A stretch of 43,011 nt of DNA from the NCBI GenBank assembly GCA_013044085.1, contig JABEVI010000034.1:1-43011 (forward strand), given 5' to 3'. The notes under the pieces are model-generated. The model had not been told where the DNA came from. It ran no database searches and was given only the letters and a program-made list of their open reading frames with translations. Of the stretch, positions 1 through 43,011 are shown piece by piece; within the stretch, counting starts at the first letter, position 1, and every line of letters starts with the position of its first letter. Made by a program: the position numbers and the translations under genes. Source of the stretch: Steroidobacteraceae bacterium (GTDB taxonomy: Bacteria > Pseudomonadota > Gammaproteobacteria > Steroidobacterales > Steroidobacteraceae).

Positions 1-3
1 ACC

Positions 4-1857
4 TTGCTTGGCTCGCAGGCCCCGCTCGGCACCGTGCTCGAGGGTCTGGTCCGCTATGTCGAGGGGTGGACCGACGGAATGCTGTGCAGCGTGATGCTGG
101 TCGATGAGACGGGCAAGCGGTTGCGACTATGCGCGGCGCCGAGCTTTCCCGGCGGGTATGCCGAGGCGGCCCGCGTGGTATCCATCGCCGAGGGCGAGGG
201 CTCGTGTGGAACGGCCGCCGCCCGCAAGCAAATGGTCATCGTGGATGATGTCGAGACCTCTGCCTTGTGGCGCCGTTACGCATCTCTGGCGGTCTCGTTC
301 GGCTTGCGCGCGTGCTGGTCGGTACCGGTCCTCGACGATGCACAGCGGCTCGTCGGGACGCTCGCGCTGTATTACACGGTGCCGCGCAGACCGTCCGGCG
401 CGGAAATGAAGTTCATCGAATTCGCCGCACAGTTGACCGCGTTCGTGATCCGCCGCCATGCGGAACTGGCCGAATTGCGCAACGGTGCGGCGCGCCTGAA
501 CGCGGTGGCCGGCACCGGGATCGGTCTTTGGGAACGCGTCGCCACGAACGAACGTCGATGGCTGGATGACTGGTGCGGGAGGCTCGGCATCGATCCGTGT
601 GACGGGGCGAATTTCGAGGATCGCTGGTGCGCGCAAATTCACCCCGCGGACATCAGCCGCTATCGCTCGCGTCAGGCTGCGAGCACGCCGGTCGCCGCAG
701 GCCCGTATGTCATCGATTTCCGGGTGCGAACCGCCCGAGGGGGCTGGCGCTGGGTGCAGGAGCGCAGCGCGACGGCGGTGCCGGATGCCGGCGGCACATT
801 GACGTCCCGGATCGGCGTCTGCATCGATATCGACGAACGCAAGAGGGCGGAATTCGAGCGCAGCCTCGCCGCCGAGCGCTACCGTACGCTCGCGCGCCTG
901 GTGCGGGGTCATGTCTTCGAAGCGCGCATCGATTTGAATGGGCGCATCGAATTCACCTGGGCGGATGACGAATTCGCGGGGATATTCGGCTGTGAACGCG
1001 AGGAGCTCAATCGTCGCGGCTGGCAAAGCTTCGTCGATCCGCGCGATCGGGGGGCAGCCGTGGATCGGCTGGCGGCGCTCGGGCGCGGGGAGACCGTGGA
1101 GATCGAGCTGCGGGTCTCGTCGGCGAGCGGTGAGAGGCGCTGGTTGCGCATGGCAGCCGAACCCCTGGCGGCCGCGACGCCCGATGGTGATGCGAGCGTG
1201 ATCGGCATGGCCGAGGACATCACCAATCGGAAGGCTCTGGTCGAACATATGCTCGGGGCGATCCATGGTGAACAGCGCCGAATCGGAGCCGATCTGCACG
1301 ATGGACTCGGCCAGGTGCTGACGGGGGTGAGCTTGCTGCTGCGCAGCTGTCAGACGCGCGCACTGCGCGGTGAGGCGGTCGCGCCGGATCAAATCGAACA
1401 CCTTATAGAGCTCGTCAACGGCGCGATCGAGACGACCCGCGGGCTCGCCTACGGCCTTGCGCCGGGGACGGCTGAATATGGGGGCTTGTTCTTTGCCTTG
1501 AGCGCTCTGGCGCAGCACTACCGTCAATCAGGCCTGCCGATCGAACTCGCCGCACCCGGCGAGTTCACGCTCGCGATCGATTCGGCCACGGCCGACCACC
1601 TGTATCGCATCGTTCAGGAGGCCGTGACCAATGTCGTCCGGCATGCGAATGCCACGCGGGTGAACATCAACGTCACCGTGTCGCCGGAAGCGCTGATCAT
1701 CGACGTGATCGATGACGGCAGCGGCATCCCGGAAGGTCGCAGGTCCGGGTTTGGACTGCATTCGATGCACTATCGAGCGGACGCGATCGGGGCGAGGATC
1801 TCGGTTGCGCGACTGCAGCCACGAGGAACCCGGGTCCGGGTTCGATTGAAGCGCTGA
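4..1857 (+). CDS. GAF/PAS-domain sensor histidine kinase, NarL/DegS type (HisKA_3 + HATPase_c); 5' end probably truncated by the window edge
   Basis: Long ORF open to the window edge; GAF-like N-terminus, two PAS/PAC-like segments (ERKRAEFERSLAAERYR; MAEDITNRKALVEH), HisKA_3 motif RRIGADLHDGLGQVLTGVSLLL, HATPase DHLYRIVQEAVTNVVRHANATRV and DDGSGIPEGRRSGFGLHSMHYRA. Confidence 0.9.
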   Translation: MLGSQAPLGTVLEGLVRYVEGWTDGMLCSVMLVDETGKRLRLCAAPSFPGGYAEAARVVSIAEGEGSCGTAAARKQMVIVDDVETSALWRRYASLAVSFGLRACWSVPVLDDAQRLVGTLALYYTVPRRPSGAEMKFIEFAAQLTAFVIRRHAELAELRNGAARLNAVAGTGIGLWERVATNERRWLDDWCGRLGIDPCDGANFEDRWCAQIHPADISRYRSRQAASTPVAAGPYVIDFRVRTARGGWRWVQERSATAVPDAGGTLTSRIGVCIDIDERKRAEFERSLAAERYRTLARLVRGHVFEARIDLNGRIEFTWADDEFAGIFGCEREELNRRGWQSFVDPRDRGAAVDRLAALGRGETVEIELRVSSASGERRWLRMAAEPLAAATPDGDASVIGMAEDITNRKALVEHMLGAIHGEQRRIGADLHDGLGQVLTGVSLLLRSCQTRALRGEAVAPDQIEHLIELVNGAIETTRGLAYGLAPGTAEYGGLFFALSALAQHYRQSGLPIELAAPGEFTLAIDSATADHLYRIVQEAVTNVVRHANATRVNINVTVSPEALIIDVIDDGSGIPEGRRSGFGLHSMHYRADAIGARISVARLQPRGTRVRVRLKR

Positions 1858-1991
1858 GCGTCGCGCTCCCTCTGCCGCGGACCGCGGCTCGCGATCAAGG
1901 TGGCCGCTGTCCTCGTCGCGCACCAGCCAGCCGTGACGGTGACCGCATGGCAGCGCCGTTTTAGAACTCGTCGCCACGGAGTGCTGATGCG

Positions 1992-2032
1992 AACCGGCTC
2001 CGGCTGCTTTTGATCGCAGCCGGAGCCGGGTT
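1992..2032. terminator. Hairpin between convergent genes, candidate bidirectional terminator
   Basis: Perfect 14-bp inverted repeat CCGGCTCCGGCTGC (1994-2007) / GCAGCCGGAGCCGG (2016-2029) with 8-nt loop TTTTGATC; lies between the ends of two convergent CDSs; no clear U-tract on either strand. Confidence 0.5.
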
Positions 2033-2059
2033 GTCTCATCAGACTGGAACGATCACGAA

Positions 2060-5000
2060 TCAGTCAAAGTTCGCCTTTATACCGACGAAATACTGCCGAC
2101 CGAAGATATCGTAGGTCGCCGCGTCCGTCAGCAACGGCGCACCCGCCACAAATGGCGGAGTCTTATCAAACAAATTCGTGATACCAGCAGAAATCTGCAG
2201 CTCCGAATTGATTTGGTAGTGGCCGTTCAGGTCGAAATAGCTGTACGCCGGAACACCCGCGTCACCGCTATTTACGCCATCCATCAGATTCGTCATCGAG
2301 GAGATAAAGCGCCAATGCAACGCCGCTCCGAGTGGTCCATTGGCATATCCGAGCATCGTATTGGCTTTCCAGCTCGGATGAGACAGATCAGAGATGCTCG
2401 CTCCGTCTGCGGCGATCGCCGAGTAGGTATCGGCTACCGAACCGGCCAGATTTACGCTCGGCGCCCCCAACCCCACCACTTGCAGCGACCGAAGGTATGT
2501 GACGTACGTCTGCAACAACACCCGTCCGGCGCGGCGCGACATACCCAGCGCATGCAATGGGAAGCCCCAATGCCCCTGGATGTCGACACCGTCGGTGGTG
2601 TACGAGCCGATATTTTCTTCGAACGTCTTCAGTGTCGCCAGCGCTCCGGTCGATTGATCGCGTGAGATCTGCTGGCAGAAGTAGTTGCTATTCGAATAGC
2701 TCGGATCAGCACCATTCGCATTGAAGCAGCTCTGCAGCACCAGGTCTCCAGTGACAGCACCCACCGCACCGTTGATCTTGATGTGGTAGTAGTCCATCGA
2801 CGCGCCAAGATCGCGTGCCATATCCCCATGGAAATGCGGTGTCAAAACAAAGCCGAGCGTATAGGTGTTCGCGATCTCCGGCTTCAGCTGAGTATTGCCG
2901 GTATAGACTCCATTTGCCGACGCCTCGCCGTACGAATAGGACGAGAGCAGACCGTTCGGCACACCCTGCGCCTGACACAGAGCGGCGACCTGCGTTGCAT
3001 TGGCACCAGTCCGGTACGAACTGTTGTAATTGCACGGATCGCCGGAAATGGGCACCTGTGCCTGAATGGACGGATTGTAAAGATCTTGCAGGCTCGGCGC
3101 CCGGAAGGCCCGCTGGAAGCCGCCACGGAACGTCACAGTATTATTGGCCTCCCAGTGCAGATCAGCCATCCAGGTGTTGGCGCCTCCGAACAGATCGTAT
3201 TGCGAATGCCGGCCCGCGATGTCCAACGATACGTTCTTCGCGAGAAACATATTGTGCATCACCGGCACACGCAGCTCGAGGTACACCTCGCGAACATTCT
3301 GGGTTCCGCTCGTCGAAGAAGCCAGATCGTAAGAAGGCGAGATAATTTGCTGCGGAAGGTTCGGTGCAAACGCCGGCAGGGTATTGACTGCCGGATTAAT
3401 CAGCGGAGAGGCATCATAGTTGAACGAATCGCCACGGTAGTCCGCACCGAGTGCGAATTTCAGGTTACCCTCGGGCAACTTCCACAGCGTACCGCTGCTG
3501 TCGCCCTCGAAGTACTTCTGCGTCAGCACGGAAACGTTCGTGGCCGTTCCATTGACGTACTCGAGACAACCCTTGCTCAGCGGATGGTTGCCCAACGGAT
3601 CCCAGGCATAACCGACACACGAATTACCGCTTCCCCCGAGATAGTTCGCCGTGCCATACATGATGGTCTCGAGCGCCGGGAGATTGATGTTATTGGCTTG
3701 GGAATTGTTGAAATTCGTCTGCCCATAGGATCCGAACACGTTCCAGGCCAGACTCGTCGATCCGATCGCACCCTTCAGTCCCGCAGTCAACTGATAGTCA
3801 TTGTAGTCAAATTTCTCGATACGAGGACCGAACTGGGTCGCCCATTGCTCGACAACCAGCGGCCCATTATTCGGGGTCGTCTGCGCGCCGATCAGTGTCT
3901 GGAGTGCCGCATTATTCTGCACAAACGGATTATTGAGCGGAACCAGGAGGGGCTTGGGATTTCCGTTAAAGAACGCCCCGCCCTGCAGATCCTGGGCGGT
4001 CGAGTGCATGAAATTGATCTGCCCGTACGCCCGAATGTCGTGATTGAGTTTGTAGGTCACATGCGCGAAAAGGTTATAGCGGCGAGAGGGCACCTGGGCG
4101 GCGAAATACGGCCCCAACTGGGCAATAATCTGCTGACAGTTCGGGCTGATTGCCAAACCGGGCGTCTGGCCCGTCGGCCGATAGTTCTGCACGCAATTGG
4201 GCGCATCCCCGGTGGTGAAGATCGACCCATCGTTGTTTACGCCGAGGAATCCCGGATACGCTCCGGTGCCGCTCAACGGGGTGGTCCCGGGGTATTGCGC
4301 GAGAGTCGCATTGACTGCTGAGACGGGAACGCCTCCCAATGCGAAGCGCCCTTCCGGCGGGAACGGAACCGTGCGCGCGAATTGGGGGCTTCTGAAAAAC
4401 GCCAACTGTTGGCCACTGACCGCACCTCGTTCGTTGTACTCCATGTCAACGACGGCGTTGCCCTTGTGATGCGCGAAGTTCCCGCCCATCAGCGCGCTGA
4501 AGGAGTCTTCCTTGCCGTAGCCGTGGGTCGATGCGCCGTGCTGATAGGAGAGCCGGATGCCACTGAAGTGCCGCCGAAGGCGGAAATTGACGACGCCCGC
4601 GATGGCATCAGAGCCGTAAACCGCCGACGCGCCGCCCGTAATGACGTCGACGTTCTTGATCAGCGCCATCGGGATCGTGTTCAGATCCACGGTTCCGGCA
4701 GGACTGGTCGGCACCATCCGTTGGCCGTCGAGCAGCACCAGCGTGCGCTCTGCGCCGAGCCCACGCAGGTCGGCGTACGATTGCCCACCCTGGAAGCCGG
4801 TCGCACCCTGGACGTCACCGACTTCGGTCTGTCCCTGACCGGCGGCAAACTGCGGCATCTGACCGAGCGCGGTGTCGAGAGAGACTTGACCGACGGCGGA
4901 GATTTGTCCTGCGCCCACGGTCACCAGCGGGCTTGATGCGGTGTCGCTGCGGCTCGCGATCAAGCTGCCGGTCACCACTACTGCGGCGAGCGAACTCTGC

Positions 5001-5167
5001 TGCGCAGCCGGCGACGATGCGGCGGGCTGCGTTTGAATCGGGCTACCGGGCGCGGCGGCGGCGGCAGTGGCCAGCAGGCCCGCCACGGTCGTGACGACCG
5101 CGCGTGCAAGCGGCCGCTGATGGCCGGCGCAACGACGCGCGGCAGCCGAGGAATCGGACTTGAACAT
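2060..5167 (-). CDS. TonB-dependent outer membrane receptor
   Basis: Plug motifs LAAVVVTGSLIASRSD, LRGLGAERTLVLLDGQRMVP, VDVITGGASAVYGSDAIAGVVNF; TBDR C-terminus ITNLFDKTPPF...YDIFGRQYFVGIKANFD. Start chosen at ATG 5167 (signal-like N-terminus, purine-rich RBS) rather than the ORF start at 5305. Confidence 0.93.
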   Translation of the reverse strand: MFKSDSSAAARRCAGHQRPLARAVVTTVAGLLATAAAAAPGSPIQTQPAASSPAAQQSSLAAVVVTGSLIASRSDTASSPLVTVGAGQISAVGQVSLDTALGQMPQFAAGQGQTEVGDVQGATGFQGGQSYADLRGLGAERTLVLLDGQRMVPTSPAGTVDLNTIPMALIKNVDVITGGASAVYGSDAIAGVVNFRLRRHFSGIRLSYQHGASTHGYGKEDSFSALMGGNFAHHKGNAVVDMEYNERGAVSGQQLAFFRSPQFARTVPFPPEGRFALGGVPVSAVNATLAQYPGTTPLSGTGAYPGFLGVNNDGSIFTTGDAPNCVQNYRPTGQTPGLAISPNCQQIIAQLGPYFAAQVPSRRYNLFAHVTYKLNHDIRAYGQINFMHSTAQDLQGGAFFNGNPKPLLVPLNNPFVQNNAALQTLIGAQTTPNNGPLVVEQWATQFGPRIEKFDYNDYQLTAGLKGAIGSTSLAWNVFGSYGQTNFNNSQANNINLPALETIMYGTANYLGGSGNSCVGYAWDPLGNHPLSKGCLEYVNGTATNVSVLTQKYFEGDSSGTLWKLPEGNLKFALGADYRGDSFNYDASPLINPAVNTLPAFAPNLPQQIISPSYDLASSTSGTQNVREVYLELRVPVMHNMFLAKNVSLDIAGRHSQYDLFGGANTWMADLHWEANNTVTFRGGFQRAFRAPSLQDLYNPSIQAQVPISGDPCNYNSSYRTGANATQVAALCQAQGVPNGLLSSYSYGEASANGVYTGNTQLKPEIANTYTLGFVLTPHFHGDMARDLGASMDYYHIKINGAVGAVTGDLVLQSCFNANGADPSYSNSNYFCQQISRDQSTGALATLKTFEENIGSYTTDGVDIQGHWGFPLHALGMSRRAGRVLLQTYVTYLRSLQVVGLGAPSVNLAGSVADTYSAIAADGASISDLSHPSWKANTMLGYANGPLGAALHWRFISSMTNLMDGVNSGDAGVPAYSYFDLNGHYQINSELQISAGITNLFDKTPPFVAGAPLLTDAATYDIFGRQYFVGIKANFD

Positions 5168-5338
5168 GTGCTCCCCCCCAAAAATAAGGAAATTGCGAAT
5201 CGCAACACCGGCCCACAAATATTTTTTTCTGGGCCGCATATGTAATAGACGACACAATTCGCGAAATCCTCCTGGAGATTGTCGTTTTTTGCAAAAAAAC
5301 CACAACTCGTTGCATTGGCCGGCCGCAGGCCCTAGGGC

Positions 5339-5532
5339 GAAGTTCCATAGCCGGATGGGCCGTAACCCCGGCTTGTCGGTGGACTACCACCACATTCGCA
5401 TCAATGGCGCGATCGGCAACGTGGGACTCGATGCGATCCTGTCGCGATGCTACAACGCCAACGGTGCCTGTCAGAAGATCCAGCGCGACAGCAATGGCTT
5501 CCTACGTCGGCTTCAAGGCGACCTTCAAGTAA
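5339..5532 (+). pseudogene. Decayed fragment of a second TonB-dependent receptor
   Basis: Frame 1 translates FHSRMGRNPGLSVDYHHIRINGAIGNVGLDAILSRCYNANGACQKIQRDSNG, matching FHGDMARDLGASMDYYHIKINGAVGAVTGDLVLQSCFNANG...CQQISRDQSTG of the intact neighbour; a shifted frame then gives ASYVGFKATFK* matching the TBDR C-terminal strand QYFVGIKANFD*. Confidence 0.85.
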
Positions 5533-6160
5533 AGCTCCTGAAGTAGTACCCCCCGGCTCCGGGCAGGGGATTCGACCCCGGCACCAGACTCCCCTCGTCG
5601 GTCACGATCAGGTTCATGGGGATGTCGTGCGGCTGAGGGTGGATCGTCGCGAGTCGCGAGTCTGCGTATCCGAAGCCGATCGCGAACGGCCGCGGTGAGG
5701 CCGCGGCAAGGGTCCGGTCGAAATAGCCACCCCCATAGCCGAGCCGATACCCCGACTCATCGAAGCCCACGAGGGGTACGATGACGGCCTGCGGTACCAA
5801 CAGCTCCCGCCGTTTGGGGATCGGAATGTTCCAGAACCCGGTCTGCATCGCCATGCCCGGGTACCACCGCCAGAATTCGACTGGAGCTGACTTTTCGACG
5901 ACCACCGGCAGGGCGAGCCGACCGCCGCCGGCCAGATGCCGCTTCGCGACCTCGCGGACGTCGAATTCACCGCGAATGGGCCAGCAAAAGCCGAGCACCT
6001 CGTACGGCCGCAGATCGACCGCCTGAGCCAGCGCCGCGCAGGCCCGTTCGCCGAGCGAACGGCGAACCGCCGGCGCGAGCGCCGTTCGGTGCTCGATCAG
6101 TCGCTCCCGCGTGAGCTTGCGCCACCGGCGAACCTCCTCCCAGTTCTGGGCAGGCATCAT
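5525..6160 (-). CDS. fau/ygfA: 5-formyltetrahydrofolate cyclo-ligase
   Basis: FCWPIRGEFDVR, VPLVGFDESGYRLGYGGGYFDRTLA, IGFGYADSRLATIHPQPHDIPMNLIVTDEG motifs of the 5-FCL family. Confidence 0.92.
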   Translation of the reverse strand: MMPAQNWEEVRRWRKLTRERLIEHRTALAPAVRRSLGERACAALAQAVDLRPYEVLGFCWPIRGEFDVREVAKRHLAGGGRLALPVVVEKSAPVEFWRWYPGMAMQTGFWNIPIPKRRELLVPQAVIVPLVGFDESGYRLGYGGGYFDRTLAAASPRPFAIGFGYADSRLATIHPQPHDIPMNLIVTDEGSLVPGSNPLPGAGGYYFRSFT

Positions 6161-6169
6161 CGGCCCTGC

Positions 6170-6652
6170 TCAGGAGCGAGCGGAATCGTCGGCAAGGCCG
6201 ATCTCGATCTCATGGGACCGCCGTATCGCGGACAGATCGGTGTGCAATCGGTCGTTGCGAACTCTCGGCAGCAATTCACGCAGCTTGAGCACGCTGCCGC
6301 TTTGGTTGCGTTTGAGCGCGTCGAGTCGCTGGGTCGGATGCGTCAAGGATGCCACCTCGAGGCACGTTGCCGCGGTCCGGCGGGAGCGCTTGCCGCCGAG
6401 TGCCAGCAGGTGGCGGCATAGCACGGCGTAGGAGCGGGCATGGTTGCGCCGCATGGAGCGCAGCCGTTCTTCTCCAGGGGCAAGGCCGGGCAGGTCACCG
6501 TCACCCAAGCAATCACGAGCGAGCCGCCGCCCGGCACGCTCCAGTTCAATCAATTCGCCGAGGGCCGCGATCAATTCATCCGCGCCCGCGTAACCCATAT
6601 AGACGTCACTCGCCTCGTGCATCGAACAAGCGGGCGAGACGAATTCCGGCAT
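6170..6652 (-). CDS. Small ferritin-like helical protein (DUF6306-like)
   Basis: 160 aa, YMGYAGADELIAALGELIELERAGRRLA..., E/H-rich helical pattern; ATG overlaps the TGA of the upstream permease gene. Family assignment from memory. Confidence 0.6.
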   Translation of the reverse strand: MPEFVSPACSMHEASDVYMGYAGADELIAALGELIELERAGRRLARDCLGDGDLPGLAPGEERLRSMRRNHARSYAVLCRHLLALGGKRSRRTAATCLEVASLTHPTQRLDALKRNQSGSVLKLRELLPRVRNDRLHTDLSAIRRSHEIEIGLADDSARS

Positions 6653-8142
6653 CAGCGCGGAGGTCGGCGCGCCAGGTCGCTGTGGTTCACGCCGTAGAGG
6701 AAGTACAGGATCAAGCCGGCGACCGCCCAGCCGGCGAAGAAATACTTCGTGAACGCGCTCAAGCTGAGGAACAACACCACGCAGCCGAGCACGGCGCCGA
6801 CACAGACGGGCCAGACCAGGACGTTGGGAATGCGGAACGGGCGTTTGCGATCGGGCTGGGTATAGCGCAGCGTGAGCACCCCCAGCGCGACCATTGCAAA
6901 GGCGAATAAGGTGCCGGAGTTCGACACGTCGGCGAGCAGGCCGACCGGGAAAAGGGCGGCGAAAAATGCGACCGCGGTGCCGGTGATCAGGGTGATGAGG
7001 TGCGGCGTGTGGAAACGCGGATGCACCTTGGCGAGTCCGCGCGGCAGAAGTCCGTCACGGGACATCGTGAAGAAAATGCGGGTCTGCCCGTAGATCATCA
7101 TCAGGATCACCGAAGGCAGGGCGATGCTCGCCGCGAGCGCCACCAGGTTGCCGAGCGCGGGGAAGCCGAGGTCGCGCAGGACGAAGGAGAGCGCCTGCTT
7201 GCTGCACACCAGATTGTGGATGCCTTCGCAGGCGGTCGCCATCGCGGGGCTGCCCGGTTGCAGTGCATGGCCGTCGACCATCATCGGTTGTGCGCCGTTG
7301 GCGCCCGCGGCGCCATAGCCGACCAGGAGGTAGAACACCGTGCACACCAACAGAGAGCCGATCAGCCCGATTGGCACGTTGCGGTTCGGATTGCGGGTCT
7401 CCTCGGCGGCCGTGGATACGGCATCGAAACCCACATAGGCGAAGAAGATCGAAGCCGCCGCGCCCAGCACGCCGAGCCCGCTGCCGCTCAGCGGGCTTCC
7501 CCAGCCGGTCGGCAGGAACGGGTGAAAGTTGGCACTCTTCGCGGCCGGCAGCGCCACGATCACGAAAACGGTCAGGGCGGCGACCTTGATCGACACCAGA
7601 ATGGCGTTGACCGTCGCGCTCTCAGTGGTGCCGACCACCAGCAGTCCGGTGACCGCCAGTGAGATCAGGAAGGCCACCAGGTTGAACATGCCGCCGGCGT
7701 AAGGTCCGGCGCGCAGGAATTCGGGCAGGGTGATGCCCATCGACTGCAGCAGTCCGTTGAAATAGCCGGACCAGCCCACCGCCACCGCGCCGGCGGAAAC
7801 GGCGTATTCGAGGATCAGCGCCCACCCGACCACCCAGGCGAGCGCCTCACCCATCACCGCGTAGGTGTAGGTATAGGCTGAGCCGGACACCGGCACCATC
7901 GCCGCGAGTTCCGCATAGGCGAGCGCCGCCAGGGCGCAAACCACGGCGGCGATCACGAACGAGATCATCATCGCCGGACCGGCCTTCTGCGCCGCTTCGG
8001 CGGTTAGCACGAAGATGCCGGTGCCGATGATGGCGCCGATTCCCAGCATGGTCAGCTGGAAGGCGCCGAGTTGACGCGTCAGGCTGTTCCTTTCGGCGGT
8101 GGCGAGGATGTCGTCGAGCGGCTTGACGCGAAAGGTATTCAT
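6652..8142 (-). CDS. APC-superfamily amino acid permease (cationic amino acid transporter-like)
   Basis: 496 aa, hydrophobic; LGIGAIIGTGIFVLTA, FFAYVGFDAVSTAAEETRNPNRNVPIGLIGSL. Confidence 0.92.
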   Translation of the reverse strand: MNTFRVKPLDDILATAERNSLTRQLGAFQLTMLGIGAIIGTGIFVLTAEAAQKAGPAMMISFVIAAVVCALAALAYAELAAMVPVSGSAYTYTYAVMGEALAWVVGWALILEYAVSAGAVAVGWSGYFNGLLQSMGITLPEFLRAGPYAGGMFNLVAFLISLAVTGLLVVGTTESATVNAILVSIKVAALTVFVIVALPAAKSANFHPFLPTGWGSPLSGSGLGVLGAAASIFFAYVGFDAVSTAAEETRNPNRNVPIGLIGSLLVCTVFYLLVGYGAAGANGAQPMMVDGHALQPGSPAMATACEGIHNLVCSKQALSFVLRDLGFPALGNLVALAASIALPSVILMMIYGQTRIFFTMSRDGLLPRGLAKVHPRFHTPHLITLITGTAVAFFAALFPVGLLADVSNSGTLFAFAMVALGVLTLRYTQPDRKRPFRIPNVLVWPVCVGAVLGCVVLFLSLSAFTKYFFAGWAVAGLILYFLYGVNHSDLARRPPR

Positions 8143-8230
8143 GCGTGTACTCGTGCTCCCCGTGATTTTGGATCCCTGAGCCGCAGTATCGCATGATTGA
8201 GCGGCGCTTTGCCCGCGTCTCGCCCGGCTC

Positions 8231-10480
<2,250 letters not shown>

Positions 10481-10488
10481 TCATCGAA

Positions 10489-10509
10489 GCCATAGATGAA
10501 ATCTATGGC
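10489..10509. promoter_or_regulatory. OxyR-type binding element upstream of katG
   Basis: Perfect inverted repeat GCCATAGAT-GAA-ATCTATGGC containing ATAGATGAAATCTAT (10492-10506), an exact match to the OxyR half-element ATAGnTnnnAnCTAT, about 80 bp upstream of the katG start. Confidence 0.75.
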
Positions 10510-10542
10510 CAATGCATGGCGCCGGCGAATCGGCGCACCGCC

Positions 10543-12084
10543 TTAGCCCGCATAGTCTGCCGTGACGGTCGCGTCCGTCGCATCGGCGAGCCCGAGCGTG
10601 CGCAGCAGCGCCGTGGCGGCGATGGCGACCAGGAAATTCCACGCAAGCGCATACAGGCCGATGTACGCCGGGATGACGAAGCCGGCGAGGTGCAGCGCAT
10701 AGCCGGACTGCTGGAAGCCGCTCCGTGAGGCCGCCCAGATCCCCCAGCACAGGCCGACGGCCCAACCGAGCAGCAAGGCTTTCGGTTCGAACCAGCGGGT
10801 GTACAAGCCGGTCCCGACGGCCGGCAAGGTCTGCAGCACCAGCACGCCGCCGAGCAGTTGCAACTGGATCGCGAATTTCACCGGCAGGTAGACGACGAAC
10901 AGCAGCGCGCCGAACTTGACCATCAGGGACACGAGCTTGGCCACCTCAGTTTCGGTCTTGGCCGAACAGCCGGGCTTGATGTACGCCTTGTAGATGTTGC
11001 GGGTGAACAGATTGGCCGCGCCGATCGACATGATGGCGGCGGGCACCAGGGCGCCGATCGCCACCGCCGCGAAGCCGACGCCGACGAACCAGCCGGGGAA
11101 GAAATGCAGCAGCAGACCGGGCATCGCGAACTGCGGGCCGTAGCGCCGAAAGTACGGCTGCATATCAGGCAGCTTCTCGACGCCTGCCGCGTAGGCCACA
11201 TAACCGAGCAGTGCGATCAGGCCGAGCAGCATCGAGTAGGCCGGCAGGAAGACCAGATTGCGCCGCAGCGTCTTGGGGCTGTCCGCCGCCAGCACCGCGG
11301 TCGTCGCGTGCGGATAGAGCATCAACGCGAGCGCCGAGCCGAGCGCGAGCGTCGGGTAGAGCGACTGCAAGCCCAGATTGCCCGCCTTCACCGGCGGCAA
11401 CAACAGATGTGTCCGCGGAATCGACGCGAAGATCGCGCCGAAGCCGCCGAGTTTGATCGGCACGACGACGATGAGCGCGGCCACCGTGATGTACACCAAC
11501 AGATCCTTCACGACCGCGATCGAGGCCGGCGCCCGCAGTCCGCTCGTATAGGTGAACGCGGCGAGCACGACGAAGGCGACGATCAGCGGCAGATCGCCGA
11601 GCAGGCCATGTCCGCCCGTGAATCCAAGCGCCGCGACGACCACCTGAATGCCGACCAGCTGCAGCGCGATGTACGGCATCGTCGCGACGATGCCCGTGAG
11701 CGCGACCACGAGCGCGAGGGTCGGACTGCCGTAGCGGCCGGCGACGAAGTCGGCGGCGGTGACGTAGCCATGCGCCTTGGTCACCGACCAGAACCGCGGC
11801 AGAATGGAGAACACCAGTGGGTAGACGAGCACCGTGAAGGGAACGGCAAAGAAGCCGAGCGCCCCGGCGCCGAACACGAGCGCCGGCACGGCGATGAAGG
11901 TGTAGGCGGTATATAGGTCGCCGCCGATCAGAAACCAGGTGATCCACCCGCCGAACCGCCGACCTCCCAAGCCCCATTCGTGCAGGTGCCGCAGGTCGCC
12001 CCGGCGCCAGCGCGCCGAGAGGAACCCGAGAATGCTGACCAACACGAACAGCGCGACGAAGACCGCGGTCGCTACGACGTGCAT
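10543..12084 (-). CDS. Sodium:solute symporter family protein
   Basis: SSSF-like membrane protein; LHEWGLGGRRFGGWITWFLIGGDLYTAYTFIAVPALVFGAGALGFFAVP. Start at ATG 12084. Confidence 0.88.
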   Translation of the reverse strand: MHVVATAVFVALFVLVSILGFLSARWRRGDLRHLHEWGLGGRRFGGWITWFLIGGDLYTAYTFIAVPALVFGAGALGFFAVPFTVLVYPLVFSILPRFWSVTKAHGYVTAADFVAGRYGSPTLALVVALTGIVATMPYIALQLVGIQVVVAALGFTGGHGLLGDLPLIVAFVVLAAFTYTSGLRAPASIAVVKDLLVYITVAALIVVVPIKLGGFGAIFASIPRTHLLLPPVKAGNLGLQSLYPTLALGSALALMLYPHATTAVLAADSPKTLRRNLVFLPAYSMLLGLIALLGYVAYAAGVEKLPDMQPYFRRYGPQFAMPGLLLHFFPGWFVGVGFAAVAIGALVPAAIMSIGAANLFTRNIYKAYIKPGCSAKTETEVAKLVSLMVKFGALLFVVYLPVKFAIQLQLLGGVLVLQTLPAVGTGLYTRWFEPKALLLGWAVGLCWGIWAASRSGFQQSGYALHLAGFVIPAYIGLYALAWNFLVAIAATALLRTLGLADATDATVTADYAG

Positions 12085-12323
12085 GCGTTCACGCGGTATG
12101 CGATGCCGATGCACAGCCCCGACAGGGGCACCCAGATCAGCTGCCACCAGTAAAAGAACGGCACGCCGAACAGAGAGGGCGCGCTGAGGTCGTAGAAGGG
12201 CGCGATCAGCACCGCAACACACGGAATGGCCAGCAGGATCACCTGCGCGAGGCGCAGCTTGCGGGCCTTCGGCGTCACCGCGCCGTCACCGAGCGAGCTG
12301 AGGGCTACGAAACATGGTTTCAT
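12072..12323 (-). CDS. DUF3311-type small membrane subunit preceding the SSS symporter
   Basis: 83 aa with two TM segments, PFYDLSAPSLFGVPFFYWWQLIWVPLSGLCIGIAYRV; overlaps the symporter start. Confidence 0.8.
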   Translation of the reverse strand: MKPCFVALSSLGDGAVTPKARKLRLAQVILLAIPCVAVLIAPFYDLSAPSLFGVPFFYWWQLIWVPLSGLCIGIAYRVNACTS

Positions 12324-12400
12324 GATCGCTCGAACGCCCCAACCCGGTCAATTGCCGGGCGTGTTAGAGTCCGTCGTGCCTGGCCACGGGGGGGATCCGC

Positions 12401-13111
12401 ATGCCGACTTTCGAGGGGCTGGCCCCCGCGCCGACCAATTTCTTCATGACGATTCGCGATGTGGCCTATTGGGTCCGTTCTGCCCGGGCCGACGCGCGCC
12501 TGGATCGGCTGAGTCAGGAGGGACAGGCCGGGTCGGCGTTCGATGATCTGTACGCCGACACCCACGACCCCTTCGGTGTCGAGCTGCCCCAATACCGCTA
12601 TCAGCAGCGAAAGTATGCCTGTCTGCTCTCGATGCTGCCGAATCGCCGCTACCGGAACATCCTCGACATCGGCTGCGGCCTCGGCACATTCACGCGCAAG
12701 CTCGCCCCGTTCGGCGAGCGGGTGCTGGGTACCGACATTTCCGGCGAGGCGATCCGCCAGGCGACGCGCCTGTCCGCCGGCCATCCGAACGTGAGCTACC
12801 TGCAGCGGGACATGCTCGAGGCCGCCCCCCAGGAGTCCGCGTACGATTTGATCATCATTGCCGACACGCTGTACTACGTGAAGTCGAGGAGTCCGGCGGC
12901 ATTGAAGCTGTTCGCCGGCAAGATCGCCTCGATCCTGACGCCGGACGGACTGGTCCTCGTCGTCAATCATTATTTTTTCGGGATCGACCTCGCGTCGCGG
13001 GAAACCCGTGGCATTCACGATGCGTTCCGCTCGGCATCAGGTCTCGACTGCATGGCCGAATTCCGCCGCGCCTTCTTCTTGGCCACGCTCCTGCAGCGCG
13101 CGGCGTCCTGA
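12401..13111 (+). CDS. Class I SAM-dependent methyltransferase (NodS-like)
   Basis: ILDIGCGLGTFTRKLAPFGERVLGTDISGEAIRQA, DLIIIADTLYYVKS. Confidence 0.82.
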   Translation: MPTFEGLAPAPTNFFMTIRDVAYWVRSARADARLDRLSQEGQAGSAFDDLYADTHDPFGVELPQYRYQQRKYACLLSMLPNRRYRNILDIGCGLGTFTRKLAPFGERVLGTDISGEAIRQATRLSAGHPNVSYLQRDMLEAAPQESAYDLIIIADTLYYVKSRSPAALKLFAGKIASILTPDGLVLVVNHYFFGIDLASRETRGIHDAFRSASGLDCMAEFRRAFFLATLLQRAAS

Positions 13112-13135
13112 GCGCGTTGAGCGGTCCGGCGCTGC

Positions 13136-13155
13136 GCCCGGTCTTCAGGCCGGGC
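13136..13155. terminator. Short hairpin at the convergent methyltransferase/fumC ends
   Basis: GCCCGG (13136-13141) - 8 nt - CCGGGC (13150-13155), overlapping the fumC stop codon between convergent genes; no U-tract. Confidence 0.3.
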
Positions 13156-14545
13156 CGAGCATCGAGTCCGGCCGCACCCAGAGGTCGAACTGCGCTTCAC
13201 TGAGGAAACCGAGCTCGAGCGCCGCCTGCTTGAGCGTGCCGCCGCTTTCATGCGCTCGGCGGGCGATCTGCGCCGCCTTGTCGTAACCGATGTGCGGGCT
13301 CAGCGCCGTCACCAGCATCAGCGAATTTTGCAGCAACTCCTCGATGCGCCGGCGGTCGGGCTCGATGCCGGCGACGCAGTGCTCGGTGAAACTCGCCGCC
13401 GCATCGGCGAGCAGGCCGATCGACTGCAGCAACCCGTGGATGATCACGGGCTTCATCGCGTTCAATTCCAGCTGACCCTGGCTGCCGGCGATCGTGATGA
13501 TCAGGTGATTGCCGATCACCTGCGCCGCGACCATCAACAGCGCCTCGATCTGGGTCGGATTGACCTTGCCCGGCATGATGGAGGAGCCGGGTTCGTTCGC
13601 CGGCAGGTGCAGTTCGCCCAGGCCGCAGCGCGGGCCGGAAGCGAGCAGGCGCAGGTCGCCGCCGATCTTGGTGAACGATGCCGCCAGCACGTTGAGTGCG
13701 CCGGATAGTTCGACGAGCGTGTCGTGCGCGGCGAGCGCCTCGAACTTGTCGGCGGCGGTGGTGAATGGCAGCCCGGTGAGGCGCGCGATGGTCCCGGCAA
13801 TGCGCTCGTCGAACCCCGGCCGGGTGTTCACGCCGGTGCCGACCGCCGTGCCGCCCTGGGCCAGCCGGTAGAGGCGTGGCAGGCAGGCCTCGATGCGCTC
13901 CATCCCGAGTTCGACCTGGCGCGCGTAGCCGCCGAACTCCTGGCCGAGGGCGAGCGGCGTCGCATCCTGCAGATGGGTTCGGCCGATCTTGACGATCGTC
14001 GCGAAGGCGCCGGCCTTGGCGGCGAGCGCGGCGTGCAGTTGGCGCAGTGCCGGCAGCAACCGCCGCTGCACCTCCCCGGCGGCGGCGACGTGCATCGCGG
14101 TCGGGAAACTGTCGTTGGAGGATTGGCCGCGATTGACGTCGTCGTTCGGATGCACCGGCTGGCTGCCGCCGCGGCCGGCGCCGAGCAGTTCATTGGCGCG
14201 ACCGGCCAGCACCTCGTTCATGTTCATGTGGGTTTGCGTCCCCGATCCGGTCTGCCAGATGACGAGCGGGAATTCGTCGTCATGCCGTCCGGCGATCACC
14301 TCATCGGCCGCCGCGACGATCGCCGCGCCGATTCGCGGGTCGAGTTCGCCGATTTGCATGTTGACAAGAGCGGCCGCCTTCTTCTGCACGGCCAGCGCGT
14401 GGATCAACGTGAGCGGCATGCGTTCGGTGCCGATACGAAAATTCTCGAGCGAGCGTTGTGTTTGCGCTCCCCAATAATGTGCGGCTGGCACCTGTACCGC
14501 GCCCATGCTGTCGTGCTCGATGCGGATGCTCGTGGTGGCTTCCAT
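13145..14545 (-). CDS. fumC: Class II fumarate hydratase
   Basis: [29 protein letters not shown], signature [25 protein letters not shown]. Confidence 0.97.
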
Positions 14546-14702
14546 GGTGCAAGTCTCGCGGCGGTGGTGTTGCGTTCATGGTAGCGCGCGGCGCCGAACG
14601 GCGCATGGAGCCGCAGGCTTGACGGGGCAGTCCTTGCAAGGTTCAATCGACGCCATTCGCGGCGGACGTGTGCACCGGACCCGTCGGGAATCGAAGGACA
14701 CC

Positions 14703-15248
14703 ATGAACAAGATCACGCCCCGCGAATTTCGCAACGCCTTCGTTGCGGTCATGCAAGCGGAGGGCGACAACTTTCGCGCGGCCCTGGGCTTCGAGACCAA
14801 ATCCTACAATTTCTACATGCGGACGACGATTTATCCGCGAGTGGCGAGGAAGCTGGGATTGTCGTCCTGGAAGAGGGAGTACTACACGCTCGACGGCATG
14901 CTGTACGAGGAGCGCGGTGTCGATGACACCGGCAAGTACGCGAGCTACGCGAACTGGATTTCGGTCGCGATCGAACATGAGAACGATGCAGCGCGCGCCC
15001 ATGAAAAGATGAACAAGCTGCAGTCCTTCAACGCGCCACTCAAGGTCTTGATCACTTACGCGGCCGAGGGGCCCGGTGCGGAAAAATTGCTCGGAAAATA
15101 CGAAAATCTGATCAAGACCTCGGACGTATTCAATGACATCGCCACGTTGCGCCAACAACTCGTCATTCTCGGCACGCCGAAGACCGTCCTCGAATGGCGG
15201 TTCTACGCCTACGAAAACGATGGCTTCGTGCTGATGCTGCCGGGTTAG
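14703..15248 (+). CDS. Conserved hypothetical protein; possible PD-(D/E)XK nuclease-like fold
   Basis: ATG at 14703; MNKITPREFRNAFVAVMQAEGDNFRAALGFETKSYNFYMRTTIYPRV...; WISVAIEHENDAARAHEKMNKLQSFNAPLKVLITYAAEG resembles the acidic core strands of such folds (inference). Confidence 0.75.
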   Translation: MNKITPREFRNAFVAVMQAEGDNFRAALGFETKSYNFYMRTTIYPRVARKLGLSSWKREYYTLDGMLYEERGVDDTGKYASYANWISVAIEHENDAARAHEKMNKLQSFNAPLKVLITYAAEGPGAEKLLGKYENLIKTSDVFNDIATLRQQLVILGTPKTVLEWRFYAYENDGFVLMLPG

Positions 15249-16402
15249 CGGCGCCCGATCCGGGCCTCGATCAATTCGAGAAACGAAACGCTCTTTTCCC
15301 GCCAGGACAGGCCGCGCAGCAGGTCGGCGACTGCCGTCAGGCGCTCGTGTCGATCATCGTGGAGCGCACGGCGCAGGGCGTCGACCCATTCGTCGGCGCG
15401 GCCGGCAATCCGCACCAGAGGGCCGCGTCGCGCGGATTCGGCCAGAGCGGAACTGACCACGGGCCGGCCCGTCGCCAGGTACTCGTTCAGCTTGAGCGGG
15501 GAGATGGTCTGCGTGAATTCATTGACCCGGTAGGGAATGATCAGGACATCGACGCCGTCGACGAAAGGCGGCAGTTCCGTGTAAGGCAGCGATCCGATCC
15601 GGATGATATTCGGGCAGGACGCGCTCTGCGCCAGCGCAGCCACCTGCGGCCCGGCGAGCACGAAGGTCCACTCCGGCATGCGACGGGCAATCTGTGCGAG
15701 CAGCGCATCGTCCACCCGTTCATCGAGCAGTCCGAAGAAGCCGGCCCTGGGCTTCGGCAGGCTTGCGAGCCTCGGGTGCTCCCGGCCGCAAGGTCCCGCG
15801 AAGTGCTCGGCGTCGACGCCGTGATCGAAGCGCAACGTCGGCTTGCCCGAGGACCGCAGCGCTTCGAACAGCGCCCCGGACGTGGCCAGGAGAACGTCGG
15901 CGCGCGCGATCAGGCGGGCCTCCATCCGCTGTACGACCCGCCGGTCGTTGCCGGGCCATGCCGCGAAATCATCGACGCAGTAATAGACGATCAAAGAAGC
16001 GTCGAGGTGGTCGACGACGTCGCACGCATTCGGTACGGTGGTGACCACCACGGGCCGGCTCATGCCGTGGTGCGTGAGCGCCGAGCGGATGACGCGAATC
16101 GCGGACCAATCGTTGAACGCGCGCGCCGCACCAAGGCCCGGCAGGGGCAGCATAGGTGGCTGCACTATCACGAGATTTTCAGGTGGCACTGAACCGCGGG
16201 GGCCGCCCGCCGCCGGGGTCCGGCGCAGCATGTGACGTAGTTTTCGCGCCGCCTTGCGCAGGTCGGCGGCGTTCAACCGCGGTCTGCGCATGCCCACGGT
16301 GTTCACCCAGAGAACCCGGTGGTCGCGGGCGATTTGTCGAAACAAGTGCTGGGAACTGGATGGGTGTTCGCCCCAGTCATCCGAGAACACGATGAAATCC
16401 AT
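15245..16402 (-). CDS. Glycosyltransferase (GT-B, family 1/4-like)
   Basis: MDFIVFSDDWGEHPSSSQHLFRQIARDHRVLWVNTVGMRRP...; IIPYRVNEFTQTISPLKLNEYLATGRPVVSS. Confidence 0.85.
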   Translation of the reverse strand: MDFIVFSDDWGEHPSSSQHLFRQIARDHRVLWVNTVGMRRPRLNAADLRKAARKLRHMLRRTPAAGGPRGSVPPENLVIVQPPMLPLPGLGAARAFNDWSAIRVIRSALTHHGMSRPVVVTTVPNACDVVDHLDASLIVYYCVDDFAAWPGNDRRVVQRMEARLIARADVLLATSGALFEALRSSGKPTLRFDHGVDAEHFAGPCGREHPRLASLPKPRAGFFGLLDERVDDALLAQIARRMPEWTFVLAGPQVAALAQSASCPNIIRIGSLPYTELPPFVDGVDVLIIPYRVNEFTQTISPLKLNEYLATGRPVVSSALAESARRGPLVRIAGRADEWVDALRRALHDDRHERLTAVADLLRGLSWREKSVSFLELIEARIGRR

Positions 16403-16488
16403 GGCTCTCCGTGGAGTTGAGCGCCGTCAAGCGTTGCCCGCAGGCATGTTAACACCGGCCCGGTGGACTGGTGCTCCAAGGCGATCGG

Positions 16489-17847
16489 CTACGGCGGCGT
16501 TGCTCGCACGCCCTTGTGACCGTGCGCATCCCACTCGCCGAGCAGCGTGCGCAGGCTGATCTGTTGCTCCTCGATCCTTGCCTCGACGCGCAGCAACTCG
16601 ATTTGCTGCCCGTAGAGCGCGAGCGCAGCCGGTTGTGCGTCGGCGAGCGACACATCGCCGCGCACGACATGGGTCTGCAGTGCACGCAGGGTTCGAGCCG
16701 CGATCCGCACGGCCGCCGCCAGATCGCGGCGCCGTTGCTCGAGCAGATGCTCATCCTGCACAATGAACTGCACACCGGAGCGCGCCGCGATCAGGCGCGC
16801 GGTGTAGGCATCATGCAGCGCCCGGCGGGTTGCCCTGGCGACGGCGATACGGCCACGGTTGCGGCTGAAGACGGGCAAGGTGAGGGCGACGGTGAGGCCG
16901 CGGCTGGTCACGCTGTCGGTGCCGCGGGCACGCGTCAATCCGACGACGATGGCGGGGAATTGCTGCCAGATGGCCTGCCGGTAGCGGGCGTTCTCGCTGC
17001 GGTAGCCCGCCTGCAGCGCGAGAAGGTCGGGACGGCGTCGAGGCAGTTCATCGAGGTCGGCGGCGATCCTTGCCGGGCTCAAGGCGGCCGTGCGGGTCGG
17101 ATCCCTCAAGCGCAGTTTTACCCGCGGCGACAGGCCGAGCAGCGCGTCCAGGCGCTCGCGCGAGGCCAGCTCGAGTTGCGCGATCCGGTCGCGGCGCGTG
17201 CGCATCGTCTGCAGCAGCGACTGTTCGACATCCAACGCCGCGAGGGAGGCATCGCCGTGCCGATGCGCCTTCGACAGTGCCCGCTCCACCTTCTGCAGAC
17301 GGCGGACGATGTCGCGTGAGCGGGCGAGCTCGCGTTGCCCGTACCAGGTTCGCGTGAACAGTTCTCCCGAGGCGCCCACGACCTGCCACTCCCTCCACAG
17401 GAGAGTCAGATTGACTGCGCGCCTCGACTCGGCCGAGGCGCGCTTCGCGAGCGCATGCGTGAGCAGCGCGCTCAAGTCATACGCGAGTCCGACGCCGGAG
17501 GCTGAGGAGGTGGCCGGTCCGCTGGTCGACAAGCCGCGCGATAAGTCGAGCACCGGATCGGGTAGCAGACCGGCGGCGAAGGCCTGCGCGGTGCCTATGT
17601 CGCGTGCATCGCGCGCGAGCTTCAACTGCGGATCGTTGGTCACCGCCAGCATCGCGACATCCGTCATGTCGAGTCCATGCGACGGGTCGAAGACATGATG
17701 GTGTGGCACGAACGCGAGCGCATGGGCGTCGACGCTCATGTCGGTGAGCGCGTCGGGCGCCTTCGCCCGGCGGTCGAGCGCCAGCGGGTGATACACCGCG
17801 CAGGCGCTTTCGAGCAGCAGTACCGCGCAGACGAGCAGGCGTTTCAT
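16489..17847 (-). CDS. TolC-family outer membrane efflux protein
   Basis: Lipoprotein-like N-terminus (LLLESACAVYHPL), OEP repeat architecture (DPVLDLSRGLS..., GLTVALTLPVFSRNRGRIAVARATRRALHDAYTARL). Confidence 0.88.
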   Translation of the reverse strand: MKRLLVCAVLLLESACAVYHPLALDRRAKAPDALTDMSVDAHALAFVPHHHVFDPSHGLDMTDVAMLAVTNDPQLKLARDARDIGTAQAFAAGLLPDPVLDLSRGLSTSGPATSSASGVGLAYDLSALLTHALAKRASAESRRAVNLTLLWREWQVVGASGELFTRTWYGQRELARSRDIVRRLQKVERALSKAHRHGDASLAALDVEQSLLQTMRTRRDRIAQLELASRERLDALLGLSPRVKLRLRDPTRTAALSPARIAADLDELPRRRPDLLALQAGYRSENARYRQAIWQQFPAIVVGLTRARGTDSVTSRGLTVALTLPVFSRNRGRIAVARATRRALHDAYTARLIAARSGVQFIVQDEHLLEQRRRDLAAAVRIAARTLRALQTHVVRGDVSLADAQPAALALYGQQIELLRVEARIEEQQISLRTLLGEWDAHGHKGVRATPP

Positions 17848-20800
17848 CGCGGCGTGCCCCAGCGCAGATAGAGCGCAGGCAGCAGATTGGTGGACAGCAC
17901 GGAACTCCAGAGGACGCCGCCGAGGACGACGATCGCCAGGCCCTGTTCCGGGGCGGCGCCGCTCCCGTAGCCGAGCGCGGTGGGCAGCATCCCGAGGCTC
18001 GCAGTGAGCGTGGTCAGCACGATCGGGCGGAATCGTTCGTGGACCGCGCGACGCACCGCATCGGCCGGCGGTACGCCGGCGCGCTCATGCGCGCGCACGT
18101 AGGAGAGCAGGACGATCCCATGGTTCAGGCTCACGCCGACGAGCGTGAGCAGACCCACCAGTCCGGTCGCATTGAGGCCGACGCCGGACACGGCCAGCGC
18201 GAGCGCGCCGCCGGTGAAGGCGAGCGGCGCCTGCAGCAACAAGATCAACGGCACGCGCCAAGCGCCGAACTGCAGCGCGAGGATCCCGAGCATCAGAGCG
18301 AGCGCAACAATGACCGCGACACCGAGCGCCTCGGCGGTTTTCACCAACTGTGGATACATGCCGCCGAAGGCGATGCGGTAGCCGCCCGGCACCTTGATGC
18401 CGGCGAGCGCCGTTTTGGCGGCGGCGATCGTGCCGCCGAGCGAGCCTTGCGGGGTGGCGAGGATGTTGAGCGCGCGCTCGCCGTTCTTGTGTTCGATCTG
18501 ATTCGGTTCGGGCTGCAGCCGCAGCGAAGCCAGATGCGCGAGCGGCGCCCAGCCGTGCGGCGTGAGGATCGGCTCGCGCGCGAGTGAGCGCAGATCGAGG
18601 TATGGCGCATCGGCGGTGCGCACGTACAGGTCGAGGTGGCTTGCGCCGTTCGGCATCTGCGCAATCACGCGGCCGCGCAGCAGCAGGTCGAGCTGATCGG
18701 CGAGTCGCGCGGGCGTGAGTGCTTCGCTGCGCAACACCGAGTCGCGCGGGCGGATGTCGACCTCGGTCACGGGGTAGGCGTCGTTGTTGAAGATGCCGGC
18801 GAGCGCCGGCACGGTCTTCAGGCGGGCCGTGACCTTTTCCGACAGGCTGCGCAGGGTGCGCAGGCGATTGCCGAAGATCGTCACTTCGAACGGCTGCGGA
18901 AGACCCGAGAGGCTCTCGCCGACCCGTTCGATCGTCGGCGTGTCGATGCTCTGCTGCACACCGGGCTGCGCGGCGATCTTCTGCAGGTGCGCGGCCAGGC
19001 TGTCGAGCTGGTTCGTGCCGGCCCCGGCATGCAGCACGATCTGCATCTCGCCTTCGAAGCTGCGCTCCGTGTAGGCGGTGTCGCTCGCCGAGCCGACGCG
19101 TGCGAACACGTGGGCGACGGTGTGGTCGGCGCGCAGCCGCGCGGCCATCCGGTCGGTCGTGGTGATGACCTCGCCGAGCGAGGTGCCGGGTGCGAACGTG
19201 AAGCTGTCGAGCAGCACGCCTTCGTTGGGCAAGGGCAGGAAGTTAACCGGCACCACCGCGAGCGCGGCGACGGCGATCACGAACGCGGCCGCGGCGGCGA
19301 GCAGGCTCAGGCCGGGCCGGCGAAGCGTGATGTCGAGCAGCCGATCGTTGCCGCGCCCGAGCGCGGCCAGGAAACGCCGGCCGCTCGCCGGCGCCGCCGT
19401 GCCGTGGTGGCCCCGCCCGAGGATCATCGGAATCAGCGTCAGCGATACGACGAGGGATGCGAGCAGCGCGATGCTCATCGCGAGGGCGAAGGGCTGCATG
19501 AACAGGCCCGCGAGTCCGCTCACCACCAGCAGGGGAAGATAGGCCGCCACCGTCGACAGCGTGCCCGTGATGTCGGCAACCGCGATGTCGCCGACGCCGG
19601 CGCGCACGCCGCTCCAGCCGCTCGTGCCGCCGTCCCAGCGATGCTGTATCGCTTCGAGCACGATGATGCCATCATCCATGAGCAATCCCACGGCGAGCGT
19701 GAGTGCGCCGAGAGTGATGAGGTTCAGACTCTGTCCGAGCGCGTACAGTCCGCCGATCGCGAGCAGCAGCGCGGTCGGGATCGTCACCGCCAGCACGCCG
19801 ACACCCTGATGCCGGCCGAGCAGCCAGACGAGCGCGAGGATCGCGAGCAGGCCGCCGACCGCGAGATTGCGCGTGAGGTCGGTGCCGATCAAGGAGACCA
19901 GGTGGGCCTGGCGGTAGATTGCGACCCAGCGAACCCCCGCGGGCAACTGATTCTGCAGCTGCCGCAGCGTCCGGGCGACCTCGGCATCGACCGGCACGGT
20001 CGATGCGTCCGGCTGCTTGAAAACGATGAGGCCCAGACCCGGCTTGCCGTCGAGCGCAAGACCGTAGTGCACGGGCGGTGGCGTGCGCACTACGCGCGCG
20101 AGGGCGCCGAGCGGCACCGGTCCGCCGGGCGTCGGCACCGGAATCGCGAGCACGGCCTTCGCATCGAGCGGCAGATTGCGGAGCTCGAGCAAGGTGTCTT
20201 GATGGCCTTGAACGAGCCGCCCGACCGGTGCGATCACCGTATCGCCGTGGACGGCCCGCGCGAGTGCCTCGATGCCGACCCGATGCTGGATCAAGGCGGC
20301 GGGGCTCGGCTGAATCCACAGGGTCGGCGCCCCGGCGCCGAATAGTTCGACACGCTGCACCCCGTGCAGGGCGCGCAGGGCGGGCAGCACTCGGGTGCGG
20401 ATTGCATCCTCGGCCTGCCATGCGGGCACATCCGGCGGCAGGCTCGCGCCATAGTCGGCGATCTCGTTGACGGCGTTGCCCATGATCTCGGCATACGGCT
20501 GGACGCCGGCCGGCAGGCTGGCGCGCGCCCGATCGATCGCACCGTAAACGGCCTGCAGCGCAAGCTGCGGATCGGTGCCCTGGACGAATTGCGCCGTGAA
20601 TTGACCGGTGCCCTGCGCGAGCGTCGCGCGCAGGGTCGTAAGATCGGCAAGTCCCATGATCTGCCCTTCCAGCGGTCGCGCGATCAGGGACTCCATCTCG
20701 CGCGTGGCGTAGCCGGGTGCGTGCACCACGACGCCGACTTGCGGGAAGTCGAAGCGCGGCAGCACCTCGGCCGGAATGCGCCAGAGTGCGTAAGCCCCGT

Positions 20801-20867
20801 AAGCGAGCAGCGCGGCATAGACCATGACCCACAGCAGGGGCCGGCGTAGGAGGGGCGGTATGCGCAT
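17844..20867 (-). CDS. RND-family efflux transporter permease
   Basis: About 1007 aa; PRFDFPQVGVVVHAPGYATREMESLIARPLEGQI, LTLAVGLLMDDGIIVLEAIQHR, VGVSLNHGIVLLSYVRAHERAGVPPADAVRRAVHERFRPIVLTTLTASLGMLPTALGYGSGAAPEQGLAIVVLGGVL. Start at ATG 20867. Confidence 0.95.
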   Translation of the reverse strand: MRIPPLLRRPLLWVMVYAALLAYGAYALWRIPAEVLPRFDFPQVGVVVHAPGYATREMESLIARPLEGQIMGLADLTTLRATLAQGTGQFTAQFVQGTDPQLALQAVYGAIDRARASLPAGVQPYAEIMGNAVNEIADYGASLPPDVPAWQAEDAIRTRVLPALRALHGVQRVELFGAGAPTLWIQPSPAALIQHRVGIEALARAVHGDTVIAPVGRLVQGHQDTLLELRNLPLDAKAVLAIPVPTPGGPVPLGALARVVRTPPPVHYGLALDGKPGLGLIVFKQPDASTVPVDAEVARTLRQLQNQLPAGVRWVAIYRQAHLVSLIGTDLTRNLAVGGLLAILALVWLLGRHQGVGVLAVTIPTALLLAIGGLYALGQSLNLITLGALTLAVGLLMDDGIIVLEAIQHRWDGGTSGWSGVRAGVGDIAVADITGTLSTVAAYLPLLVVSGLAGLFMQPFALAMSIALLASLVVSLTLIPMILGRGHHGTAAPASGRRFLAALGRGNDRLLDITLRRPGLSLLAAAAAFVIAVAALAVVPVNFLPLPNEGVLLDSFTFAPGTSLGEVITTTDRMAARLRADHTVAHVFARVGSASDTAYTERSFEGEMQIVLHAGAGTNQLDSLAAHLQKIAAQPGVQQSIDTPTIERVGESLSGLPQPFEVTIFGNRLRTLRSLSEKVTARLKTVPALAGIFNNDAYPVTEVDIRPRDSVLRSEALTPARLADQLDLLLRGRVIAQMPNGASHLDLYVRTADAPYLDLRSLAREPILTPHGWAPLAHLASLRLQPEPNQIEHKNGERALNILATPQGSLGGTIAAAKTALAGIKVPGGYRIAFGGMYPQLVKTAEALGVAVIVALALMLGILALQFGAWRVPLILLLQAPLAFTGGALALAVSGVGLNATGLVGLLTLVGVSLNHGIVLLSYVRAHERAGVPPADAVRRAVHERFRPIVLTTLTASLGMLPTALGYGSGAAPEQGLAIVVLGGVLWSSVLSTNLLPALYLRWGTPR

Positions 20868-21919
20868 CAGTCGGGCGACGTGTACCTGTCGGCGATGTCG
20901 CGGTGATACAGCAGGTACGCCTGGCGCACGACCACGGGAACACCGACCTTCAAGCCGGCGAGGATCAGCACCTCGCCGCCACGCGTGGGGCCCGGCGTGA
21001 CGGCTTGCGCGCGCAGCTTGCCGTTCACATCGGTGAGCACGAACCAACGGCCGGCCTGCAGCACGAGCGCCGCCGCTGGAACCGCGAGGGCGGCACGCGG
21101 CGCTCCGGCCAGGCGCACTTCACCGACGTCTCCGGCCTGCCAGGAGGGTGCGCCGAGCGGCGCGAAGTCGAGCACGCGCGCCCCATTCGCGGCGCGCGCC
21201 GGCAGGGCGCCTTGCAAGCGGACCGGGATCTGGCGTGTGCCGCCGCTCACCTCGAAGTGCGCGCTCTCTCCCAAGGCCGGCAGAGTGCCGCCACCGAACC
21301 ACTCGGCCCGCAGCCACAGCCGACCGTGCGGCAGCAGGCTGAGCACGGCGGCGCCCGCGGGCAAATCCGTTCCGGGCGCGGCCTCGATGCGGCCCACCAC
21401 CGCCGCGGCAGGGCTGCGCAGATGCGTCTCGGCGCGCAGTTGTGTGGCGGTCGCCTGAGCTTGCGCCCAATGGCTCTGTGCGGCCGCGAGCGCCGATTGC
21501 GCGGCCGCCAGCGTCCGGCGATTCGTGATCGCCGGATAGGTGCGCGCGACCGAAGTCTCGTTGCGGCGTGCCGCCGCGAGTTCAGCCTGCGCGGCGCGCA
21601 GGCCCGCGCGCGCCTCCGCCAGCGCCGCATCCAAGCGCGGACCGCCGAGAGTGACTATGGCTTGGCCGGCTCGAACCGCTTCTCCGGGCAGGACACGCAC
21701 CGCGATGATGCGCGCGGCGAGCGCCGTTCGCAGCACCAGCGGGGCGATCGGCTCGACTCGCGCCCAGGCGGTTTGTCGCGGCCGATAGTGGAGCTCGCGT
21801 GCCGGCAGCGTCACGGGCGCGGCCGACGCACTCAACGCGAGGAGCAGGGCGGCCAGTGCCGGGACGCCGGCATGCAAGGCTCGGACACGGTTTTCATGGG
21901 CGGTATGGCGCGGTTGCAT
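20867..21919 (-). CDS. RND periplasmic adaptor (HlyD/MFP family)
   Basis: Signal-like N-terminus, RIIAVRVLPGEAVRAGQAIVTLGGPRLDAALAEARAGLRAAQAELAAARR hairpin; directly abuts the RND gene. Start ATG 21919 (TTG 21931 also possible). Confidence 0.88.
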   Translation of the reverse strand: MQPRHTAHENRVRALHAGVPALAALLLALSASAAPVTLPARELHYRPRQTAWARVEPIAPLVLRTALAARIIAVRVLPGEAVRAGQAIVTLGGPRLDAALAEARAGLRAAQAELAAARRNETSVARTYPAITNRRTLAAAQSALAAAQSHWAQAQATATQLRAETHLRSPAAAVVGRIEAAPGTDLPAGAAVLSLLPHGRLWLRAEWFGGGTLPALGESAHFEVSGGTRQIPVRLQGALPARAANGARVLDFAPLGAPSWQAGDVGEVRLAGAPRAALAVPAAALVLQAGRWFVLTDVNGKLRAQAVTPGPTRGGEVLILAGLKVGVPVVVRQAYLLYHRDIADRYTSPD

Positions 21920-22021
21920 CGGTATCCGCAATGCTAACGCGGTGTCGATGACATCGATCGATCAGTCGAATGATAGAATCGTCATGTTAACGAGGCCGTC
22001 GCCGGCCGGGCTGAAGGGGTG

Positions 22022-22702
22022 ATGCGGATACTAGTTGCCGAGGATGAAGCCAAAGCCCGCCGCTACCTGTCCCAAGGCCTCGGCGAGCAGGGTTATTCGG
22101 TGACGCTCGCCGAGGACGGCAACCAGGCGCTGTCTTTCCTGCGCGAGCACCTCTTCGATGTCGTCATACTGGATGTCATGCTGCCGGGGCGAGACGGCTG
22201 GGAGGTGCTGCGGACGATGCGCACGGAGGGTGTCGACACGCCCGTGCTGTTCCTGACCGCGCGCGATCACGTCGAGGACCGCGTTCGCGGCTTCGATCTT
22301 GGCGGCAACGACTATCTGGTGAAGCCGTTTGCCTTTGCCGAACTGCTCGCGCGCCTGCGCAATCTCATGCGACGGACCGAATCGGCGGGCGAGCCGGCGA
22401 CCCTGCAGGTGGGCGACTTGATCATCGACTCACTGCGCCACCAGGTCTCGCGCCGTGGCCGGCTCCTGCAGTTGACGCCCAAGGAGTACGCCTTGTTGTT
22501 GATGCTCGCGCGCCATCGCGGCCGCGTGCTCTCGCGCACCTTGATCGCCGAAGGCGTCTGGGGCGTGTGCTTCGAGGCGCAGACCAATGTCGTCGACGTG
22601 GTCATCCGGCGCTTGCGCGGCAAGCTCGACCGGCCGTTCGGCGCGCCGATGCTGCGCACGGTGCGCGGCGCCGGCTACCTTCTTGACAGCGCCGATGATT
22701 GA
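22022..22702 (+). CDS. OmpR-family response regulator, CusR/CopR (heavy-metal) type
   Basis: MRILVAEDEAKARRYLSQGLGEQGYSV, VVILDVMLPGRDGWEVL, LVKPFAFAELLARLRNLMRR, TNVVDVVIRRLRGKLDRPF..LRTVRGAGYLL. Confidence 0.93.
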   Translation: MRILVAEDEAKARRYLSQGLGEQGYSVTLAEDGNQALSFLREHLFDVVILDVMLPGRDGWEVLRTMRTEGVDTPVLFLTARDHVEDRVRGFDLGGNDYLVKPFAFAELLARLRNLMRRTESAGEPATLQVGDLIIDSLRHQVSRRGRLLQLTPKEYALLLMLARHRGRVLSRTLIAEGVWGVCFEAQTNVVDVVIRRLRGKLDRPFGAPMLRTVRGAGYLLDSADD

Positions 22703-24113
22703 TCTGTCGTGGCACCGGCGCTCGATCGAGAGGCGTCTGACGCTGCTCTACACCCTGGTGGCGCTGGTCGCGGTCGCCTTGTTCGCGGGCATCAGCGACT
22801 GGCGGGTGGCGGCCAATTTCCGCTCCGAGCACCGCGACTTTCTACGGGCGAAAACCGCCGAATTGCAGCTCGATCTGGATGACGCGCACGGCAATCCTCA
22901 GGCGCTGGTCGCGGAAATCATCCGCGAAACCGCAGGCTCACGCCTGCGCGAGTACCTCGCGCGCGTACGCGTCGGCGGCCGTACCCTCGGCGAGACCCCC
23001 GGCATGCGGGCGCTTCTGCCGGTGGACGTGTTCCCCCCGCTTCCCGTCGGCTGGCCGTCGACGCGGCCGCGCCGCCATCGCCACGACGGCATGGAGTACG
23101 CGCTGACCACGGTGCGTCTGCGTGCGGTGGGGCGCGGCGCGGCGCCGGTGGTGCAAATGGCCCTCGACGTGACGCGCGATGCGGCCTTGCAAACCGACCT
23201 GCGCCAGGTGCTGGCGCTCGCTTTCGTGCTGCTCGTGCCCTTGCTCGTGCTGGTCGGACGCTGGATCGCCGGACAGGGGCTGGCGCCGCTCGCACGCATC
23301 AGCGCCGCGGCCCGCGCGATCACGCCGGCCGATCTGTCGACCCGGCTGCCGCTCACCCCGCCCTGGCCGGATGAACTGCAGGAACTGGTCAAGGTGTTCA
23401 ACGAGATGCTCGCGCGCATCGAGGAGGCTTTCGGCCGCTTGTCGCGCTTTTCGGCCGATCTCGCCCACGAGTTGCGCACCCCGCTCGGCAATTTGAGCGG
23501 CGCCCTCGAGGTCTGCCTGATGCGTCCGCGCGATGCCCAGAGCTATCGGGATGCGATCGAGTCGGGACTGGAGGAGTGCCGGCGGCTCAGTGGTCTGATC
23601 GAGAACCTGTTGTTCATGGCGCGTACCGAGCATGCCGACCAGGCCTTGCGGCCCGAGCGTTTCGTCGCCGAACAGATCTGCTCCTGGGTGGTGACGCACA
23701 TGGCCGCGGAGGCGGCGGCGCAGTCGATCCGCATCAGGATCATCGGCCAGGCCGAGGTGAGCGCCGATCCACTGTTGTTCCGCCAGGCGATCGCGAATCT
23801 TCTGAGCAATGCGATCCGCCATTCACCGCCGGGCGGCGAGGTGCGGATCGAGCTGCGCCCGGGCGCCGACGCGGTCGAGGTGCGCGTCGAGGACGATGGC
23901 GAGGGAATCGAAGCGCATCACCTTCCGCAGTTGTTCGACCGGTTCTACCAGGTCGATGCCGCACGGCGTCGCGGCGCCGGCCAGGGCACGGGGCTCGGTC
24001 TTTCGATCGTCAAGGCGATCGTCGACTTGCATCAGGGCACGGTTCGCGTCGCGAGCGTGCGCGGGGTGGGCACCTCGGTGAGCATGCGCTTCCCCGCTCC
24101 CGCGGGCGCCTAG
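22695..24113 (+). CDS. Sensor histidine kinase, CusS/heavy-metal type
   Basis: HAMP-like region, FSADLAHELRTPLGNLSGALEVCL, RQAIANLLSNAIRHSPPGGEV, VEDDGEGIEAHHLPQLFDRFYQVDAARRRGAGQGTGLGLSIVKAI; start overlaps the response-regulator stop. Confidence 0.93.
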   Translation: MIDLSWHRRSIERRLTLLYTLVALVAVALFAGISDWRVAANFRSEHRDFLRAKTAELQLDLDDAHGNPQALVAEIIRETAGSRLREYLARVRVGGRTLGETPGMRALLPVDVFPPLPVGWPSTRPRRHRHDGMEYALTTVRLRAVGRGAAPVVQMALDVTRDAALQTDLRQVLALAFVLLVPLLVLVGRWIAGQGLAPLARISAAARAITPADLSTRLPLTPPWPDELQELVKVFNEMLARIEEAFGRLSRFSADLAHELRTPLGNLSGALEVCLMRPRDAQSYRDAIESGLEECRRLSGLIENLLFMARTEHADQALRPERFVAEQICSWVVTHMAAEAAAQSIRIRIIGQAEVSADPLLFRQAIANLLSNAIRHSPPGGEVRIELRPGADAVEVRVEDDGEGIEAHHLPQLFDRFYQVDAARRRGAGQGTGLGLSIVKAIVDLHQGTVRVASVRGVGTSVSMRFPAPAGA

Positions 24114-25255
24114 GGTTTGCAAAACGGCAGCTGCGCCACCGTGGCCGACAAGGAGCGGCCGTCCGGAGCGCGGACACGCACGGCGGTGCCCGCGTCCCAG
24201 CAGCCGCGCGCGAGCATCGCGTAGCCGATGCCCTGGCCGAACAGCGGCGAAACGGCGCATGAGCTCAGTTCGCCCGCGGCTTCGACACCCCGAAAAACCG
24301 GCCACGCGGCATCGCACGCGGGCAGCTCGCGGGCGTCGATGAACAAGCCCATCATTCGCCGGCCGATGCCGTTGGCGCGGATCGCCTCCAAGGCCGTGCG
24401 GCCGATGAAATCGACCGGCTTGTCGAGGTCGATGTATTTGTCGAGTCCGAGCTCGAAGGGATTGTTGGCGTTCGTGAAGTCGTTGCCGTAGGAAAGCAGC
24501 CCGCCCTCGATCCGCTCCGTGTTGTGCGGCGCGCCCGGGCCGACGTCGAGCGGCCGGCCTTTGTCCATGCACTCGTCCCAGAGCGCCCCGCCCAGATCCC
24601 AGTCATCGACGTAGACTTCGAAGCCGCCTTGCTTGCTCCAGCCGGAGCGCGCGACCAGCAGCTCGTGTCCACGCCAGCCGATCCGCTTGAAGCGAAAGAA
24701 GCCGATCGAGCGGGTCTCGTTGCCGAACACGAGTTCGGCCAATTCCCCGGCCTTCGGTCCCTGAATCGCCATGGGCCAGACCGCGGGCTCGGAGCAACGC
24801 ACATCGAGATTCAAACCCACGGCGAGTCCTTTCGCCCAGAGCAGCACGTCGGAGTCGGCGATCGACAGCCAGAATCGGTCCGCGGCCAGCTTGAGCGCGA
24901 TCGGGTCGTTGATCATGCCGCCGGCCTCGTCGACCAGCGGCACATAACGGCACTGGCCTTCGCTCATGCGCGATAAATCGCGGCAGGTCATCAGCTGCAC
25001 GAGCTTCGCCGCATCCGGTCCCGCAAGTTCCACCTGACGCTCGCAGCCGACGTCCCAGATCTGCACGTGCGTCTTCAGGTGGTGGTAGTCCGCATCGTCG
25101 CCGCGGAACACCTCCGGCAGCAGCATGTGGTTGTAGACCGAAAACACCCGGCAGCCGAGGGCCTCGACCCGGGACGTATAGGGGGTTCGGCGCATGCGGC
25201 GGCCCGCCGCAAGGTAAGGCGCGGCCTTGGCGACGATGCTCGTCGTTGCATTCAT
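24110..25255 (-). CDS. Aminomethyltransferase/GcvT family protein, DmdA (DMSP demethylase)-like
   Basis: RRTPYTSRVEALGCRVFSVYNHMLLPEVFRGDDADYHHLKTHVQIWDVGCERQVELAGPDAAKLVQLMTCRDLS, ARSGWSKQGGFEVYV, LLSYGNDFTNANNPFELGLDKYIDLD: strong resemblance, from memory, to DmdA rather than GcvT of the glycine cleavage system. Confidence 0.85.
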   Translation of the reverse strand: MNATTSIVAKAAPYLAAGRRMRRTPYTSRVEALGCRVFSVYNHMLLPEVFRGDDADYHHLKTHVQIWDVGCERQVELAGPDAAKLVQLMTCRDLSRMSEGQCRYVPLVDEAGGMINDPIALKLAADRFWLSIADSDVLLWAKGLAVGLNLDVRCSEPAVWPMAIQGPKAGELAELVFGNETRSIGFFRFKRIGWRGHELLVARSGWSKQGGFEVYVDDWDLGGALWDECMDKGRPLDVGPGAPHNTERIEGGLLSYGNDFTNANNPFELGLDKYIDLDKPVDFIGRTALEAIRANGIGRRMMGLFIDARELPACDAAWPVFRGVEAAGELSSCAVSPLFGQGIGYAMLARGCWDAGTAVRVRAPDGRSLSATVAQLPFCKP

Positions 25256-25265
25256 GATCCTCTCC

Positions 25266-27089
25266 TCAGCCCAGCAACTCGGCCATCTTCGGGCGGCTCT
25301 CGACGTAGCGACGGTGCACGTCGGTGTAGGTGTCTACATAGAGCGCATCGACCGCCGGCGCCGGCATGAACTGCCGCGAGAATCCCGGTGCGACGGGGTC
25401 GAGGGCGAGCTCGGCGGCGCGAATCAGATGCGCGAGCAGACTGCGCGGGTCCTCGCTGCCGACCGCGACGCGGACCGTCGTCAATGAAATCCCGGCGTCC
25501 TGCAGCGCCTCCGCGGACAACTCCGAGTGGCTGGTGAGGGCAGGGCAGAGCACGACGGTGTTGGTCTGGCCGAGGCTCACTTGCAGCCCGAACACCGGTT
25601 CGAGCAGGTCGAAGAACGCCTTGAATGCGGCGCGCGGCAGCGGTTCCTGACCGGGCCGGGGTTCGAAGTCGATCGTGAACAGCGGTGCGGGCAGCCCCAG
25701 GAACATGTTCTCCTCGCGCAAGCGCGCGTTGGCGTGACCGGGGACAGCCGAGCAGTTCACGTTGATCCGTGGATGCGCGGCGAGCGCCCGGGCGAGCACC
25801 GAGGTGGTGATGCACTTGGCGAGCATGCGCAATTCGAGGGTGCGCATGCCGTTGATGACTTCGTAGGCCTTGTCGGCGTCGAGGAACGCGCCCTTGATGT
25901 AGTAGACGTTCCAGAACATCGTCGCGTCCCAGGGGACCGTCTCGGTGCGCCCGTTTGGCCGCCGCACGTCCGCGCTCGCGCCCTTCGGCAGAAACATGTC
26001 CTCGTTGCGGCCGATCGCGACGCCCGCCGTCGTCGCGCCGTAGCCGGCGAGATCCTTGGTGTAGGAATGAATCACGAAGTCGGGCCGCTCCATCGGGTCC
26101 TCTCGGCGCAACACCGGCTGTAGAAACGGTGTGCCGATGGTCGCGTCGCAGATGACGGTGTGGCCCGCCTCGTGCGCGACCCGGCAGATGCCGGCAACGT
26201 CGAGCACGTAGCCATGCGGGTTGCAGGGGCTTTCGATGTAGACGTAGACGCGTCGGCCGCCGGCCAGCCGCTCGGCGTACTGCAGGCGCACATCGGCCAG
26301 CGCCCGCTGGACGTCGGCGGCCTCGTAGCCGTCGAACCAGTGAATGCCGACGTCGAGATTGCTGTGCTTGCCGTACCAATCGTGCAGCAGTTGATAGACG
26401 CCGCCGTAGACGTTGCGGCTCGCGAGGACGACGTCCTGGTAGCCGACCAGATGGGCGAGCGTCGCATCGACCGCCGCCATGCCGGAGTTGAAGTTCCAGG
26501 CGAAATACTCGTGCGCCCGATGTCCCGCTTCGACATCGACGATGTGGTTGGCGAGGCTGACGGAGGTCGGATTCAGGAGCCGCGAGTAGATTTCGTGGAG
26601 CAACTCCTTGCCCTTGAACGCGTCCTCCGCCCACTCGACGCAGGCGTACAGATAGGTGGCCGTGCGGGTGATGACCGGTGTTGCCGAGAAGATCGCCGTC
26701 ACGTTGTCGAAGATCGGATACGGTCCACGCCCCGCGCCGATCCCGGCCGGTCCCGCCAGGGACTGGTAGGTCGCACGCATCGGCGACTGCAGGCTGTCGA
26801 GTATCTTCGCCATCTGGAAGCACGCGAAGCGCTTGGCGTTGAACCAGGCGATGCGGTCCTTGCGGTCGAGCCCGGCGAGTTCCCGGGTCGTCACCGCGAT
26901 CAGGTCCTGGACGGCGACGTTGCTGCCGTACAGATGCTCCGTGAGGCGCGCCAGCGCTAGGCCATAGGAGCCGGACGGCTCGATGCCGAAGTGGCGCAAC
27001 TGCTCGTCCACGAGTTCGCGCATCGAGTCGGCGGTGGTGGTGTTGCGCAGCGGGCTGAGCTGGCGGGCATGGAAGGTGTCGGTGCTCAT
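25266..27089 (-). CDS. Cys/Met-metabolism PLP-dependent enzyme (cystathionine gamma-synthase / methionine gamma-lyase superfamily), unusually long
   Basis: IYSRLLNPTSVSLANHIVDVEAG, WNFNSGMAAVDATLAHLVGYQDVVLASRNVYGG, YIESPCNPHGYVLDV, CDATIGTPFLQPV, PLP-lysine context HSYTKDLAGYGATTAGVAIG. Start ATG 27089 with a GGAG-type RBS. Confidence 0.88.
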   Translation of the reverse strand: MSTDTFHARQLSPLRNTTTADSMRELVDEQLRHFGIEPSGSYGLALARLTEHLYGSNVAVQDLIAVTTRELAGLDRKDRIAWFNAKRFACFQMAKILDSLQSPMRATYQSLAGPAGIGAGRGPYPIFDNVTAIFSATPVITRTATYLYACVEWAEDAFKGKELLHEIYSRLLNPTSVSLANHIVDVEAGHRAHEYFAWNFNSGMAAVDATLAHLVGYQDVVLASRNVYGGVYQLLHDWYGKHSNLDVGIHWFDGYEAADVQRALADVRLQYAERLAGGRRVYVYIESPCNPHGYVLDVAGICRVAHEAGHTVICDATIGTPFLQPVLRREDPMERPDFVIHSYTKDLAGYGATTAGVAIGRNEDMFLPKGASADVRRPNGRTETVPWDATMFWNVYYIKGAFLDADKAYEVINGMRTLELRMLAKCITTSVLARALAAHPRINVNCSAVPGHANARLREENMFLGLPAPLFTIDFEPRPGQEPLPRAAFKAFFDLLEPVFGLQVSLGQTNTVVLCPALTSHSELSAEALQDAGISLTTVRVAVGSEDPRSLLAHLIRAAELALDPVAPGFSRQFMPAPAVDALYVDTYTDVHRRYVESRPKMAELLG

Positions 27090-27135
27090 GCAGTTCTCCT
27101 GATCGGCGGGGTGCGGAAATTCTAACCGGATCGGC

Positions 27136-27181
27136 TTGGCAGGGGCTGCCAAACATGCCAAAGTAGGTTTTATATTTGGCA
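27136..27181. promoter_or_regulatory. Candidate Lrp-type operator in the divergent intergenic region
   Basis: Four half-sites: TTGGCA 27136-27141, TGCCAAA 27147-27153, TGCCAAA 27156-27162, TTTGGCA 27175-27181. Confidence 0.6.
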
Positions 27182-27196
27182 GAATCGATCAATAAA

Positions 27197-27667
27197 ATGT
27201 CGAAAATAGATCGCATCGATTCAAAAATCCTGCAGGAGATACAGGCCGACGGCCGCATTTCGATCCAGGACCTCGCCCGCAAAGTCGGCTTGTCCGCGTC
27301 ACCCTGCTTGCGGCGTTTGCGGATGCTCGAAGCCGCCGGCGTCATCCGCGGATACACCGCGATCGTCGACGAGGAACGCTTCGGACTTCCGGTGACCGCC
27401 TTCGTGCGCTTGCGGCTGGATCGTCACTCCGACGACCGGGTGGGGCGCTTCGAGCGTGCGATCCAGGAGATCGGGGATGTCCTCGAATGTCACGTGTTGG
27501 CGGGCGATTACGACTACATGCTGAGGGTGTTGGTCGCCGACCTCAAGAGCTACGAAACCTTCGTCCGCCGGCACATCCATACCATTCCTGGCATCGCCGC
27601 ACTCGAAACGAGCTTCGCCTACGGTACGGTCAAGAGAGCGGCCGTGTTCCCCCCGCGAGCCGGCTGA
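27197..27667 (+). CDS. Lrp/AsnC-family transcriptional regulator
   Basis: MSKIDRIDSKILQEIQADGRISIQDLARKVGLSASPCLRRLRMLEAAGVIRGYTAIVDEERFGLPVTAFVRL; ligand-domain HVLAGDYDYMLRVLVADLKSYETF. Confidence 0.95.
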   Translation: MSKIDRIDSKILQEIQADGRISIQDLARKVGLSASPCLRRLRMLEAAGVIRGYTAIVDEERFGLPVTAFVRLRLDRHSDDRVGRFERAIQEIGDVLECHVLAGDYDYMLRVLVADLKSYETFVRRHIHTIPGIAALETSFAYGTVKRAAVFPPRAG

Positions 27668-27704
27668 ACTCGCCGCGCCGGAGCGGTTCGTTTACCATCC
27701 GGGC

Positions 27705-28265
27705 ATGAGTGTTGCCAGTCCCGGCGAGCGTGCCGAACTCGATCGACTCCTGTTGCTGAGCGGTCGCGGTGACCAGAAGGCGTTCGCCGAACTCTACAAG
27801 CGATCCTCGGCGATGCTGTTCGGCGTGTGTCTGCGCATGCTGCGCGATCGGGGCGAGGCGGAGGAAGTCCTTCAGGAAACCTACACGAGCGTCTGGCGCT
27901 ACGCGGCGAGCTTCGACGCCGCCAAGGCCGGTGCGATCACCTGGTTGGTCACCTTGTCGCGCAACAAGGCGATCGACCGGTTGCGCCAGCGCCGCGTGCA
28001 GGCGCCCGCGGATCCCGGGGCGCTGGAGGAAGTCTTGGATGAGCGACCGACGCCGGCCGCCGACGCCCAGTCCAGCCAGGAATACGAGCGGCTGGCACGC
28101 TGCATGGACCAACTCGAGCCGCAACACCGTCGTGCCGTGCGTGAAGCTTTTTTCACCGGTGCTACGTATAACGAATTGGCGGTGCGTACCCACGTGCCGC
28201 TTGGGACCATGAAGAGCTGGATCCGCCGCAGTCTTATGCAGTTACGCACGTGCCTGGAATCATGA
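27705..28265 (+). CDS. ECF-type RNA polymerase sigma factor (SigK-like)
   Basis: FAELYKRSSAMLFGVCLRMLRDRGEAEEVLQETYTSVWRYAASFD; sigma-4 region YNELAVRTHVPLGTMKSWIRRSLMQLRTCL. Confidence 0.93.
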   Translation: MSVASPGERAELDRLLLLSGRGDQKAFAELYKRSSAMLFGVCLRMLRDRGEAEEVLQETYTSVWRYAASFDAAKAGAITWLVTLSRNKAIDRLRQRRVQAPADPGALEEVLDERPTPAADAQSSQEYERLARCMDQLEPQHRRAVREAFFTGATYNELAVRTHVPLGTMKSWIRRSLMQLRTCLES

Positions 28266-28987
28266 GTGCCTCCGGCGACAACGAGCAGCCGGAGCTGCGC
28301 TTTGCCGAGTACGTGCTCGGGGTGCTCGACGCCGATGAGCGCGCCGCCGTGGCTCATGAGGCCGAGACCCGCGCCGAGGCGGCCATCGCCTTGCAAGCGT
28401 GGCAGCGACGGCTGATGCCGCTTGCCGAGCCCATCGCCGCGCTGGCCCCGGCGCCCTATGTCTGGGCGCGGATTTGCGATGCGCTACAGATGAACGCGTC
28501 CGGCCGGATCGCGCCGCGAAGGAATCTGTGGAATGACCTGCGCCTGTGGCGCTCGCTCGGCGTCGGTGCGCTTGCCATGTCGCTGGTTTTGGCGTTCGTG
28601 CTGATGATGCCGCTTGCGGCGCGCCGGACCCGGCCGGGAAACCGCATCGAGTACATGGCGGCAACCCTGCAGCAGACGGACGGTGTGGCCGAATGGACGG
28701 CAACCATGGATTTGCGGCACGCCCGCATGGTGGTCGTACCGGCCACGCCGGCGCCGGCGCCATCGGGGCGCGCCGCGGAGCTGTGGTTGATCCCGGCCGG
28801 AGAGAAACCCGTCGCGGTCGGCATGATCGCACTCGACCGACCCACCACGATTGCGTTGAATTCGGCGCTGATGGCGCGGCTCGGCCCGACCGCGATGCTC
28901 GCCGTGTCCCTGGAGCCGGCGGGCGGTTCGCCGACGGGTGAGCCGAGCGGACCGGTGGTCGCGAAGGGAGCGATCGGCGCGGCTTAG
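28262..28987 (+). CDS. RskA-like anti-sigma factor
   Basis: FAEYVLGVLDADERAAV N-terminal motif, single TM (LGVGALAMSLVLAFVLMMPLA), C-terminal RskA motif GRAAELWLIPAGEKPVAVGMIALD; ATGA overlap with the sigma gene. Confidence 0.88.
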   Translation: MSASGDNEQPELRFAEYVLGVLDADERAAVAHEAETRAEAAIALQAWQRRLMPLAEPIAALAPAPYVWARICDALQMNASGRIAPRRNLWNDLRLWRSLGVGALAMSLVLAFVLMMPLAARRTRPGNRIEYMAATLQQTDGVAEWTATMDLRHARMVVVPATPAPAPSGRAAELWLIPAGEKPVAVGMIALDRPTTIALNSALMARLGPTAMLAVSLEPAGGSPTGEPSGPVVAKGAIGAA

Positions 28988-29053
28988 AAGAACCGCTGCG
29001 ACCGGCCTGTGGTCGCCGGCGCGTTATCTGTCCGGCGAATGCATCCGTTGCCG

Positions 29054-29083
29054 GCGTTTGCCCGTATCTTCGGGCGCAAACGC
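29054..29083 (+). promoter_or_regulatory. Strong hairpin in the desaturase 5' leader next to the RBS
   Basis: GCGTTTG-CCCG-[TATCTT]-CGGG-(CG)-CAAACGC: 11 paired bp with a 2-nt bulge; ends 2 nt before AGGGA (29086-29090) and 16 nt before ATG 29100. Confidence 0.55.
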
Positions 29084-29099
29084 TCAGGGACAGACTTGT

Positions 29100-30014
29100 A
29101 TGACAGTTTCCGAAGAAAGGACCCCGGCGCAGCGGTCGTGGATGATGCGTACGATCCGCCGCTGGTTCGACACCGGGGTTGCCGTCGAGACCGAGACGGG
29201 GCGCGAGGATCGCATCGACTGGTTGCGCGCCGCGCCCTTCATCGCCATGCACGTGGCCTGCCTGGGCGTGATCTGGGTCGGCGTTTCGACGTCGGCGCTC
29301 GTCGTCGCGGGGACGATGTATGCGGTGCGCATGTTCGCCCTGACCGGGTTCTATCACCGCTACTTCTCGCATCGCGCGTTCCGTACCTCGCGCGGCCTGC
29401 AGTTCGTGTTTGCGGTGATCGGCGCCTCGTGTGTGCAGCGCGGGCCGTTGTGGTGGGCCGCCCATCACCGCAACCACCATCGGTGCGCCGATACCGCGGG
29501 CGATCCGCATTCGCCGCGCATCCATGGTTTCTGGTGGAGCCACGCGGGCTGGTTCCTCACGCCGCGAAATTTCCGCACGGATCTGGCCAGAGTGCCGGAT
29601 CTGGCGAAGTACCGCGAGCTTCGCCTGCTCGATCGCTACGATACCCTGGTGCCCGTGCTGCTGGCCGCCGCGCTGTACGGGTTCGGCGGGGCGCAGATGC
29701 TGATCTGGGGTTTCTTCGTTTCCACAGTGGTGTTGTTCCATGCCACGGTGACGATCAACTCGCTGGCTCACCGGTTCGGAAGCCGCCGTTTCGCCACGCG
29801 GGACGACAGCCGCAACAACCTGTGGCTCGCGCTGCTGACCTTCGGCGAAGGCTGGCACAACAACCATCACTTCTTCCCCGGCAGCAGCCGCCAGGGATTC
29901 CGTTGGTGGGAGATCGACATCTCCTGGTACGGACTGAAACTCATGTCGATGCTGGGCCTGGTGAGTGAACTCAAGCCGCTGCCGGTCTGGGTGCATGCCC
30001 GGGCGATCGGTTGA
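29100..30014 (+). CDS. Acyl-CoA (delta-9-type) fatty acid desaturase
   Basis: Histidine boxes FYHRYFSHRAF, AAHHRNHHRCAD, GEGWHNNHHFFPGSSRQGF. Confidence 0.92.
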   Translation: MTVSEERTPAQRSWMMRTIRRWFDTGVAVETETGREDRIDWLRAAPFIAMHVACLGVIWVGVSTSALVVAGTMYAVRMFALTGFYHRYFSHRAFRTSRGLQFVFAVIGASCVQRGPLWWAAHHRNHHRCADTAGDPHSPRIHGFWWSHAGWFLTPRNFRTDLARVPDLAKYRELRLLDRYDTLVPVLLAAALYGFGGAQMLIWGFFVSTVVLFHATVTINSLAHRFGSRRFATRDDSRNNLWLALLTFGEGWHNNHHFFPGSSRQGFRWWEIDISWYGLKLMSMLGLVSELKPLPVWVHARAIG

Positions 30015-30018
30015 GCCC

Positions 30019-31272
30019 ATGCGTATCGCCGTGGTCGGCTCGGGCATCGCCGGACTTGCCTCGGCATGGCTGCTGTCGCGACAGCATGAGGTGACCTTGT
30101 TCGAGGCGGACGGCCGTCTCGGCGGGCATACGCACACCCACGAGGTGCGTCTGCGTGGCCGCGATTATCGGATCGACAGCGGCTTCATCGTCTACAACCC
30201 GGTGCATTACCCCTTGCTCGCACGACTGTTCGCCGAACTCGGCGTGGCCTCGCAGCCGACCACCATGAGCTTTTCGGTGCACAACGAGGCGAGCGGGCTC
30301 GAATACAACGCAGGTACGCTGAATGGGCTGTTCTGCCAGCGGCGCAATCTGTTCTCGCCGCGCTTTCTCGGCATGGTGCGCGATCTGGTGCGCTTCTATC
30401 GCGAGGCGCCAGCCTTGTTGTCGACGAGCGGGCAGGCACAGACGCTCGGCGAGTATCTGCTCGCGGGCGGCTATGGAGCGGCCTTTCGCGACGAGCATCT
30501 GATCCCGATGGCGAGCGCATTGTGGTCCTCGCCGGCCACGCAGATTCTGCGCTTCCCGGTGCGCTATCTGCTGCAGTTCATGGCCAACCACCAGATGCTG
30601 CAGCTCGGCGGCCGTCCACAGTGGCGGGTGGTGAGTGGCGGCTCATCCTCGTACGTGAAGGCTCTGCGGGCGGGCTGGTCGGTGCGCGAGCGCCTGAGCT
30701 GTCCGGTCCACTCGATCAGACGCGACGCCGACGGCGTGCAATTGCTGAGCGCCGCGGGGCCTGAACGCTTCGACCGGGTGGTGCTCGCCTGTCACAGCGA
30801 TCAGGCGCTCGCCTTGCTTGCCGATGCCGATGCCCGCGAGACATCGATCCTCACGGCGATGGGCTATCAGAGCAACGAGGCGGTGCTGCACACCGACGCG
30901 CGCGTGCTGCCGCGCCGGCGGCGGGCCTGGGCGGCGTGGAACGCCTGGCTGCCGCGGGACCCGGGCGGTGCGTGCACCGTGAGCTATTGCATGAACCTGC
31001 TGCAAGGTCTCGATGCACCGGAAGCCTTCGTCGTCACGCTCAATCGCACCGCGGACATCGACCCCGGCAAAGTGCTGGCGCGGATGACCTACCAGCATCC
31101 GCTCTACACCGCGGCGTCAGTGGCCGCGCAGCAGCGCAAGGCCGAGATCCAGGGCCGCAGGCATACCTGGTTTGCCGGCGCCTACTGGGGCTGGGGCTTT
31201 CACGAGGATGGCCTGCGCAGTGCCGTGGAAGCGGCCGCGGCGCAGGGTGTCCGCTGGGAGGCGGCGGCATGA
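30019..31272 (+). CDS. FAD/NAD(P)-binding amine-oxidase-like protein of CFA-type lipid operons
   Basis: MRIAVVGSGIAGLASAWLLSRQHEVTLFEADGRLGGHTHT; DSGFIVYNPVHYPLLARLFAELGV; WFAGAYWGWGFHEDGLRSAV. Confidence 0.92.
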   Translation: MRIAVVGSGIAGLASAWLLSRQHEVTLFEADGRLGGHTHTHEVRLRGRDYRIDSGFIVYNPVHYPLLARLFAELGVASQPTTMSFSVHNEASGLEYNAGTLNGLFCQRRNLFSPRFLGMVRDLVRFYREAPALLSTSGQAQTLGEYLLAGGYGAAFRDEHLIPMASALWSSPATQILRFPVRYLLQFMANHQMLQLGGRPQWRVVSGGSSSYVKALRAGWSVRERLSCPVHSIRRDADGVQLLSAAGPERFDRVVLACHSDQALALLADADARETSILTAMGYQSNEAVLHTDARVLPRRRRAWAAWNAWLPRDPGGACTVSYCMNLLQGLDAPEAFVVTLNRTADIDPGKVLARMTYQHPLYTAASVAAQQRKAEIQGRRHTWFAGAYWGWGFHEDGLRSAVEAAAAQGVRWEAAA

Positions 31273-32066
31273 GGCCCGCGGCGCGGATTGTGGCGCAGGA
31301 CCGAAGCGAGCCGTTCGCGAGCGCCGTCTACGAAGGACGCGTGCGCCACCATCGTCTGGCGCCGCATGCGCATCGTTTCGAATATCGCATGGCGCAGCTG
31401 TATCTGGATCTGGGCGAGATCGACCGGGTGTTCGAGCGACGCTGGCTGTGGTCGCAGCGGCATGCGAACCTCGCGCGCTTCCAACGCGCCGACTACCTCG
31501 GTCCGACAGACCTATCCTTGGAGGAGGCGGTGCGTCGGCGTGTCGCGCTGGCGACCGGCCGGCGGCCGCCGGGACCGATTCGATTGTTGACCCATCTGCG
31601 CTACGCCGGCGTGGTGTTCAACCCGGTCAGCTTCTATTACTGCTATGAGGCCGATGGGGTGACGCTGGCGTGCATTCTGGCGGAAATCACCAACACGCCC
31701 TGGCGCGAGCGGCACGCCTACGTGCTTCCCCTGGAGACCGCGTTGCGCCGTGGACGCAGCTTGAGATGGACGTTTGCGAAGAGCTTTCACGTCTCGCCGT
31801 TCATGCCGATGGATCGGACCTACGACTGGCGTTTTACCGTGCCAGGAGAGGATCTTCAGGTTCACATGGACGTGCTGCGCGAAGGCGAGAGGGAGTTCGA
31901 CGCCACGCTGTGCCTCAGGCGCCTGCCACTCTGCGGTGCATCGCTCGCCCGCGTGCTCTGGCGTTATCCGTTGATGACGGCCCAGGTCATCGGTGCCATC
32001 CACTGGCAGGCACTGCGTCTGTGGATGAAGCGCAACCCTGTCCATGATCACCCGCAACCGCATTGA
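31269..32066 (+). CDS. DUF1365 family protein
   Basis: YEGRVRHHRLAPHAHRFEYRMAQLYLDLGEID, RLLTHLRYAGVVFNPVSFYYCYE, ILAEITNTPWRERHAYVLP, KSFHVSPFMPMDRTYDWRF; ATGA overlap with the preceding gene. Confidence 0.93.
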   Translation: MRPAARIVAQDRSEPFASAVYEGRVRHHRLAPHAHRFEYRMAQLYLDLGEIDRVFERRWLWSQRHANLARFQRADYLGPTDLSLEEAVRRRVALATGRRPPGPIRLLTHLRYAGVVFNPVSFYYCYEADGVTLACILAEITNTPWRERHAYVLPLETALRRGRSLRWTFAKSFHVSPFMPMDRTYDWRFTVPGEDLQVHMDVLREGEREFDATLCLRRLPLCGASLARVLWRYPLMTAQVIGAIHWQALRLWMKRNPVHDHPQPH

Positions 32067-32073
32067 GGATCCC

Positions 32074-34389
32074 ATGAACGCCATCGTCAGACCGGATGTT
32101 CCCGAACCCACCACCGCCGGCGCTGCGTCGGCCGGCACGCGCTTCCTGCGCAGCCGCCTTCTCGGGCGTATGGCCGGCCTTCGCCACGGCCGGCTGACGC
32201 TGCGCGATGCCTGGGGCACGGTCGAATTCGGCACACCCCGCTCGGCGCGGCCCGATCTGATCGTGCATGTCGAGGTGCTCGACATGGCGTTTTATCGCGC
32301 GGTCGCGGCCAATGGCAGCGTCGGCGCGGGCGAGTCTTGGATGGACGGGCATTGGCGCTGCGACAATCTGGTCGGCTTGATACAGCTGTTGGTGCGCAAC
32401 CGTGACTGGCTCGACGGGATGGAGGGCGGTGCGGCGCGGCTCGGCGGCATCGCGATGCGGGCATGGAATGCGCTGCGCAGGAATACCCGCGACGGCAGCC
32501 GCCGCAACATCGCGGCGCACTACGATCTAGGCAACGATTTTTTCCGTCTGTTTCTCAGCAGCGATTTGCTGTATTCGTCGGCGATCTGGCAGGGCGCGGA
32601 TGACACACTCGAGGCCGCCTCGACCCGCAAGCTTGAGGTCATCTGTCGAAAACTCGAGCTGAAGCCTTCGGATCATGTCATCGAGATCGGCACCGGCTGG
32701 GGCGGCTTTGCGTTGCACGCGGCGAAATACCACGGCTGCCGCGTCACCACGACCACCATCTCCCGTGAACAACACGCGCTCGCGGTCGAGCGGATCGCCG
32801 CGGCCGGCCTGAGCGGGCGCGTCACCGTGCTGCTGGAGGACTACCGGGACCTGCGCGGCCGGTACGACAAGCTGGTATCGATCGAAATGGTGGAAGCGAT
32901 CGGCGCGGCTTACCTCGATGCCTACTTCGAGCGGATGGGGGCCTTGTTGAAGGGCGGCGGGCTGGCGTTGCTGCAGGCGATCACCATCGAGGATCACCGC
33001 TACGAACAGGCGTTGAAGACGGTCGACTTCATCAAGCGGCACGTGTTCCCCGGCAGTTTCATTCCCTCGATCAACGCATTGCTCGCCGCCAAGACCCGCA
33101 GCAGCGACCTGACGCTTCTGCACCTGGAGGATTTCGGTGCCTCCTACGCCCGCACGCTCGAGGCCTGGCGCGAACGCTTCATGGAGCGCCTGCCGCAGGC
33201 GCGCGCGCAAGGATTCGAGGATCGGTTCCTGCGCCTGTGGGAGTTCTACCTGGCCTACTGCGAAGGCGGCTTCCGCGAGCGCTCGATCGGTGTCGCGCAC
33301 CTGCTGATGAGCAAGCCCGAGGGCTCGGCCCAGCCGACGCCGCCGACGCCGCCGCCGTCCGGGCTGCTGGGTCTCGCCGAGCGCGGCCGGTTACCCGACG
33401 TGCTGCTGCGCAAGGGCATCCGCGGGCTGTGCGCGCGGCGGCTGCGTGATGAACGCCGCGGCGGGCTTGCTGCGCAGGCGCAGCGTTTCGCCCAACGCAT
33501 CGAGATGCTCAAGCAAAGCCCGGTCGCGATCCATACCGACACCGCGAATCGGCAGCACTACGAGCTGCCGCCGGCTTTCTTCGAGTTGTGCCTCGGCAAG
33601 CGGTTGAAATATTCGGCTTGCTATTATCCGCGCGGCGACGAGTCGCTCGATCAGGCCGAGGAGGCGATGCTGGGTTTGTACGCCGAGCGGGCCGAACTCG
33701 CCGACGGCCAGAGTGTGCTCGAACTCGGCTGCGGCTGGGGATCGCTGACCCTGTGGATGGCCGAGCGCTTTCCGCGGACCGCGATCGTCGCGGTTTCGAA
33801 TTCGAATCAGCAGCGCGAGTACATCGAGGGGCAGTGCCGGCGGCGGGGCTTGGCGAACGTGCAGGTGATCACGTGCGACGTCAATCAGCTGGACCTGCCA
33901 GCCGGCCGATTCGACCGTTGCGTCTCGATCGAGATGTTCGAACACATGCGAAATTACGAGACCTTGCTCGCCCGCATCGGCGGCTGGTTGAAGCCGGGTG
34001 GCAAGCTGTTCGTGCACGTATTTGCGCATCAGTCGCTGATGTATGCGTTCGAGACCGAGGGCGATGACAACTGGATGGGCCGCCATTTCTTCAGCGGCGG
34101 CCTCATGCCGGCGGCCGACACGCTTCTATGGTTCCAGCGTGAGCTGCGTCTGGAGGAGCGCTGGTACCTCGACGGTACGCATTATCGGCGCACCGCCGAT
34201 CATTGGTTGGCCAATCAGGATGCGCGGCGTGCGCAGGTGATGCCGGTGTTGGTCGAGGCCTATGGGGCCGAGGCGGCCAACCTGTGGTTCCAGCGCTGGC
34301 GCATGTTCTGGATGTCCTGCGCGGAGCTGTTTGGCTATGCCGGAGGCCAGGAATGGCTGGTGGTGCATTACCGCTTCGCCAAGGCCTGA
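32074..34389 (+). CDS. Fusion of two CFA-synthase-family SAM-dependent methyltransferases
   Basis: Domain 1: HYDLGNDFFRLFLSSDLLYSSAIW...VIEIGTGWGGFALHAA...FPGSFIPSINALL. Proline-rich linker QPTPPTPPPSG. Domain 2: RGRLPDVLLRKGIRGLCARRLRDE...HYELPPAFFELCLGKRLKYSACYYP...VLELGCGWGSLTLWMAERFP...EMFEHMRNYETLLARIGGWLKPGGKLFVHVFAH. Start ATG 32074 after GAGGA. Confidence 0.92.
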   Translation: MNAIVRPDVPEPTTAGAASAGTRFLRSRLLGRMAGLRHGRLTLRDAWGTVEFGTPRSARPDLIVHVEVLDMAFYRAVAANGSVGAGESWMDGHWRCDNLVGLIQLLVRNRDWLDGMEGGAARLGGIAMRAWNALRRNTRDGSRRNIAAHYDLGNDFFRLFLSSDLLYSSAIWQGADDTLEAASTRKLEVICRKLELKPSDHVIEIGTGWGGFALHAAKYHGCRVTTTTISREQHALAVERIAAAGLSGRVTVLLEDYRDLRGRYDKLVSIEMVEAIGAAYLDAYFERMGALLKGGGLALLQAITIEDHRYEQALKTVDFIKRHVFPGSFIPSINALLAAKTRSSDLTLLHLEDFGASYARTLEAWRERFMERLPQARAQGFEDRFLRLWEFYLAYCEGGFRERSIGVAHLLMSKPEGSAQPTPPTPPPSGLLGLAERGRLPDVLLRKGIRGLCARRLRDERRGGLAAQAQRFAQRIEMLKQSPVAIHTDTANRQHYELPPAFFELCLGKRLKYSACYYPRGDESLDQAEEAMLGLYAERAELADGQSVLELGCGWGSLTLWMAERFPRTAIVAVSNSNQQREYIEGQCRRRGLANVQVITCDVNQLDLPAGRFDRCVSIEMFEHMRNYETLLARIGGWLKPGGKLFVHVFAHQSLMYAFETEGDDNWMGRHFFSGGLMPAADTLLWFQRELRLEERWYLDGTHYRRTADHWLANQDARRAQVMPVLVEAYGAEAANLWFQRWRMFWMSCAELFGYAGGQEWLVVHYRFAKA

Positions 34390-34632
34390 AGCGGCGGCCG
34401 GCTTCCCTGTTACAACGGCGTTCGCGTGCGCCGTTCCCTCGACGGTAACACGCCGGCTAATCGTGCTGGGAGTCCTTCATCACCGCAGGCAAGCCTGGTT
34501 CACCATGCCTGGGAACCGCACTTCAACGGGCTATACGAAACTCCCGTCGCCGCCTGATTGATAATTCGTCTCCCACAGACGCTGTGTCTGCGTGATCCAG
34601 GCATTCATCGAGCGCTTCGCCCCCGCAGAACG

Positions 34633-34669
34633 CTCGCGGGCGGGGCACATCGGAAACCCCGCCCGCGAG
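34633..34669. terminator. GC-rich perfect hairpin between convergent genes
   Basis: CTCGCGGGCGGGG (34633-34645) / CCCCGCCCGCGAG (34657-34669), 11-nt loop, between the ends of the methyltransferase fusion (+) and the secreted protein gene (-). Confidence 0.55.
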
Positions 34670-34719
34670 ACATCAACAACAAGAGCAGTGCAGGCCCGCC
34701 CCAGGACTCAGCCGTTGAC

Positions 34720-35871
34720 CTAGCCGTCCCCACCGCCGGGATGGGTAGTGCAGGCGTGCGCTGCATTGTTGTACTCAGGCTGGATCCAGTAGGCATTACC
34801 GTTCAACTGAACTCGGCTCGGGTCGAAGTACACCGTCGTTGTCGGTCCCGGAACCGCCGGCGGCGGCGGATTGACGGCGAGGAAGCTGCACTCGTCGCCG
34901 ATCTCCTGGCCGAATACGCCGTTGTCCTCCTCGTTCCACCAGCCGGTCGGCCAGGCGCCCACGGTATTCGGATCGGTGATGGTCTCGAACGTCTCGTGCG
35001 AAAGCACGGAGTTCGTCGAATCCACGAGCTGACCGTTGCCGGTGTTCGGCCGGACCGAGCAGCCGCTCACGTCCTGATACGGTTCAACCGTGTAGATCGC
35101 CACGGCTGAGTTCGGGAACTGAGTGGCATTGTGGTACGCGCAGTACTTGAAACTGTTCGCATTGTCCGGCGAGTAGCACGTTCCGGAGAATTGACACTCA
35201 TCCTGACCCGGCGAGAGGAAAATGTTGTAAATCGCGTGAAAGCCAGTCGGCAGTCCGAACGCAGACGTCACCGTGTATACGATCTGCTGCATGTCCCCGT
35301 CCGACAACGGGGTGCCGGGAGGCAGGCCTGGCACGCTCACCATGATGGGCTTCGGATACACGCGGTACCGGTCGCCGTCCTGGGAGTTAACGTACTGGTC
35401 AGTGATGTGAATCATTTGGCTGCTGCCCAGATCGCGCAGGAAGCCGGCCGGATCACCCCAACACGAGGCAATCGAGGCCTTCGAACTGCATGACGCGTTG
35501 GGAGTCGTATCGACGTAGATCAAGTACTGGGTGGCCGTCTGAATCGTCTGCCCGCCGTGGTACTCCAGCGTGCCGGGATAGCGGGTGCCCTTGTGTTGCT
35601 CCTGCCAGTCGCCTGAGGAATTCCCGGAGCCGCCCCCGCGCATCTCGAACTCCTGCGCACTCTGCGACATCTTGCCGGCCGCCGTGTTCGCATAAAGCAC
35701 GTGGGGCACGCCCGGCTGCGCCTGCGCAACGACGCTACTGGCATAACCTGAGAGATTGACCGTCAAATGAAGCGACTGCTGCGCGGCCCGGACCGGCGAG
35801 CAGGTCAAGACCGTTGCAATCGTTCCGGCGACCGTGGCCAGCGCGGAAGACCATAAACGCGACCTTTGCAT
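34720..35871 (-). CDS. Secreted EXORDIUM/phosphate-induced-protein-like protein with HExxE-type motif
   Basis: Signal peptide MQRSRLWSSALATVAGTIATVLTCSPVRA; YCAYHNATQFPNSAVAIYTVEPYQDVSGC, SVLSHETFETITDPNTVGAWPTGWWNEEDNGVFGQEIGDECSF. Confidence 0.7.
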   Translation of the reverse strand: MQRSRLWSSALATVAGTIATVLTCSPVRAAQQSLHLTVNLSGYASSVVAQAQPGVPHVLYANTAAGKMSQSAQEFEMRGGGSGNSSGDWQEQHKGTRYPGTLEYHGGQTIQTATQYLIYVDTTPNASCSSKASIASCWGDPAGFLRDLGSSQMIHITDQYVNSQDGDRYRVYPKPIMVSVPGLPPGTPLSDGDMQQIVYTVTSAFGLPTGFHAIYNIFLSPGQDECQFSGTCYSPDNANSFKYCAYHNATQFPNSAVAIYTVEPYQDVSGCSVRPNTGNGQLVDSTNSVLSHETFETITDPNTVGAWPTGWWNEEDNGVFGQEIGDECSFLAVNPPPPAVPGPTTTVYFDPSRVQLNGNAYWIQPEYNNAAHACTTHPGGGDG

Positions 35872-35999
35872 GGAGTGACCCCTCAATTGTTATTTCTATT
35901 CCGAGCAGAAGAGCTTGGCTGTTGGCAACCAACACCCAGCCCGTTGCTGTTGCAGGCACGTTGGAGAACGACTGAAGATAGGCGCCGCGTTCCGCGGTT

Positions 36000-36023
36000 G
36001 TCAAGTTTGACACGTGTATCAAA
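36000..36023. promoter_or_regulatory. Overlapping palindromic half-sites, candidate operator
   Basis: GTCAAGTTTGAC (36000-36011) overlapping TTTGACACGTGTATCAAA (36006-36023), in the divergent intergenic region. Confidence 0.35.
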
Positions 36024-36175
36024 CAGCGCTCGCCGCCAGCGGGTACGATCTTTCCCGCCGCGTCGCAGAGTGCGACCGACTCGGGCGGTTCATTTTTTGA
36101 TTTTGCCTCCGACCCATGGACGATTCGATTCGCGCGACCTACCATCGGGGGTCGTTCAAGGGTGGATGAAATCTG

Positions 36176-37543
36176 ATGACCCAACAAATCGTCGAGGCGG
36201 CGCGTGCGGTGGATGTGGTGCTCGAGACCGATGTGCTCGTCGTCGGCAGCGGGCCGGGAGGACTCGCCGCGGCGCTGGCCGCGGCGCGCGCCGGCGTGCG
36301 CACGGCGCTGCTCGATCGCAACGGCTGTTTCGGCGGCAACATCACGCAGGTGGGCGTCGAGGGCTTTGCCTGGTACCGCCATGAGCATACGGTCGACTCC
36401 GAGGGCATCGGCATCGAGTTCGAGCAGCGCGCGAAGGCGATGGGCGCCGCGCTCCCCGAGCCGCAGTCGCTGAGCCATGCGCTCGATGCGGAGATGTTCA
36501 AGTGGGTCGCGGACGCACTCGTCGAGGAGGCGGGCGTGCTGCCGCTTTTGCACCGGCTGTGCGTCGCGCCGATCATCGAAGGCGGGATGATTCGCGGCGT
36601 GATCACCGAGAGCAAGGCGGGTCGTGAAGCGATCCTGGCCGCGCGCGTGATCGACGCGACCGGTGATGCCGATCTGGTCGCGCGCGCCGGTTCGCCGGTG
36701 TGCAAGACGCCGCGCGAGCAGATGATGGCCGCGTCGGTGATGTTCTCGATGAGCGGCGTCGACAAACGACGCTTCATGGACCAGGTGAAGGCGGACCCGC
36801 AGGCCTACAAGGACTGGGTGGGCAACGGCGAATGGAGCATCGAGACGACCGGCAAGGAGGATGATCTGTTCTCGCCGTTCCTGCGCAAGCCGTTCAAACA
36901 GGCGGTGGCCGCCGGCGTGATCCCGGCGAGCCTCAGCACGATCGCCGGCACCTGGGGGACCGTCAGTGATCAGGGGGATCTGACGTATTTGAACCTGATC
37001 CACCTGCCGCAAATCGACGGCACGGATCCGTCCGACCTGACCCGCGGCGAGATCGAGGGAAGGCGCCAGGCGATTCATGCCATCGAGGCCTTGCGCCGCT
37101 TCATGCCGGGCTGCGAAACGGCCAAGTTGCGCAATTTCGGCATGACCCTCGGCATTCGCGACACGCGCAAGATCGACGCGCTGTACAACCTCACCGCGGC
37201 CGACGTGCGCGAACAAGGCCGCTTCGAGGATTCGATCGGGATTTTCCCGGAATTCATCGACGGCTATGGGCTGTTGATCCTGCCGACGACGGGACGGTAC
37301 TTCCAGGTGCCGTATCGTGCGTTGGTGCCGAAAGGGACCGGCAATCTGCTCGTCGCGGGACGCGCCATCGGCGGGGACAAGACATCGCACGCCGCGGTGC
37401 GCAACATGATGTGCTGCGCGGTCAGCGGGCAGGGCGCAGGCGTCGCGGCGGCGATGTCCTGCAAGACCGGGCAGGCCTTCGAGCGTCTCGATGTGTCGGT
37501 GGTGCAGAAGGAACTTCTGCGTCAAGGGGCGAGAATCCGGTGA
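36176..37543 (+). CDS. FAD-dependent oxidoreductase (FAD_oxidored type)
   Basis: VLETDVLVVGSGPGGLAAALAAARAGVRTALLDRNGCFGGNITQVGVEGFAWY; PYRALVPKGTGNLLVAGRAIGGDKTSHAAVRNMMCCAVSGQGAGVAAAMS. Confidence 0.92.
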   Translation: MTQQIVEAARAVDVVLETDVLVVGSGPGGLAAALAAARAGVRTALLDRNGCFGGNITQVGVEGFAWYRHEHTVDSEGIGIEFEQRAKAMGAALPEPQSLSHALDAEMFKWVADALVEEAGVLPLLHRLCVAPIIEGGMIRGVITESKAGREAILAARVIDATGDADLVARAGSPVCKTPREQMMAASVMFSMSGVDKRRFMDQVKADPQAYKDWVGNGEWSIETTGKEDDLFSPFLRKPFKQAVAAGVIPASLSTIAGTWGTVSDQGDLTYLNLIHLPQIDGTDPSDLTRGEIEGRRQAIHAIEALRRFMPGCETAKLRNFGMTLGIRDTRKIDALYNLTAADVREQGRFEDSIGIFPEFIDGYGLLILPTTGRYFQVPYRALVPKGTGNLLVAGRAIGGDKTSHAAVRNMMCCAVSGQGAGVAAAMSCKTGQAFERLDVSVVQKELLRQGARIR

Positions 37544-38832
37544 CGATGGCCGGGGGCGTCGCCGGCGCGCCGATGGACTCTTCACCGCGCAGGCGGTGGT
37601 GGGTTCTCGCGCTGTTCAGTGCGGCGATCGCCGGTTGTTATTACGAGTACGACGCGATCGCTCCGATCGCCGATTTCCTGCGCACCCAGCGCGGCTTCAG
37701 CCAGGCGCAGATCGGCCTGCTGAACGCTGTGTTCAGCCTGCCGAACGTCGTGCTCGCGCTCGCCGGCGGGATGTTGATCGATCGCTACGGCGCGGCGCGG
37801 GTTGCGATCGTGACCTCCGGGCTGTGCTTGCTCGGGGCCGTATTGACGGCGGTGGCGGATCCGTATTCGGTGATGGTGGTCGGCCGCTTGATCTTCGGAG
37901 TCAGCGAGGAGGCGTTGTTCATCGCCTTGCTCGCGGGACTCGCGCAGTGGTTCGCGGGCGGCGGCATGGCGCTGGCGATGGCGCTGTTTTTCAGCCTGGC
38001 GCGCATCGGTTCCTATGCGGCCGACACCTCTCCGGACTGGGCGCGGGCGGTCTATGCCCGCGGATGGCAGTCGCCCTTGTGGCTCGGCGCCCTGATCACG
38101 GGAGCGAGCTTTCTCGCCGCATTGATCTATTTCGTGGGCTTTGCGCGTCCCGCGGCACCGCCGGGGCCGGCGGGCGAGCGGCAAGGGATCGTGTGGGCGG
38201 ACATCGTCCGTTTCGACCGCTCGTTTTGGTACATCCTCGTGCTCAATGTGCTGTTCGCATCCGTGTTCTTCCCGTTTCGCAGCACCTTTGCGATCGAGTT
38301 TTTCCAGGACGCAAAGGGGCTGACGCTGCAACAGGCGGGGCTCGCCAACAGCTGGGTGTTCTTCGCGGCAATCTTCGCGACGCCGCTGTTCGGCTTCATC
38401 GCCGATCGGCGCGGGCACCGGGCGATGATGATGACCTTCGGCACGTTGTTGCTGCCGACGACATTCCTGATCCTCGGAACGACCCATTGGAGTCTATGGA
38501 TCTCCACGGCGCTGATGGGCATCAGCTTCTCGGTGGTGCCGGCCGTGATCTGGCCATCGACGGCGATGCTCGTCGAACCGCGCCGGCTCGGCACCGCCTA
38601 TGGATTGATCAACCTGTTGCAGAACCTCGGCCTCGCCGTGTGCAACCTCGCGGCCGGCTGGCTCAACGATCGGGCGCACGCCGGACCGCGCAATCCGGCC
38701 GGTTACGATCCGATGCTGTGGTTCTTCGGCGTCATCGGATTCATCGCCTTTTTATCCGTCTTCGTGCTCTGGCGGCGCGAGTCCGGTCCGGCGGGCCACG
38801 GCCTCGAGGCCGTGCGGCCGGAAGCGCCCTAG
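37540..38832 (+). CDS. MFS transporter
   Basis: About 12 hydrophobic segments; LPNVVLALAGGMLIDRYGAARVAIVTSG; FGFIADRRGHRAMMMTFGTLL. Start GTG 37540 or ATG 37546, coupled to the upstream gene. Confidence 0.9.
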   Translation: MTMAGGVAGAPMDSSPRRRWWVLALFSAAIAGCYYEYDAIAPIADFLRTQRGFSQAQIGLLNAVFSLPNVVLALAGGMLIDRYGAARVAIVTSGLCLLGAVLTAVADPYSVMVVGRLIFGVSEEALFIALLAGLAQWFAGGGMALAMALFFSLARIGSYAADTSPDWARAVYARGWQSPLWLGALITGASFLAALIYFVGFARPAAPPGPAGERQGIVWADIVRFDRSFWYILVLNVLFASVFFPFRSTFAIEFFQDAKGLTLQQAGLANSWVFFAAIFATPLFGFIADRRGHRAMMMTFGTLLLPTTFLILGTTHWSLWISTALMGISFSVVPAVIWPSTAMLVEPRRLGTAYGLINLLQNLGLAVCNLAAGWLNDRAHAGPRNPAGYDPMLWFFGVIGFIAFLSVFVLWRRESGPAGHGLEAVRPEAP

Positions 38833-39560
38833 AACTGCACCTGCGCGACCGAGCCGCCGTCCACGTACCAGTTGGCGCCGGAGACGAAGGCGGCCGCCGG
38901 ACTCGATATGAAGGCGACGACGCGCGCCACTTCGTCGGGGGCACCGAAACGGCCCATGCGATTGCGCTGCACGGTGCGCGCGAATCCCGCCGGATCGCGT
39001 CGACGCACGCCGTCCCAATAGCCGCCGTCGAACAGAATATCTCCCGGGGAGACGACGTTTACGCGCACCGTCGGCAGCAGTCGGGAAGACAAGGATTTCA
39101 TGTAGTGCGCCATCGCCGCCTTGGACGCGCCGTACGATGGTGAGTGCGGCGCCTCGTAGGAAGCGGTCTTGGAACCGATGAAGGTGATCGCGGCGTGAGC
39201 GGAACCCTGCAGCACCGGAATCGCCGTCTCGGTCACATGCACGGTCCCCTCGAGGTCGACACGCAAGGTGGTGCGCCAGTCGTCGGCGAGCGCGCTGACG
39301 TTGGCGACCAGGATGTCGAAGCGGCCGACCGCCGCCAGCCATCGCGTCACCGCTTCGGGGTCCGCCACGTCGACGGATTCACCCTCGACCGTGCCGGGCA
39401 GCCCGCGCAGCTCGGCCAGCGTCGTAGCGATGCGTTCGCGGCCGCGAGCGCAGAAATGCACATTGCAACCCTCGCCGGCGAGGGTGCGGACGATTTCCTT
39501 GCCGATTCCCGCCGATCCTCCGGTGACGACGGCGCTCAAGCCGCGAAGCTGCAGATCCAT
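38829..39560 (-). CDS. SDR-family oxidoreductase
   Basis: AVVTGGSAGIGKEIVRTLAGEGCNVHFCARG; YGASKAAMAHYMKSLS; VNVVSPGDI; FISSPAAAFVSGANWYVDGG. Confidence 0.93.
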   Translation of the reverse strand: MDLQLRGLSAVVTGGSAGIGKEIVRTLAGEGCNVHFCARGRERIATTLAELRGLPGTVEGESVDVADPEAVTRWLAAVGRFDILVANVSALADDWRTTLRVDLEGTVHVTETAIPVLQGSAHAAITFIGSKTASYEAPHSPSYGASKAAMAHYMKSLSSRLLPTVRVNVVSPGDILFDGGYWDGVRRRDPAGFARTVQRNRMGRFGAPDEVARVVAFISSPAAAFVSGANWYVDGGSVAQVQF

Positions 39561-39589
39561 GTTGCGAAATTCCTCGCGCCGCGGGGCGC

Positions 39590-40390
39590 CTAGAGCTGAA
39601 TGGGGGGTAATAATTGAGCGGCACTCGTGAAGAAACTTCTTCGGTACCACTGCACGATGCCGGTCGCGGTCAGCGCGGTCGCCGCGGCGAGCATGAACAC
39701 GACGACGATCTGATAGCGCACGGCGAGCGTCGGCGCCGATCCGGCGAGGATCTGGCCCGTCATCATGCCCGGCAGGGACACCACTCCGACGACCGCGAGT
39801 GAATTGATCGTCGGAATCATCGCAGCGATCGTGGCGCGGCGTGCCGGTTCGGCGCTGGCTTGCTGTGGCGATGCGCCGAGGGCGAGGTATGCTTCGATTT
39901 GCGCGCGCCCGGACGCCATTTCCGATTGCAGCCGCCCCGCCGCGAGCGCCGCGCCGTTCATCGCGTTGCCCACGATCATCCCGAACAGGGGAATCAGGTA
40001 ACGCGGGTTGTACCAGGGTGTGACATCGATGACGACCGCGCCGACATACGCGATCGTCAGGCTCGAGCCGAGCAGGATCGACACGAAGCAGATCGGCCGC
40101 AATCGCCGGCGCGCCGGGCGGCCGCCGGGACTGCGGGCCGTCGCGGCGAGCGTCGCAGTCAGCACCATCAACAGCAACACGCCTAAGACCAGGTACCAGC
40201 GGTTGGTGTTGAACAACCACACCAACACATAACCGATCAGCGTCAGCTGCACGAGCGCGCGGATGGCGCCGATGGCCAGTGATTTTGCAAGCCCCAGACG
40301 TTGCCACGCCGAGAGCGCGATCGCGACCATGATCAGTGCGGAGGCGAGGGCGAGCCGTGCCCAGCCGATTTCGATCGTCGGCGTCGTCAT
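39590..40390 (-). CDS. fetB: ABC transporter permease, FetB/UPF0014 family
   Basis: GAIRALVQLTLIGYVLVWLF, FGMIVGNAMNGAALAAGRLQSEM, EAYLALGASPQQA, SLPGMMTGQILAGSAPTLAVRYQIVVVFML. Confidence 0.88.
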   Translation of the reverse strand: MTTPTIEIGWARLALASALIMVAIALSAWQRLGLAKSLAIGAIRALVQLTLIGYVLVWLFNTNRWYLVLGVLLLMVLTATLAATARSPGGRPARRRLRPICFVSILLGSSLTIAYVGAVVIDVTPWYNPRYLIPLFGMIVGNAMNGAALAAGRLQSEMASGRAQIEAYLALGASPQQASAEPARRATIAAMIPTINSLAVVGVVSLPGMMTGQILAGSAPTLAVRYQIVVVFMLAAATALTATGIVQWYRRSFFTSAAQLLPPIQL

Positions 40391-41244
40391 GCCGGCTCCG
40401 ATCCTTGCCGGCCCGCGGTGATGAATTCGCGCGTGCGTGCCGTGGCGGGGGTGCTGAAGAAACGATCCGCGGGTCCGGCCTCCACGAGGCGGCCGGCCTC
40501 GAGCATGACCGCATAGGTGCTCGCGAGCCGCGCTTCGCTCAGCCGATGGGTGACCATCACGATGGTCAAGCCGGAGTCTTCGCGCAGTCGCCGCAGCGTC
40601 AGCATCAACTGCTCGGCAACCTCCGGGTCGAGCGCCGCGGTCGGCTCGTCGAGCAACAGTATCCGTGGCCGGGTCATCAAGGCGCGCGCCAGGGCCACGC
40701 GCTGCTTCTCGCCGCCGGAAAGCTCGGCGGCGATGCGATGCTCGAAATCCGTGTCGAGTTCCACCTGGCGCAGCGCCTCGCCAACCGAGGGTGGGTCGGC
40801 GGCTGCCTGGCCGCCGAGCGTGGGTACGATCAGCAGGTTTTGCGCCACGGTGCCGGGGAACATCGACGGTGTCTGAAATACGAATCCGACTTCGCGGCGC
40901 AGGGCGCGCACCGGAGCATCGGCGATCGGGCGCCCCATGAAGCACACCGTGCCCGACGCGGGGTCGTCCAGCCGGTTCAACAGGCGCAGCAGCGAGGTTT
41001 TGCCCGCGCCGCTCGGGCCAATCAGTGTCGAAAAGCCGCCCTTCGGCAGCGAAACGCTCAGGTCGCTCAGAACCCGGCGGCCGGCCTTGTCTTGATTCAC
41101 CTTGTCGAGCGAGAAGGCGTCGGGATTTTCCCCGCCTTGTCTGCGTAGATCGATGACGGTCCCAGCCCTCCGGCCAGATCGTGCGGTTGGTGCCCGATCG
41201 AGGATATCATCCCTCCCCAATGGTGTCGAAACAGGCGCAGTCAA
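40387..41244 (-). CDS. fetA: ABC transporter ATP-binding protein, FetA-like (true start probably downstream of 41244)
   Basis: Walker A GPSGAGKTSLL, signature LSGGEKQRVALARALMTRPRILLLDEPTAALDP; overlaps the FetB-like gene. Confidence 0.88.
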   Translation of the reverse strand: MTAPVSTPLGRDDILDRAPTARSGRRAGTVIDLRRQGGENPDAFSLDKVNQDKAGRRVLSDLSVSLPKGGFSTLIGPSGAGKTSLLRLLNRLDDPASGTVCFMGRPIADAPVRALRREVGFVFQTPSMFPGTVAQNLLIVPTLGGQAAADPPSVGEALRQVELDTDFEHRIAAELSGGEKQRVALARALMTRPRILLLDEPTAALDPEVAEQLMLTLRRLREDSGLTIVMVTHRLSEARLASTYAVMLEAGRLVEAGPADRFFSTPATARTREFITAGRQGSEPA

Positions 41245-41732
41245 TGCGGCACGACTGGACGAGGTTCTGGCATCGCCTGTTCACGATCGGCATCGCGATC
41301 AAGGGCCTGGATGGCATGGCCGAAATGCTCGGAGGCGGTGCGCTGCTGTTGACGACGCGGCCGCAAATCCTGTGGGCGGTCTCGGCGTTGACGCGCGGCG
41401 AGCTGCTCGAGGATCCGGGCGACTTCATCGCCAACCACCTGTTGCGGCTGGCGCGCAACCTCTCGATCGGGACGCGCGAATTCGGCGGCCTGTACTTGCT
41501 CGTGCAAGGCACCGCCAAGCTCATCATGGCCATCGGCTTGTTGCGCGACGAGCGCTGGGCTTATCCGGTGAGCATCGCCATGCTGAGTGCGTTGCTGGCC
41601 TATCAATGCGTGCGAATCTGGCAAACGGCCGCGATCCCGCTCATCGCGTTGACGCTGTTCGACCTCGTGTTTGTCGGCCTGATCGGGTGGGAATGGCGCC
41701 GCCGTCGTCGGCTAGGCCGGCAGCGGGTGTAG
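41220..41732 (+). CDS. DUF2127 family membrane protein
   Basis: LFTIGIAIKGLDGMAEMLGGGALL...FGGLYLLVQGTAKLIMAIGLLRDERWAYPVSIAMLSALLAYQCVRI. Start 41220 or 41244. Confidence 0.82.
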   Translation: MVSKQAQSMRHDWTRFWHRLFTIGIAIKGLDGMAEMLGGGALLLTTRPQILWAVSALTRGELLEDPGDFIANHLLRLARNLSIGTREFGGLYLLVQGTAKLIMAIGLLRDERWAYPVSIAMLSALLAYQCVRIWQTAAIPLIALTLFDLVFVGLIGWEWRRRRRLGRQRV

Positions 41733-41764
41733 CCGATGACGGCGCGGCCGATGACGGCGTTCTG

Positions 41765-42997
41765 CTACACCCTCTCGAAGATTCCGGCCGCGCCCTGACC
41801 GGTGCCGATGCACATAGTCACCATGGAGTAGCGCAATGCGCGCCGGCGCATGCCGTAGATCGCCGTGCACGCACGGATCGCGCCGGTGGCGCCAAGCGGA
41901 TGACCGAGCGCGATCGCTCCGCCAAGCGGATTGACCTTGTCGGTGTCCAGATGCAGCGTGTCGATCACGGCGAGCGACTGGGCGGCGAAGGCTTCGTTGA
42001 GTTCGATCCAGCCGATCTGCTCGAGAGACAGGCCGCCGGCGGCCTTGAGCGCGGCCGGTATCGCCTCGATCGGGCCGATGCCCATGACCTCGGGTGGCAC
42101 GCCGCGCACCGCGAAAGAGACGAAGCGGGCCAGTGGCTTCAGGTCGAAACGCCGCACAGCATCCTCGGAGGCGAGGATCAGCGCGCCGGCGCCGTCCGAG
42201 GTCTGCGAACTGTTGCCGGCCGTCACGGTGCCCAGGCCGGTTGCCCGCCCGCCGGGGTCGCGCGGCGAGGCGAACACCGGTTTCAAACGGGCGAGCGCCT
42301 CGAGCGTCGTGTCGGCGCGCGGCCCCTCGTCGGCGGTGACGGTTCGGCGCGTCGTGCGCAGCGTGCCGCCGGCCAGGTCCGGCATTCGTTCGACGACGTC
42401 GACGGCCGTGGTTTCGTCGGCGAATTCGCCCGCCGCGATCGCCGCGAGCGCGCGTCGGTGCGACTCTAGCGCGAACGCATCCTGGCGCTCGCGCGTCACC
42501 TTCCATCGCGAGGCCACCATTTCCGCGGTCAGGCCCATGCCGTAGGCGATGCCGATGTTCTCGTCGCGATCGAACAGCGAGGGGTTCAGCGACGGCTTGT
42601 TGCCGCTCATCGGCACGAGACTCATGCTCTCGGCGCCGCCGGCGAGCATCACCTCGGCTTCGCCGACGCGGATGCGGTCCGCGGCCATCTGGATCGCGGT
42701 CAGGCCCGATGCGCAGAAGCGATTGACCGTGACGCCGCCGACCCGGTTCGGCAGTCCGGCGAGCAGCGCCGCGACGCGCGCCATGTTCAAGCCCTGTTCG
42801 GCCTCCGGCATGGCGCAGCCGATGATGGCATCTTCGATCGCCAGCGGATCGAGGCCCGGCACCTGCGCGAGCGCACGGTGAATCGCGGTGATCAGCAGGT
42901 CGTCAGGACGGGTATTACGGAACACGCCGCGGTGCGAACGGCCGATCGGCGTTCGGGCGGCGGCGACGATGTAGGCATCTTGCACTTGTCGGACCAC
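41765..42997 (-). CDS. Acetyl-CoA C-acyltransferase (thiolase)
   Basis: DAYIVAAARTPIGRSHRGVFRNTRPDDLL, VNRFCASGLTAIQMAADRI, NEAFAAQSLAVI, NPLGGAIALGHPLGATGA, CIGTGQGAAGIFE. Confidence 0.96.
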   Translation of the reverse strand: MVRQVQDAYIVAAARTPIGRSHRGVFRNTRPDDLLITAIHRALAQVPGLDPLAIEDAIIGCAMPEAEQGLNMARVAALLAGLPNRVGGVTVNRFCASGLTAIQMAADRIRVGEAEVMLAGGAESMSLVPMSGNKPSLNPSLFDRDENIGIAYGMGLTAEMVASRWKVTRERQDAFALESHRRALAAIAAGEFADETTAVDVVERMPDLAGGTLRTTRRTVTADEGPRADTTLEALARLKPVFASPRDPGGRATGLGTVTAGNSSQTSDGAGALILASEDAVRRFDLKPLARFVSFAVRGVPPEVMGIGPIEAIPAALKAAGGLSLEQIGWIELNEAFAAQSLAVIDTLHLDTDKVNPLGGAIALGHPLGATGAIRACTAIYGMRRRALRYSMVTMCIGTGQGAAGIFERV

Positions 42998-43011
42998 GGG
43001 GTTCTCCTTAG

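Follow-up and report, generated by a model that had tools for sequence, protein, structure and literature searches.

A likely furan fatty acid operon with its own SigK/RskA-type regulator and a fused methyltransferase in a Steroidobacteraceae genome

A block of six genes in a genome of the Steroidobacteraceae, within the 43,011-nucleotide stretch of DNA analysed here (the window), is likely to be a dedicated furan fatty acid operon under its own SigK/RskA-type switch. Such fatty acids are lipids of the membrane and are believed to give protection from harmful oxygen species. The gene set itself is already known; what is new is that two of its methyltransferases are fused into one protein, and we also document exchange of the regulator among relatives. 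A broader reading, to which we give about even chances, is that SigK/RskA and RpoE/ChrR pairs have taken each other's place seven times or more ahead of a furan operon with a constant promoter, and that the source genome unites the first and last methylation steps in a bifunctional UfaM-FufM enzyme. The analysis gives a loosely named lipid-remodelling operon the shape of a dimethyl-furan pathway that is specific enough to be tested and that includes a candidate bifunctional enzyme.

The six-gene order, the coordinates and the tight spacing except before the desaturase gene all hold as the first-pass annotation had given them (Table 1). The sigma and anti-sigma genes share an ATGA overlap (28262), as do the FAD and DUF1365 genes (31269); 4 bp separate desaturase and FAD genes, 7 bp the DUF1365 and methyltransferase genes, and a 112-bp gap lies between the anti-sigma and desaturase genes. 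All six genes have intact domains, with Pfam matches far over cut-off (Sigma70_r2 2e-14, RskA_C 9e-20, FA_desaturase 4e-26, Amino_oxidase 2e-23, DUF1365 3e-83, CMAS 1e-115), and the proposal of a lipid-modification operon linked to an ECF/anti-sigma pair is supported. For the last gene, 32074-34389 as a whole, we prefer the start at 32074; the alternative ATG further 5', at 32044, is less probable because a homologue likewise begins MNAIV. Chance does not account for the gene order, since dozens of genomes repeat it. Outside the operon, an Lrp/AsnC-type regulator gene (27176-27667, + strand) lies directly 5' of the sigma gene and is divergent from the gene for a 631-aa Cys/Met-metabolism PLP enzyme (25266-27161, − strand), which has about 150 residues ahead of its matched domain. 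Just 3' of the operon, the opposite strand encodes a 388-aa protein (34720-35886, − strand) that probably carries a signal sequence and matches no family of Pfam or NCBIfam.

Table 1. Features of the operon, with positions in the window.
Feature	Position	Strand	Evidence
ECF sigma factor, SigK-like (ECF18/19 type)	27705..28265	+	Nearest solved relative M. tuberculosis SigK 4nqw, E 1e-30
RskA-like anti-sigma, one predicted membrane stretch, RskA_C	28262..28987	+	PF10099 E 9e-20; no ChrR zinc motif
Predicted ECF promoter TGCATCC-N16-CGTAT, gap before desaturase	29040..29067	+	Element and spacing shared in related loci
Membrane acyl desaturase, stearoyl-CoA desaturase type	29100..30014	+	PF00487 E 4e-26; 4ymk E 2e-24; His boxes
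FAD amine-oxidase-like protein, UfaD-type	30019..31272	+	PF01593 E 2e-23; DUF1365/CFA neighbours as in R. palustris ufaD-ufaO-ufaM
DUF1365 protein, UfaO-type	31269..32066	+	PF07103 E 3e-83; single genome match
Fused methyltransferase, N-terminal half: CFA-like, UfaM-type	32074..33315	+	E. coli CFA synthase 6bqc E 2e-58
Proline-rich linker PEGSAQPTPPTPPPS, fusion point	33316..33360	+	Relatives: CFA stop, intervening genes, separate CNMT start
Fused methyltransferase, C-terminal half: coclaurine-N-methyltransferase-like, FufM-type candidate	33361..34389	+	6gkv E 2e-72

Bacterial furan fatty acids are built by UfaM (a CFA-like methylase), UfaD (a FAD desaturase) and UfaO (a DUF1365 protein, O2-dependent), which suffice for monomethyl-furan synthesis from cis-vaccenate; FufM attaches the second furan methyl to give the dimethyl form (PMC7380195). 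The same set is found here, with the FAD amine-oxidase-like, DUF1365 and CFA-like genes adjacent or overlapping at 30019-34389, and the DUF1365 gene is the only copy matched in a search of the genome. This correspondence to UfaD, UfaO and UfaM (PMC7380195) supports the connection with furan fatty acid genes that had been drawn earlier, and narrows a product first given as methyl-branched, cyclopropane or furan: because the three genes match, furan is favoured and cyclopropane becomes less likely. The operon most likely makes furan fatty acids, and the product is probably a dimethyl-furan fatty acid. The desaturase gene ahead of the set encodes three His boxes conserved in the aligned related loci, and acyl-CoA desaturase 1 (4ymk) is the nearest solved relative of its product.

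The alignment of the N-terminal half of the methyltransferase with E. coli CFA synthase (6bqc) raises the question of a cyclopropane operon, in which this half would turn the products of the desaturase into cyclopropane acids and the remaining enzymes would be accessory. Two of the residues that we take to form the CFA synthase bicarbonate site (C139, E239, H266 and Y317 in E. coli numbering) are kept, E239 and Y317; S stands in place of C139 and Q in place of H266, leaving the CFA synthase set incomplete. The Q is present in all 97 aligned copies and the S in 83 of them, and the same S/Q pair occurs in alphaproteobacterial copies from Brucella, Rhizobium and Azospirillum, which adjoin UfaD, UfaO and a sigma/ChrR-type pair. 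Besides the family match, it speaks for cyclopropane rings that Halomonas ufaM in E. coli raised some cyclic fatty acids along with the methyl intermediate, and that the authors of the Stenotrophomonas maltophilia study name both methyltransferases of their cluster CFA synthases (PMC11832516). Against this, the bicarbonate-site changes and the constant presence of UfaD and UfaO homologues alongside make a cyclopropane operon quite improbable, and a UfaM-type role for the N-terminal half is preferred.

The last gene had been described as a double CFA-type methyltransferase, and here the first-pass annotation has to be corrected: only the N-terminal half is CFA-like, and the C-terminal half matches plant coclaurine N-methyltransferase (CNMT; 6gkv, E 2e-72) over its full length. 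A double CFA synthase is thus ruled out for the C-terminal half and doubtful for the N-terminal half, given its bicarbonate site. The catalytic-type residues E, E and H are present in every aligned copy of the C-terminal half, and separate CNMT-type genes 58-79% identical to it adjoin UfaD/UfaO/UfaM in most related loci. Members of the coclaurine NMT family methylate nitrogen, so the C-terminal half may have another substrate: the pathway would then end at a methyl-branched or monomethyl-furan acid, with this half acting elsewhere, for example on a lipid head-group amine. Its likeness to FufM also runs through an intermediary, the Arabidopsis protein AT4G33110, which we take to be coclaurine-NMT-like, rather than through direct alignment. 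Because FufM is 37.9% identical to AT4G33110 (PMC10940516), we regard the C-terminal half as a FufM candidate that probably adds the second furan methyl. That resemblance, the fusion to the UfaM half and the close linkage of a CNMT-type gene to UfaD/UfaO/UfaM across many loci leave another substrate a rather unlikely possibility.

In relatives the CFA gene ends with a stop and the CNMT gene opens with some 20 leader residues, whereas here the two halves are joined in frame, with no stop, through PEGSAQPTPPTPPPS. The fusion combines a UfaM-type enzyme and a FufM-type candidate in one protein, known from a single MAG. A query with the fused protein gave no second UfaM/CNMT fusion among the matches listed, across about 550 partly overlapping genome records of the order, and in the fetched loci no single ORF spans both halves. 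Open frames of 1000-1500 aa in relatives were considered as signs of a wider fusion and rejected: translating one showed stops, and no ORF spanned both halves. Such restriction to one MAG is what an assembly artefact would produce, the true order then having a DUF1295 gene and a separate CNMT gene. However, the junction is in frame and stop-free with a plausible linker, and a search elsewhere in the genome found no full DUF1295, only a weak match of 45 residues, and no DUF2878 was found in a search that had no positive control. Moreover, a relative (G390, locus L166, 43-5835) has no full-length DUF2878 or DUF1295 between CFA and CNMT and keeps the stop between them, showing loss of both genes without fusion. 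An artefact is on this evidence improbable, and we go on treating the fusion as real. The FAD gene of the same relative appears as two open reading frames.

From searches that used the FAD protein or the fused protein as query we obtained 100 usable loci (two of them duplicates), mostly from Lysobacterales with some from Achromobacter and Bordetella (Burkholderiales). Most of them keep the order desaturase-FAD-DUF1365-CFA; behind the CFA gene there is usually DUF2878 and/or DUF1295, with a CNMT-type gene after that. A unique six-gene operon is thus ruled out: the neighbourhood survey proposed at the outset finds the order in dozens of genomes, and the fused methyltransferase not a second time. 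The linked regulators are sigma/RskA in 36 loci, sigma/ChrR in 25 and both in one, with none in reach in 38, so that a SigK/RskA-type pair is found in more than half of the regulator-linked loci and RpoE/ChrR in the rest. An RskA-like in place of a ChrR anti-sigma is therefore true of this locus but not unusual, as an RskA-type pair is found at 35 further distinct loci, and Rhodobacter capsulatus provides a precedent (PMC7074977). Nor is the built-in desaturase special, since the S. maltophilia cluster has one under ChrR (PMC11832516). On the Rhizobium tropici plasmid pRtrCIAT899a, typed as conjugative, a CNMT-type methyltransferase and a DUF1295 gene are divergent from UfaD/UfaO/UfaM (L183, 1669-9919), and a sigma/ChrR pair is also carried. 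In the operon tree the source genome and the same-genus genome G008 are nearest to Rhodanobacter copies and two other genomes of the genus lie on another branch (L111, L116, L117), which suggests horizontal transfer of the operon.

The sigma factor is SigK-like, of the ECF18/19 type, as judged by its nearest solved relative and by cysteines 133 and 183, the pair known from SigK. Across the related loci all 37 SigK-type sigmas have both cysteines, which the ChrR-type sigmas almost entirely lack. The adjacent membrane anti-sigma carries RskA_C and has no HxxxCxxC zinc motif of the RpoE/ChrR (ECF11) kind, a motif present in 23 of 25 ChrR-type loci and missing from RskA-type anti-sigmas; its earlier assignment as RskA-like and not ChrR (RskA_C E 9e-20) is upheld. 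Against solved structures phmmer returned nothing for the anti-sigma, and a profile gave a marginal 3hug_B (E 0.02).

Dyad counting 5' of the desaturase gene found the element TGCATCC...CGTAT in nearly all loci, with either regulator type. In the form GCATC-N17-CGTA it is present in 32/34 RskA-type loci (source locus counted), or 33/34 with one more at N18, and 5' of the desaturase gene in 23/23 ChrR-type loci; a further fetch gave 10/10 RskA-type loci with the element, two of them already in the first set. Other operon genes have it ahead of them in only about 0-5% of cases. The source genome contains a single strict match, at 29040-29067, against a chance expectation of about one; the relaxed element has 7 matches in 2.56 Mb, so a chance match within 260 bp of the desaturase gene is improbable (about 4e-4). 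That the sole strict match is the operon's own fits the earlier description of the operon as self-contained.

The same element also gives some reason to doubt that the linked pair is the controller. It resembles the Pseudomonas syringae ECF11 consensus TGATCC-N16-CGTA (PMC5507510), and it stands ahead of 20 of the 25 ECF11 sigma genes but of only 2 of the 36 SigK-type sigma genes, both of the latter distant. It was not found in the region upstream of the sigma gene here, and autoregulation of the sigma factor through the same promoter was accordingly discarded. An unlinked sigma factor could thus drive the lipid genes, the adjacency of the SigK/RskA pair being incidental. Yet 35 further distinct loci also have the pair directly 5' of the lipid genes and the promoter in the interval from the anti-sigma to the desaturase gene, and a search of the source genome, run with no positive control, found no ChrR. 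We give an unlinked controller little credence and keep to the linked pair.

On a tree of four shared proteins made by a quick method, with regulators labelled by linkage, 9 changes of label are needed, at least 7 of them forced by well-supported branches, compared with about 19 for shuffled labels. Because the labels rest on linkage, some genomes may have an unlinked second regulator. The same promoter before the desaturase gene in both types of locus means that the regulators could be swapped, which would be a natural case of stress regulators exchanged without rewiring of the target. In Rhodanobacter sp. C01 (L038, 3092-7322), tandem sigma/RskA and sigma/ChrR pairs are followed by a photolyase gene and then the lipid operon; this locus may be an intermediate of the exchange.

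As to the signal, we favour photo-oxidative or redox stress, because a SigK/RskA-like pair replaces RpoE/ChrR in Rhodobacter capsulatus and is induced by photo-oxidative stress (PMC7074977), and because a photolyase gene lies beside the regulator in several relatives. The photolyase gene of the source genome was considered as a second target and rejected, being unlinked and without the promoter element. In M. tuberculosis an oxidised cysteine pair stabilises the SigK-RskA complex (PMC7509140), which means that simple release by oxidation cannot be assumed; the mycobacterial SigK/RskA signal is still called obscure (PMC9861118), and deletion of the S. maltophilia regulator left singlet-oxygen tolerance unchanged in the assay used (PMC11832516). 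In the collection of papers searched, none ties SigK/RskA to furan fatty acids. The operon suggests a lipid output for systems of this type.

Read with homologues and the literature, the parts observed directly (genes, domains, key residues, order, promoter conservation, fusion) suggest a course from stress signal to lipid. The membrane-bound RskA-like anti-sigma would keep the sigma factor inactive until a photo-oxidative, redox or envelope signal freed or activated it, and the sigma factor would then transcribe the lipid genes from the predicted promoter. The desaturase, whose role is a guess, might provide monounsaturated acyl chains; the UfaM half would methylate the double bond, UfaD introduce a second one, and UfaO insert oxygen and close the monomethyl furan. 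A second methyl would come last, from the FufM-like C-terminal half, so that the phospholipids would contain a dimethyl-furan fatty acid.

The nearest known systems differ from the operon in distinct ways. The UfaM-UfaD-UfaO and FufM genes of R. sphaeroides and R. palustris share the FAD, DUF1365 and CFA-type genes, in identical order in R. palustris, and a second methylase probably of the same type; the operon here adds a desaturase, fuses UfaM with the FufM-like half and has SigK/RskA instead of RpoE/ChrR as regulator (PMC7380195). The S. maltophilia cluster smlt2375-smlt2367, to which the gene order of our locus L105 corresponds, is likewise ECF-controlled, has the same promoter element and carries desaturase, FAD, CFA and second methyltransferase genes in the same order; by experiment it is part of the RpoE-ChrR regulon (RpoEc-ChrR), induced by the linked ECF sigma or on removal of ChrR (PMC11832516). 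It differs in its divergent ChrR-type regulator with its own promoter copy, in having DUF2878 and DUF1295, and in keeping two separate methyltransferase genes (PMC11832516).

The M. tuberculosis sigK-rskA locus (Rv0449c to Rv0444c) shares the SigK/RskA pair and a CFA-type enzyme, Rv0447c, and its sigK is transcribed from the Rv0449c promoter. Its further members are presumably a FAD protein (Rv0449c), a DUF1365 protein (Rv0448c) and a DUF1295 protein (Rv0446c); unlike here, the regulator genes come last and are autoregulated, and there is neither a desaturase nor a CNMT-type half. The R. capsulatus 'RpoE-ChrR' is a SigK/RskA-like pair in the RpoE/ChrR place with photo-oxidative induction, but it adjoins photosynthesis genes, and UfaD/UfaO homologues are not reported (PMC7074977). 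Arabidopsis AT3G23510 (AtUFAMD1) also fuses two enzymes of the furan pathway, in that case UfaM with UfaD (PMC10940516), as against UfaM with a FufM-like half in the protein described here.
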